A stretch of 49,400 bases of DNA from Deltaproteobacteria bacterium (GTDB lineage: Bacteria > Desulfobacterota > Syntrophia > Syntrophales > JAAYKM01), in the NCBI GenBank assembly GCA_012522415.1, contig JAAYKM010000029.1:1-49400 (forward strand), in the 5' to 3' direction. A model generated the notes under the pieces. That model saw only the letters and a list, made by a program, of their open reading frames with translations. It did no database searches and was not told the origin of the DNA. A program made the position numbers and the translations under genes. This document shows, piece by piece, positions 1-49,400 of this stretch. Position 1 is the first letter of the stretch. The number at the start of each line of letters is the position of its first letter.

Positions 1-569
1 CCGCCGTGGACCGGGCTGAAAAACTCGGCTATCCCGTGGCGATGAAGATCGTTTCCGATCGCATTATCCATAAAAGCGACGCGGGCTGCGTGCGCCTGGG
101 TCTGCGGGAAGCCCGGGATGTGGGGACTGCCTGGCGGGAAATCCTGCTCAACGCCTCGGCCTTCGCGGCGCCCGATGAAATCCGGGGCATTGCGATTCAA
201 CCCATGCTCCCTCCGGGTTTTGAAGTCATCGTGGGGGGACTTTATGATCGTCAGGCGGGACCGGTGGTTATGTTCGGTTTGGGCGGAATCTGGGTGGAGG
301 CCTTGAACGAAGTCGTGTTCCGGCTGGCGCCGGTCAGTCGTAAGGAAGCGGCCGACATGGTTTCAGAGGTGCGGGGGTCCCCCCTTTTGCTGGAGGGGGG
401 GAGGGGATATCCTCCCGTGAACCGTGAATCACTGCTGAATTTGATCGTTACGGTCGGCCAAATGATGGCGACCTTGCCTTTGGCGGAGCTGGACCTGAAC
501 CCGGTTGTTTTTTACGAGGGCCGCTACGCCGTTGCGGACGCCCGGATGGTCCTGCGTCCAAGACCTTGA
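1..569 (+). CDS. ADP-forming acyl-CoA synthetase, ATP-grasp (beta) part, 5' truncated by the window
   Basis: C-terminal about 189 residues of an ATP-grasp domain of the ADP-forming acetate/acyl-CoA ligase type (AcdB, or the C-terminal half of a fused AcdAB). Visible family signatures are YPVAMKIVSDRIIHKSDAGCV near the start, the IQPMLPPGFEVIVGG strand, MFGLGGIWVE, and the terminal LDLNPVV segment. The family converts acyl-CoA, ADP and phosphate to acid, CoA and ATP in the cytoplasm, a common energy-conserving step in anaerobes. The frame is open to the window edge, so the first codons lie outside; a GTG at 6 is probably internal. Whether it is a separate beta subunit or a fusion cannot be told here. 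Substrate is unknown. Confidence 0.85.
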   Translation, partial: AVDRAEKLGYPVAMKIVSDRIIHKSDAGCVRLGLREARDVGTAWREILLNASAFAAPDEIRGIAIQPMLPPGFEVIVGGLYDRQAGPVVMFGLGGIWVEALNEVVFRLAPVSRKEAADMVSEVRGSPLLLEGGRGYPPVNRESLLNLIVTVGQMMATLPLAELDLNPVVFYEGRYAVADARMVLRPRP

Positions 570-573
570 ATGG

Positions 574-678
574 ATGAGCCAAGGGCGAAACACGCGACGG
601 CAGAAGCACCTGTCCCGCCTGCTGCGGGAAGGAAAACAAATTCAACGGGACCGTGTCCGAAACGGGAAAAAGAAATAA
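574..678 (+). CDS. possible 34-residue basic small protein
   Basis: A short frame starts at an ATG 5 bases after the stop of the acyl-CoA synthetase and ends at TAA. The product would be very basic (many Arg and Lys, ending NGKKK) with no recognisable domain. The tight spacing allows translational coupling, but there is no clear ribosome binding site of its own and composition alone can produce such a frame in GC-rich DNA. Not recognised; listed only as a possibility. Confidence 0.2.
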   Translation: MSQGRNTRRQKHLSRLLREGKQIQRDRVRNGKKK

Positions 679-687
679 CGGCCCGTA

Positions 688-1242
688 TCAGAACAAAAAA
701 GGGATGAACATCCGGGTCCCGTTCATATACTGACGGTATTCCTCTCCGAACCGTTCGATATTTTCGCGCTCTTCCACCTTGCCCGTTATGAACAAAAACA
801 GGGTCACCAAGAATGCCAGGGCCAGGCTTGGAATGCCCGGCGCCTTCATCGCCACACCCCAGGCCAGAAGAATCACGGACATGTACATGGGATGCCGGAT
901 AAAGCGGAAAGCGCCGACTTTCAGCAGGCGGGTCGTGTTTTCAAAAGCGAGATTCGGAGAATGAGGAAGAGGGCCCTCGGAAAGTCCCAAGATGAACATC
1001 AGGTCGGCGCTGTGGATGATCAGCATGAGGGAGCCTATCAAAAGGGGCCAGGAAACGGTCTGATTCCATGAAAAGGGATCGTCAAACCAGGAGGGTATGT
1101 TCAGAATGACGAGGAGGAGCAGAAATTCGAAAGCGAAAAAACGATAAAAACCATGGCACAAAGGATCCTTGAGAGAGTTCCTGGATACGGTGATGATGAC
1201 TCCTGAAATAATCATGAAGGCAAATACGGATATGGCCAGCAT
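688..1242 (-). CDS. isoprenylcysteine carboxyl methyltransferase-like membrane protein (ICMT/PEMT superfamily)
   Basis: 184-residue integral membrane protein with about five hydrophobic segments. The C-terminal half carries the signature of the ICMT/PEMT superfamily: GAFRFIRHPMYMS followed by a hydrophobic stretch and EERENIERFGEEYRQYM. In the family the RHP(M/I)Y segment and the downstream EE pair form the S-adenosylmethionine and substrate site. Bacterial members methylate largely unknown lipophilic substrates at the membrane; no prenylated protein partner is suggested here. The ATG at 1242 is preceded by GGGAG ten bases upstream; the frame is open further upstream but without a better start. 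It is transcribed in the same direction as the DNA methyltransferase but 340 bases away. Confidence 0.75.
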   Translation of the reverse strand: MLAISVFAFMIISGVIITVSRNSLKDPLCHGFYRFFAFEFLLLLVILNIPSWFDDPFSWNQTVSWPLLIGSLMLIIHSADLMFILGLSEGPLPHSPNLAFENTTRLLKVGAFRFIRHPMYMSVILLAWGVAMKAPGIPSLALAFLVTLFLFITGKVEERENIERFGEEYRQYMNGTRMFIPFLF

Positions 1243-1583
1243 GGAGGTGTTCTCCCGACGGATGATATGGCGGAATCCGGTCCCGCCCCTTCCCGCCGCG
1301 GCCCGGTTTGTCATGGGGAGACAAACCGGGCCGCCGGTTGGGAAGGCGGATGAATTGTAACCGGGCAGGTCCGTTTTGACCAGCAATTTTTCTCCTTGTA
1401 CTCTGCCTGCCGGGATTAACCACGGTCGTCATGATTGGAGGGACCACCCCACGGGTGGTTCGCCCGTGAATCGGACGGGAAGTCCCCCGTTTCCATGATT
1501 CCCCGTGTCCTTTTGATGGGGTTTCTTGGATTTCGGGGCCCTGCGGCGCAATGATCTCAAGAGGTGTCCCCACGTGTTTTTGT
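1243..1583. other. intergenic region with one short inverted repeat
   Basis: About 340 bases between two leftward genes. It holds a perfect 7-base inverted repeat (1443-1449 and 1453-1459, ACCACCC / GGGTGGT, 3-base loop) without a T tract, so it is not a standard terminator. No convincing gene or promoter was seen. Confidence 0.4.
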
Positions 1584-2564
1584 TCAATCCCCTTTCCGGG
1601 GGGGGCCCCTCCGATGGGCCACGGCGTTTCTTTCCTGGAAAAAACCGTCCCGGTAACCCTGGATTCTGGTGTTGTGTTCTGCCAGGGCCAGTCTTTTTTC
1701 CGCCAGGCAGGCGTAATCTCGGTCTATTTCCACCCCTATGTAGCGGCGGCCCAGCTTGCGTGCCGTTACGGAGGTGGTGCCCGAACCGAGAAAGGGGTCC
1801 AGAACGATATCGCCTTCGCGGGAGCTGGCCAGAATGATTCGGGCCAGTAGTTTTTCGGGTTTCTGGGTTGGATGGTCCGTGTTCTCCGGCATGGACCAGA
1901 AAGGCACCGTCAGGTCCGTCCAGATATTGGACGGGTGTGTCATGCGCTCGGGTCCCTCCGGCGTTTCCTCCCAGTCCTTCGGGCGGCCGCGGCCGTCCCG
2001 GTACGGCGCGAGAACCCGGCGCCTGATTTTGACTGCGTCGATGTCGAAGACATAATCATTCGAAACGGTGGCGAACCAGATGTCTTCGCTGTTGTTTTTC
2101 CAGTTGGAACGGGCCCCCCGCCCCTTTTCGCGCTCCCAGGTGATCCGGTTTCGGATGATGAAGTGTTTCTCCAGAGCACACCGGACGGTCGTCGAAGAAA
2201 ACCAGTCGCTGCAGATGTAAAGGGAAGCCGTTTTCTTGAGGATCCGGGGTAATTTCCCGATCCAGGAATCAAGCCAGGCCCCGTACGCCTGACAGGTGAG
2301 TCTGTTGAACGGCCTGTCGTTGTAGGTTTTGGCCAGGTTATACGGGGGGTCGGCGAAAAAGAGATCGATAGCGTGATCCGGCAGAAAATCGAGGACAACG
2401 AGGGCATCTTGACAAATCGTTGTGTTCACGACTTCATGAAGCGTCGCCGTTTTTTGCAAATGCCCGAGTCTGCTTTCGTAGCAGCGTATTTCTTCAGCGG
2501 TCAGGCTGATCGTGCGGTTGCGGGGTGCGCGCACCTGTGATTCCTTTGATCCTTTCTTTTCCAT
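1584..2564 (-). CDS. DNA methyltransferase, N6-adenine/N4-cytosine type (beta class), solitary
   Basis: 326-residue DNA methyltransferase. Catalytic motif IV is FFADPPYNLAK (DPPY at residues 72-75) and lies before the S-adenosylmethionine-binding motif I, DPFLGSGTT (about 256-264), the order of the beta class of amino-methyltransferases. The HPTQKPEKL motif just before motif I is also typical. It would methylate the exocyclic amino group of adenine or cytosine; N6-adenine is more likely from DPPY but not certain. No restriction endonuclease or specificity subunit is adjacent, so it looks solitary, acting in regulation or protection. The central segment (about 115-230) probably holds the target-recognition region. 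Start ATG at 2564 has only a weak ribosome binding site. Confidence 0.88.
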   Translation of the reverse strand: MEKKGSKESQVRAPRNRTISLTAEEIRCYESRLGHLQKTATLHEVVNTTICQDALVVLDFLPDHAIDLFFADPPYNLAKTYNDRPFNRLTCQAYGAWLDSWIGKLPRILKKTASLYICSDWFSSTTVRCALEKHFIIRNRITWEREKGRGARSNWKNNSEDIWFATVSNDYVFDIDAVKIRRRVLAPYRDGRGRPKDWEETPEGPERMTHPSNIWTDLTVPFWSMPENTDHPTQKPEKLLARIILASSREGDIVLDPFLGSGTTSVTARKLGRRYIGVEIDRDYACLAEKRLALAEHNTRIQGYRDGFFQERNAVAHRRGPPRKGD

Positions 2565-2885
2565 GGCGCCGCCGGGTCATAAGGGTGGGCCTCGGGGGAC
2601 AGGGGGGCCGAGCATTTATCTTGGCGTTCATGGCTTTTTTCTGCCATAATCCCCCGCACTCCGAAACAACGGGGCATCATTCATGCCTGAAAAGATGACT
2701 TTGTGCAACCCTTTAGGGGGTATTTTTTATGGTGGAGCGGTTTGTGATCCATCTTTTGGATGACTTCCGTTGGAGAAAAAAGTCGAATACATCGCCATCG
2801 CCGCGTGCACGCACCGGCCATTCGCCAGGGGGCAGGATTGATTCAAACAGGGAAAAATAAAAGTCGAACGCGTCGGGATCGTTCC

Positions 2886-4277
2886 ATGCAAACGGGTTTG
2901 CCCTTTCAGGACGAGAAAATTTTAAAACGCTCGGTATTGATCGTGACGGCGTTTGCCGCATACCTGACGCCTTTTATGGGTTCGGCCGTGAATCTGGCCC
3001 TGCCCGCCATTCAAAAGGACCTTGGGGCAAACGCGCTCGGACTCGGATGGGTGATGAGCAGTTTCATTCTATCGGCCGTTGTTTTTCTTCTTCCATTTGG
3101 TAGACTTGCGGATATCGTCGGTAGAAAAAGGGTTTTTACGGCCGGTCTGATGCTGTTCACGGTTTCGACGCTGTTCATCGTTTTTTCCCAGACTCTTGCG
3201 GCCCTTATCGCGTTCAGGATCGTGCAGGGCGTATCAAGCGCCATGATCTTCGGAACGAGCATGGCCATAATCACGTCCGTCTTTCAGGAGGGGGAGCGCG
3301 GGAGAGCCCTCGGAATTAACGTGACGGCAGTATATCTCGGTCTGTCGACGGGACCGGTCATCGGGGGCCTGCTGACCCAGCATTTCGGCTGGCGGAGCAT
3401 TTTTGCCTTTCTGATACCGTTTGGAATCGCCGCCGTTGTTCTCATCAGGACAAAAATCAGGACGGAATGGGCTGACTCAAAGGGAGAAAAATTCGATGCC
3501 TGGGGCTCGGTCATTTACGGCATGACCCTTTTTGGGGTCATGTATGGGTTTTCAAATCTTCCGTCGGTCACGGGCTGGGTCTTTCTTATTACGGGTGTTC
3601 TCCTGTCGGTTGGTTTCGTTCTGTTTGAAAGGAAAACGGAGCATCCTGTTTTCGATATCCGGCTGCTGGTCGGAAACAGGGTTTTTGCCTTTTCCGGTAT
3701 GGCCGCCCTGATCAACTATTCGGCGACAAGCGCCATCGGATTCTTCATCAGTCTTTACCTGCAATACATAAAAGGGTTCGGAGCCAGGGAAGCCGGTCTC
3801 ATCATGATCTCCCAGCCCCTTGCCATGGCGCTCCTGTCACCGGTTGCGGGAAGGCTCTCCGACAGGTATGACCCGGGGAAAATCGCATCGATAGGGATGG
3901 GATTCACCGCGGTGGGATTGCTCGCGTTTTGTTTTATCACGCCGGAAACAACAATTGCGACTATTCTGGTTCTGTTCATCATCCTCGGAATAGGTTTCGG
4001 ATTGTTTTCTTCTCCGAATTCCAACGCCATTATGAGTTCAGTCGAAAAACGTCATTTCGGGGTTGCGTCAGGTGGCGTGGGGACCATGAGAATGATCGGG
4101 CAGATGTTCAGCATGGGGATAGCGATGATGATCATTTCCCTTTACATGGGAAGGCAGGTCATCAATCCCTCCACCTTTCCGGGATTCATCGCCGGAATGA
4201 AAACCGGATTCGTGATTTTTTCGGTTTTGTCGGTGCTGGGGATTTTTGCCTCCCTGGCAAGAAACGACAGGACATAA
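2886..4277 (+). CDS. MFS drug/solute exporter, 14-TM DHA2 (EmrB/QacA-like) type
   Basis: About 463 residues, almost all in hydrophobic helices (14 expected). MFS motif A is clear between helices 2 and 3 (GRLADIVGRKRV), and a GPVIGG motif-C-like stretch follows in helix 5, both typical of proton-driven antiporters. Best fit is the DHA2 group (EmrB/QacA), which exports drugs, dyes or amphiphiles across the inner membrane. No EmrA-like adaptor or TetR/MarR regulator is adjacent, so the substrate is open. The ATG at 2886 is chosen because it starts just before the first helix; the frame extends upstream to about 2760 without membrane-like content. Surrounding spacers are 320 and 459 bases, so it is probably transcribed alone. 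Confidence 0.85.
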   Translation: MQTGLPFQDEKILKRSVLIVTAFAAYLTPFMGSAVNLALPAIQKDLGANALGLGWVMSSFILSAVVFLLPFGRLADIVGRKRVFTAGLMLFTVSTLFIVFSQTLAALIAFRIVQGVSSAMIFGTSMAIITSVFQEGERGRALGINVTAVYLGLSTGPVIGGLLTQHFGWRSIFAFLIPFGIAAVVLIRTKIRTEWADSKGEKFDAWGSVIYGMTLFGVMYGFSNLPSVTGWVFLITGVLLSVGFVLFERKTEHPVFDIRLLVGNRVFAFSGMAALINYSATSAIGFFISLYLQYIKGFGAREAGLIMISQPLAMALLSPVAGRLSDRYDPGKIASIGMGFTAVGLLAFCFITPETTIATILVLFIILGIGFGLFSSPNSNAIMSSVEKRHFGVASGGVGTMRMIGQMFSMGIAMMIISLYMGRQVINPSTFPGFIAGMKTGFVIFSVLSVLGIFASLARNDRT

Positions 4278-4736
4278 GCGATTTCTTTCATCCCGTATTC
4301 CTGCCGGGATACAGGCCATCTGAAGGGTCATTCACGGCTGTTTTCTGATTTTACAGACGGATTCAGGGGATATTTTTTATAATACGGGTTTTATACAAGT
4401 GTTAAATAGGTATTAATCAGGCATTGTCTCGCATGCCGGACATATCATAAATATATACTGAACATCGGAAGCATTCATGCCGCAAGGTCGCACGGACAGC
4501 GGAAAAAAGAAGAGAATGACAGCCTATGCCTCACAAGAAAGAACCGTTTCATTCGCCGGTCTTCTTGGCGCGAATTCTGGAGCTTGCCATGGACACCGAT
4601 TTGAAGTTTCCAAAATCGATCGTGTGTGTGTGAATGATGAGCAAACCCTCGGTGGATCCTGGATCACGATCACCGGAGGTTTTTCTTTGGAATGCGGGAT
4701 TCAATCATGAACAAAAAAGGGAGGGTTTGTAACGGT
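4278..4736. other. 459-base AT-rich intergenic region upstream of the envelope cluster
   Basis: More AT-rich than its surroundings around 4370-4465. It contains a 6-base inverted repeat ATCCCG / CGGGAT at about 4290-4310 after the MFS gene, without a T tract, and GGCAT / ATGCC around 4421-4437. It must contain the promoter of the YCF48-RND operon but no unambiguous hexamer pair was found. Short frames inside it (for example 4477-4710) lack family features. Confidence 0.35.
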
Positions 4737-5843
4737 ATGAGATGGCGAGGAATCATTTTGCGTATGGCTGTCGGGATTTTTGCGGGGATGTTGCTCTGGG
4801 GTTGCACCCCCGCTCTGGAGGAGCAACTCAAACCTTTTCAGGTCAGCTATTTTCGGAACAAGCTGATGGATGTCGCCTTTGCAGATGTCCGGCACGGATG
4901 GACCTCCGGAGACCAGGGGTTGATTCTGTTTACCGATGATGGAGGAAAACACTGGGCGCGTCAGAACAGCGGTACCCAGCATACCCTGAGGGCCATCAGT
5001 TTCATCGATGCCGAGCGGGGTTGGATGGTCGGCGGTGCCGGTACGATTATCCGGACGGAGGACGGGGGACAGACTTGGAAGCGGCTGGACAGCGGGACCA
5101 AGGATGACCTCATGTGCGTCAAATTTCTGGATGAAAAACGGGGATTCGCGGCGGGGGCCTTCTCGTTGTTCCTCAGGACGGAAGACGGAGGGCAGACCTG
5201 GATAGACATGACCGATCAGTTTTCCGAGGAAGAAGCGTTCATGCTGGATACGAGCGGGATGTCCATGGAAGAGAAAATGGCCGCTCTCAAGGAGGAATTT
5301 GCCGCGGAGGGGGGCGAGGAGGAGGGGGAAAGCGTCATTCCGCTGAATCCGATGATCAACGAGATTTTTTTCATCAATCCCCTGAAGGGGTGGGTGGTCG
5401 GTGAGGCCGGCTCCATTTGGACGACCGATGACGGCGGCTTGCAATGGGTGAAACAGCAGAGCGGACAGTTGGAAGACCTGTTCGGTGTTTTTTTCAAGGA
5501 CGAGGAGGAAGGGTGGGTGACCGGTTTGAACGGCACCCTTCTTTATACGGACAATGGTGGAAGCACCTGGCGGCAACAGGTGTCCACGGTAAAACAGTCC
5601 CTCTTTGGCATCGCCGTCTCCGGTGATCGCGGATACGCGGTCGGCAACGCGGCCACGATGATCGAGACGAAGGACGGCGGGAAGACGTGGAAGGAATTCG
5701 TGCCCCCCTCGATTCGGAATTTTTCCTGGATTCGCGGCCTGGTGGTGATCAAGGATGTAGAGGATACCTATGTGGCGGTCGGCGGATTGGGGACAATCAT
5801 GATCAGCCGGGACAGCGGGATAAGCTGGGAAAAGATCAGTTAG
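4737..5843 (+). CDS. YCF48-family beta-propeller lipoprotein
   Basis: About 368 residues. The N-terminus is a lipoprotein signal with lipobox LLWGC, so the mature protein is anchored by a lipidated Cys to a membrane facing the periplasm. The rest consists of repeated units with the YCF48/BNR pattern, for example RTEDGGQTW, YTDNGGSTW and ETKDGGKTW, each in a roughly 45-residue blade of a predicted beta-propeller related to the photosystem II assembly factor HCF136/YCF48. The third and fourth blades are separated by an acidic insert (about 165-205). In non-phototrophs the family is found with RND/MMPL permeases, as here (19 bases to the next gene). The ATG at 4737 has GGGAGGG 11 bases upstream; another ATG at 4707 is possible. 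Molecular role unproven. Confidence 0.85.
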   Translation: MRWRGIILRMAVGIFAGMLLWGCTPALEEQLKPFQVSYFRNKLMDVAFADVRHGWTSGDQGLILFTDDGGKHWARQNSGTQHTLRAISFIDAERGWMVGGAGTIIRTEDGGQTWKRLDSGTKDDLMCVKFLDEKRGFAAGAFSLFLRTEDGGQTWIDMTDQFSEEEAFMLDTSGMSMEEKMAALKEEFAAEGGEEEGESVIPLNPMINEIFFINPLKGWVVGEAGSIWTTDDGGLQWVKQQSGQLEDLFGVFFKDEEEGWVTGLNGTLLYTDNGGSTWRQQVSTVKQSLFGIAVSGDRGYAVGNAATMIETKDGGKTWKEFVPPSIRNFSWIRGLVVIKDVEDTYVAVGGLGTIMISRDSGISWEKIS

Positions 5844-5862
5844 TCGCGAAGGAGGGACGCAG

Positions 5863-8220
5863 ATGATAGCAAAGATAGTCGATTTTATATTCAGGAAGCG
5901 GATGGCGGTCCTCGGAATTATCGGGGCCATCACCCTGGGCTTTCTGTATTTCATGATGAATATCAACATCGCCACGAACTACGACGATCAGCTTCCCACG
6001 AATCATCCGATCCGGGCGGTGCATGAACAGTACAAGGACAAGCTGGGCGGTTCCCACATGGTTCTGGTCATGCTCAAGGTCAAAAAGGGCGATGTCTGGA
6101 ACATTCCCACCCTGAAAAAGATCAAGTACATGCAGGAATACCTGGATGCGATCCCCGGGGTCAACCACTACCAGGTCAATTCGCTGGCCTCGCCCCGTGT
6201 GAAGCAGGTGGAGGTGACCTCCGGCGGCGGTCTGTCCTTCAAGGCCATCATGGCGGATGTTCCGCAAACGGAACAGGAGGTCGAAATTCTGGCCCGCAAC
6301 GTTCACCTGAACGACGCGGTTTATGGGCCCATGATCGCTTTCAACAACCAGTGCGCGCTTCTGACGGCGAACTTCATCGAGGGCAGCTTCAGCTATGACG
6401 AAGTGTTTTCGATGGTCAACAAACTCGTCGCGGAGATGAACGACGAGCACACGGAGGCCTATGCGGCCGGCGAGCCCATGCTCACGGGCTGGATTTTCGA
6501 TTACCGCAACGAGACGGTCATGATCCTGTTTTTTACCTTCGGGGTGATGATCCTGCTCCTCTTCCTCAATTACCGGAATTGGACGGGTGTGGCCGTGCCG
6601 ATGACCGCGGCGTTCGTCAGCGCCATATGGGGTCTCGGATTCTGCGGGCTCCTCGGATTCAGTCTGGACCCGTTGATCCTGGTCATTCCCCTTTTGTGTA
6701 TGGCCATCACGATCAGCCATTCCGTTCAGATGTGTCAGCGGTACTTTGAACTGCTCGATGAGTTCCGGGACAAGGAAAAGGCGGGCCGTCTGGCCATGCA
6801 GAGCATCCTGCCCCCGGGCATGCTGGGGCTTATCACCGATATCGGCGGTATGGCCTGTATCGCCGTTGCTCCCATCCCCCTGCTCCAGAAGCTGGCCGTT
6901 TTCTGCGGCTTCTGGATCGCAAGCATCGTGGTGAGCGTGATGATTCTCTGTCCCCTCCTGTTCCAGTTTTTCCCCGTACCGAAAAACCTGGCCAAGATCG
7001 CCCGTCCGGACAAGACGAACTTCTTGGAAAAACGGGTTCTGGGCAGTTTCGGATTTCTGGCGACGGGCAGGAGCGCCTACGGCATGGTCGGCCTGGGCGT
7101 GGTCATGTTCGTGGCGGCGGTCTGGGTGACGAGCAAGATGAACATCGGCGATATCCACCCCGGTTCCCCGATTCTGTGGCCGGATTCGACTTATAATGTC
7201 GCCATCAAAAACATCAACGAGAACTTCGCCGGGACGGAGGAACTCTTCTTCATCGTGGAGGGAAAGGAGCCGGGTCTGATCCGTCAGCCGGACATCCAGA
7301 GAAAGATCCGGGAATGCCAGATCTACATGGAAGAAAGCGAGATGGTCGGGTTCACCCTGTCGATTGCGGACTTTGCCCCGGTGGTGAACAAGATCATCCA
7401 TGCGGGGGATCCGAAGTGGGAGGTCATTCCGGAGGATGCCGTGATGATGGGGAGCGTCATGAACGTTGTCATCGGCGGTTCCGCGCCGGGTGACTTTGAC
7501 CGGATGATGAGCCGGGACCACAAGGACGCGAACATCGTCGTCTGGTGCAAGGATCACCAGGGGGATACGATCCGTCAGGTTCTTGCGCGCGCCCGCAGCT
7601 GGATCGCGAAGAACAAGGATTACGAGCCCCTGCAGTTCCGTCTGGCGAGCGGCTATCTGGGTATCCTGGGAGCGGTGAACGAGGTCGTGGCCCAGGCCCA
7701 GGCCCAGAACATCGCGTTGATTCTGGGGATTGTCGTTGTTTTCGCGGCGTTCACCTACCGTTCGCTGCTCGCCGCGGCGATTCTTGTGTTTGTCCTTTTG
7801 CTCGGGAACTTCCTGACCATGGTGTTCATGGTGCTCAAGGGGATCAGCCTCAATGTCAATACCATCCCCGTGGCCTCCATCGGCATCGGCGTGGGCGTCG
7901 ACTACTCAATTTACATCCTCTCACGGATCATCGAGGAGTACCAGCTTCACCGTGATCTGCGGCTGGCGATCCCGGTGGCATTGAGGACGACGGGCAAGGC
8001 CGTGGTGTTTACGGCGGTGACCCTGGCGGGCGGCGTGATCCTGTGGTACTTCCTGTCGTCGCTGCGGTTCCAGGCGGAAATGGGGCTGCTTCTGGCCCTG
8101 GTTCTGCTCATCAACATGGTTCTGACCCTGGTCCTGCTGCCTTCCATCATTTTTGTCCTCAAACCGAAGTTCATCGAAAAGGGGACGTTCATGATCCGGG
8201 AAAAGGCGGTGAGGGACTAA
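5863..8220 (+). CDS. RND superfamily permease, MMPL/hydrophobe-exporter type
   Basis: 785 residues with the duplicated RND layout: one helix, a large periplasmic loop (about 35-225), five to six helices, then a second helix, loop (about 440-620) and helices. The second half keeps a transmembrane acidic residue in GIGVGVDYSIYI (Asp about 679), the usual proton-relay position, while the equivalent first-half segment reads CMAITISHSVQM, with Ser-His instead of Asp. This is the MMPL/HAE type that moves lipids and hydrophobic molecules, not a tripartite AcrB pump; no membrane-fusion protein or TolC is adjacent. The ribosome binding site GAAGGAGGG precedes the ATG. It is co-transcribed with the YCF48 lipoprotein and probably works with the DUF1302/DUF1329 pair downstream. 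Confidence 0.9.
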   Translation: MIAKIVDFIFRKRMAVLGIIGAITLGFLYFMMNINIATNYDDQLPTNHPIRAVHEQYKDKLGGSHMVLVMLKVKKGDVWNIPTLKKIKYMQEYLDAIPGVNHYQVNSLASPRVKQVEVTSGGGLSFKAIMADVPQTEQEVEILARNVHLNDAVYGPMIAFNNQCALLTANFIEGSFSYDEVFSMVNKLVAEMNDEHTEAYAAGEPMLTGWIFDYRNETVMILFFTFGVMILLLFLNYRNWTGVAVPMTAAFVSAIWGLGFCGLLGFSLDPLILVIPLLCMAITISHSVQMCQRYFELLDEFRDKEKAGRLAMQSILPPGMLGLITDIGGMACIAVAPIPLLQKLAVFCGFWIASIVVSVMILCPLLFQFFPVPKNLAKIARPDKTNFLEKRVLGSFGFLATGRSAYGMVGLGVVMFVAAVWVTSKMNIGDIHPGSPILWPDSTYNVAIKNINENFAGTEELFFIVEGKEPGLIRQPDIQRKIRECQIYMEESEMVGFTLSIADFAPVVNKIIHAGDPKWEVIPEDAVMMGSVMNVVIGGSAPGDFDRMMSRDHKDANIVVWCKDHQGDTIRQVLARARSWIAKNKDYEPLQFRLASGYLGILGAVNEVVAQAQAQNIALILGIVVVFAAFTYRSLLAAAILVFVLLLGNFLTMVFMVLKGISLNVNTIPVASIGIGVGVDYSIYILSRIIEEYQLHRDLRLAIPVALRTTGKAVVFTAVTLAGGVILWYFLSSLRFQAEMGLLLALVLLINMVLTLVLLPSIIFVLKPKFIEKGTFMIREKAVRD

Positions 8221-8238
8221 GCGGTTTATGTTTCGGAC

Positions 8239-8285
8239 CCCGGCCCGGGGATGCGAACGACGTCCCCGGGCCGGGATTCTTTTCA
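8239..8285 (+). terminator. 13-bp GC hairpin between RND and DUF1302 genes
   Basis: Perfect 13-base-pair stem (8239-8251 with 8263-8275) with an 11-base loop, followed by ATTCTTTTC. It looks like an intrinsic terminator or partial attenuator that could lower DUF1302/DUF1329 expression relative to the permease, or split the cluster into two transcription units. Confidence 0.7.
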
Positions 8286-8422
8286 GGTCAAGGCGGCATC
8301 GCCGGGGGAAGAATCGGCCAGGGAGGAGGTGAGAGGGGGGCGAAATAGCGGAAGAATGGCATTGATGGAAAGGAGCTTGCGTCAAGTATTCAATCCTTGA
8401 AACGAGAACAGGAGGCAGAGTT

Positions 8423-9928
8423 ATGGGAGGGAAAACAAAGATACTGATCGGTTTTATCGGATTTATGATGATGCTGGCCTGGAGCGGGGGCGCCTGGGCC
8501 ATCGAGTACGGTAATTTCGAGATGTCCGGCTGGGTGAGAAACCAGATCGCCTACAACATCGGCCAGCCGAACCCGTACAACGTCCTGGGTGAAATGGCCG
8601 ACGGGCGCCGGGACCGGATCAACCTGAAGATGTTCAAGACGTCGGTGCAGTTGAAGCCGCAGTACCATTTTACGGACAACGTCTCGGTGTTCGCCCGGAC
8701 CATCGCGTCCATCGACCGTTCCGTGGAAACGGACTACCCCGGAAGCGTGGATCACTTCCCCAAGTCCTACGACATGGACCTGTTGTTGACGGGGGACGAA
8801 TGGATGATCGGTCTGAAGGAGCTGTACATGGATTTCGACAGCCAGTACGTCTGGCTCCGTCTGGGAAAGCAGCAGGTCTCCTGGGGACAGTCCGACGGCC
8901 TGCGCCTTCTGGACATCATCAACCCCCTGGACAAGAGCTGGCACGGCATCAGCCTGAACGAACCCTACCTGGATGCGTTCGACAACGTCCGTGAATCCCT
9001 TTGGATGGCCCGGCTGACGCTGAAATCCCCCTGGGAAACGGACAATCTCCAGGACGTGCAGCTTGAGCTCCTCTGGCTGCCCGGGCATTTCATCGGTTCC
9101 CAGTTTGTGGGTCACATCAACCCGGTTCACGGGTCCCCCTACAACTTCGAACCGGACATGTTCACCAACAGAGAGGTTATTCCCGGCGGTCAGGAATTTG
9201 GCGCTCGTCTCATGGGAAAATATCGCGCCTTGGAATGGTCTCTGAACTACTTCCGTCATTACGAAGACGACGGCTTATATCAGATGGTCGATGCTGGTCC
9301 CGGTCATCCATGGAAGCCGTTTCATATTGTTTCCCGAACGGTTCACCCCCGCGTCGATTCCTACGGTTTCTCCATGACCTACGACGACGCCCTGAACACG
9401 AAGGCCGTGTACCGCCTGGAGTTTCTGTACCAGGATCGGCCTTACGAGAAGGATTATATAAATGGTGCAGACCCTTGGCCCACGGACATCGAGAGGAGAA
9501 AGACCATCAAGGCCCTCCTGGGGATCGACCGGCCGACGTTCGTGAAGTTCCTGAACCCGACCCGTACGGTCAGCTTCGGTTTCCAGGCCTTTGTGACCCA
9601 GGTCGTCGAGCACCGAAAAGACATCAAAAAGGACGGCCTGACCCTGAACGGCTCCCACCCGTCCCAGACCACGACCATGTTCAGCTTCTCCGCGGACACG
9701 GGGTACATGCAGGACCGGATCAAACCCAATATGCTCTACATCTTCGATCCCGGCCGGAAGGGGCATTATCTCCAGGTGGGGACGGAGTTCCGTCTTTCGG
9801 ACAACATCCTCTGGTACGTGGGCGCCACCCTGTATGACGGCAAGCACAGCGACAATGCCGCCAACGACAACCTGGCCTACTTCGAGTGGGCCGACGAAAT
9901 CCAGTCACGAATCACGTTTCAATTTTAA
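8423..9928 (+). CDS. DUF1302 outer-membrane beta-barrel protein
   Basis: 501 residues with a Sec signal peptide (positively charged start, hydrophobic core, cleavage after AWA near residue 26). The mature part consists of alternating aromatic/hydrophobic strands such as WVRNQIAYNI and YVWLRLGKQQVSWGQSDG, and ends in Phe (RITFQF), the hallmark of BAM-inserted outer-membrane barrels. This matches the DUF1302 family, which in several proteobacteria is encoded beside DUF1329, YCF48 and RND/MMPL genes in loci for uptake or export of hydrophobic compounds such as steroids. A good ribosome binding site (AGGAGGC) precedes the ATG. A 202-base gap with a hairpin separates it from the permease; DUF1329 follows 18 bases later. 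Confidence 0.85.
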   Translation: MGGKTKILIGFIGFMMMLAWSGGAWAIEYGNFEMSGWVRNQIAYNIGQPNPYNVLGEMADGRRDRINLKMFKTSVQLKPQYHFTDNVSVFARTIASIDRSVETDYPGSVDHFPKSYDMDLLLTGDEWMIGLKELYMDFDSQYVWLRLGKQQVSWGQSDGLRLLDIINPLDKSWHGISLNEPYLDAFDNVRESLWMARLTLKSPWETDNLQDVQLELLWLPGHFIGSQFVGHINPVHGSPYNFEPDMFTNREVIPGGQEFGARLMGKYRALEWSLNYFRHYEDDGLYQMVDAGPGHPWKPFHIVSRTVHPRVDSYGFSMTYDDALNTKAVYRLEFLYQDRPYEKDYINGADPWPTDIERRKTIKALLGIDRPTFVKFLNPTRTVSFGFQAFVTQVVEHRKDIKKDGLTLNGSHPSQTTTMFSFSADTGYMQDRIKPNMLYIFDPGRKGHYLQVGTEFRLSDNILWYVGATLYDGKHSDNAANDNLAYFEWADEIQSRITFQF

Positions 9929-9946
9929 TAAAGGAGGGATAGACGT

Positions 9947-11347
9947 ATGAGATTCAAGAAAAAAACGATGACATGGACGGTACTGGCGGGTATTTGCGCC
10001 TTGCTCCTGCTCGTGGCGGGGGTATCACCGGTTGCGGCCCTGACGGATCAGCAGGCCAGGGTACCCGGTTATTACGGTTTCGAGCAGAACCTGGACAAGT
10101 TCGATTTCACGGGTATGCCCATGAAGCTTCCTTCCAACGAGGTGGAGAGGCTTTCGAACGGGAAGATCAAGGTGGGTATGGTCATCAACAAGAACAATGT
10201 GGACAGTATGAAGAACGAACTGATCGCCCTGACCAGCCCGGGCATTTACGAGATGGTGAAGCGGGGCATGGAGATGGTCATTGCGGACTACAAGCCCTGG
10301 CCCGTTCCCAAGGCTTTCGCCGCCGTGACGAAGGCGAACGCCGGGCAGGCGGTCATCACCCCCGACGGGAACCTGAAGACAAAGGGCGGCCGGTGGTGGA
10401 CCGGTGGTATTCCCTTCTTCACGGTGGATCAGAAGGATCCCCAGGCGGGTCTGAAGGCCTGGTACAACCAGATAAACACCTATGACGGCGACGATTTTAC
10501 CCACGACTGGGTCAGCATGTTTTACATCGGCCCCCGAGGAAACCGGGAAAGAACCGTCGAGATGTCCTGGGACCGCCTCTTCCTGACGAGCCGGGAAATG
10601 ATCAACCCCAAACCGTCCTACGACCCCAAGGTGGAGGACATCTTCTTCAAGGAACTGGTTTACGTGCAGAGCCCGGCGGACCTGCAGGGTTTCGGCAACC
10701 TGACGTACCGATACAACGATCAGAACAAATCGGATGACGCCTTCGCCTACATCCCAGCCATGCGACGGGTCCGCCGTATCACGAGCGGTCAGCGGTTCGA
10801 CGCGTTCGTCGGCTGCGACTCCGCCATCGGTGACTTCCGGACCCTGGACGTCCCCCTGGCGCGGTGGAACTGGAAGCTGATCGCCGTGCAGCCGAAGTTG
10901 ACGACCCTGTTCTGCCTGGACTACATCACGGAGAACAAGAATGCCCAACGTCGCCACCCGACGACGGTGGGAGAAAAATTCCCCCGGATGAACTGGCGTC
11001 TGTGGCCCAATGTCTACGTCATTGAGGCGACGCCCAAAACCAAAAAGGACTGCCCCGTGTACAGCAAGAAGGTTCTCTGGTCCATGGGTGGAAACTGGAA
11101 GAGCGGCCTCGCCGATGCCTATGATCAGCAGGGCAAGCTCTGGAAAACGACCCAGAACTATTTCTATGGGTACGGCGACGGCAAGGTTCTCGATTTGCTT
11201 GCCCACTATGAACACGACTTCTATACATACGACCACCAGGCCGACCACGCGTCGCCCTGGCATATCGACTTCCCGCACCGGAAGTTCAACGTCGGATTCA
11301 CGCCCGAGCGTTTTTCGACGAAGTATCTCCAGCGGTATGGTCATTGA
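9947..11347 (+). CDS. DUF1329 periplasmic protein, copy 1
   Basis: 466 residues with an N-terminal signal peptide (hydrophobic core about 9-27, cleavage around AVAA). The mature protein fits DUF1329, predicted to have a LolA/LolB-like lipid-binding fold; it is therefore a candidate periplasmic carrier between the RND permease and the DUF1302 barrel. Recognisable segments include LTDQQAR at the mature N-terminus, GMPMKLP, and the C-terminal RFSTKYLQRYGH. It lacks a lipobox. Ribosome binding site AAGGAGGGA precedes the ATG. A close paralogue is encoded at 36929-38323, with a segment nearly identical even at third codon positions. It is the last gene of the cluster, followed by a strong terminator. 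Confidence 0.87.
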   Translation: MRFKKKTMTWTVLAGICALLLLVAGVSPVAALTDQQARVPGYYGFEQNLDKFDFTGMPMKLPSNEVERLSNGKIKVGMVINKNNVDSMKNELIALTSPGIYEMVKRGMEMVIADYKPWPVPKAFAAVTKANAGQAVITPDGNLKTKGGRWWTGGIPFFTVDQKDPQAGLKAWYNQINTYDGDDFTHDWVSMFYIGPRGNRERTVEMSWDRLFLTSREMINPKPSYDPKVEDIFFKELVYVQSPADLQGFGNLTYRYNDQNKSDDAFAYIPAMRRVRRITSGQRFDAFVGCDSAIGDFRTLDVPLARWNWKLIAVQPKLTTLFCLDYITENKNAQRRHPTTVGEKFPRMNWRLWPNVYVIEATPKTKKDCPVYSKKVLWSMGGNWKSGLADAYDQQGKLWKTTQNYFYGYGDGKVLDLLAHYEHDFYTYDHQADHASPWHIDFPHRKFNVGFTPERFSTKYLQRYGH

Positions 11348-11469
11348 TCCCGTCGGGTAGAGATTCTTGACCCGATCATGTTGGAACGGGGATCGCCGGG
11401 AAACGGGAAAACCGGCTTTTCGGCGGTCCCCGCCCTCCCATGACGGGAAGACGGGAACCATTTGAAAGG

Positions 11470-11500
11470 GCGGCGCATGTCATGCGCCGCTTTTCTTTTG
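11470..11500 (+). terminator. intrinsic terminator of the DUF1302/DUF1329 unit
   Basis: GCGGCGCATG and its exact complement CATGCGCCGC are separated by one base (11470-11479, 11481-11490), giving a long GC stem with a tight loop, followed directly by TTTTCTTTT. It ends the envelope cluster. Confidence 0.88.
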
Positions 11501-11625
11501 TGTGTCGGGCCCCCAGTCAGCGCGGGGTAAGGCCAACCGGGGCGGATGCCGTGAAATCATCGGAGAATCCTGTTGCCATTCAGGACGAAATTTTATAAGG
11601 TTGGAGAAAAATTGCAGGGGGGGAT

Positions 11626-12042
11626 ATGGTCAACAAGGTGATTTTGATCGGCAGGCTGGGGGCGGACCCGGAAGTTCGCTATACGCCGGATGGAACCATG
11701 GTCGTCAATTTCCGGATGGCCACGGATGAATCCTTCAAGAACAGGCAGGGCGAGAAGGTGACCAGGACGGAATGGCATCGCATCGTCGTTTTCGGACGGC
11801 TGGCGGAGATTTGCGGAAACTACCTGAGCAAGGGCCGGCTCGTTTTTATCGAGGGCCGGCTGCAAACCAGCACATGGGATGACAAGGACGGGAATAAACG
11901 CTGGACGACGGAGATTATCGCCGCCAACATGCAGATGCTCGAGTCGAAGGGACAGGGAAGAGGACAGGATGTTGCCATGGACGAACCCGTTCCACCCTAT
12001 GATTCAGGGGGCTCCGTGCCGGACGATGACGTGCCGTTCTAA
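11626..12042 (+). CDS. ssb: single-stranded DNA-binding protein
   Basis: 138 residues with an N-terminal OB fold typical of bacterial [21 protein letters not shown] at the start, [20 protein letters not shown] and the [16 protein letters not shown] segment. A short flexible tail ends in the acidic tip DDDVPF, the conserved docking peptide for partners such as RecO, PriA and exonuclease I. It binds single-stranded DNA as a tetramer in replication, recombination and repair. The ribosome binding site GGGGGG lies just before the ATG. It is preceded by a terminator and is convergent with tatA (10-base gap), so it is its own unit. Confidence 0.95.
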
Positions 12043-12052
12043 ACGGCCTGCA

Positions 12053-12250
12053 TCACTTTTTCCCCTCGTCGTTGTTGATTTTTTTTGTTTCGGGCGTAAC
12101 GTCGATATCTTCCTGGTCACTGGTGGCTTTTTTGAAGTTTCTGATTCCTTTGCCCAGGGCGTTTCCGATTTCCGGGAGCTTTCCCGCCCCGAAAATGATC
12201 AGGACGATGACGAGAATGACCAGCAATTCCGGCATGCCGATACCAAACAT
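12053..12250 (-). CDS. tatA: Sec-independent protein translocase subunit TatA/TatE
   Basis: 65 residues: an N-terminal hydrophobic helix ([20 protein letters not shown]), the conserved [10 protein letters not shown] hinge with its Phe-Gly pair, an amphipathic helix, and a short charged tail. This is the pore-forming TatA/E component of twin-arginine export, which moves folded proteins such as molybdoenzymes across the inner membrane. The ATG at 12250 is chosen because AGAGGTG lies six bases upstream and the family starts exactly there. TatB and TatC are not nearby. The stop is separated from that of ssb by 10 bases. Confidence 0.92.
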
Positions 12251-12393
12251 GTGCAGCACCTCTTTTTCCTGGAGTTCAATCCGTATTCCGCTCCTGCCCG
12301 GGAGGGGCAGGTAAGGATAGGAAATCATGTGCCTCCCAGCCTAGATCATCGGGAGGGGAATGTCAAAGGATATTCGCGGAATCGTCCGGTCTT

Positions 12394-13299
12394 TCAGGGC
12401 AGGGTTAAGTGTACAACCTGTCCCGCTTTTCCCAGGGGGGGCAGGGTTTTCCCCTGAAGCACGACATCGATTCCCCCGGCGTTGCCGACATCCAGCCGAA
12501 ACTGGTTCCCCGAATAGGTGACCATATCACCGGGGTGCAGCAACATCTGGTGCCCTTCCTGACCGTCAATGAGAATGCCCACCCATGTGGTTTCCCTTGC
12601 CTTGAGGATCAGTTTCTGTGCTTCATCTGTCTTGTCGCCCTGAGCGTTGGCATCCGGAAGGAGCCCCGCCAGCGGTTTCGGTGGAAATGCCGGGCGCGGG
12701 GACGGCGTAATCTCCGGCTGGAAGGTAGGTGCCGCCGGGGGCGGAGGGGGGGTATGCAGGGCAGGCGGTTCCGTTGGGGGCGACGCCGGAACGCTTTCCG
12801 GAGGGGCCGGCATTTCCGGCTGAACGTTCGGAACAACGGTCGGATGATTCGGCGGGGAAGACGCGTTTTGCCCCGTCATATAAAAGAATGCGAAAAAAGC
12901 CCCTATGACAACAAACAGACCGACCAGGAACAGGACAAGTTTCCAAAATCGGAAACCCGGAGACAGTCTTGCCCTGTGGTCGGCTTTGAACGTCGGGCCC
13001 GGAGTCTCTCGAGATTCCAGAAAGGTGTCATATATTTCCATCAGGGGACGGGCCTCGATACCGAGCAGGTCCGCATATTGCCGAATGAAGGCTTTGGTGT
13101 ACACCGGGGGAGGCAGCGAGTCAAAATCACCCTGTTCCAAGGCGGCCAGGTTTTTCATGCTGATCCGGGTCCTCGCGTAAACATCCGCAAGGGACAGGCC
13201 CATTTGCTCGCGGCGCGCCGAAAAAAGGCCCGTGCCATTTTCCGCGGAAGAAACGGGGGGGTGTTCTGCCGGAAGGCTGTGTGGGTCCGAATCAGTCAT
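12394..13299 (-). CDS. RodZ-like transmembrane helix-turn-helix protein (HTH_25 + DUF4115)
   Basis: 301 residues. Residues about 26-95 form a helix-turn-helix of the RodZ type (REQMGLSLADVYARTRIS, followed by the PPVYTKAFIRQYADLLGI segment). Then comes one transmembrane helix (about 120-145), a long Pro-rich linker, and a C-terminal DUF4115 domain (about 225-301; ARETTWVGILIDG, GKAGQVVHLTLP). This is the RodZ layout: cytoplasmic HTH that binds MreB and a periplasmic beta domain, involved in rod-shape maintenance. The Pro-rich linker is longer than average. Start ATG at 13299 is chosen by protein length; only a weak purine stretch lies upstream. No mreB is nearby. Confidence 0.85.
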   Translation of the reverse strand: MTDSDPHSLPAEHPPVSSAENGTGLFSARREQMGLSLADVYARTRISMKNLAALEQGDFDSLPPPVYTKAFIRQYADLLGIEARPLMEIYDTFLESRETPGPTFKADHRARLSPGFRFWKLVLFLVGLFVVIGAFFAFFYMTGQNASSPPNHPTVVPNVQPEMPAPPESVPASPPTEPPALHTPPPPPAAPTFQPEITPSPRPAFPPKPLAGLLPDANAQGDKTDEAQKLILKARETTWVGILIDGQEGHQMLLHPGDMVTYSGNQFRLDVGNAGGIDVVLQGKTLPPLGKAGQVVHLTLP

Positions 13300-13539
13300 T
13301 TTCTTTCTGCTGGATCTGCACCTTGTTGTCCATGAGACGCCTGGCCTGGTACAAGCGGCATGATTGACCAATGAAATTCATCTATCACCAATCGGCTGTA
13401 TCCGCAATAAAAACATGTTTCAGGTTGATCCGCCCCGCGGTTTCGTGAAAAAAACGGTTGTTTTCCATGGCGTTTTTTCGCCCCATGTTATAAAAGGACG
13501 GCATTGATATTCATTTCACACCAAAAAGGGACGTTTTGC

Positions 13540-14331
13540 ATGTCATCTTATCTTGAATCAGCCATGGCTATTGTCCGGGAGGCCGGTTTACTCCTTCGGG
13601 AGAGGTTTGGTCGACCCCAAAAAATCGAATACAAGGGACGGATCAATATCGTTACCGAGGCCGATCATGCATCGGAGGATCTTATTATCAACAAAATTCG
13701 GACCTTATACCCGAATCATGACATCATGACGGAAGAATCGAAGGGTATCGCAACGGGTGCCGATTACCGATGGATTGTCGATCCCCTGGACGGGACGACC
13801 AATTACGCCCACGGCTATCCTGTGTTTTGTGTTTCCCTTGCTCTGGAAAGAAGGGGGACGATATGCTGTGGTGCAGTCTACAATCCCATGCTGAACGAAA
13901 TGTTCTGTGCGGAGCGGGGGGGCGGTGCCCACCTCAATGGGGAAAAAATACGCGTATCCGCCACGACCGTCCTGTCTGAAAGCCTGCTGGCCACGGGGTT
14001 TCCCTATGACATCCGCGAGAGCGATGAGAATAATATAAACTATTTCAATTATATGGCCGTCAATGCCCAGGCCATCCGCCGGGCTGGCTCTGCGGCCCTG
14101 GATATGGCTTATGTGGCCGCCGGCCGTTTCGACGGGTTCTGGGAGCTGAAACTCATGCCCTGGGATACGGCTGCAGCCTGGCTGCTGATTACAGAGGCAG
14201 GGGGCAGCGTGACGGACCTCTTCGGCGAACCGTTTTCCCTGCAATCACCGCACGTGCTGGCATCGAACGGGATCATTCATGGGGATATGAAGGCTGTTCT
14301 CTCCCGGTCACGGCATGGAGAACAAAAATAG
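13540..14331 (+). CDS. suhB: inositol-1-monophosphatase family protein
   Basis: 263 residues with the full inositol monophosphatase signature: metal-binding TEESKG (about 65), WIVDPLDGTTNYAHG (about 76-90) and WDTAAAWLLITEAGG (about 207-221). The family hydrolyses inositol-1-phosphate with Mg2+; bacterial SuhB also acts in rRNA transcription antitermination, and some homologues hydrolyse fructose-1,6-bisphosphate or NADP, so substrate is open. The ATG at 13540 has AAGGG nine bases upstream and fits the family length; an upstream TTG at 13504 is less likely. Stands alone, upstream of the Hsp20 cluster. Confidence 0.9.
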   Translation: MSSYLESAMAIVREAGLLLRERFGRPQKIEYKGRINIVTEADHASEDLIINKIRTLYPNHDIMTEESKGIATGADYRWIVDPLDGTTNYAHGYPVFCVSLALERRGTICCGAVYNPMLNEMFCAERGGGAHLNGEKIRVSATTVLSESLLATGFPYDIRESDENNINYFNYMAVNAQAIRRAGSAALDMAYVAAGRFDGFWELKLMPWDTAAAWLLITEAGGSVTDLFGEPFSLQSPHVLASNGIIHGDMKAVLSRSRHGEQK

Positions 14332-14459
14332 ACAAACCTCTCCTTTGTCATACCGCATATCCCGTCTCCGACTGATATCGGTCTTATTCATCACATTTGT
14401 TTCCACCTCACCTGCCTCGGTTTCCGGGGTACCGATTCCAGCTGTTTTTCCCGCATACC

Positions 14460-14487
14460 TTGACAAGTAAAATCGGGTGAATATATT
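14460..14487 (+). promoter_or_regulatory. sigma-70-type promoter of the Hsp20 cluster
   Basis: A perfect -35 hexamer TTGACA (14460-14465) is followed after 16 bases by TATATT (14482-14487). The start point would fall near 14494, giving a leader of about 110 bases before the first Hsp20 start. No CIRCE element was seen. Confidence 0.65.
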
Positions 14488-14496
14488 ACAGTCGAA

Positions 14497-14532
14497 AAGA
14501 TGATCAAGCATATTAACATGTTATATCATCTT
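14497..14532 (+). promoter_or_regulatory. nested inverted repeats in the Hsp20 leader
   Basis: AAGATGAT (14497-14504) pairs exactly with ATCATCTT (14525-14532); between them sits a 10-base palindrome TAACATGTTA (14514-14523). The element begins just after the predicted transcription start, so it could be an operator that blocks transcription or an RNA hairpin in the leader. Function is inferred from position only. Confidence 0.5.
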
Positions 14533-14604
14533 GGGTGCAGCCTGTCTGGGTGAAGCAACCGGCATGGGGATGAAAGAATAAAAACGATTAAGGAGGTATG
14601 CGTG

Positions 14605-15048
14605 ATGTTTGGACCCACAGTTTGGAGATTCGGCAGAGTAGCGGATCCATTTAGAGAAATGCAGCGCCTTCAAAGCGAGATGAACCGGCTTTTCTCTACG
14701 GTTGATGCTCAGATCAGCCAGGAGTATCCGCCGATCAATGTCTGGTTAGGTCAGGAAAATGTCATCGTCACGGCGGAAGTACCGGGTATCGATCCCGACA
14801 CCTGCGATATTTCCGTGATCGGCGACACCATGACCATAAGCGGCAAAACCGATCCGGAACTTTTGAAGGAGGGGGAGAGCTATCATCGGCAGGAACGGAA
14901 TTACGGACAGTTCAAACGGGTCCTGCAGTTACCCTTCCATGTCAATGCGGAAAAGGTGGAGGCGAAGTATGAAAAGGGAATTCTACGGGTGACGCTCCCC
15001 CGGGCCGAGGAGGACAAACCGAGGAAGGTGTCGATTCAGGGGGAGTAA
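14605..15048 (+). CDS. small heat shock protein Hsp20, first of three
   Basis: 147 residues with a central alpha-crystallin domain (about 45-140): INVWLGQENVIVTAEVPGI, a DTMTISGKT strand, and the GILRVTLPRA motif. A short N-terminal region contains RLQSEMNRLFS, common in bacterial class members; the C-terminal VSI resembles the IXI motif. Such proteins form oligomers that hold unfolding proteins for refolding by DnaK. AGGAGG (14591-14596) lies eight bases before this ATG; a GTG three bases earlier is also possible. First gene of a three-gene unit whose spacers are 24 and 31 bases. Confidence 0.92.
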   Translation: MFGPTVWRFGRVADPFREMQRLQSEMNRLFSTVDAQISQEYPPINVWLGQENVIVTAEVPGIDPDTCDISVIGDTMTISGKTDPELLKEGESYHRQERNYGQFKRVLQLPFHVNAEKVEAKYEKGILRVTLPRAEEDKPRKVSIQGE

Positions 15049-15072
15049 CGCAAGAAAGGAGGCGGAATCAAT

Positions 15073-15477
15073 ATGGCTAACGAACCGAAAGAATTACAGA
15101 AACAAACGGCGCAGACCCCTGTGGAAACGGAGCGAACCCGAAACAGCAAGGTTTATGTGCCAAAAGTCGATATTTATGAGACGAAGGAAGCGATCATCCT
15201 GGTGGCCGATATGCCCGGTGTTGACGAAAAGAGTGTCGATGTCGTGCTGGATAAAAATACCCTGACCATCTCGGGGACTGCGGAAGCCCTGGCATTCCAG
15301 GATCACTCCATTGCCTATGCCGAGTATGATGTGGGGGATTATCAGCGGGCCTTTACCATTTCCGACGAGGTGGACAAGGACAAAATCGAGGCGACCGTGC
15401 GAAACGGTGTCTTACGGTTGATCCTGCACAAGGCGGAAAAGGTCAAGGCCAGGAAAATCGCCATCAAGGGTGCTTAA
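15073..15477 (+). CDS. small heat shock protein Hsp20, second of three
   Basis: 134 residues with the alpha-crystallin fold: YVPKVDIYETKEAIILVADM opens the domain, TLTISGTAE follows, and NGVLRLILHKAEK gives the conserved G-x-L strand; the end KIAIKGA contains an IXI-type anchor. The N-terminal arm is short and polar (Gln/Thr rich) and lacks the hydrophobic arm of its neighbours, so it may act mainly as a hetero-oligomer partner. Ribosome binding site AAAGGAGGCGG precedes the ATG. The third gene starts 31 bases downstream. Confidence 0.92.
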   Translation: MANEPKELQKQTAQTPVETERTRNSKVYVPKVDIYETKEAIILVADMPGVDEKSVDVVLDKNTLTISGTAEALAFQDHSIAYAEYDVGDYQRAFTISDEVDKDKIEATVRNGVLRLILHKAEKVKARKIAIKGA

Positions 15478-15508
15478 CAGGAAATCGAACAGGAAAGGAG
15501 GACGGATT

Positions 15509-16012
15509 ATGGCAAGGAAAAGTCTGATGCCCTCTTTATGGAGGGGCGCCAAGGGGCCGGCGGGCCGTCTGGGCAGCCCTTTTTCTTCTTTTCAACAGCA
15601 GATGAACGATCTGTTTGACGATTTTTTCAACGCCCTTCCCATGGCGTCCGGTGGTGCTTCCAGTGAACGGCTCGGTGCTTTCTCTCCGTCGATCGACGTC
15701 AAGGAGGGAGAGAAGGATATCGTGGTCAAGGCAGAACTTCCCGGTCTGGAGGAAAAGGATATCGAAGTGATGCTGGACGATGACGCCCTGACAATCAAAG
15801 GCGAGAAGAAGGAGGAGAGGGAAGAGGAGGGGAAGGATTACTATCACATGGAGCGGACCTACGGCTCCTTCTATCGGGTCATTCCCCTGCCTGTGGAGGT
15901 CGACGGCAAAAAGGTCGAGGCAACCTTCAAAAACGGGGTGTTGAGCGTGATCCTGCCGAAGACGGAGAAGGCCAAAGCGGCGGGGAAGAGGATTTCAATC
16001 AAGACGGAATGA
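15509..16012 (+). CDS. small heat shock protein Hsp20, third of three
   Basis: 167 residues, the classic class A bacterial Hsp20. N-terminal arm with QQQMNDLFDDFFN, then the alpha-crystallin domain (about 55-155): SPSIDVKEGEKDIVVKAELP, ALTIKGEKKEEREEEGKDYY, and NGVLSVILPKTEKA; it ends in ISI (IXI motif). It would form large oligomers and prevent aggregation in the cytoplasm. The ATG at 15509 has AAAGGAGGACGGATT directly upstream and fits better than an upstream in-frame ATG at 15470. A terminator follows. Confidence 0.94.
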   Translation: MARKSLMPSLWRGAKGPAGRLGSPFSSFQQQMNDLFDDFFNALPMASGGASSERLGAFSPSIDVKEGEKDIVVKAELPGLEEKDIEVMLDDDALTIKGEKKEEREEEGKDYYHMERTYGSFYRVIPLPVEVDGKKVEATFKNGVLSVILPKTEKAKAAGKRISIKTE

Positions 16013-16044
16013 ACACCGGATCCATGGGCGTTCAGAATAACGGA

Positions 16045-16085
16045 ACCGGGCGGCGGGAGAACCCGCCCCCGGTCTCCCTTTTTGC
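16045..16085 (+). terminator. intrinsic terminator after the Hsp20 genes
   Basis: ACCGGG-C-GGCGGG pairs with CCCGCC-CCCGGT (12 pairs with one bulged C, loop AGAA), followed by CTCCCTTTTTGCTTT. It closes the Hsp20 unit ahead of the convergent yjbQ gene. Confidence 0.82.
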
Positions 16086-16134
16086 TTTATTTTTCAGATT
16101 GTTGCGGCGTATTCACGCCGGTGAAGCTCACGGC

Positions 16135-16536
16135 TCAAAGATCCTGGATCAGCCTGACGAACAACGACCGGGCGCGTGGGCCGTCGAATTCGCAGAAGAA
16201 CAACGACTGCCAGGTGCCCAGGACGAGGTGCCCGTTTTCGAAAAGGACAGTCTGCGAGGAACCCATGAGTGACGCCTTCACGTGGGCGTCGGCGTTGCCC
16301 TCCCTGTGACGGTAGTCCCCGTGGAGGGGGATCAGCCGCTCCAGGGTGGCGAGAATATCTCTTGGGACGTCGGGGTCGGCGTTTTCGTTGATTGTCACCC
16401 CCGCTGTGGTGTGGGGGACGTAGACTTGGCATAGGCCGTTCCGGTACCCGGATTCCCGCAGGACAGACCGGACCTGTCCGGTGATGTCGACCATCTGGCA
16501 GCGGCTGGTTGTTTTGATCGAGAGTTGTTTCAGCAT
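16135..16536 (-). CDS. YjbQ/UPF0047 family protein
   Basis: 133 residues covering the whole UPF0047 (YjbQ) family: HTTAGVTINEN with its conserved His, DYRHREGNADAHVKASLMGSS, and the C-terminal GTWQSLFFCEFDGPR segment. Members are trimeric and bind a metal; the family is annotated as secondary thiamine-phosphate synthase because some members complement thiE mutants weakly, but the physiological role is unsettled. GGGAGG lies nine bases before the ATG at 16536. Upstream (16540-16765) nothing reliable is encoded. Confidence 0.88.
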   Translation of the reverse strand: MLKQLSIKTTSRCQMVDITGQVRSVLRESGYRNGLCQVYVPHTTAGVTINENADPDVPRDILATLERLIPLHGDYRHREGNADAHVKASLMGSSQTVLFENGHLVLGTWQSLFFCEFDGPRARSLFVRLIQDL

Positions 16537-16765
16537 AATTTTACACCTCCCATGAGAAAGCCTTCAAGAATCCGGTAATTTGCGCCGGATATGGAAATGG
16601 CCGCATGCTTCACCAGGTGTCCTTTCGAATGCGAGAAATCTTCATAGGATGAAATCACTTGACTCGAAGAGTTCTCCCTGCGGTTGAAATGATAAAAAAA
16701 CACGTTACGACAAAACCTCGTGCTCCGGAATGGGGCAAAGGGCTCGTACAAACGGATCCGTCTAA

Positions 16766-17977
16766 TCAGACCAGAATCTGGACGTCGATCCGACTGTCTT
16801 TCAGAAGCACCTGTATCCCCTCAGGGATTTTGATGATCGCCGTGGCGTCGGCCATGTTTTTCAGTCGGCTTTTTGAGACAAGGGGAGAAACGGTCAAATT
16901 TCCATTTATCTCCGCCAGTTTCGCATAGATAAACTGTGTCCAGTTCTTTTGGCCGCCCACCTCTTCCGTCAGCAGGGCCTTGACGGTCCCCAGGGGTTCG
17001 GGAGGATAACCCGACATGGCCAGAATGGCCGGCAATGCGATTTGGAGGAACGCCATTTCGTTTGACGGGGGGCCTCCGGGGAGGCAAAAAATCGGTTTGC
17101 CCTGCAGCAGACCGAAAGCCACAGCTTTGCCCGGACCTATCCTGACCCGGTGATAGTGGGGTTCCCAGCCCAGTTCGTCGAGAACACCCAGGGAGTAGTC
17201 CCTGTCACCTTCCCAGGCGCCTCCGATGGTCAGGATAACATCGCAGTCACGCAGCAGGGTGTCGACCATGTCCCGAATCTGATCCGGCTGATCCTCGATG
17301 ACCTTCATGATCACCTCGATTCCGCGGAAGCGAAGAAAGGCAGACAAGGTTACGAGATTACTTGCGAAAAGGGCCCCGGAGCGGAAGGGTTCTCCCGGGG
17401 CGAGAATTTCATCGCCCGTGGCGATGATGGCCACCCGTGGCAGCCTGTAAACCTGTACCGCGTCGATACCCGCCGCCGCGATCAAGCCGGTATGGCCGGC
17501 ACGCAGAACTTCGCCCCGCCGAACCACCTGTTCTCCCTCTTTTACATCCGTACCCTGAACCAGGATATTGCGCCCCGGTTCAGCATCGGCCTCGATGATA
17601 ACCTCGTTTCCCTGATCTTTGGTAAACTCCTGAGAAACGACGGCACTCGCTCCATCCGGAAGCGGTGCTCCCGTCAGGATGCGGATCGCCTGGCCCTTTC
17701 CCAACCGACAGTTTGGTTTTTCCCCCGCCGATACAGTGCCGATAACCGGAAGGGTCACGGGATGTTCATTGCTCGCCCGGGCCACGTCCGTGGAATCGAC
17801 GGCGTAACCATCCTTGAGTGACGCGGTCAGGGACGGAGAATTGATTTTCGAGTACATGTCCTCCGCCGCCACCCGCTGAACACATTCGTGAACGGGCAGG
17901 GTTTCTGCGGGCATGATGGGGATTTTGTTAAGGGTTCGATCCAGTGCTTCCGTCAGCCCCAGCCATTGTCTTCTCAT
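16766..17977 (-). CDS. MoeA-family molybdopterin molybdotransferase, variant motifs
   Basis: About 403 residues with MoeA domains: N-terminal region with SLKDGYAVDSTD, GAPLPDGASAVV, the central MoCF (MogA-like) domain with IIATGDEI, and C-terminal domain IV. MoeA inserts molybdate (or tungstate) into adenylylated molybdopterin. Two normally conserved motifs are altered: the GGVSVGDYD-type loop reads GGAWEGDRDYS, and the LPGNPVS loop reads LPGGPPSNEM. These define a subgroup that may handle a different metal or cofactor form. The ATG at 17977 has AGGA eight bases upstream; frames to 18001 and 18028 remain open. It lies downstream of selD in the same direction, fitting a role in Mo/W selenoenzymes such as formate dehydrogenase. 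Confidence 0.85.
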   Translation of the reverse strand: MRRQWLGLTEALDRTLNKIPIMPAETLPVHECVQRVAAEDMYSKINSPSLTASLKDGYAVDSTDVARASNEHPVTLPVIGTVSAGEKPNCRLGKGQAIRILTGAPLPDGASAVVSQEFTKDQGNEVIIEADAEPGRNILVQGTDVKEGEQVVRRGEVLRAGHTGLIAAAGIDAVQVYRLPRVAIIATGDEILAPGEPFRSGALFASNLVTLSAFLRFRGIEVIMKVIEDQPDQIRDMVDTLLRDCDVILTIGGAWEGDRDYSLGVLDELGWEPHYHRVRIGPGKAVAFGLLQGKPIFCLPGGPPSNEMAFLQIALPAILAMSGYPPEPLGTVKALLTEEVGGQKNWTQFIYAKLAEINGNLTVSPLVSKSRLKNMADATAIIKIPEGIQVLLKDSRIDVQILV

Positions 17978-18116
17978 ATTTGTATCCTGCTTCCCTTCCA
18001 TATGACTGTATATATGTCTTAGCTTCACTCTGTTTCCTACGGGTGTCCGCCTTCCGTCCGGCGTATCCGAAACGCTTCCGGGAAGAGAAAGAATCGCGGG
18101 TTTCCACCTCCAGGCC

Positions 18117-19175
18117 TTACCAGACCACCTCGACCTTGCCTTTGGGGGTGTCGGTTATCTCTCCAACGATTGCCGCATCCGTTATTCCCGCTTCGTGCAT
18201 TCGGGGCAGTACTTCATCCGCCTCTGAAGGGCCCAGTATGACCAGCAGCCCTCCCGCTGTTTGGGGGTCGAACAGGATGTCCATCATCCAGTCCGGGCAG
18301 GCGGGGTCAAGGACCACCTGATCGGCCCGGTGACGTTTGTTCCTGGTTGTGCCCGCAGGAATGATCAGGTCGTCCAGGAGTTTCCTCAATCCCGGGAAAT
18401 AAGGGACTCTCTGCGCTTTGATCCGCATGCCGATGTCCGTCCCTTCGATCATTTCGCACGCATGACCCAGGAAACCGAAACCCGTGATGTCCGTGCAGGC
18501 ACGGACTGTTTCCAGGTCGTCGAGCAATTCCGCCGCTTGCCTGTTCAAGGTGGTCATGCGTCGGATCGATTCGGTCTGAAGCGCTTCGGAAGCGACACCC
18601 GCTTTGACGGCGGTGCTGACAACACCGGTTCCCAGAGCTTTGGTCAGAATCAGTTTGTCGCCGACGTTTCCGCCTCGATTCAGGAGTACCATGTCCGGAT
18701 GGATCACCCCCGTGACGGAGAGGCCGTACTTCAACTCGTCGTCCTCGACACTGTGCCCGCCAACAAGAAGGACGCCCGCCTCCTTCATCTTGTCCATCCC
18801 GCCTCTCAGGATATCCCTGAGAATACCCATCGGCATACTTTTAACGGGAAAACAGAGGATATTCATTGCGGTGATCGGCCGGCCCCCCATGGCATAGACA
18901 TCACTTAGGGCATTGACGACGGCGATTTGCCCGAATATGTAGGGATCATCGACGATGGGGGTGAAGAAATCGACGGTCTGGATGATGGCCAGATCATCCC
19001 GCAGGCGGTATACTCCGGCATCTTCGGCATGTTCCATGCCGACGATCAGATTCGGATCGGTGCTCAACGGCAGATCCTTCAGTGCCTCCTGCAGGTCGCC
19101 CGGACCTATTTTGCAGGCTCAACCGGCGCCGTGTACGGTTTCGGTCAGGCGGATCTTTTTTGTGTCATCAACCAT
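18117..19175 (-). CDS. selD: selenide, water dikinase containing selenocysteine (UGA at 19119-19121)
   Basis: 352 residues when the in-frame TGA (19119-19121) is read as selenocysteine. The true start is the ATG at 19175; the first 18 codons lead to GAG-U-ACKIGPG, aligning Sec19 with the catalytic Cys17 and Lys22 with Lys20 of the E. coli enzyme. Downstream features are typical: [25 protein letters not shown] and [13 protein letters not shown]. SelD makes selenophosphate from selenide and ATP for tRNA-Sec synthesis. A naive reading would start at a TTG at 19067 and miss the active site. A hairpin with SECIS features follows the TGA. The gene lies between the yedE-type operon and moeA on the same strand. 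Confidence 0.95.
19088..19121 (-). promoter_or_regulatory. bacterial SECIS-like element in selD
   Basis: Immediately after the UGA codon, CCUGC (19117-19113) pairs with GCAGG (19092-19088) and AGGUC (19107-19103) with GACCU (19097-19093), separated by a 5-base bulge on one side, with apical loop CGGGC containing Gs. The apical loop lies about 16-20 bases after the UGA, as expected for SelB recognition in bacteria. Confidence 0.8.
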
Positions 19176-19265
19176 TTCGGTTTCCTTGGAAGTTTTCTCA
19201 GGTTAATAAACCGGTTGCGGGATCAACTAAAATGAATCTTTCCCGCACCTGAAAGACATCACTTA

Positions 19266-19292
19266 ACTATAAAAAAGAAAAAAATAAGTCAA
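19266..19292 (-). promoter_or_regulatory. possible selD promoter
   Basis: On the minus strand TTGACT (19292-19287) and TATAGT (19271-19266) are separated by 15 bases in an AT-rich stretch about 90 bases upstream of the selD start. The spacer is short, so this is tentative. It would allow selD to be expressed apart from the operon upstream. Confidence 0.4.
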
Positions 19293-19403
19293 ACAGAATA
19301 GGAAAGCCCCGTTGAGCGGTTTGGGAATGGGTCTTCTAAGTTCTTACGTCGAGGATCCGCCATGAAATGAGACGCTGTGTTCCAGCGATCCCCATCAAGG
19401 TTT

Positions 19404-19634
19404 TTAAGGGCGCCGCCTTAAATATTGCTCCAGGTCATTCATCAATTGTTTGGGATCGAGATGATTTTTCGATCACATGCCTTCCGGGGAATCAAACAAA
19501 GCGTTACAGCAGATGCACGTTCCGGCTGCATCGTCATAGCGCCTGAACGGGGACTCCATGCCCTTATGCTGATACAGGATATCCAGTTTGGTATCTTGAA
19601 CGTCCCTGTTTCTATACGCAATTCTCAGAACCTT
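19404..19634 (-). pseudogene. CxCC-domain frame with an in-frame TGA, after the NnrD-like gene
   Basis: A coding-like minus-strand frame overlaps the last 23 bases of the NnrD-like gene in the +1 frame and runs to TAA at 19404-19406. It reads through ILYQHKGMESPFRRYDDAAG, then TCICCNALFDSPEGM, a TGA at 19473-19475, then SKNHLDPKQLMNDLEQYLRR. The part after the TGA continues the same domain-like pattern (a small Cys motif followed by a helix of the L-x-x-L-M-x-D-L type), so the TGA interrupts a domain instead of ending it. No normal start codon exists in this frame. It may be a frameshifted C-terminal domain of the NnrD-like protein, a Sec-containing small protein, or a decaying gene. No convincing SECIS follows this TGA. 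Family not recognised. Confidence 0.5.
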
Positions 19635-20487
19635 TTACGAAAATGCCGCCCACAGCTTCGGGAATATGCATGACGATATCCATGATGCTTGACGCCGGCG
19701 TGGGCTTGGCAAGATGACCGGCCATACGGTTTATTTTGCAGGCCGCAACAGCCGCGTCAGGTATTGTATAACCGGCGGCTATCAGTGCGCTGACGATCCC
19801 CGTCAAGGAATCCCCTGTACCGCCGATGGCCTCCATGGCATCCTCGGAGGGTTCACTGACCGTTTCGATAATCTTTCCATTCTGAACGATATAATCGTTT
19901 TCACCCTTAACCAGGAGATTTTTTGCTGCATTCTTATGCGAATACGCCCGGGCAATAAGATCCGCTGCGCGGTTTTCTTCGTGAAGAATGAAGCCCCGCG
20001 TGTAAAAGGGGTGTGGCGCCGACTCATCGGCAAGAAAAGCCAATTCACCGACATCCGGCGTAAACAGGTCATAACTTTCAGCATGACCGCTCATCTTGGC
20101 GGCATACATGAAGCCCGCATCTGCAATCAAGACGGGTTTGTCTTTCAGCGCCTCTATTTTATGAAGAAGTTTATCATGCCAGTGGGTGATTGGCTGGAGG
20201 TAGTGCAACGTCAACGTGTCGATATCAAATTCGTTGAAATGATCCGTCAGATATTTTAACAGATGACGGCTTCCCGTGCCGCGACCGACATCACCTACCA
20301 GGAAACCATAAGGGGCCGGTTTCCCCATCGTGTCCAAGGTGACAACGGAAGCGGCCATGAGGGCGGACGTTCCGCGGTTTACGGATACGGCTCGCCCGTC
20401 CAGCAGGATACGATCATGATGTAGTGTCAAGGGACCGTGAATAATCGGTGTATCGTGATCCGGAACAGTCCCGACTATAGCAAGCAC
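19612..20487 (-). CDS. NnrD-like (ADP-dependent NAD(P)HX dehydratase / ribokinase fold) protein of the selenium operon
   Basis: 291 residues with the ribokinase-like fold of the NAD(P)H-hydrate dehydratase family: LIADAGFMYAAK, DLFTPDVGELAFLADE and the nucleotide-site GGTGDSLTGIVSALI. It differs from housekeeping NnrD (also in this window at 44286-45860) and is encoded in selenium-metabolism operons of anaerobic bacteria, with unknown substrate. It starts at GTG 20487, overlapping the DUF3343 gene by 13 bases, so translation is probably coupled. A different frame with a CxCC motif overlaps its 3' end. Confidence 0.75.
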   Translation of the reverse strand: MLAIVGTVPDHDTPIIHGPLTLHHDRILLDGRAVSVNRGTSALMAASVVTLDTMGKPAPYGFLVGDVGRGTGSRHLLKYLTDHFNEFDIDTLTLHYLQPITHWHDKLLHKIEALKDKPVLIADAGFMYAAKMSGHAESYDLFTPDVGELAFLADESAPHPFYTRGFILHEENRAADLIARAYSHKNAAKNLLVKGENDYIVQNGKIIETVSEPSEDAMEAIGGTGDSLTGIVSALIAAGYTIPDAAVAACKINRMAGHLAKPTPASSIMDIVMHIPEAVGGIFVKGSENCV

Positions 20488-21026
20488 CGTCGCTCCATTT
20501 CCTCGTAGGCAAGTTGCAGGGCGTAAGCGCAGAGGGTATGACCGACATCTCTCGGGTAGGGTGGGCTTCCCAATCGCTTGCCCGTCATTTCCTGAGCCAG
20601 ATAAGGCACATCAGGACACCCGCCGCCGGATACATTGACAATATTAAGATTATCCTTGCTGACGGTGATCTTCATGTTGGCTGCCCGGACCATCAAATAA
20701 TCACCAAAATCCTTTACGGCGTAGAGGTCGACCGGTTTTAACAAAGGTGAGGTCACCGGCACGGTTTCTCTGGGGACGATATCAGCCTGAGCAAGGGTCC
20801 TCAAGATGTTCATCTGCTCCATGATCGGAAATTCAATGACAAGGTCACAGCCGGTTCTCACCTCGGGGGGCGGCCCCATGACACGGATGTCCCAACCCGC
20901 CCTCTTGAGAATCTTTTCCGCTTGAATCACTTCACTGGTCGTATCGAAGACCAGAATGCCGAAGTCGACGTCATTGCGATCCAGTTCCCGGGCATTTTTT
21001 GTTTTGAATAACTTAAACAAGGACAT
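20475..21026 (-). CDS. DUF3343 (putative Se/S carrier-like) protein
   Basis: 183 residues. The N-terminal about 85 residues (DFGILVFDTTSEVIQAEKIL, GWDIRVMGPPPEVRTGCD) match the DUF3343 family, described as putative selenium/sulfur carrier-like proteins; the conserved Cys sits in TGCDLV. The C-terminal part contains SGGGCPDVPYLAQEM and GHTLCAYALQLAYEE and looks like a second small domain. The family often lies next to yedF/yedE. Here it follows the TusA-like gene by 5 bases and overlaps the NnrD-like gene by 13. A role in delivering Se or S to SelD is inferred from context. Confidence 0.82.
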   Translation of the reverse strand: MSLFKLFKTKNARELDRNDVDFGILVFDTTSEVIQAEKILKRAGWDIRVMGPPPEVRTGCDLVIEFPIMEQMNILRTLAQADIVPRETVPVTSPLLKPVDLYAVKDFGDYLMVRAANMKITVSKDNLNIVNVSGGGCPDVPYLAQEMTGKRLGSPPYPRDVGHTLCAYALQLAYEEMERRCLL

Positions 21027-21031
21027 GGCGA

Positions 21032-21247
21032 TTATTTCTCCAAAATCAACGTGTAACCCGCCCCGTCATTCTGAACATCCTTGACGCTCCACCCCTTGTT
21101 CTTTGCCAAGCGTGAAACGTTTTCCATCGATGTATCCGTATCGACCAATACTTCGATTACCCCCTTCTCCATGGTTTCGATCTGATTCAACGTCATAATA
21201 ACCGGCTGAGGACATGAAAGACCTCTGGCATCCACAAGTGCGCTCAT
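21032..21247 (-). CDS. yedF: TusA/SirA-like carrier, YedF N-terminal domain type
   Basis: 71 residues, a single TusA/SirA domain: VDARGLSCPQPVIMTLNQIE with the signature CPQP, whose Cys carries persulfide or a similar group, and a C-terminal strand ending GYTLILEK. In the selenium-metabolism protein YedF this domain is joined to a second DsrE-like domain; here it is alone and DUF3343 follows as a separate gene. It is inferred to bind or relay reduced selenium or sulfur taken up via YedE. Ribosome binding site GGGAGG precedes the ATG; the gap to yedE is 12 bases. Confidence 0.85.
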   Translation of the reverse strand: MSALVDARGLSCPQPVIMTLNQIETMEKGVIEVLVDTDTSMENVSRLAKNKGWSVKDVQNDGAGYTLILEK

Positions 21248-21259
21248 GTTTTACCTCCC

Positions 21260-22351
21260 TTACGCGGATTTCTCTCTCATGGTGAAACCAATAAACAGAC
21301 AAACGGCGAACCCCACAATCACCGCAGCAGCCCCGTGGGGACCAATGCCGGTCGTGGAACTGGCCAAACCGAAATTGTGGGCGATAGCGGCACCGACAAT
21401 CATGCCGAGGACAAAAACCGCCGCGTCGCCATCCCCCTCTCCGGCGAGGAAGAGCTGACGCCCGGGGCATCCGCCCGCCAGCACAAAAGCCAGGCCCGCC
21501 AGGGTCATACCGGCGAAGTTCCAGAGGTGCATGGTGTGAGCCACGGGCTGTTTTTCAAAACCCGGGTGAAATTGTCCGAGAAGGATGTTGGACAGAAAAG
21601 CCAAAATCAAGAGTGCGGCAAAACCGCCGAACAGGTGTGGCTGACGAAAGAGAATCAGGTCCCGAATGGCTCCCATTGTGCAGAAGCGGCTCTGTTGCGC
21701 CAGAATACCAATGAGCAGCCCGGCGCCGAGAGAAATGAAGAGGGGCGCAAACTGGGAACCGGGTCCTTTGAGGCTGTAAAAGAGCACCCCGCTTTTGGGT
21801 TCACCGGGAATTAGCGGGTTGAGAAAAAGGAGTACCAGAAGTCCCAGCATGATGATCGGCATCAGCAGGCCGACGGAAGGGTACGTGGATTGGGAACGGC
21901 CGAGGTTGTACCCCCCTTTTAGGAATAAGGTGCCGATCCAGATTCCCGCCGTCAACCCGGCGAGACCAAGAATGGCGTTCAAATCCCCCCCGGCCAGGCG
22001 GAGGACGGCGCGCCAGGGACAGCCTAAAAAGACTAGGGCCCCGATCATGGCGAAGACACCCAGAACAAAGCGGGCAATGGGAGCGGAGCCGGCTCTGGGG
22101 CGAAATTCGCGAAAAAGGAGGGCGGAGAGAAAGGCACCCAGTACAAAACCGATAATTTCAGGTCTCAAATACTGCACCACTTCGGCGCGATGCAAACCTA
22201 AGGCACCGGCGATATCGCGTTCAAAGCACGCGACACAAATCCCCATATTGGGCGGATTGCCGAATTTCTGTAAAAGCGCGGCCAGAATGCCGATCAAGGC
22301 ACCGACAGCAATAATTCCCCACCCTGAAGCAAGCGCATTTTTTAACTTCAT
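21260..22351 (-). CDS. yedE: YedE/YeeE-type selenium metabolism membrane protein
   Basis: About 363 residues with roughly ten hydrophobic segments and Cys motifs typical of YeeE/YedE transporters: NMGICVACFERDIAG, FLGCPWRAVLR, QSRFCTMGAIRDL and GGCPGRQLFLAGEGDGDA. YeeE homologues take up thiosulfate through conserved Cys residues; the YedE/FdhT subgroup in selenium operons is thought to transport a selenium compound. The ATG at 22351 has AAAGGAGG ten bases upstream; an in-frame ATG at 22375 would include this site and is unlikely. It is the first gene of the yedE-yedF-DUF3343-NnrD-like operon, divergent from a LysR regulator. Confidence 0.9.
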   Translation of the reverse strand: MKLKNALASGWGIIAVGALIGILAALLQKFGNPPNMGICVACFERDIAGALGLHRAEVVQYLRPEIIGFVLGAFLSALLFREFRPRAGSAPIARFVLGVFAMIGALVFLGCPWRAVLRLAGGDLNAILGLAGLTAGIWIGTLFLKGGYNLGRSQSTYPSVGLLMPIIMLGLLVLLFLNPLIPGEPKSGVLFYSLKGPGSQFAPLFISLGAGLLIGILAQQSRFCTMGAIRDLILFRQPHLFGGFAALLILAFLSNILLGQFHPGFEKQPVAHTMHLWNFAGMTLAGLAFVLAGGCPGRQLFLAGEGDGDAAVFVLGMIVGAAIAHNFGLASSTTGIGPHGAAAVIVGFAVCLFIGFTMREKSA

Positions 22352-22505
22352 AGAAATATCGCCTCCTTTAATCATGTCATCAATGTTAAAGCATTAATGA
22401 AACCCCGATCCGTCCCCTCATTTCATTTCGCCAAAGCAGCTTTCAGATCCGCTTAAAGCTAACAAAAGCAGAATAAGAAAGCATAATCAAATTAATTATT
22501 TGAAT

Positions 22506-22522
22506 ATTATCCGTCAGATAAT
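22506..22522. promoter_or_regulatory. candidate LysR-type operator
   Basis: Perfect interrupted palindrome ATTATC-CGTCA-GATAAT, containing the T-N11-A core (22508 and 22520) expected for LysR-type regulators. It lies 155 bases upstream of the yedE start and upstream of lysR, between divergent genes, the usual position of such sites. Confidence 0.55.
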
Positions 22523-22539
22523 AGATTGTTGGCTATACG

Positions 22540-22809
22540 GTGATCATCTGCGTATCATCGAAAAACCTGCTTATCTCTTATGGTACCTTTGGTGCCTTCT
22601 CCACTGGAACGTTTCATTTGGCCGGCTGTTTACATGGCTGGTGTCGGCATGGCTGTTTGGCGATGTCCCAGACGCCGTTAATAAACCGGGGTGCGGTGTG
22701 TATCATGGCTTTTCTCTTCATGATGCTCCTGAGCGTTCCTGTCGGCAGGCTGGTTTCGGAGACGGGATTTGGGGAACGGGCGGGCAAGCTGACTATTGTT
22801 AGGAAATAA
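22540..22809 (+). pseudogene. possible decayed small membrane protein
   Basis: An 89-codon frame from GTG 22540 contains a hydrophobic helix (CIMAFLFMMLLSVPVGRLV) and ends TIVRK. A parallel frame in the first half (VPLVPSPLERFIWPAVYMAG) is also protein-like, suggesting a shift near 22670. No ribosome binding site or family was recognised; it may be a remnant or chance. Confidence 0.2.
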
Positions 22810-22948
22810 ACCGGATTTTTTATAGCTATAAGAAATTGGACGCGCGCCGGCGGGAAGACGTCAGGACGATTCGAAATAGCTATGGCGTAAATAGAGAAAA
22901 GGCAAAAGGATTTTGCGGTTCCGGCGTGGTTATGATATGGTACCGCCC

Positions 22949-23884
22949 ATGCCTTACGATACGTTCAAGAACATCACCATGCAGCAGCTCGAGACCCTGA
23001 TCCAACTGGTCGGCGCGGGCAGTTTCACCCGGGCCGCGAACCGGATGTTTCTCACCCAACCCACCCTGACCAAGCACATCAAGAACCTGGAGGATGCCGT
23101 GGGCACGCTGATCATCCATCGGGCCAGTAAGGGTTTGTCCCTGACCCCGGAAGGGCAGGTTCTCTATAACTATGCGAAGCGGATGATCCGCCTGCGGGAG
23201 GAAGCGAAGGAGAAAATCCTGGAAATGCGGGAGCATGAAGCCGGGCACATTTTTCTTTCCGCCAGCACGATCCCGGCGACTTACATTCTCCCCCGGCTTC
23301 TGGGACGAATGCGAAAAAATCATCCGGATATCCGGGTGCACCTGCAGACCTCTGACAGTGAGGAGACCCATCAACTGGTGATCAACGGCGAGGTTGAAAT
23401 GGGAGTGATCGGGAAGGAACCGTATGACCGGAGACTTCGCGTGGAAACCTTGTGGAAGGATGAACTGGCGCTCATCGCGCCGGTGGATGACGCCGGTTTG
23501 CGCAGGGAGGCTCCCGTCTCCATGGATCAACTGCTGAAGGAGCCCCTTGTCGTGCGGGAGAGGGGTTCGGGGACCCGGGAGAACATCGAGGCCTACCTGC
23601 AGAAACAGCATCGTCTGACGCTTGCCGCGTTCAATGTTGTCGGGGAGATGGGCAGTTCGGAGGCGGTCAAGGAGGCCGTGATCGGCGGGCTGGGGCTCTC
23701 CATCATTTCCCTTTACGCGGTCGAGAGGGAATTGAAGCAGGGCGTCTTAACCGTGGTGCCCCTGGCGGGAGGGAACATCTGTCGTCATTTCTACCTGATC
23801 TACCGGAAGCAGTTACGTCTGCTCAACTGCCACAAACACTTCCTGAAGGTTTTGAAAACCTCGATTGCCTCTGCCTTAGGTTAA
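22949..23884 (+). CDS. LysR-family regulator, selenium-metabolism-associated type
   Basis: About 311 residues: N-terminal winged HTH (TMQQLETLIQLVGAGSFTRAANRMFLTQ and TLTKHIKNLE) and a C-terminal periplasmic-binding-protein-like effector domain (IPATYILPRLLGRM, ERGSGTRENIEAYL, GGLGLSIISLYAV). The sequence pattern and divergent position to yedE fit the LysR subgroup annotated as selenium-metabolism-associated, so it probably controls the yedE operon; ligand unknown. Starts at 22937, 22949 and 22979 are possible and none has a clear ribosome binding site; 22979 would give the usual LysR N-terminus. A terminator follows. Confidence 0.82.
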   Translation: MPYDTFKNITMQQLETLIQLVGAGSFTRAANRMFLTQPTLTKHIKNLEDAVGTLIIHRASKGLSLTPEGQVLYNYAKRMIRLREEAKEKILEMREHEAGHIFLSASTIPATYILPRLLGRMRKNHPDIRVHLQTSDSEETHQLVINGEVEMGVIGKEPYDRRLRVETLWKDELALIAPVDDAGLRREAPVSMDQLLKEPLVVRERGSGTRENIEAYLQKQHRLTLAAFNVVGEMGSSEAVKEAVIGGLGLSIISLYAVERELKQGVLTVVPLAGGNICRHFYLIYRKQLRLLNCHKHFLKVLKTSIASALG

Positions 23885-23927
23885 AATGGTCCGGATGCAG
23901 AATGATCGGATCCGGGGGAGATATAAC

Positions 23928-23955
23928 CCCGCCCGGGCCGGCGGGAGCGTTTTTT
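23928..23955 (+). terminator. terminator after lysR
   Basis: CCCGCC (23928-23933) pairs with GGCGGG (23940-23945) around a 6-base loop, then AGCGTTTTTTG. The short stem with a T run fits an intrinsic terminator between convergent genes. Confidence 0.65.
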
Positions 23956-24008
23956 GTCCATTCACTAGCGTGCGCTTTTCGTTTTACCTCAGGAACAGGC
24001 GGGAGGTT

Positions 24009-24632
24009 TCAGGGGGGAAGATCGGAGACAGGCAGTCCCGTTGTCAGTGCCCGATAGTATGTCCGACAGGCTTTTTCCATCAATTCGACATTTAGCAGGG
24101 CGTCTTCCATGGTGTGCCCCAGAGCGAGAGCGCCGTGGTTTTGGATGATGTAGGCCCCGTATCCGTTTTGCAGTTTTGCCGCCACATGATCCGCCAGCTC
24201 CCGGCTTCCTGCGGGAGCAAAGGGGACGATATCGATCCGGGGACCGATTTTGACGAGAACTTCCTCGAACAGGGCAGGGACGGGACGGTCGAGCACGGCA
24301 AACACGCCGGCGTAGTCCTGGTGGGTATGCACGATGGCGGATACGTCGGGCCGGGCCCGGTAAGCGGCGATGTGCATCGCCGCCTCGACGGACGGGGGAA
24401 AAGCCCCGGCAAGGGCGGTCCCGTTGAAGTCGAGGATGCAGATATCCCCTGTCGAGAGTTCGTCATACCTCCTTGACGTTGGGGTAATGGCCAGGAGTTC
24501 CCGGTTTTTGATCCGCAGGGAAACATTGCCTCCCGTTCCGCGACGGGTTCCGAAGAAACCGTTCTCTGACAGCCATATTCCCGCAGTCAGAACGGTTTTT
24601 TTGTGGGAAGTGTAATCGGATGTCCTATCCAT
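24009..24632 (-). CDS. class II aldolase/adducin family protein (fuculose-phosphate aldolase-like)
   Basis: 207 residues with the class II aldolase fold. Zinc ligands are visible in IVHTHQDYA (two His) and NHGALALG (one His), and GTGGNVSLRI is the phosphate-binding loop near the N-terminus (about 31-40). The family includes L-fuculose-1-phosphate aldolase, ribulose-5-phosphate 4-epimerase and methylthioribulose-1-phosphate dehydratase; the pattern is closest to FucA-like aldolases, but the substrate cannot be fixed. No sugar kinase or isomerase is adjacent. ATG at 24632 has only GGAAAG upstream; the extension to 24806 does not look like protein. Convergent with lysR. Confidence 0.85.
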   Translation of the reverse strand: MDRTSDYTSHKKTVLTAGIWLSENGFFGTRRGTGGNVSLRIKNRELLAITPTSRRYDELSTGDICILDFNGTALAGAFPPSVEAAMHIAAYRARPDVSAIVHTHQDYAGVFAVLDRPVPALFEEVLVKIGPRIDIVPFAPAGSRELADHVAAKLQNGYGAYIIQNHGALALGHTMEDALLNVELMEKACRTYYRALTTGLPVSDLPP

Positions 24633-25107
24633 GATCAATGGCTTTCCAGGGTAAAAAAACTGCGCTTCAAACGAAGTTGACAGTCGGGATTGCTTAGATG
24701 GTTCATATAACAGCATCGAACGGCTAAGGCAACAAAAGACCCCCGTTGGTCCAAAAAGCGGGTTGAAAGTAAAACGCTGTACGGTATAGTGGACGGGATG
24801 ATTCACACCGGTTATGCGGCGACAGGTTATGTCCCGCCGGGCCGCGCGCGTTGCTGCGACGCTATTGAGAGGCGATTTGGTTTCCTGATGTGCATTGATT
24901 ATAATGTTTCATTGTCGTTATCCCAGATTATGCATGGGGACTTACTAAATCAGTACCAGGCATCATGGCATTGATACTGCCTGCAAAATCCCGTTCCATC
25001 ATTCGGGATAATCTTAAAAACCCACTTTTGCTTAGCCTTCATTACCTCATGGGGTACCTTAAGCGACAATTTACTGAAATCTGCAAATACATATCCAAAG
25101 GAGTTTT
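24633..25107. other. 475-base intergenic region, AT-rich toward the antiporter gene
   Basis: GC-rich near 24800-24870, then clearly AT-rich from about 24880. It has an inverted repeat ATCCCG / CGGGAT (about 24988-25009, 10-base spacer). The antiporter promoter must lie here but no certain hexamers were identified. No gene was recognised. Confidence 0.35.
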
Positions 25108-26367
25108 ATGCCCTCCGCAAGCTTAGAAATTATAGCGGCTGTTATTTTTGCACTTGCCATCATTCATGTTTTTTCAGTCAAATATTTTGAACATTTAGCC
25201 AATAGAAGTGAAAAACACGCTGGACTTTTTCATCTACTTGGAGAAATAGAAGTCGTTTTTGGTATTTGGGCTATGGTTTTGATTTTATTTATGTTTATTA
25301 TTTCAGGGAAAAATGAAACGGTCGCGTATATGAATAGCAGAAGCTATGTTGAGACCATGTTTGTTTTTGTAATCATGGTTACGGCCGCCACCAGACCCAT
25401 CCTTCAAACGGTTATTCTTTTGGTGAAAAAACTATCCCATTTGCTCCCTCAAAAGGGTGCAACGGGGTTTTATTTTGTCGTGATGTGTGTTGTTCCTATT
25501 CTGGGCTCCATCATCACAGAACCAGCTGCCATGACTTTGGCCGCATTGATACTGTCCGATAAACTTTTTTCACAGGGAATATCCAATAAATTAAAATATA
25601 TGACCTTGGGAGCTCTTTTTATCAATGTTTCCATAGGAGGAACTTTGACAAATTTTGCAGCACCCCCTGTTTTGATGGTTGTTGGAACCTGGGATTGGAG
25701 TACCCGGTTTATGTTTATGACCTTTGGTTGGAAAGCGATGATAGCTATTTTTATAAATACGAATATGATTATCCTGTTTTTTTACAAAAAACTCTCATCC
25801 ATGAACATAAAAACCTCTGTTTCTGAAGAAGAAAATATACCGTTTCCTATTGTATTAACGCATTTTATTTTTTTGTTTTTAGTTATTTTCTTTGGACATC
25901 ATCCTGTAATTTTTATGAATATATTTTTGCTCTTTTTAGGAATCACCTATGCTTATCAGCAATATCAGGATAGACTGATCCTACGGGAAGGGCTTTTGGT
26001 GTCTTTTTTCTTAGGAGGCCTGGTAATCTTGGGTGGTCAGCAAGAATGGTGGCTTAAAGATCTTATTGCCAATATGTCCAATGCAGAAGCTTTTGTAGGC
26101 GCTATTACCTTGGGGGCTTTTACGGACAATGCGGCCATTACATATTTGGCCTCCCTTGTTGAAGGATTGAGTGACGAGTTTAAGTACTTCCTGATGGCTG
26201 GTGCAGTTACCGGAGGGGGATTGACTGTTATCGCCAATGCCCCAAATCCCGCGGGCGTTGCAATTTTAAAGACTCACTTTGAGGATAACACCGTCGATCC
26301 TAGATATATATTTTTGGGTGCATTGATGCCCACGTTAATTGCCGGTTTATGTTTTGTTATCTTATAA
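25108..26367 (+). CDS. putative Na+/H+ antiporter (Na_H_antiport_3 / DUF1504 type)
   Basis: 419 residues with about 11-12 transmembrane helices. Conserved polar membrane motifs include GSIITEPAAMTLAALIL, GGTLTNFAAPPVLMV and, near the end, TLGAFTDNAAITYLASL and GGGLTVIANAPNPAG, which fit the putative Na+/H+ antiporter family PF07399, related to NhaD-type ion transporters. It would exchange sodium for protons at the inner membrane. Codon use is markedly AT-rich (many ATT, TTT, TTA, AAA), unlike flanking genes, suggesting recent transfer. AAAGGAG lies six bases before the ATG. A gene remnant overlaps its 3' end on the other strand. Confidence 0.85.
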   Translation: MPSASLEIIAAVIFALAIIHVFSVKYFEHLANRSEKHAGLFHLLGEIEVVFGIWAMVLILFMFIISGKNETVAYMNSRSYVETMFVFVIMVTAATRPILQTVILLVKKLSHLLPQKGATGFYFVVMCVVPILGSIITEPAAMTLAALILSDKLFSQGISNKLKYMTLGALFINVSIGGTLTNFAAPPVLMVVGTWDWSTRFMFMTFGWKAMIAIFINTNMIILFFYKKLSSMNIKTSVSEEENIPFPIVLTHFIFLFLVIFFGHHPVIFMNIFLLFLGITYAYQQYQDRLILREGLLVSFFLGGLVILGGQQEWWLKDLIANMSNAEAFVGAITLGAFTDNAAITYLASLVEGLSDEFKYFLMAGAVTGGGLTVIANAPNPAGVAILKTHFEDNTVDPRYIFLGALMPTLIAGLCFVIL

Positions 26368-26590
26368 AAAGGAAAGGGTAAATGATTCCAGCTACCTGAT
26401 GTTCCCGGCGGGCGGTCTCTTCTTCCAGGAGGTCATGGAGGAAGGGAAAACAGTCCTCGCTTCCCTGCTCCGCCGTATGAACCACGCTTTCAAGAATCTC
26501 TTCCCTCGGAGGACGGCGCAGCCGCGCCGGGCTGGTCTGGATGTGAGAGGGGATCAGAGGGCGGCCACCTACCTCGGGGGGGGGTATCCA
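26357..26590 (-). pseudogene. 3' fragment of an unrecognised gene
   Basis: A minus-strand frame with normal GC-rich codon use encodes LIPSHIQTSPARLRRP, then REEILESVVHTAEQGSEDCF and LHDLLEEETARREHQVAG, ending inside the last codons of the antiporter gene. The last residues (IIYPFLFIR) come from AT-rich antiporter sequence, so the original end was replaced. Upstream it passes a run of nine Gs at 26576 into non-protein-like sequence. It looks like the remainder of a resident gene cut by arrival of the antiporter segment. Family not recognised. Confidence 0.4.
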
Positions 26591-26697
26591 TAGATCAGCG
26601 GAGCAGGGGATTGATGCTGAGGACCCTGTTCTGAATCCGCGGTGATGATGATACAGACCGGCAAAGAGGGAACCATTCAGGGGAAGGAGGGGAGCCG

Positions 26698-28272
26698 ATG
26701 ATGAAAGAAGCGAACGGCATATCCCATGATGACCGCGACAGCGAGGCGTCAAAAAGTGCGGCGGCAATGCGTACCGTTGTTTTCAACCGGGAAATGCGTG
26801 TTCCTGAAGATCTTTTGATTAACCTGAGTTACGACTACCTCCGTCGGGAACTCTGGGTACCCCTTAGCGGGCAGGAAGGACGGGTTCTGGTTGCTGTCTG
26901 TGACCCGGCTAATATTCTGAAAAAGGATATGATCCAACATCTCCTCCGGGCGAAGTCCGTGGAGTATTGTCTGGCAGACAGGGAAGACATTCTCAGGTTC
27001 ATCGATTATTTTTACGGTGTCGAACCGTTGCCGGACTCCGCCGCCGGGGAGGGTACGGACTCGGCGGGTATGACCGCCGATATCATCAAACTTGTGGATG
27101 ATCTCATTGAAGAGGCCTACGAAAGACGCGCCTCGGATATTCACATCGAGCCGGATGTCAAGGACCGTCAGGTCAACATCCGACTGCGGATAGACGGAGA
27201 ATGCATCCCCTACAAAACGTTTCCCTACAACTATCGGGCGCCGATTGTTTCCCGTGTGAAGATCATGTCCAACCTGGACATCACGGAAAAACGTCTGCCC
27301 CAGGACGGGAAAATCATGTACAGGCGTCATGGCGGAGAGGAACTGGAACTGAGAGTCGCGACCATGCCCACGTACGGGTACACCGAAGATGTGGTGCTCC
27401 GCATTCTGACCCGGGGAAAGATCATGAGTCTGGAAGAACTGAGCATGCCCGCCGCGACGTACGAGCGTGTCCGCGAATTGATCACGAAACCCTACGGCCT
27501 GATCCTCCTCGTGGGGCCCACCGGTTCAGGCAAAACCACGACAGCCCATGCGGTGTTGCAGGTGCTGAACAAGCCCAATGTAAAAATCTGGACGGTCGAG
27601 GATCCCGTGGAGATTACCCAAAGAGGGATCCGTCAGGTCCAGGTACATCACAAGATCGGTCTGGATTTCAGCAGTGCCATGCGGTCATTTCTCCGGTCGG
27701 ATCCCGATATCATCATGGTCGGTGAAATGAGGGACTACGAAACGGCGAAGATGGGTGTTGAGGCTTCGACGACAGGCCACCTCGTTCTGAGTACCCTCCA
27801 TACCAACAACGCCCCTGAGACGATTGTCCGCCTTCTCGAAATCGGGATCGATCCCTTTGCCTTTTCCGATTCCCTGCTCTGCGTTCTCGCGCAGCGCCTG
27901 GTCAGGGCCCTGTGTCCTTTCTGCCGGGAGGCTTATCACCCCGTAGCCGAAGAATACGAAGAACTGTCACGGTATGGCGGGAAAAAGATCTTTCAGGACT
28001 TGAACATCGTCTATGATGACCGTTTTATCCTGTATCGTCCGAAAGGATGTGGAGAATGCAACGGAACAGGTTATCGGGGCAGGATGGGCCTTTTTGAATT
28101 GCTGGTCGCGACAGATACGATCAAGCAGATGATCATTTCACGGAAATCGATTGCGGCGATCCGCAAGATCGCCATGTCTGAAGGCATGCAGACTCTTCTG
28201 CAGTGCGGTGTCGAAAAAATCCTTCGGGGAGAAACGGATTTAATGGAGGTGTTGAGCGTATGCATAAGATAA
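26698..28272 (+). CDS. GspE/PilB-family secretion/pilus ATPase
   Basis: 524 residues. N-terminal MshEN/T2SE-like region (about 30-105), then the ATPase core with Walker A VGPTGSGKTT (about 271-280), Asp box WTVEDPVEI, Walker B DPDIIMVGEMRD and His box TGHLVLSTLHTNNA. A zinc tetracysteine site, CPFC (about 405) and CGEC (about 450), is typical of GspE and PilB. Such hexameric cytoplasmic ATPases drive assembly of type IV pili or type II secretion pseudopili. No GspF, PilC or pilin gene is adjacent, so it may be an accessory copy. AAGGAGG lies seven bases before the ATG. It overlaps the sirtuin gene by 13 bases. Confidence 0.9.
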   Translation: MMKEANGISHDDRDSEASKSAAAMRTVVFNREMRVPEDLLINLSYDYLRRELWVPLSGQEGRVLVAVCDPANILKKDMIQHLLRAKSVEYCLADREDILRFIDYFYGVEPLPDSAAGEGTDSAGMTADIIKLVDDLIEEAYERRASDIHIEPDVKDRQVNIRLRIDGECIPYKTFPYNYRAPIVSRVKIMSNLDITEKRLPQDGKIMYRRHGGEELELRVATMPTYGYTEDVVLRILTRGKIMSLEELSMPAATYERVRELITKPYGLILLVGPTGSGKTTTAHAVLQVLNKPNVKIWTVEDPVEITQRGIRQVQVHHKIGLDFSSAMRSFLRSDPDIIMVGEMRDYETAKMGVEASTTGHLVLSTLHTNNAPETIVRLLEIGIDPFAFSDSLLCVLAQRLVRALCPFCREAYHPVAEEYEELSRYGGKKIFQDLNIVYDDRFILYRPKGCGECNGTGYRGRMGLFELLVATDTIKQMIISRKSIAAIRKIAMSEGMQTLLQCGVEKILRGETDLMEVLSVCIR

Positions 28273-29003
28273 CAATGACACGTGAAGAGCAGGTCCGGCT
28301 TGTGAAGGAACGTCTCGGACAGGCACAAAAAGTGGTCGTGTTGACCGGTGCGGGGATTTCCGCTGAGAGCGGTATCCCGACTTTTCGTGGCGCCGACGGT
28401 ATCTGGGAGCATTACAGGGCGACGGATCTGGCGACCCCGGAAGCCTTTGAGCGAGACCCGGAACTGGTCTGGGCTTTCTACAACTGGCGAAGAGAGTTAA
28501 TCAGCAGGGTTAAGGAAAACCCCGCGCATCAGGCGCTGGTCACGTTGGAGAAAATTGTGCCCGATTTCACCCTGGTCACCCAGAATGTTGATGGGTTGCA
28601 TCAACGGGCGGGGTCAATCAATATCATCGAAGTCCACGGCAATTTGTGGAGGGTGCAGTGTACGGAATGCGCCCGGATTACAATGGATATGTCCGTTGAC
28701 ATGGGAAAGCGGCCCCATTGCCGGGAATGCGGGGGAGTGCTCCGGCCCGATGTAGTCTGGTTCGGTGAAAGCCTGGATGGCCTGCTCCTGTCCCGTGCGG
28801 AGGAAGCGGCCCGGACCTGTGATACCATGCTGGTGATCGGCACCTCCGGGATCGTTTATCCTGTAGCCTTTCTGCCCGCCTTGGCCAAGGATGGCGGCGC
28901 GTTTGTGGCGGAAATCAACATGGAGGAAACACCGGTTTCACCGGGCCTCGATTTGACGATTCTGGGGAAGGCCGGAGAGATTATGCCCCTCCTGGTGCCT
29001 TGA
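28260..29003 (+). CDS. NAD-dependent protein deacylase (sirtuin)
   Basis: 247 residues with all class III bacterial sirtuin signatures: GAGISAESGIPTFRG for NAD binding, QNVDGLHQRAGS, the catalytic His in EVHGNLWRVQC, and a zinc site of two pairs, CTEC and CREC. The Ala-x-x-Tyr-x-x-Arg desuccinylase pattern appears partly (FYNWRRELI). It removes acyl groups from protein lysines using NAD+, for example on acyl-CoA synthetases. ATG at 28260 lies inside the end of the GspE-like gene with GGAGG upstream, so the two are translationally coupled. The next gene starts 4 bases after its stop. Confidence 0.93.
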   Translation: MHKITMTREEQVRLVKERLGQAQKVVVLTGAGISAESGIPTFRGADGIWEHYRATDLATPEAFERDPELVWAFYNWRRELISRVKENPAHQALVTLEKIVPDFTLVTQNVDGLHQRAGSINIIEVHGNLWRVQCTECARITMDMSVDMGKRPHCRECGGVLRPDVVWFGESLDGLLLSRAEEAARTCDTMLVIGTSGIVYPVAFLPALAKDGGAFVAEINMEETPVSPGLDLTILGKAGEIMPLLVP

Positions 29004-29007
29004 TGCG

Positions 29008-30819
29008 ATGCGCGATGGACCCGTCATAAGAACCCTGGCCGCGGCCGTCTTTTTGCTTTCGACCATATGGGTGTTTCCCGGATGTTCCGTTTCTCTTTTG
29101 AAAGAGGAGGAGACCACGCCTTCTATGATCGTTGCGGCGTCTGCTGGAGCATCGCCGGTTGATCTGTCCGCACAGTTGCAGCCGGAAGAGCCCGGCGTTT
29201 CGGTGCCGCCGATCGAAGACGTACGGCCGATCGTACGTCCGACCATTGAACAAAAGCTAGCCGGGAACCTGACGGTCCTGCCGGTTATTCACGGAACAGC
29301 CCTTCTGAGCGATATTGATGAGTTGAGATCCTTCTATGTTGCCCGGAACTGGCAACATGCCTGGTTCCACGACAACAGGCCGACGGCCGCGGTCTCCGCG
29401 TTTCTGGGCACCCTGGAGAAGGCGGAAGAAGAGGGCCTGTCTTCCCGAGATTACCATGATATGGAGATAAAAGATCTCCTGACCACCCTCAATGACTTGA
29501 ATGGAACAGAGGAGGCCGCCATGCTCCGGGTGGAGTTGGATATCCTGCTAACGGATGCCTATCGGGCTTACGCCTCCCACCTGTACGGGGGGAAGATTGA
29601 ACCCGGCCGCCTGTCCAGCCAGTGGCCGGTGCAGAAAAAGCCTGGCCCGGTTATATCGGAACTGAAGGAGATCCCCCCAGCCGAGCAAATGGAAAAGACC
29701 CTGTTCAGCCTTCCACCGCCTTATCTGGGTTATCGCCAGCTTCGCGATCTGTTGGCGAAGTACCGCCGGATCGAGGCCGGCGGCGGCTGGCCCGTCATTC
29801 CGAAAGGCAATTTGGCTCCCGGAAAGCGAGACCCTCATGTCGCCCTGTTGAGACAGCGTCTTTTTCTCACGGGAGAATTGAAGGAAATGTCCGTGAAAGA
29901 CCTGGATTTTTACGACAGATCTCTGGAAAAGGCAGTACGGTTATTTCAGCGGGCCCACAACCAAAAAATAGACGGGGTGGTGGGCCCCGCAACCCTGCGC
30001 CTCCTGAACATGACCGTTACGGAGCGGATTGACCAACTGCGCTTGAATATGGAGCGATGGCGTTGGATGCCCCGCGACATGAATCGGTACATTTTTGTGA
30101 ATATTCCCGCTTTTGAATTGAAGGTGGCCGAAAGAGGCTTTGTTGTCCTCAAAATGAGAACGATCGTCGGCACGGAGGATAAGCCGACCCCCAGCTTCCG
30201 GGGTCATTTGAACCAGATCGAACTGAACCCGTTCTGGAATATTCCCCGAAGCATCACCGAAAAGGAAATCATCCCCATAGTGAAGCGGGATCCCTCCTAT
30301 CTGACACGCCAGGGAATCCGCATATACCGTGACTGGCGTCCCAACGCCCAGGAAGTCCCCCCCCAAACAATTAATTGGAAAGAAGTGACGCCGAAAAAAT
30401 TCCCGTACCGTCTTGTTCAAGATCCGGGACCCTTGAACCCCCTCGGGCGAATCAAGTTTCTTTTCCCGAATCATTTCAATGTTTACATGCATGATACGCC
30501 GTCGCGTCATCTGTTCGGCCGTGAAGGAAGAACATTCAGCCATGGCTGTATCCGGCTGGAAAAGCCGGTCGAGCTTGCGAGGTACCTTTTAAAAAATGAG
30601 CTGGGATGGGACGGGAATCAAATTCTGAAAAAAATCGGGACGGGGGAGCACCAGGTGATTACCCTGCGGAGTCCGATTCCCGTTCATATTGTTTATTTCA
30701 CGGTCTGGACCGGGCCGGACGGTTTAGCCTATTTTCGGGATGATCTTTACGAGTACGACCACCTGCTCGATACGGCCATGCACAAAAACGTCGGCAAGAC
30801 CGGAGGATTTCTTTTCTGA
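29008..30819 (+). CDS. L,D-transpeptidase of the YcbB (LdtD) type, lipoprotein-like N-terminus
   Basis: 603 residues. N-terminus with hydrophobic stretch and lipobox-like VFPGC (Cys about 27), then an alpha-helical region typical of YcbB, a peptidoglycan-binding domain (KIDGVVGPATLRLLNM, about 315-335), and a C-terminal YkuD domain with the catalytic signature HDTPSRHLFG and SHGCIRLEKP (Cys about 513). YcbB-type enzymes form 3-3 crosslinks in peptidoglycan in the periplasm. Size matches the family (about 600). It starts 4 bases after the sirtuin stop and is probably the last gene of that unit. Confidence 0.92.
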   Translation: MRDGPVIRTLAAAVFLLSTIWVFPGCSVSLLKEEETTPSMIVAASAGASPVDLSAQLQPEEPGVSVPPIEDVRPIVRPTIEQKLAGNLTVLPVIHGTALLSDIDELRSFYVARNWQHAWFHDNRPTAAVSAFLGTLEKAEEEGLSSRDYHDMEIKDLLTTLNDLNGTEEAAMLRVELDILLTDAYRAYASHLYGGKIEPGRLSSQWPVQKKPGPVISELKEIPPAEQMEKTLFSLPPPYLGYRQLRDLLAKYRRIEAGGGWPVIPKGNLAPGKRDPHVALLRQRLFLTGELKEMSVKDLDFYDRSLEKAVRLFQRAHNQKIDGVVGPATLRLLNMTVTERIDQLRLNMERWRWMPRDMNRYIFVNIPAFELKVAERGFVVLKMRTIVGTEDKPTPSFRGHLNQIELNPFWNIPRSITEKEIIPIVKRDPSYLTRQGIRIYRDWRPNAQEVPPQTINWKEVTPKKFPYRLVQDPGPLNPLGRIKFLFPNHFNVYMHDTPSRHLFGREGRTFSHGCIRLEKPVELARYLLKNELGWDGNQILKKIGTGEHQVITLRSPIPVHIVYFTVWTGPDGLAYFRDDLYEYDHLLDTAMHKNVGKTGGFLF

Positions 30820-30984
30820 TTCAGCGTGTTACCCGGTTACCCCCCCCTTTTTTGTTTCGCACCTTCCACCCCTTCTGTCCGGATCGGATGTTTCTTCCAT
30901 TGCCGGGAGTTATCATCTTCGCCATTTCATAGTTATTATGAATTGGATAAGAGCGCCTCGTGTTGCGTATAAATCTCATGTTGT

Positions 30985-31143
30985 ATGATTCAGACCCTGC
31001 TGGCCGATTGGAAGGACGCGGGGCTGCCGTTTATTCAGATCGAAACGGACTACTCTCAGGCTGACCGCGAAACCCTGCGGGTTCGCCTGGAGGCGTTCGT
31101 GGAAATGATGGAGAGATCCTGCCGTGGCGATCGTAGGTATTGA
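30985..31143 (+). pseudogene. 3' remnant of a 2-hydroxyacyl-CoA dehydratase subunit (HgdB/BcrB-like)
   Basis: 52 codons match only the C-terminus of 2-hydroxyacyl-CoA dehydratase subunits: [15 protein letters not shown] and [11 protein letters not shown], the usual end pattern I-P-x-L-x-I-E-x-D-Y...R-x-x-A-F-x-E. An in-frame TAA lies 15 bases upstream of the ATG, and the roughly 300 preceding residues are missing. It overlaps the activator remnant by 20 bases, preserving the native gene order of these operons. Confidence 0.8.
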
Positions 31144-31569
31144 TGTGGGCTCTGTGGCCACGAAAGTGGTCATCATGGAAGGAGAAAAGATTTTTCACGA
31201 TGTCCGGCCGACCGGCTGGAGTCCCCGGGAGACGGCTCGCCGGTCCCTCGATGACTTGATGGCTGAAGCGCGATGTCGGGAAGAAGATATCCTCTATTCC
31301 GTTGGGACGGGGTATGGCCGGGTGTCCCCTCCCTTTGTGAATAAAACGGTCACGGAAATTTCCTGCCACGTCCGGGGGGGCGTGTATCTGGTTCCGGGAA
31401 CGTCGGCCATCATTGAATCGGCGGCCAGGACAGTAAGGTGATCAAGGTGGCCCCGGACGGGAGGGTCCTGGATTTTGTGATGAACGACCGGTGCACCGCC
31501 GGAACGGGCCGTTTTCTTCAGGTGATGGCCGCCGCCCTCATCGGTTGGGAGCGGGTTGGTCAGAATTAA
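31124..31569 (+). pseudogene. BadF/HgdC-type dehydratase activator, frameshifted and truncated
   Basis: Starts at GTG 31124 with the ASKHA ATPase motif [12 protein letters not shown] and keeps VGTGYGRV. A single base is missing between 31416 and 31417, inside the conserved I-D-I-G-G-Q-D loop (ATT GA- ATC GGC), so the frame stops at 31439-31441. The next frame continues perfectly as [10 protein letters not shown] and [19 protein letters not shown], including the Cys that should ligate the iron-sulfur cluster, until TAA at 31567. The last about 100 residues are absent. Clearly a dead activator of 2-hydroxyacyl-CoA dehydratase. Confidence 0.88.
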
Positions 31570-31594
31570 GACTTTAATCATTCTAAATCTGTAT

Positions 31595-31729
31595 TTAGTT
31601 TGGTGTCTGCCCTTCCTTGGTGAAAGAAACCTTCCGGAGTTCCTGTTTTTCCTTGAAAAAAGTTGTAAAACCGGCGATAAAATCGATCTGCTGAGGATGG
31701 TCTGAAAAAACACGGTGTACATGTTTCAT
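31595..31729 (-). CDS. possible short gene or gene remnant, 44 residues
   Basis: Minus-strand frame with protein-like sequence: MKHVHRVFSDHPQQIDFIAG followed by a short stretch ending KEGQTPN. The frame remains open upstream for 11 codons to a TAA and has no clear ribosome binding site. It lies next to the dehydratase remnants and in AT-richer DNA, so a remnant is as likely as a small gene. No family recognised. Confidence 0.3.
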   Translation of the reverse strand: MKHVHRVFSDHPQQIDFIAGFTTFFKEKQELRKVSFTKEGQTPN

Positions 31730-31778
31730 AGTGGGGACAGGAATCAGTCCGAGATCGAATTTTTAGGATAAGAAATTT

Positions 31779-32414
31779 ATGTTGGACCTCAAGGCCACAC
31801 AAAAAAACGAACTTTTCAACACCCTGACCCATGCCATCGGCTCTGTCGTGGCCGTGGCGGGATTGGTTGTTCTGGTCGTTGTCGCGTCGCTCCAGGGCGA
31901 TCCCTGGAAGATTGTCAGCTTCAGCATCTACGGGGCGACACTGGTTCTGCTCTACGTTTTTTCCTCGCTTTACCACGGCCTGAAGGGGCGGGCCAAGAAG
32001 GTGTTCCGTTATTTCGACCACACCGCCATTTTTCTTCTGATCGCGGGGACCTACACGCCATTTACCCTGGTCACCCTCCGGGGTGCCTGGGGCTGGTCCA
32101 TCTTTGCTGTGGTCTGGGGTCTTGCGGCGATCGGGATTGTCGTGGATGTATTTCTTCACCATAGAAAAAGATTGCTGCCGATTCTCATTTATATTTGTGC
32201 GGGCTGGTTGATCATTTTCGCTTCGGCTCCCTTGCTGCAGGCGCTTCCGATGCCCGGTTTTCTTTGGCTTTTATTCGGCGGGGTCCTCTATACGTCCGGT
32301 GTTTTTTTCTATGCCGTCGACAAGAAACTATGGCCCGCCCACGGCATATGGCATCTCTTTGTCCTGGGCGGCAGCGCCTGCCACTACGTGACCGTGTTGG
32401 TTTATGTCGCTTGA
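31779..32414 (+). CDS. hemolysin III family membrane protein (PAQR/YqfA type)
   Basis: 211 residues with seven hydrophobic segments and the conserved metal-site residues of the family: Glu and His in NELFNTLTHAIGS near the N-terminus, SSLYHG, DHTAIFLLIAGTYTPF, and HGIWHLFVLGGSACHY at the end. The family is related to PAQR receptors and is predicted to be a zinc-dependent membrane hydrolase (ceramidase-like); the hemolysin name comes from one Bacillus protein and need not apply. The ATG follows AT-rich sequence with AGGATAAG upstream. It stands alone. Confidence 0.9.
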   Translation: MLDLKATQKNELFNTLTHAIGSVVAVAGLVVLVVVASLQGDPWKIVSFSIYGATLVLLYVFSSLYHGLKGRAKKVFRYFDHTAIFLLIAGTYTPFTLVTLRGAWGWSIFAVVWGLAAIGIVVDVFLHHRKRLLPILIYICAGWLIIFASAPLLQALPMPGFLWLLFGGVLYTSGVFFYAVDKKLWPAHGIWHLFVLGGSACHYVTVLVYVA

Positions 32415-32614
32415 CAGCCAGCCGGCTTCCGGTTTTCATGGGATACGGGAAAGGTGGGCGGACCCACCGGTTCCGGGACCGAGGCGCCCATAATCGACAT
32501 ATACCCGCCAGAGACTTTTGATCCGTCGGACCCATGTCGCATGGCAGTAATCGCAATTGGAAAAATTGCGGACGTCAAAATATTATTCAAGAGGTTTATC
32601 GTTGTGAGGCAAAG

Positions 32615-34345
32615 GTGTCTGGAATAACAACCGATGAAATAATCAAAATCTTTGAAGAAATTGCCCTGATGCTGGAGCTGAAAGGGGAGAATCCCTTCAA
32701 GGCCCGTTCCTATGAAGCGGTGGCGCGGAACCTCAAACTCCTGGAAGAGGATCTTACAGATCTGGTGGAAGAAGAAAAACTGGGGACGATCAGAGGCGTG
32801 GGGGGAGCGATCGGGAAGAAAATCGAAGAACTCGTCAGGACGGGGCGGCTTGAGTATTATGAGCATCTGAAGGCCTCCATTCCACTGGGCCATTTCGAAA
32901 TGCTACGTATCCCCGGCCTGGGGCCGAAAAAAATCAAAACCCTTTATGATCATCTGAATATTGAGACAGTCGGGGAACTGGAATATGCCTGCAAGGAAAA
33001 CCGTTTGATCGAACTATCGGGATTTGGTCGTAAAACCCAGGCGAAGATCCTGGAAGGCATCCGGCATATGCGGCGATACCGGGAGCGGCGGCTTTATCCG
33101 GAAGTCATTGGTGAAGGTACGGAGCTTCTGAAATTTCTGGCGAGCCGTAAGGAGGTGGGCGCGGCCCGGTTGGGCGGTTCCCTGCGGCGCGGCTATGAAA
33201 CGGTCAAGGATATCGATCTTCTGGCCATGTCACAGTCGCCGGGGGGCCTTGCCGATGATTTCGTTGCCCTGCCTGTCGTCGAGTCCACACTCGCCAGGGG
33301 CAAAACGAAAGTCAGCGTTGTTTTAACCTCGGGCGTCAATTGCGATCTTCGCATCGTTTCTCCGGCCGAATTCCCCTATGCCCTGCACCATTTTACAGGT
33401 AGCCGGGAACACAATGCGGCCATGCGAAGCCGGGCGAAGCAGCTCGGGTTCAAGCTGAACGAATATGGTCTCTTCCGGGGAAAGGAGAGCATTCCCTGTG
33501 AGAGTGAACGTGACATTTTCCGCACTTTGGGATTGGCCTTCATTCCGCCGGAACTACGCGAGAACATGGGCGAGATTGAAGCGGCCGAAAAGAATGAATT
33601 GCCCCGGCTGATCGAGGAAAGGGACATCCGGGGCCTTTTCCATATCCATACCCGGGCCAGTGACGGAGCCGAATCCCTGGAGACTCTGGTGAAGCTGGCA
33701 AAAGAACAAGGGTATGACTATATCGGGATCAGCGACCACAGCGGATCCGCCTTTTATCCCGGCGGCCTTTCCACGGAGGCCGTTTTGGCACAGCGTCAGC
33801 GAATTGACGAGTTGAACCTCGAACATGCTCCCTTCCGTATCTTCAAGGGCATCGAGTCGGACATACTCCCCGACGGCCGGCTTGACTATGTGAATGAGGT
33901 TCTGGCCGGATTCGATTTTGTGATTGCCGCCGTGCATTCCCATTTCGGCATGTCCGAGGCGGAAATGACCCGGCGGATCGTCAAGGCCCTGATGAACCCG
34001 TTTACCACCATTCTCGCCCACCCGACCGGACGCCTGCTTTTGGCCCGTGAGGCTTATCAGGTGAATATGACCGAGGTGATCGACGCCGCGGCCGAGGGGG
34101 GGAAGGTGCTGGAATTGAATATCAACCCCGAACGCCTGGATCTCGACTGGCGCAACTGCATCGTCGCCAGACGTAAAGGGGTGAAAATTGCCCTTGGGAG
34201 CGATATCCACCATCGGGAAGCCTTCGGTTATTTGCCTCTGGGAATCAAGATCGCCCGCAAGGGCTGGATCGGGGCACAGGACTGTATCAACACCTTGTCC
34301 GCACCGGAGGTCGCCCAATTTCTGGCCCGGATGAAAACGCGATAA
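32615..34345 (+). CDS. polX: PolX: family X DNA polymerase with C-terminal PHP exonuclease domain
   Basis: About 576 residues. N-terminal helix-hairpin-helix region (RIPGLGPKKIKTLYDHL, about 100-116), nucleotidyltransferase palm with GGSLRRGYETVKDIDLLA (catalytic Asp pair DID, about 205-207), and from about 345 a PHP domain with metal ligands HIHTRASDGAESL, GISDHSG, AVHSHFG, AHPTGRLL and GSDIHHREAF. This is the standard bacterial PolX layout for base-excision gap filling with 3'-5' exonuclease activity. GTG at 32615 with TGAGG five bases upstream is preferred over an ATG at 32534 that adds a non-conserved leader. It is convergent with the next gene. Confidence 0.93.
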   Translation: MSGITTDEIIKIFEEIALMLELKGENPFKARSYEAVARNLKLLEEDLTDLVEEEKLGTIRGVGGAIGKKIEELVRTGRLEYYEHLKASIPLGHFEMLRIPGLGPKKIKTLYDHLNIETVGELEYACKENRLIELSGFGRKTQAKILEGIRHMRRYRERRLYPEVIGEGTELLKFLASRKEVGAARLGGSLRRGYETVKDIDLLAMSQSPGGLADDFVALPVVESTLARGKTKVSVVLTSGVNCDLRIVSPAEFPYALHHFTGSREHNAAMRSRAKQLGFKLNEYGLFRGKESIPCESERDIFRTLGLAFIPPELRENMGEIEAAEKNELPRLIEERDIRGLFHIHTRASDGAESLETLVKLAKEQGYDYIGISDHSGSAFYPGGLSTEAVLAQRQRIDELNLEHAPFRIFKGIESDILPDGRLDYVNEVLAGFDFVIAAVHSHFGMSEAEMTRRIVKALMNPFTTILAHPTGRLLLAREAYQVNMTEVIDAAAEGGKVLELNINPERLDLDWRNCIVARRKGVKIALGSDIHHREAFGYLPLGIKIARKGWIGAQDCINTLSAPEVAQFLARMKTR

Positions 34346-34556
34346 TCCGGCGTCTGGGCGGCCGCTTCCGATTGATCGGGCTGATGATGTCCGGGAGGTG
34401 GTTTGGCGTCGGCGTGCCAAAGCCCTGGGGTATGCCGGTACAGGCAAAAGGAGACGGCTCCATAGATGACAGCCCCTGTCTCTTTCCTCATGTTTTCTGT
34501 CGAGATCTGTTTTTGGAACGACGTAAAGCGCTGCTGAAAGACACGCCGCGGTCAGC

Positions 34557-35522
34557 CTATTCAATCCAGCGGGCGTTGCCGGTCAGTTTTCGGTCCGGTT
34601 TGAACCCCAGTGCCCGGGCAGTCGTTTTGTTGATCAACAAAGAGTTCTTTTGGGGGAGGCTGACTGGAACCGCGGAGAGGGCCTTGCCACGCTCCACTTG
34701 ATCCACAATGGCCGCGGCCGCCCTTCCGACATCATAATAATTCGTGGTGACTCCAAAGAGGATTCCTTTCTTCACACAATCCTCGACGGATGCAAAGCCC
34801 GGTATTTTTGCCCTCTTCAGCGTTTTTGCGATGGCCTGGCTTTGCGAGACAATGTAGCTGTCCGAGGGGAGATAAACCGCGTCGACGTCGATGACACCCT
34901 TTTCGAGTAACCGCAGATACTTGTTCAGCCGGTCGGTTCCCGGTCTGACGGGATAAGTCTTGAGGGAAAAACCTCGTTCTATCGACACGTTGCGGATTTC
35001 TTGGATGGTTTTTGCGGAATTTGCATCCCTGGGATTGTAGAAGACGCCCAGGCTGGAGAAGTCAAGCAGGCTCAATGCCGTGTCAAGCTGTATTGCCATC
35101 GGAATAAAATGGGACGCACCACTGATATTGACGCCCGGACGGAACAGGTTCTGAACCAGACCGGATTCCGCGGGATATAGGACTGTGGTAAACACCTGAG
35201 GGGTGACGCCCTGAAAATCCTTTTTGATCATCAGGGAAACCGGTGCACCGAATGTATAAAGATACTGATAATCATTAGGGTTTAATGTTTTCAGAAGGTC
35301 CGATAGTCTGTCCAGGTTCTGATCCGCGTTGAGGGTGGTGTAGTTTGCGTGATAGCCCAGTTCCCTCAGGGCATCCCGAAATCCCCTTTCCGCGTCCGTT
35401 TCACCCCGCCACAATACAAGGGCGATATTCAGAGGCTTTTCCGCCACCGCCACAGATGCCATGACAAAGCAGACCAGGGAGAGGATAAAGAACGTCACCC
35501 TGCTAATTTTTTGAAAAACCAT
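34557..35522 (-). CDS. ABC transporter substrate-binding protein (PF04392 / TrpX-like), orphan
   Basis: 321 residues with a Sec signal peptide (cleavage near VAVAEKP). The mature part is a two-lobe type I periplasmic binding fold of the ABC_sub_bind family: NIALVLWRGETDAERGFRDA, LGYHANYTTLNADQNLD, YTFGAPVSLM, VFYNPRDANSAKTIQE and VYLPSDSYIVSQSQAI. Relatives bind tryptophan or other aromatic amino acids, but many members are uncharacterised. The usual permease and ATPase genes are absent on both sides, so it may serve a transporter elsewhere or act as a sensor input. No lipobox. Confidence 0.85.
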   Translation of the reverse strand: MVFQKISRVTFFILSLVCFVMASVAVAEKPLNIALVLWRGETDAERGFRDALRELGYHANYTTLNADQNLDRLSDLLKTLNPNDYQYLYTFGAPVSLMIKKDFQGVTPQVFTTVLYPAESGLVQNLFRPGVNISGASHFIPMAIQLDTALSLLDFSSLGVFYNPRDANSAKTIQEIRNVSIERGFSLKTYPVRPGTDRLNKYLRLLEKGVIDVDAVYLPSDSYIVSQSQAIAKTLKRAKIPGFASVEDCVKKGILFGVTTNYYDVGRAAAAIVDQVERGKALSAVPVSLPQKNSLLINKTTARALGFKPDRKLTGNARWIE

Positions 35523-35624
35523 GACTCATTCCTCAAGTAAGATGGGCCGTGTTACGGTACAACCATGATCGGGTCCATCCTTTTCCGGTCGCGCATCACC
35601 CCGTAACGTATGTGTAAGAAAAAG

Positions 35625-36587
35625 TCAGATCGCCTCAATCGTCGAGGGGGGCTTGGTGGCGATGTTGTAAGTAACGCTGACCACCCCGGGAATATCTGAT
35701 GTAATTTCCCGGGCCAAGGCATCCAGAATATCGAAGGAAAGGCGCGTCGGTGTCGCCGTACGGGCGTCGATGCTGTCCCAGCAACGGACTTCAATCTGCA
35801 TGCCGAATTCCCGTTTCCCATCACGCATGCCCGTGACGCGATCTTCATGCAGAATGGCGAGGTATTGGAATGCGTCGATTCCTTTGAGGTGCTTTTCGAC
35901 GATAATTGTCGCCCGGCGAAGCGTTTCAATCTTATCCGGCGTGACTTCCCCGATGATTCGTGTGGCCAGAGCGGGACCCGGGAAGGGAATCCGGGTGAAC
36001 AACTCCGAAGGCAGGCCCAGCGCCTTGCCGACGGCCCGGACACCGTCCTTTCTCAACCGTAGCAGGGGCTCGATGATTTTGTATCCGAAAGCCGCCTGCG
36101 GATCGATGCCGAGTTGTACAAACACATTGTGTTGGCGTTTGATGCCCGCTACGGTTTCATCCACGTCGGTGAGGATCGTGCCCTGGAGAAGATACCGGGC
36201 ACCGCTTTCCCTGACGACACGCCCGAAGACGTTTCTATAAAAAGTCTGGGTTACGGCTTCGCGCTTTTCCTCTGGATCAGTCAGTCCCTTGAGGGCGGCG
36301 AAAAATTCGGCTTTTGCGTCACAGACTTCGACGGGTACCCCCAGGCTGCGAAAAAAACCGACTACCTGCTCGGCTTCCCCGGCCCGCATGACACCGTTGT
36401 CAACAAAAATGGAGCGCAGGCGTTTCCCCAGGGCGCGATGCCCGATCATGGTGACTACCGATGAATCGACGCCTCCTGAGAGGGCGTTGATGGCGATGCC
36501 GTCCCCGACAACATCCTGAATTTCCTTGACGCGTTCATCGATGAAACGGTCTGCGTCCAGTGACTGCAGGGTAATTTCCTGAACCAT
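35625..36587 (-). CDS. guaA: GMP synthase ATP-pyrophosphatase subunit, stand-alone
   Basis: 320 residues equal to the C-terminal two domains of GMP synthase: the N-type ATP pyrophosphatase P-loop SGGVDSS (residues 37-43), FVDNGVMRAGEAEQV, GTILTDVDE and the dimerisation domain (EFGMQIEVRCWDSIDARTAT and TKPPSTIEAI; canonical end is KPPGTIEWE). The glutaminase domain of normal bacterial GuaA is absent, and no glutaminase gene is adjacent. It either works with a separate GATase subunit as in archaea or with free ammonia, or is a paralogue with another substrate. GGAGGATATCTC precedes the ATG. A long leader starts at the promoter near 36800. Confidence 0.85.
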   Translation of the reverse strand: MVQEITLQSLDADRFIDERVKEIQDVVGDGIAINALSGGVDSSVVTMIGHRALGKRLRSIFVDNGVMRAGEAEQVVGFFRSLGVPVEVCDAKAEFFAALKGLTDPEEKREAVTQTFYRNVFGRVVRESGARYLLQGTILTDVDETVAGIKRQHNVFVQLGIDPQAAFGYKIIEPLLRLRKDGVRAVGKALGLPSELFTRIPFPGPALATRIIGEVTPDKIETLRRATIIVEKHLKGIDAFQYLAILHEDRVTGMRDGKREFGMQIEVRCWDSIDARTATPTRLSFDILDALAREITSDIPGVVSVTYNIATKPPSTIEAI

Positions 36588-36928
36588 GAGATATCCTCCT
36601 TCGGGATGGCTTCTGATTTATTTTCTCTTTCCGAAATATGGAAGACCCGTCGTCCGGTGTTTTTGCAGCGGACCCCACATCGGCGACGGCGAGAGAGACG
36701 ATTTTGATATTCACGCGGCGTTTCGAAAAGTTGTCTTTATATTCAATATATTTATAAATATGGTGCATTATTCCGGACGGTCATCATAGGGCTATGGTGT
36801 GAAATCTATATGGTAAGTCATCTGTGGTGTCAAGTGCTTCTCCGAAGGAGGATGCTTTTTCAAGACAGCATATTCAATCGCCCCCTTCGATGTCTATGAC
36901 CTCGAGGTTTTGTTCCCGGGTAAAATTT
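36588..36928. other. 341-base region holding the guaA-like leader
   Basis: Contains the promoter described separately and a leader of about 210 bases with an AT-rich palindromic stretch (TATTTATAAATA, about 36744-36755) and a GTCCG / CGGAC hairpin. It does not match the purine riboswitch consensus. No gene was seen. Confidence 0.45.
36805..36833 (-). promoter_or_regulatory. sigma-70 promoter upstream of the GMP synthase subunit gene
   Basis: On the minus strand TTGACA (36833-36828), 17-base spacer, TATAGA (36810-36805): a perfect -35 and a good -10 at ideal spacing. The start would be near 36798, giving a leader of about 210 bases. Confidence 0.7.
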
Positions 36929-38323
36929 TTAATGTCCGTACCGCTGAAGATATTTGGTCGAGAATCTTTCCGCAGGGAAGCCCACATTGAACTTTCGGAA
37001 GGGGAGATCGATGTGCCAGGGGGAGGCGTGGTCCCTTTGGTGATCGTAGGTATAAAAATCCGTCTCGTAGTGGGAATAAAGGTCAAGGACCCTGCCGTTT
37101 CCGTATCCGTAGAAATAATTTTGTGTCGTCTTCCAGAGTTTGCCCTCCAGGTCATAGGCGTCGGCCAGACCGCTCTTCCAGTTTCCGCCCATGGACCAGA
37201 GAACCTTCTTGCTGTACACGGGGCAGTCCTTTCTGGTTTTGGGTGTTGCCTCGATTACATGGACATTGGGCCACAGACGCCAGTTCATTCGGGGGAATTT
37301 TTCTCCCACCGTCGTCGGATGACGACGCTGCGTCGCCCGGTTTTCTGTTATAAAGTCCGTTGAAAAAAGCGTGGTCAGCTTGGGCTGAACATGAATGAGC
37401 TTCCAATCCCAGCGGGCGATGGGAACGTCCAGTGTACGAAAATCCCCGATTGATGAATCTGAACCGACAAAGGCGTCGAAACGCTGGCCGCTCGTGACAC
37501 GGCGGATTCGTCTCATCATGGGAATGTAAGTAAATGAATCATCCGGTCTGTTCTGGTCGTTGAAGCGGTAGGTCAGGTTGCCGTAGCCTTGCAAATCGGC
37601 CGGAGTTTGTACATAAACAAGTTCCTTGAAAAAGATACTCTCCATTTTTGTGTCATAAACGGGTTTTGGAGAGAGGGTTTCCCTGCTGGTGAGAAAAATC
37701 CTATCCCAGGACATTTCAACGACTCGCTCCCGCTTTCCTTTGCTGTTTACAAAAAACATGTTAACCCAGTCGTGGGTAAAGTCGTCGCCGTCATAGGTGT
37801 TTATCTGGTTGTACCAGGCCTTCAGACCCGCCTGGGGATCCTTCGGGTCCACCGTGAAGAAGGGAATGCCGCCGGTCCACCACCTGCCGCCCTTCGTTTT
37901 CAGATTCCCGTCGGGGGTGATGACCGCCTGTCCGGCGTTCGCCTTGGTCACGGCGGCGAAAGCCTTGGGAACGGGCCAGGGCTTGTAGTCGGCAATGACC
38001 ATCTCCATGCCCCGTTTCACCATCTCGTAAATGCCCGGACTGGTCAGGGCGATCAGCTCGTTCTTCATACTGTCCACATTGTTCTTGTTGATGACCATGC
38101 CCACCTTGATTTTCCCGTTCGAAAGCCTCTCCACCTCGCTGGGAGGAAGCTTCATGGGCATACCCGTAAAATCAAATTTCTCGGGATGCCGCTCAAATCC
38201 GACGTAACCGGCCAATCGGGCTTGCTGATCGGTTAAGGCGCCGGCGGGCAAAGGCCATACCGACGTAATAAACAAAGCCAGGACGAGCAACCTCCGCAGC
38301 GGGGTCATTCCGTTTTTCTGCAT
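36929..38323 (-). CDS. DUF1329 periplasmic protein, copy 2 (orphan)
   Basis: About 464 residues. Signal peptide with hydrophobic core (RRLLVLALFITSVW) and cleavage near PAGA, then the same mature layout as copy 1 at 9947-11347: LTDQQARLAGYVGFE at the start, RFSTKYLQRYGH at the end. Most of the sequence differs at many synonymous sites, but residues about 63-185 and a second block near 330-385 are almost identical to copy 1 at the DNA level. It stands alone, without DUF1302, YCF48 or RND genes, and has its own promoter and inverted repeat. ATG at 38323 with AGAGGAA seven bases upstream is preferred to a TTG at 38329. Confidence 0.88.
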   Translation of the reverse strand: MQKNGMTPLRRLLVLALFITSVWPLPAGALTDQQARLAGYVGFERHPEKFDFTGMPMKLPPSEVERLSNGKIKVGMVINKNNVDSMKNELIALTSPGIYEMVKRGMEMVIADYKPWPVPKAFAAVTKANAGQAVITPDGNLKTKGGRWWTGGIPFFTVDPKDPQAGLKAWYNQINTYDGDDFTHDWVNMFFVNSKGKRERVVEMSWDRIFLTSRETLSPKPVYDTKMESIFFKELVYVQTPADLQGYGNLTYRFNDQNRPDDSFTYIPMMRRIRRVTSGQRFDAFVGSDSSIGDFRTLDVPIARWDWKLIHVQPKLTTLFSTDFITENRATQRRHPTTVGEKFPRMNWRLWPNVHVIEATPKTRKDCPVYSKKVLWSMGGNWKSGLADAYDLEGKLWKTTQNYFYGYGNGRVLDLYSHYETDFYTYDHQRDHASPWHIDLPFRKFNVGFPAERFSTKYLQRYGH

Positions 38324-38346
38324 AATCAAATTCCTCTGGAGAGGCG

Positions 38347-38375
38347 ATAAAACAAAACTTGATCCGTCTTGTCAA
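38347..38375 (-). promoter_or_regulatory. promoter of DUF1329 copy 2
   Basis: TTGACA (38375-38370), 17-base spacer and TTTTAT (38352-38347) on the minus strand, about 25 bases upstream of the start codon. The short leader holds only the ribosome binding site. Confidence 0.6.
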
Positions 38376-38383
38376 GCATATCT

Positions 38384-38402
38384 TGCCGATGCGGCATCGG
38401 CA
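38384..38402. promoter_or_regulatory. perfect 8-bp inverted repeat upstream of the DUF1329 copy 2 promoter
   Basis: TGCCGATG-CGG-CATCGGCA, exact 8-base arms with a 3-base spacer, placed 8 bases upstream of the -35 hexamer. Position fits an activator or dual-function binding site. The binding protein is unknown and the same sequence was not found upstream of the 4.7-11.5 kb cluster. Confidence 0.6.
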
Positions 38403-38644
38403 TGACAGGGACAGGCGTTTCACCGCCCTTGCCGGGTTCATCCATGATCTATGGTGCGTTCACGATATGAAGGGGAGATGCGGGGTTGGGTTATCCAGAT
38501 ACGGGTACCTGTACGGGCCGTCCCTTTTCCGGGTCCGCCCAGACGGGAGACAACAGATAAGTTTGCCTGCTGTCGCGGTGTTTTCCCTTTGGAAGGTTAT
38601 CATCAATTTCATTGAGACAGATCCGGAATTTTAAAGCGGGCTTC
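38403..38644. other. region with no recognised gene
   Basis: About 240 bases between the inverted repeat and the end of the GroES-like gene, making up most of a 321-base gap. No conserved frame, tRNA or terminator was recognised. Confidence 0.35.
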
Positions 38645-38944
38645 CTACGTATCGTCCCCATGAAGATCAGGTTGTTTTTCTTCGGCGAGTGTCACTTCGT
38701 CTTCTCTGAGGATCTTGAGAACTTTCCCGAAAAGCAGAAGGTCCTGTCCCGCCGTTTGGTCGAAAACAACCTCGTCTCCCGGTTTGAACATCGTGACTTT
38801 GTCTCCCACGGAGAGAATCTTTCCGGATCCGGCTATACCGATGCCCTCCCGGAGATCGGTGATGCCTTCCAGGAGTTTCGGTTGGATCACGACCTTGTCT
38901 TCATCCTTGCCTCGCTCTTCTGTGTTGATGAATCTTTCCCTCAA
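38645..38944 (-). CDS. GroES-like (Cpn10 fold) protein, divergent
   Basis: 99 residues. The core resembles co-chaperonin 10: GKILSVGDKVTMFKPGDEVVFDQTAGQDLLLFGKVLKILREDEV aligns in outline with the GKVVAVG...VKVGDKVLF...G...ILREDDIL pattern of GroES, quoted here only as an outline. The first about 20 residues are charged and lack the usual R-P-L-x-D-R-V-L-V strand, and the mobile loop for GroEL is short. No groEL is nearby, so it may be a paralogue. It starts at TTG 38944 with GGAGGG about nine bases upstream; the ATG in that stretch runs into a stop. Confidence 0.6.
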   Translation of the reverse strand: MRERFINTEERGKDEDKVVIQPKLLEGITDLREGIGIAGSGKILSVGDKVTMFKPGDEVVFDQTAGQDLLLFGKVLKILREDEVTLAEEKQPDLHGDDT

Positions 38945-39179
38945 CGTTTCATCCCTCCTTTTTTATATGAAGCCGTGGCTCGCTTGAGACGACTAACCAA
39001 TACGTTACAGACAATATCCGTCCATTCAAACCGGGGGTCAAGATCTAATGTATTTATGCATGGCTTCCGGTGAATTTTCCTCTGGCAAATCACCGGGAAA
39101 TAACACATCCTTCGGCTCGTCCAGCCACGCCGGCCAGGGGACCTGGCAGGGAGATCGGGGAATGAAATCTTAAGCCGGG

Positions 39180-39581
39180 TCAATTTTTTTTCAGGATGTC
39201 CCTGATTTCAGCAAGCAGGCTTTCCTGCCTGGTTGGTTCGGGGGGAGGCGCCGGCGCTTCTTCCTTTTTCTTCTGCATGGCGTTCATGGCTTTGATCACC
39301 ATGAAGATGGCAAAGGCAATAATCACGAAATCGACAACAGACTGGATGAACTTACCGTAGCTCAACGTCACCGCCGGCACATCCCCGGCGGCCTGCTTGA
39401 GGGTAATCGCCAGATTGGAAAAATCGACGCCGCCGATCATGAGACCAACGGGGGGCATGATGACATCGGCGACGAATGAAGAGACGATTTTTCCAAAAGC
39501 ACCACCGATAATAATACCGACGGCCATGTCCACCACGTTTCCTCTCATGGCAAAAGTCTTGAATTCTTGGATCACGCTCAT
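39180..39581 (-). CDS. mscL: large-conductance mechanosensitive channel
   Basis: 133 residues with the complete MscL pattern: cytoplasmic N-terminal helix ([18 protein letters not shown]), first transmembrane helix with [19 protein letters not shown], a periplasmic loop, second helix ([18 protein letters not shown]), and the C-terminal bundle ending [12 protein letters not shown]. Pentameric tension-gated channel in the inner membrane that relieves osmotic downshock. GGAGG precedes the ATG. The linker is rich in Pro and Ala. Confidence 0.96.
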
Positions 39582-39769
39582 TTGGACTCCTCCTTATTTT
39601 CTAGTCGTTCGATGATGAATGTCAGGGGGTGACCGTAAATCGAAGCCACCGGTCTCCCGGGCATAGTTTGGTCCTTACATGACTTATTGTTTAAGGATTC
39701 TGGCCATGCCCACTGAGGCGGTTTGGGTACCCCCGATGCAGAATTCTATTACTACCAAACCGTTTTCAA

Positions 39770-39798
39770 GTCAAAGACAAGGAGGCACAGATTCCTCC
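39770..39798 (-). terminator. possible terminator after the GGDEF gene
   Basis: On the minus strand GGAGG (39798-39794) and CCTCC (39785-39781) form a short stem with 8-base loop, followed by TTGTCTTTGACT. Weak but well placed after the operon. Confidence 0.45.
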
Positions 39799-39853
39799 AT
39801 TCCAGCTCGACGGCAGCATTGAAGTATTGAAGGGAGAGTTGGACTGACGTCGA

Positions 39854-41491
39854 TCAGGTATTTCCGGTTTCAACGAGGCGAAGAACCACACGGTTTCGTC
39901 CCTGCCTCTTGGCCTCGTACAATGCGGTATCGGCCGCGCGAAACAGCGCCATACTGGACATACCAACCGCCTGGAAGGCCTCGATTTGTGCGACGCCTAG
40001 GCTCAGGGTCACGGTGGAGGCGATCCCCGAATCCTCGTGGGGGATAGCGTATTCCGCAATCGCCGTCCGGATTTTTTCCGCGACATGCAGGGCGCCTTTT
40101 GTCCTCGTTCCGGGAAGTATGACCGCGAATTCCTCCCCGCCGTAGCGGGCGACGAAGTCTCCGGGCCGCAGGGCCGTTTGTTTGATAACCCGGGCGATCG
40201 TTTGCAGGCATATATCCCCTTCCTTATGGCCGTACCGGTCGTTGTATTTTTTGAAGAAATCGATGTCGCAGACAATCAGCGACAGAGGGTTGCCATTGCG
40301 CAGCATCCTTTTCCATTCGATTTCCAGGTGTTCATCGTAGGCACGACGGTTGGCGATTCCGGTCAGGGAGTCTGTTGTGGAAAGCCGGTAAAGGTCCTCG
40401 TTGGCCTTTCTCAGCATGTCCTGGGCCCGGGTGAGTTTCTCGTAGTCCTGGGCATTTTCAACCGAGAGCTCACAGACTTCGGCAATGGACAGGGCCAGGT
40501 TCAAGTAATGATCGATATAGCGGGGAAACGCGATCTCTTCCACTGCGACCACCCCCCTGGTTTCCCCGCGACGGGTGATACGCACCAGAAACCCCTTTTC
40601 TGTCTCCATATAGCCCCCGGCCCCGTTGAAAGCGGCCATTCTCTTTTTCATCGTTTCCGTTTCCGCCGCATCCACCGCCTCTTCCGGCCGGATCCAGAGC
40701 CTGTCCGGTAAACCGTCCCGAAAACTCAGATAACAGACCCTCCGCGGCGCAAAAAGAAAGCTGTAAACGTCCAGCATCGCTTCAATGGCTCCGGCTTCGG
40801 TTACGATTCGGGCCAGGTTGGCTATGAGATCTATGGTCATGGCATATGTGGCGGTCTGTTTTCTGATTTCACTGATTTCCGCCTCGGCCCTTTCCTCCTG
40901 CAACGTCATTTGCCCTGTCAGGAAGGCTCTTGTAAAAAGCAGACGGAGCGACGCAATACCCGTGAACTGAACTTCGAAAGGTTTGCCCAGATATCCGGTG
41001 AAAGCCCGCAGGTGCTCCGGCCCTCGGTCGTCGACACCCGTGTCGAGAAGAACGATTTTTTTTGTGGTCTCTCCGAACATGTCCCGCGCCGTTTTCCTGT
41101 CCAGGCCGAAACGTTTCATATTGTCGGGCCAGTCGGCCAGCCATCCGGATGTCGTCAGATAAGCGCCCCCGTCCAGGCAGCGGTTGATCAGGAAGGAGTC
41201 GGCAACCATCTGGAAGCAGTTCTCCAGTCGATGGACCTGAATATCGTAATCATTCGAGATAAATTCGGAAAGACCCTTCAGACAGGGGCCACCAAAAATT
41301 TCAAACCGCCCGGTGTTACCGGAGGCGGTCGCCCATTCCACGATTTCCTCCCGCCCCAGTGGCGGCCGTCCGCATCGGGCGGGAAAGGCCGTCACGGAGA
41401 CGTTACCCAGCTTCTCCACCGCGAGCGCTGCCTCCGCTTCCTTCAGAAAATGTTCGCAGACGCCGAAGGTCGTTGTCATTTTAGAGGACAT
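39854..41491 (-). CDS. DUF1638-GAF-GGDEF diguanylate cyclase
   Basis: 545 residues. N-terminal about 205 residues fit DUF1638 (GPCLKGL, AYLTTSGWLADW, KIVLLDTGVDD), a domain otherwise found with corrinoid methyl-transfer genes in anaerobes. A GAF-like sensory region follows (about 220-365), then a GGDEF domain (about 385-540) with TTDSLTGIANRRAYDE, CDIDFFKKYND and the active-site RYGGEEF (about 449). A RxxD inhibitory site (RPGD) lies five residues before GGEEF, so the enzyme should make cyclic-di-GMP with product inhibition. No transmembrane helix is evident: a cytoplasmic sensor. Its ATG overlaps the stop of the UroD-like gene by one base (TGATG). The signal is inferred to be a corrinoid- or methyl-transfer-related state. 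Confidence 0.85.
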   Translation of the reverse strand: MSSKMTTTFGVCEHFLKEAEAALAVEKLGNVSVTAFPARCGRPPLGREEIVEWATASGNTGRFEIFGGPCLKGLSEFISNDYDIQVHRLENCFQMVADSFLINRCLDGGAYLTTSGWLADWPDNMKRFGLDRKTARDMFGETTKKIVLLDTGVDDRGPEHLRAFTGYLGKPFEVQFTGIASLRLLFTRAFLTGQMTLQEERAEAEISEIRKQTATYAMTIDLIANLARIVTEAGAIEAMLDVYSFLFAPRRVCYLSFRDGLPDRLWIRPEEAVDAAETETMKKRMAAFNGAGGYMETEKGFLVRITRRGETRGVVAVEEIAFPRYIDHYLNLALSIAEVCELSVENAQDYEKLTRAQDMLRKANEDLYRLSTTDSLTGIANRRAYDEHLEIEWKRMLRNGNPLSLIVCDIDFFKKYNDRYGHKEGDICLQTIARVIKQTALRPGDFVARYGGEEFAVILPGTRTKGALHVAEKIRTAIAEYAIPHEDSGIASTVTLSLGVAQIEAFQAVGMSSMALFRAADTALYEAKRQGRNRVVLRLVETGNT

Positions 41492-42543
41492 CAGGCCGGG
41501 GCTCCTTTTACGGGATAGGTTCCATGACGCCGCAGGGATTCACCGATTTCCAGGAGTGTTTCTTCTGGAACCTGCCAGGGAATTTCACCATGATTGTCCG
41601 AAAGAATGAAGCCGCCCCCCGTTGCCCCTTGGCTGATCGCTTCTCTGACCTTTTGCCGCGCTTCGGCTGCACTCCAGCGCCGCATCTCGACTCCGTTCAG
41701 GTTTCCCAGGACAGCGATTTTCCCTCGGCATGCGGATTTGATCCGAGCCAGATCTTCCACACAGCTTACGCCGACCACTGCCGCGCCAGTTTGAACAATA
41801 TCGCCAAGAATGGGGAGTGCGCGCCCTGAGGACAGGTGGGTTGCCACCGGTCCGTTGAGCCTGGCCAGGACGCGTCCGGCAATTTTGAAGCCCGTACGCA
41901 GGAAATGATCGCGGGGGACCATGTCGGGTGAGGAGACGGGATCAAAATAGCAGATCGCCGTTGCGCCCGCCGCAAGCTGCGCGTTGGCCCAGTCCACACA
42001 GAAATCCTGGTTTATCCTCATCAGCTCCGCGAAGCGTTCAGGGTTCTCCATCATTAAATCCAGATAGGGGCCGAAACCCATCTGCATGACCGGAACGGAA
42101 AAAGGGGACATGACGACGCCGATTATCGGACACTCGTCCCCGACGCGGGTTTTCATGAGTTCAATGGCCCTCAGAACCTTGGTCAGACAGGGCGTTTTCG
42201 TGATATCCGGGACTTTTAGCCGTCCGATCATGGCGGCCTCTTTAATAAAAGACTCATCGGAATTGGGCGGGCCGTCCGGAGTGAAAATGAACTCGCCGCC
42301 CGAGGCTTCAATTTCCACGGGGGCGTAGAAAAAACCGTACAGGCAGTCATGGCCGTATTTGGCCCGCATACGGCTCTGGGCTTCGGCAACGTGCTCGGCT
42401 TTCGAAAAATAATCTTGAATGGAAAGCCCCAGTTCCCTTGCGCCATGCATGGTGAGCAGCAGAAACAGGGGGACCCGATCGGGTTCATTATGTCCCAGGG
42501 AGGTGAGCGTGCGTTGCATGGAGGTCATCGTTTCCTTTTTCAT
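41491..42543 (-). CDS. MtaA/CmuA/uroporphyrinogen decarboxylase-family protein
   Basis: 350 residues with the UroD-type TIM barrel: MQRTLTSLGHNEPDRVPL, YFDPVSSPDMVPRDHFLR, ATHLSSGRALPIL and KIAVLGNLNG, then a GGGFILSDNHGEIPWQVPEE segment. Related MtaA/CmuA enzymes transfer methyl groups between corrinoid proteins and thiols such as CoM or tetrahydrofolate using a zinc site H-x-C...C. Here the site is altered: H-L-S instead of H-x-C, and NHGEI where the second Cys is expected. It overlaps the corrinoid-binding gene by 4 bases and the GGDEF gene by 1, so all three are one operon. It may be a methyltransferase with changed metal ligands or a non-catalytic partner. Confidence 0.87.
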   Translation of the reverse strand: MKKETMTSMQRTLTSLGHNEPDRVPLFLLLTMHGARELGLSIQDYFSKAEHVAEAQSRMRAKYGHDCLYGFFYAPVEIEASGGEFIFTPDGPPNSDESFIKEAAMIGRLKVPDITKTPCLTKVLRAIELMKTRVGDECPIIGVVMSPFSVPVMQMGFGPYLDLMMENPERFAELMRINQDFCVDWANAQLAAGATAICYFDPVSSPDMVPRDHFLRTGFKIAGRVLARLNGPVATHLSSGRALPILGDIVQTGAAVVGVSCVEDLARIKSACRGKIAVLGNLNGVEMRRWSAAEARQKVREAISQGATGGGFILSDNHGEIPWQVPEETLLEIGESLRRHGTYPVKGAPA

Positions 42544-43172
42544 GACAGATCTCCCGTGATGTTCCGGACGATGCCCGGGGCATCCGACGCGGAATAGCCC
42601 ATCGCGTCGGCACCGACTTCACGCCAGAGTCCGGCGTCAAAACGAAATGGGGCGCCTCCGACCACGACTTTCACGTCCAGGTTCGCCCTTTTCAAGGCGG
42701 TGACAACTTCCCGGACCCGCAAAGCGGAATTCAGCATCAGAGTCGAAAGCAGAAGGACCCGGATTTCGTCGTCCCGTACTCTGGTGATGGTATCCGAGAC
42801 CGTTGTACGACCATAATCCTTGACATGAAAGCCGTTGGCGCGCAACAGGGCATAGACGATACGCTTGCCGAGCAGATGATAATCATCAAGCACGGCGATG
42901 GCCATCGGCGGCTGGTTTCCGTCTCGGGTATCATCTGGAGGCAGCAGACCCTCCACCAGTTCTTCACAGATGCGGCCGCTCATATAAACCTGCGCCAGGG
43001 AGACGTCACCGCGCTCCCATCTGTCGCCGATGCGTATGAGAGCCGGCATAACCAGCCGGTCAACGATTTCCATGGGTTTCATTTCCGATCTTGCCGCATC
43101 CGCCATTCTGCGGACGGCGAGACGGTCGATGGACAAAAGAGCCTGCTCAAATTGCCGGGAAGTTTCTTGCAT
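42540..43172 (-). CDS. corrinoid (cobalamin)-binding protein, MtbC/MtaC type
   Basis: 210 residues. N-terminal helical cap (about 1-85; EIVDRLVMPALIRIGDRWERGDVSLAQVYMS-type pattern, read here only in part) and C-terminal Rossmann-like B12 domain with all three base-off/His-on motifs: DYHLLG (DxHxxG, His the lower cobalt ligand), LLLSTL (SxL) and VVGG. Such proteins carry a methyl group on cobalt between methyltransferases. The ATG at 43172 has AAAGGGGG four bases upstream. First gene of a three-gene operon with a MtaA/UroD-like protein and a DUF1638-GGDEF protein; no substrate-specific methyltransferase (MtaB, MttB) is present. A GATAAT with extended TG (about 43212-43220) may be its -10. Confidence 0.93.
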   Translation of the reverse strand: MQETSRQFEQALLSIDRLAVRRMADAARSEMKPMEIVDRLVMPALIRIGDRWERGDVSLAQVYMSGRICEELVEGLLPPDDTRDGNQPPMAIAVLDDYHLLGKRIVYALLRANGFHVKDYGRTTVSDTITRVRDDEIRVLLLSTLMLNSALRVREVVTALKRANLDVKVVVGGAPFRFDAGLWREVGADAMGYSASDAPGIVRNITGDLS

Positions 43173-43431
43173 GAAGCCCCCTTTTTTTGTGAAACTCTTT
43201 TTCCCGACATGATTATCACAAAAAAAGTGTTTTGCCCATCTCCACTTAACCATAATGAAAGGGTTTTTTATTTTGATCCCTCCCGGCAGAATCTGCTCAA
43301 TGGCGGGCGGGAAGCACTGTGATCCGGTTCCGTTCTTTCCCGTGGTTATCCGGTATCTGCCGGAGTGGATAATCCGAAAATTCAAGGCTGGAACGTGCCG
43401 GGATCAGGTGATATGTTATGTCCGGCCTTGA

Positions 43432-44262
43432 ATGGCCGCAGGGGGAAATGTGGTTTCAGTCTTTCTGATTTTTTTTGCCGTCCTGATTCTGGTCATCCTT
43501 GGGGGTATCCGTCATAGCCGGAAAACCCCGGCCGAACTGGCCGATTTGGCAAGTGATCTAGGTATCCGCCTCACGAGGGACTGGACCTTTTCAAAACGGG
43601 GTGGGGCAGGGTCGACGATTCGATGCACCCCCGGTTATACCGCCCTTTACCGGGGGCTTCCCGTTTTTGTCGCCCATGTCCGCGACCGGGAGGGGCGGAT
43701 CATCGGGACCGCCTTTGTGCTGCCTTTGACCCGCTCCCTGCCGTTTCCCTTATTCTGCACCTGTCACGTGGATTCATTCGGGCCGTCCATGACAGGGGAT
43801 ACATACCGGGACATTTACCTGAATCGGGTCGATACGGGAATCGCCGGTTTGAAATGCTGGTCGACCGAAGAGGGCAGGTCGAGGGTACTCCCGGAGGGGG
43901 GTGATGTCCTCATTTCTCTGAAGCGCCTTGCCTCCCTCAGCGGGACAGCGGGGACTCGGGACCTTTCCGGTTTACCCCGGGGGGGCTTTATGGTAAATGA
44001 CCGGGAGATTATCCTGCTCGTTTCCAGCTCCGCGATGCTGAGCCGAGAATGGGTTGAGGAGGCCTACCGTTTTTGTCAGATTCTGTCGGCTTACGGCAGC
44101 GGAGGGCCGGGCGTGTCGATGGCCGCACAAAAACGCGGTTGGAAGGTCTGGATGGTGGTTCTGTTCGCCTTGCTCGCAGGATTCATCATCGGCGCGATGA
44201 TTACGGGACAGATCAAACCGGCAAAGCCCTCTTTGTCGTGGTGCTGGAAATTCAACGGGTGA
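43432..44262 (+). CDS. unrecognised membrane protein
   Basis: 276 residues with one hydrophobic helix near each end (VFLIFFAVLILVILGG at about 10-25 and WMVVLFALLAGFIIGAM near 240) and a soluble central domain of about 200 residues. The centre begins with a DLGIRLTRDWTFSKR stretch and contains RCTPGYTALYRG and a pair CTC; no family was recognised. GTG at 43450, with GGGGG just upstream, is as good a start as ATG 43432. It lies 23 bases before nnrE/nnrD in the same direction, so the two may be co-transcribed. Confidence 0.6.
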   Translation: MAAGGNVVSVFLIFFAVLILVILGGIRHSRKTPAELADLASDLGIRLTRDWTFSKRGGAGSTIRCTPGYTALYRGLPVFVAHVRDREGRIIGTAFVLPLTRSLPFPLFCTCHVDSFGPSMTGDTYRDIYLNRVDTGIAGLKCWSTEEGRSRVLPEGGDVLISLKRLASLSGTAGTRDLSGLPRGGFMVNDREIILLVSSSAMLSREWVEEAYRFCQILSAYGSGGPGVSMAAQKRGWKVWMVVLFALLAGFIIGAMITGQIKPAKPSLSWCWKFNG

Positions 44263-44285
44263 CAGGTTCCGCGGGGAGACGTGCC

Positions 44286-45860
44286 ATGAAAGTTGCGAGA
44301 GTTGAGGAAATGCGGTCGATGGACCGCTATGCCATTGAGCGGTTCAAAATTCCCGAGGAACTCCTGATGGAAAACGCCGGGCTGGCCTCGGCCTCCGTCC
44401 TGAACCGGGAAATCGGCATTCGGGGAAAGAAATTCGTAGTTCTCTGCGGCGGAGGAAATAACGGTGGGGACGGGTTTGTCGTGGCCAGAAAAATCCTTTC
44501 CGACGGTGGCAGGATCAAGGTGTTCATTTCTGGTGATCCGGACAAATACAGAGGGGCGGCCAAAACAAACCACGAGATCATGTCCAGGTTGCCCATCGAC
44601 GTGGTAAGGATCAGTTCCGTTGAGGATGTACGTCGGGACATTCTTCACTGTGATGGCGTGATCGACGGGCTTTTTGGTACCGGTCTGGACCGGGTGGTGG
44701 TGGGGCTTTACGCGGACGTGATCGGTCTCGTCAACGAAAGCGGTAAGCCGGTTCTCAGTCTCGATATTCCCTCGGGGGTCAACGGTGACACCGGCGAGAT
44801 CATGGGAGTGGCCGTCCGGGCTGATTATACGGTGACATTCGGATTGCCGAAGGTCGGCAACCTTCTTTATCCGGGCCATGAGATGGGGGGAAAATTGTTT
44901 GTCTGTCACATATCCTTCCCGCCTGAATTGTACGACCGGGATGATCTTCTGATCCAGATAAACGATTTTATCGCACTCCCAGCCAGAAACCCGGACGGTC
45001 ATAAAGGGTCGATGGGAGAGGCCCTGGTTGTTGCCGGGGCGGCATCCTACTTCGGTGCGCCCTATTTTTCAGCCCTCGCTTTTTTGAAGGCGGGCGGGGG
45101 TTATTGCCGCCTGGCCGTACCGGTCGGGATGGCCCCGTTCATCGCCCAGAAGGGCAGTGAAATTGTCCTCATTCCTCAAAAAGAAACACCGGAAGGGACC
45201 ATCTCCCGACAGAACCTCCGGTCTCTGCTGGATCTGTCGGCGCGGATGGATTGCGTCGTGATCGGTCCCGGCCTCTCGCTGAATGACGAAACCCAGCACC
45301 TCGTCCGGGATCTGGTTACGAAGATCGAAAGACCCTTGTTGATCGACGGGGACGGCATTACGGCGGTCGCCGGCCATTTGGATCTCATCAGAAAACGAAA
45401 AGGTGAGACGATCCTGACGCCTCATTTGGGAGAGATGTCCCGGATCACGGGAAAAGAGGTTGACGCAATCAGGTGGAACCGGATCGATATTTTGCAGGAA
45501 ACGGCGAAAGACCTCGGAGCGCATATCGTGCTGAAAGGCGCCCATTCTCTGATCGGCCGTCCCGACGGACGCGTTTATATCAACCTGAGCGGCAATTCCG
45601 GTATGGCCACTGCGGGGAGCGGGGATGTGCTTGCAGGGGTGATCGCGGCCATGGGCGGTCTGGGGTTGGGCGTGGAAGAGGCGGTCCGGAAGGGGGTGTT
45701 TCTTCACGGTCTGGCGGGTGATTTGGCGGCAGCCGACCTGGGCGAGGACGGCATCACCGCCCAGGATATTCTCGACTACCTGCCGTCGGCCCTTAAGGGG
45801 GACCGGAAGGGAGTCCATGGGGGGCCGCGGAATATTTACAAAGGACCCGTGTTGATTTAG
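44286..45860 (+). CDS. nnrD: bifunctional NAD(P)HX epimerase / ADP-dependent NAD(P)HX dehydratase
   Basis: About 524 residues, the fused YjeF layout. N-terminal epimerase (about 1-215) with VEEMRSMDRYAI, CGGGNNGGDGFVVARK and IDGLFGTGLDR; C-terminal ribokinase-like dehydratase (about 235-510) with HKGSMGEALVVAGA, TPHLGEMSRITGK and NSGMATAGSGDVLAGVIAA. It repairs hydrated NADH and NADPH in the cytoplasm. ATG at 44286 has GGGGAG eight bases upstream; the frame is open to 44073 across the previous gene but that is a shadow. A second ribokinase-fold homologue lies in the selenium operon. Confidence 0.94.
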   Translation: MKVARVEEMRSMDRYAIERFKIPEELLMENAGLASASVLNREIGIRGKKFVVLCGGGNNGGDGFVVARKILSDGGRIKVFISGDPDKYRGAAKTNHEIMSRLPIDVVRISSVEDVRRDILHCDGVIDGLFGTGLDRVVVGLYADVIGLVNESGKPVLSLDIPSGVNGDTGEIMGVAVRADYTVTFGLPKVGNLLYPGHEMGGKLFVCHISFPPELYDRDDLLIQINDFIALPARNPDGHKGSMGEALVVAGAASYFGAPYFSALAFLKAGGGYCRLAVPVGMAPFIAQKGSEIVLIPQKETPEGTISRQNLRSLLDLSARMDCVVIGPGLSLNDETQHLVRDLVTKIERPLLIDGDGITAVAGHLDLIRKRKGETILTPHLGEMSRITGKEVDAIRWNRIDILQETAKDLGAHIVLKGAHSLIGRPDGRVYINLSGNSGMATAGSGDVLAGVIAAMGGLGLGVEEAVRKGVFLHGLAGDLAAADLGEDGITAQDILDYLPSALKGDRKGVHGGPRNIYKGPVLI

Positions 45861-45953
45861 ACGATGTCCGGATATCGGCATTTCACGAAACCGATGGTTC
45901 AGAGTCCGGCCTGTCGGCTGTTCTGACCACACACACTCCAAAAAGGGTTTCCC

Positions 45954-46538
45954 ATGTCCATATTCTCGGCGGCGCTGCTTCTTTTTCTGGTGATGGATCC
46001 TTTTGGAAACATTCCCTTTTTCCTCTCGATCCTAAAGCATATTGATTACCGGCGTCAACAGTGGATCATCATTCGTGAGATGCTGATCGCCTTGGCCGTC
46101 CTCGTGTGTTTTCTCTTTGTCGGCCGCTATATTTTGGTGTTGCTGGATATTTCCGCCCCGGCTCTGAGCATAGCCGGCGGCGTGATTCTTTTTTTGATCG
46201 CTCTCAAGATGATTTTTTCCAATTCGGAGGAGATCTTCGGGAAATCCCCGGAGGGAGAACCCCTGATTGTTCCCCTGGCGATCCCCTTTGTGGCCGGCCC
46301 TTCCGCCCTGGCGACGGTTCTGCTGCTCAGGGCAAGGGAGCCGTCCCGCTGGCCGGAGTGGCTTGCCGCTCTGGTCATCGCATGGTTTCTCGCTACCTGT
46401 GTTCTGTACCTGTCCAGCCAGATCAGTCGTCTGCTTGGAGACCGGGTGCTGATCGCCATCGAACGCCTCATGGGTATGCTTTTGACGACCATTGCCGTCG
46501 AGATGTTCATCAAGGGAATCAGTCAATTATCAATTTAA
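45954..46538 (+). CDS. MarC/YhgN family inner-membrane protein
   Basis: 194 residues with six hydrophobic segments and the MarC family pattern: MDPFGNIPFFLSIL at the start (about 14-27), SIAGGVILFLIALKMIF in the third helix, and PLAIPFVAGPSALATVLL, the second-half repeat. The function of MarC/UPF0056 proteins is unknown; the older link to multiple antibiotic resistance is not supported. AAAGGG lies shortly before the ATG. The M29 aminopeptidase gene follows 54 bases later. Confidence 0.9.
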   Translation: MSIFSAALLLFLVMDPFGNIPFFLSILKHIDYRRQQWIIIREMLIALAVLVCFLFVGRYILVLLDISAPALSIAGGVILFLIALKMIFSNSEEIFGKSPEGEPLIVPLAIPFVAGPSALATVLLLRAREPSRWPEWLAALVIAWFLATCVLYLSSQISRLLGDRVLIAIERLMGMLLTTIAVEMFIKGISQLSI

Positions 46539-46592
46539 ATACGAAACAGCGGGCTGGTTTTTCGGCTACGAAACCGTAAGGAGATTGAATCG

Positions 46593-47792
46593 ATGATGAC
46601 GCAAGAACAACTGGAAGGATACGCCGACGTCCTTTTGTGGGGCCTGAAGCCGGCCCGCACGAAACCTTTGAAGAAAGGGGATATGGTGCTTCTGCAATAT
46701 GACCTGCCGGCCCTGAAGCTGGCGGAAATTCTCTTTGGACGGCTCCTTGACCTGGGCCTCAACCCGATCCAGCGGCTGGGCATGACGACGGCCATGGAGA
46801 AGAGCTTTTATGAGAAAGCCGACGATCGGCAGCTTTCTTTTCTTTCCCCCGGAGACAAGCCGACTTACGAAAAACTGGACGGCCGGATTTTTCTCCGGGC
46901 GCCCGAATCCCTGACCCATCTGGGGGGTGTCGATTCCCGCAAGATCGCCCGGGCCATGATTGCGCGCAAACCCCTGCGGGAGTTGATGGAAGCAAGAGAG
47001 CATCAGGGGCTTCACGGCTGGACCCTCTGCCTTTTCCCCACCGCGGAACTGGCCGCTCAGGCGAAGCTCAGCCTGAAAGAGTATACCCGTCAGGTGATCC
47101 GGGCCTGTTATCTGGATGAGAGCGACCCCGTCGGAGAGTGGAAACGCATTTACAAGGAAGTAGGAAAAATCAAAAAATGGCTGAACGCGCTGCCCGTCAA
47201 AAGCTTTCATATCGAGGCGGACCATATCGATCTCCGGATCACACCCGGTGAATCAAGGAGATGGATCGGTATTTCCGGGCATAACATCCCCAGTTTTGAA
47301 CTGTTCACGTCTCCGGACTGGCGGGGAACGGAAGGGACCTTCTACGCGAACCAGCCTTCCTATCGGAGCGGTAATTACGTTGAAGGGGTCAGGTTGTCCT
47401 TCGCGAAGGGCAACGTCGTAGATGTTCGAGCGGAGAGGGGGGATGAGTTTACGAAGAAACAGCTGGGGATGGACCCGGGAGCGAAACGGGTCGGCGAATT
47501 TTCCCTGACGGACCGCCGCTTCTCCCGGATCGACCGCTTCATGGCCGATACCCTCTTCGATGAAAACTACGGTGGCGAATACGGCAACACCCACATCGCC
47601 TTGGGGGCGTCCTACACGGATACCTTTTCCGGCGACATCTCGCAGATGGACAAAGCCTTAAAGAAAAAGCTGGGGTTCAACGATTCGGCCCTGCATTGGG
47701 ATTTGGTCAACACCGAACGGAAAACCGTTACAGCGACGCTTAAAAACGGAAAGAAACTGGTTATTTACGACAACGGCCAGTTCCGCTGTTAA
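46593..47792 (+). CDS. aminopeptidase, peptidase family M29
   Basis: 399 residues of the thermophilic aminopeptidase (M29) family. C-terminal metal ligands lie in KRVGEFSLTD (Glu), FDENYGGEYGNTHIALG (Glu, His) and HWDLVNTE (His, Asp), forming a two-metal site; the N-terminal half has YADVLLWGLKPARTKPLKKG, typical of the family. It removes N-terminal amino acids from peptides in the cytoplasm with broad specificity. AAGGAG precedes the ATGATG pair at 46593. Convergent with the prenyl synthase gene. Confidence 0.9.
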   Translation: MMTQEQLEGYADVLLWGLKPARTKPLKKGDMVLLQYDLPALKLAEILFGRLLDLGLNPIQRLGMTTAMEKSFYEKADDRQLSFLSPGDKPTYEKLDGRIFLRAPESLTHLGGVDSRKIARAMIARKPLRELMEAREHQGLHGWTLCLFPTAELAAQAKLSLKEYTRQVIRACYLDESDPVGEWKRIYKEVGKIKKWLNALPVKSFHIEADHIDLRITPGESRRWIGISGHNIPSFELFTSPDWRGTEGTFYANQPSYRSGNYVEGVRLSFAKGNVVDVRAERGDEFTKKQLGMDPGAKRVGEFSLTDRRFSRIDRFMADTLFDENYGGEYGNTHIALGASYTDTFSGDISQMDKALKKKLGFNDSALHWDLVNTERKTVTATLKNGKKLVIYDNGQFRC

Positions 47793-47815
47793 TCGTTTTG
47801 GATGGGGTCCGGTCC

Positions 47816-48790
47816 CTAAATTTTCCTCTCGACAATATGATCGGCAATGGTGAGGAGGACCGTTTTTTGCGGCGTGTCCGGGAAAACGGCAAGACGTTCC
47901 CTGGCCTCGGCGATCAGCGCCGCGGCCTTGTCCAGGGTGTAGGAAATCCCGTCGTAACGCCCGATGAGAGCCCTGATTTCCCCGATATCCTCCGGCGTCC
48001 TTGCCGTTTTCCGCAGGAGGGTTTGCATACGGGTTTTCTCTTCTTTTGAACCCTGGGCCATGGTCCGGATCAGGGGCAGGGTCAGTTTCCCTTCCTCCAG
48101 ATCCTTGCCGATGGCCTTACCGAATTCATCCTCCCGGGCGATGTAGTCCAGGGTGTCGTCGGTCATCTGGAAGGCGGCTCCCACCCCGAGTCCGTATCGG
48201 GCCAGCGCCTCGATCATCCCGGGATCAACCCCCCCCAGGTGTCCGCCCAGGGCACAGGCCGCCGAAATCAGGACGGCCGTTTTCTTATCGATAATGGAAA
48301 GGTAGTCCGCTTCCGTAATGGACACATCCCCCCGCTTGAGGAGCTGGAGTACCTCCCCTTCCGACATGATGTTGCTCGTTGTGGACAGGAGCCTGATGAT
48401 GTCGAGGTTGCCGTATTCGGTGAGCAGCCGGAAGGATTTGGAGTAGAGAAAATCGCCGACCAGGACGCTCGCCGCGTTGCCCCAGACGCGGTTGGCCGAA
48501 GCTTTTCCCCGGCGGACATCGGCTTCGTCGATGACGTCGTCGTGGAGCAGGGTGGCCGTATGGATGAACTCGATGACGGTCGCCAGGGGATAGCGCCGGT
48601 CGCCGCTGTAGCCGCACAGATCGGAGGCGGCCAGCAGCAGGAGCGGCCGGAACCTTTTGCCCCCGCTGTCGATGATGTGGCGGATGATTTCAGGAATCAG
48701 GCGGACTTCGGAGCGGAGAGAGCTCTCCATGTATGCCTTCACTTGTTTCAGGTCTTCCGCGTAAAGCCGAAAAACGTCCTGTATTTGCAT
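47816..48790 (-). CDS. ispB: trans-polyprenyl diphosphate synthase (octaprenyl type)
   Basis: 324 residues with the isoprenyl synthase hallmarks: GGKRFRPLLLL, the first Asp-rich motif LLHDDVIDEADVRRG, the GEVLQLLKRGD segment, and the second motif FQMTDDTLDYI, with GKDLEEGKLTLP. The small-residue pattern before the first Asp motif (IEFIHTATLLHDD) favours a long-chain product such as the quinone side chain. ATG at 48790 has AAAGGA nine bases upstream; an extension to 48910 is not conserved. Divergent from sugE. Confidence 0.92.
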   Translation of the reverse strand: MQIQDVFRLYAEDLKQVKAYMESSLRSEVRLIPEIIRHIIDSGGKRFRPLLLLAASDLCGYSGDRRYPLATVIEFIHTATLLHDDVIDEADVRRGKASANRVWGNAASVLVGDFLYSKSFRLLTEYGNLDIIRLLSTTSNIMSEGEVLQLLKRGDVSITEADYLSIIDKKTAVLISAACALGGHLGGVDPGMIEALARYGLGVGAAFQMTDDTLDYIAREDEFGKAIGKDLEEGKLTLPLIRTMAQGSKEEKTRMQTLLRKTARTPEDIGEIRALIGRYDGISYTLDKAAALIAEARERLAVFPDTPQKTVLLTIADHIVERKI

Positions 48791-48924
48791 GATCCCGGGT
48801 CCTTTGGACATTCGATGACGGGCGGGACTATAGGTAAAGGTCCCGGAAATGTCAAACAATTCATGTGGCGGCTTTGTCGCCCCCCTGCTATGATGCAAAT
48901 CATTTTTCACGGAGACGGATGACC

Positions 48925-49239
48925 ATGGCGTGTGTGTATCTCTTTGTTGCCGGTTTGATGGAGGTGGGATGGGCAGTCGGGTTAAAATATACCGATGGCT
49001 TCAGCCGTTTGTGGCCGACAATCTGGACCGTTGCGACCATGGTCCTGAGTCTTTTTTTTCTTGGCCAGGCTTTGAGAAGTCTGCCTCTGGGCACGGCTTA
49101 TGCCGTCTGGACGGGAATCGGCGCTGTCGGTGCCGCGGTTCTGGGAATTATTCTGTTCGGGGACTCTAAAAGTGTCTTGCGGTTTGTCAGTATCGGGCTG
49201 ATCATGGCGGGGATAGCGGGGCTGCGGATCAGCGCCTGA
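48925..49239 (+). CDS. sugE: small multidrug resistance protein, SugE/Gdx guanidinium exporter type
   Basis: 104 residues with four transmembrane helices. The first has [19 protein letters not shown] with the essential membrane Glu (E13) in the SugE/Gdx context, and the third carries [16 protein letters not shown], typical of this subgroup. Gdx exports guanidinium in exchange for protons. The ATG at 48925 matches the family start; an ATG at 48919 adds two residues. GGAG lies ten bases upstream. No guanidine riboswitch was recognised in the upstream spacer. It overlaps the end of rimO on the other strand by 11 bases. Confidence 0.92.
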
Positions 49240-49400
49240 AGGTTTGGTTTTCTTCCATCAATGTCACCCCGAAAAGATCGTATTCGTCGGCGGCTTCGAT
49301 CCGGCAGGTGATAAAGTCGCCCGGCGAAAGCCCTTTCCCCCGGAGATAGGTGACCCCGTCGATATCCGGTGCCTGACGTTGGTTGCGCCCGATATAGGGA
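49229..49400 (-). CDS. rimO: ribosomal protein S12 methylthiotransferase, 3' end (partial)
   Basis: The last 56 codons of a leftward gene running off the window. The sequence is that of the TRAM domain at the end of Rim[19 protein letters not shown], then [19 protein letters not shown]. RimO is a radical-SAM iron-sulfur enzyme that adds a methylthio group to Asp88 of ribosomal protein S12. Only the end is present; the TRAM pattern with QAPDIDG distinguishes RimO from MiaB. Confidence 0.8.

Follow-up and report, generated by a model that had tools for sequence, protein, structure and literature searches.

What do a corrinoid protein and a methyltransferase-like barrel contribute to a diguanylate cyclase? 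The question is raised by three genes on the minus strand of the window (the whole stretch of 49,400 nucleotides analysed here, contig JAAYKM010000029.1 of the Syntrophales assembly GCA_012522415.1). Read from position 43172 to 39854, they encode a corrinoid protein (210 aa, 42540–43172), a UroD/MtaA-like barrel (350 aa, 41491–42543) and a DUF1638-GAF-GGDEF sensor (545 aa, 39854–41491). A preliminary description of this DNA had the genes overlapping by 4 and 1 bases, and both the coordinates and the overlaps are correct, the 4 bases being shared by the corrinoid and barrel genes and the single base by the barrel and sensor genes. An Rfam search of the window returned no match at all, and hence no cobalamin riboswitch. 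The same description knew of no characterised system with this composition, and our searches of the open-access literature likewise brought up no publication that describes one. The coupling of B12 to a GGDEF domain is already known, and what is new here is the trio as an input unit placed on known outputs. That it is a conserved, modular signalling unit we hold with great confidence.

Conservation of the trio was assessed with the N-terminal part of the sensor as the only query, in 149 related genomes and then in 84,980 species genomes, so the neighbouring genes played no part in finding the loci. A scan of genome contigs with the single protein gave no match, and a profile scan with alignment then recovered the loci. 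In a sample that favours close sensor relatives, given that the query rests on two conserved motifs, and in which many loci come from metagenome bins, the order corrinoid protein, barrel, sensor is found at 21 of 21 other species-genome loci with enough upstream contig, in eight phyla. Two further loci stop at the contig edge within the barrel gene, which brings the total to 23, of which 4 are Syntrophales loci already found in the related genomes (G148, G124, G094 and G067). The trio also occurs in G031, G278 and G472 and on a plasmid of Azoarcus sp. KH32C. Hosts include Syntrophales, Geobacterales, Desulfobacula and the beta-proteobacteria Accumulibacter and Rubrivivax, as well as Chloroflexota, Armatimonadota, Holophagaceae, Nitrospirota, Nitrospinota and Neomarinimicrobiota. 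Recovery of one gene order from the sensor sequence alone makes the trio more than a chance arrangement, and the three-gene neighbourhood proposed earlier is therefore conserved. Many other short DUF1638 loci (L097–L101, L103–L114) do not carry the full trio. The barrel's UroD type (E<1e-30) is present in 6 of the 149 related genomes, every one of which has the sensor. The barrel is also the most conserved part, with a mean pairwise identity of 55% compared with 47% for the corrinoid protein, 36% for DUF1638 and 32% for GAF, as if one shared ligand were recognised by the barrel while the read-out varied.

The part of the sensor that follows the input differs from locus to locus, and the trio is thus a modular signalling system for which c-di-GMP is only one output. 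A GGDEF domain serves in the window and in L045–L047, L053 and L065, a histidine kinase (HisKA-HATPase) in L051, L052, L054, L056, L059, L089 and Azoarcus, a hybrid kinase carrying one or two receivers in L048, L055, L057 and L058, and a short Cys-rich tail (CxxC...FSHGxCPDC) in L049, L050, L060, L063 and L093. In L014 (genome G031) GAF-PAS-PAS-HD-GYP is fused to DUF1638. The output can also be encoded separately: in L066 DUF1638 and a GAF-kinase are adjacent genes, and in a second clade a distinct kinase gene comes after the corrinoid, UroD and DUF1638 genes (L091, L094, L096, L102). By genome, this layout, a separate DUF1638 gene after the barrel and then a kinase gene, is that of G195, G181, G304 and G503, with a PAS-domain gene in place of the kinase gene in L090; L091 and L094 have a histidine kinase gene as the next gene after DUF1638, and in L090 PAS domains run to the contig end. 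For G195 and G181 we considered signalling-free triads at the DUF1638 loci and rejected them, because the next gene encodes a sensor protein. Enzymes of c-di-GMP turnover often lie beside kinase-type sensors, as REC-HD-GYP (L054, L051), HD-GYP (Azoarcus) or REC-PAS-PAS-GGDEF-EAL (L059). In a tree of DUF1638 domains, a 100/100 branch separates all cassette members from the 12 other DUF1638 proteins sampled, and the cassette members fall into two subclades. One of these is the split subclade, in which the HD-GYP fusion of G031 lies beside L102 (100/97), and fusion of DUF1638 to a signalling domain has therefore probably arisen more than once.

The domain order of the window's sensor, described earlier as a DUF1638-GAF-GGDEF fusion with an intact RxxD site, is borne out by Pfam, by AlphaFold2 with Foldseek and by a motif check. 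The N-terminal DUF1638 domain (approximately residues 1–190, 40922–41491) scores 34.9 bits with PF07796 against a Pfam cut-off of 27 (E 1.7e-8), and orthologues mostly score 29–53 bits, with L052, L059 and the Azoarcus sensor just under the cut-off. It is the only DUF1638 in the window's genome. Four cysteines are conserved in it (C12, C40, C70 and C92), three of which recur throughout the cassette and other DUF1638 proteins (C12 and C92 in 34/34, C70 in 33/34), whereas C40 is an addition of the cassette members, beside a column of histidine that is near-invariant in the other proteins. We read these cysteines as a metal, redox or methyl-acceptor site. A search of solved structures with the sensor profile gave no sequence match, and the DUF1638 model (pLDDT 95.1) has no confident structural relative, the best being the PrpR N-terminal domain (E 4e-3, TM 0.42), so the fold gives no functional hint. 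Pfam does not detect the GAF region, which is seen in the AlphaFold2 model of the sensor (pLDDT 90.5) as a GAF topology in mid-protein (approximately residues 220–345, 40457–40834) with GAF proteins as its top Foldseek matches and a long signalling helix on either side (residues 180–227 and 323–369). The GGDEF domain (residues 372–534, 39890–40378; PF00990 E 6e-51) carries GGEEF at residues 451–455 and, five residues upstream, the RxxD product-inhibition site R442-x-x-D445; judged by these motifs it is apparently an active, product-inhibited diguanylate cyclase. We consider it highly likely that c-di-GMP is the output in the window's genome. Output architecture and signalling helices are shared with GAF-linked GGDEF proteins and GAF histidine kinases, from which the trio is set apart by its input, where DUF1638 has a corrinoid protein and a barrel dedicated to it.

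Corrinoid metabolism is the setting of stand-alone DUF1638 proteins (PMC5764234, PMC12478193). In Phaeobacter, DUF1638 is genetically required for B12-dependent methionine synthesis together with a RamA-like DUF4445 protein, with no function proposed (Price et al. 2018, PMC5764234). The cassette DUF1638s share the family, the three cysteines and the corrinoid context with these proteins but form their own clade, are mostly fused to or placed before signalling domains, in most cases have the fourth cysteine beside the conserved-His site and occur in some hosts without RamA. This background, and the catabolic role of pairs of corrinoid and MtaA-like proteins elsewhere, would suit an ordinary set of enzymes for one-carbon methyl transfer, with DUF1638 as its maintenance factor and an incidental GGDEF domain. 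We regard such an enzyme set as disfavoured already and highly improbable, in view of the several kinds of signalling domain at loci long enough to show them, split forms included, and of the restriction of the UroD type to genomes with the sensor among the relatives. The gene content of the window's genome, which is 98.9% complete, points the same way: it holds no match to the RACo/RamA C-terminal domain (PF14574) or to MttB (PF06253), and hence lacks the MttB-type methyltransferase and RamA-type activator that mark catabolic corrinoid methyl transfer, and its sole other corrinoid protein with cap and Rossmann domains is MetH, which ends after the B12 domain. Together these observations argue against a catabolic pathway and agree with the earlier suggestion of a dedicated sensing module. 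RamA is also missing from G124 and G031 and present in eight other cassette hosts, and the module therefore does not need it.

The corrinoid protein consists of a B12 cap (residues 6–74; PF02607 E 4.5e-15) and a B12-binding Rossmann domain (residues 92–194; PF02310 E 3.1e-18), and its closest relatives in the PDB are MttC (7xcn) and MtmC (3ezx). The base-off/His-on B12 site claimed for it is complete (D97-x-H99-x-x-G102, S143, L145 and G172-G173), and the DxHxxG...S...GG motif is found in 23/23 relatives, which places it among the methyl-transfer corrinoid proteins. W52 and Y63 are conserved in the cap. B12 proteins can also sense light, and photocobilins (SasPcob and AbDPcob, which combine B12 with bilin, one of them with a diguanylate cyclase) show light-dependent control of a GGDEF output by a B12-binding domain (PMC10979010, PMC11796333). 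A CarH- or photocobilin-like B12 photoreceptor with an accessory barrel would agree with this precedent, with the presence of phototrophs among the relatives (Viridilinea, Rubrivivax) and with the GxxW element of the published light signature (GxxW, EH, GxxH, GxxxP; PMC11796333), which is kept in 23/23 corrinoid relatives. However, V62-Y63 takes the place of the EH pair in the window's protein (as in 22/23 relatives, the remaining one having TF), and 22/23 lack GxxH; by these two elements the protein falls outside the CarH/photocobilin type, and neither the methyltransferase-type barrel nor the non-phototrophic hosts fit; we judge a light sensor very unlikely. Photocobilins, moreover, combine the EH signature and a bilin domain in a single chain, whereas the trio consists of separate proteins without EH and includes a barrel and DUF1638.

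The barrel belongs to PF01208 (E 2.3e-51), and its best solved relative is the methylcobalamin:CoM methyltransferase MtaA (4ay7, E 3.7e-26), to which it is nearer than to UroD. It scores well below the NCBIfam cut-offs of both families, at 95.6 bits against 235.4 for MtaA/CmuA (TIGR01463) and 52.9 bits against 302.95 for the HemE equivalog (TIGR01464). The zinc site of MtaA has the form HxC, with H237 and C239, which we take to be the zinc ligands. The barrel retains the histidine (H236, with the corresponding His in 19/23 relatives) and has S238 at the cysteine position, where all 23 relatives carry A, S or G. Opposite the FSD segment of UroD the barrels have F[YFH]A-like sequence, so the UroD catalytic Asp region is not kept, and a C-terminal H318-G-E320 is kept in 22/23. 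By the score and zinc-site tests the barrel is MtaA-like but not a CoM methyltransferase. Without the zinc cysteine methyl transfer is not assured, and the barrel may itself be a substrate-side enzyme or a ligand binder; the earlier statement that no substrate-side methyltransferase is present is therefore not safe. Compared with the MtaABC and MtbA-MtbC systems (MtaA 4ay7, MtmC 3ezx, MttC 7xcn), which also pair a UroD-fold barrel with a cap/Rossmann DxHxxG corrinoid protein, the trio lacks the zinc cysteine, scores under the MtaA/CmuA cut-off, has no MttB partner in the genome and has a signalling protein as its third gene.

These losses give room to a sensor of corrinoid or tetrapyrrole status that works without methyl transfer. 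The barrel would then be a ligand binder or scaffold, the corrinoid protein would signal how much B12 is supplied or the redox state of its cobalt, and a bound metal or disulfides would let DUF1638 read occupancy or redox. Its set of three to four cysteines is typical of metal or redox sites, both the MtaA zinc cysteine and the UroD catalytic Asp region are gone from the barrel, and the RamA reactivase is missing in some hosts. We nevertheless think a status sensor rather unlikely, considering that the barrel is the most conserved part and closer to 4ay7 than to UroD, that the corrinoid motifs are of the methyl-transfer type and that one locus lies in a methylotrophy island. At this locus, in Azoarcus KH32C, the trio is part of a methanol-oxidation island that also holds mch; it has the fae-fhc genes on one side and a PQQ methanol dehydrogenase cluster on the other, and RuBisCO and H4MPT genes lie around it. 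The context of this one locus suggests methanol or another one-carbon compound as the signal; the flanks of approximately 6 kb at the other loci hold no methylotrophy-island genes.

From the composition, conserved order, co-occurrence, output swapping and kept or lost residues observed by computation, we infer complex formation, methyl transfer, a ligand and a direction of regulation, and prefer a reading in which the three genes would form one dedicated signal-input module. The barrel would bind a small one-carbon or methyl-donor ligand, our best guess being methanol or a related compound, and a methyl group would be exchanged between this ligand and the corrinoid protein. The cysteine-bearing DUF1638 domain would read the corrinoid's methylation and Co oxidation state by docking, possibly with methyl transfer to, or metal chemistry at, its conserved cysteines. 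From there the signal would reach the output by way of GAF and the coiled helices; this output is a diguanylate cyclase in the window's genome and elsewhere would be kinases or an HD-GYP phosphodiesterase on the same input. We give this explanation as a whole an even chance, and our confidence is likewise evenly divided on methyl transfer to or from the corrinoid as the sensed event. Counting against the explanation are the missing zinc cysteine, the single locus with a methanol context and the hosts without RamA, in which no reactivase of this type would regenerate Co(I). The preliminary description had corrinoid methylation or substrate supply read out as cyclic-di-GMP; the c-di-GMP part holds as probable here, other outputs replace it elsewhere, and the methylation part stays conditional. 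Only tentatively do we go further and propose a widespread and so far undescribed class of bacterial chemosensors that would perceive their stimulus by chemistry, in which the barrel would demethylate a methyl donor (for example, methanol) onto the B12 protein and DUF1638 would read the methyl-corrinoid, with swappable outputs that may be c-di-GMP synthesis, c-di-GMP breakdown or a phosphorelay.

If the preferred reading is true, a receptor found across many phyla would use the organometallic chemistry of vitamin B12 and be plugged into c-di-GMP or two-component circuits, and DUF1638, a B12-linked domain of unknown function, would gain a testable job. Genes that now carry no annotation beyond ‘uroporphyrinogen decarboxylase family’ and ‘cobalamin-dependent protein’ would also be explained, and strains such as Azoarcus sp. 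KH32C and Geomonas azotofigens would offer a candidate receptor for methanol or one-carbon compounds.

Two further genes were seen around the trio: in L053 and L059 it is directly preceded by a CoxG-like gene, and in Azoarcus an SRPBCC gene is close by.

At two loci in other genomes, L044 (1387-3555, genome G311) and L027 (genome G229), DUF1638 is fused to a hydantoinase/oxoprolinase-type ATPase, which in the L044 protein matches PF05378 and PF01968. This fusion is a further undescribed DUF1638 architecture, and through it the domain may be tied to ATP-driven corrinoid activation. Sensors without enzymatic output at five other DUF1638 loci (L049, L050, L060, L063 and L093) share a recurring C-terminal motif, CxxC(K/R)(K/R)...FSHGxCPDC, a putative small output or binding module.

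The gene after the trio in beta-proteobacteria encodes a receiver-domain protein, the first 128 residues of which (L051 7821-8204, L052 7821-8204 and Rubrivivax L059 7835-8218) are 64-73% identical to the Azoarcus counterpart (L125 11926-13530), while the C-terminal output differs between loci. In Viridilinea (L053 3461-4201) and Rubrivivax (L059 3416-4111) the trio has a CoxG/SRPBCC-type gene immediately upstream, and in Azoarcus (L125 6622-7143) such a gene lies near it; the product of this gene is a possible extra partner of the trio.

Within the window, SelD (selenophosphate synthetase; 18117-19202, minus strand) is itself a selenoprotein, read through an in-frame TGA; taking TTG 19067 as its start would give a shortened protein. 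Apparent selenium-related genes lie nearby (20475-22375). Two proteins that we take to be DUF1329-like (36929-38329, minus strand; 9947-11347, plus strand) are 82% identical across 466 residues; one copy adjoins a presumed RND/MMPL exporter and a presumably DUF1302-like gene, and the other stands alone near the corrinoid operon. The GMP synthase at 35625-36587 (minus strand) is apparently a separate, archaea-like ATP-pyrophosphatase subunit without a glutaminase domain.
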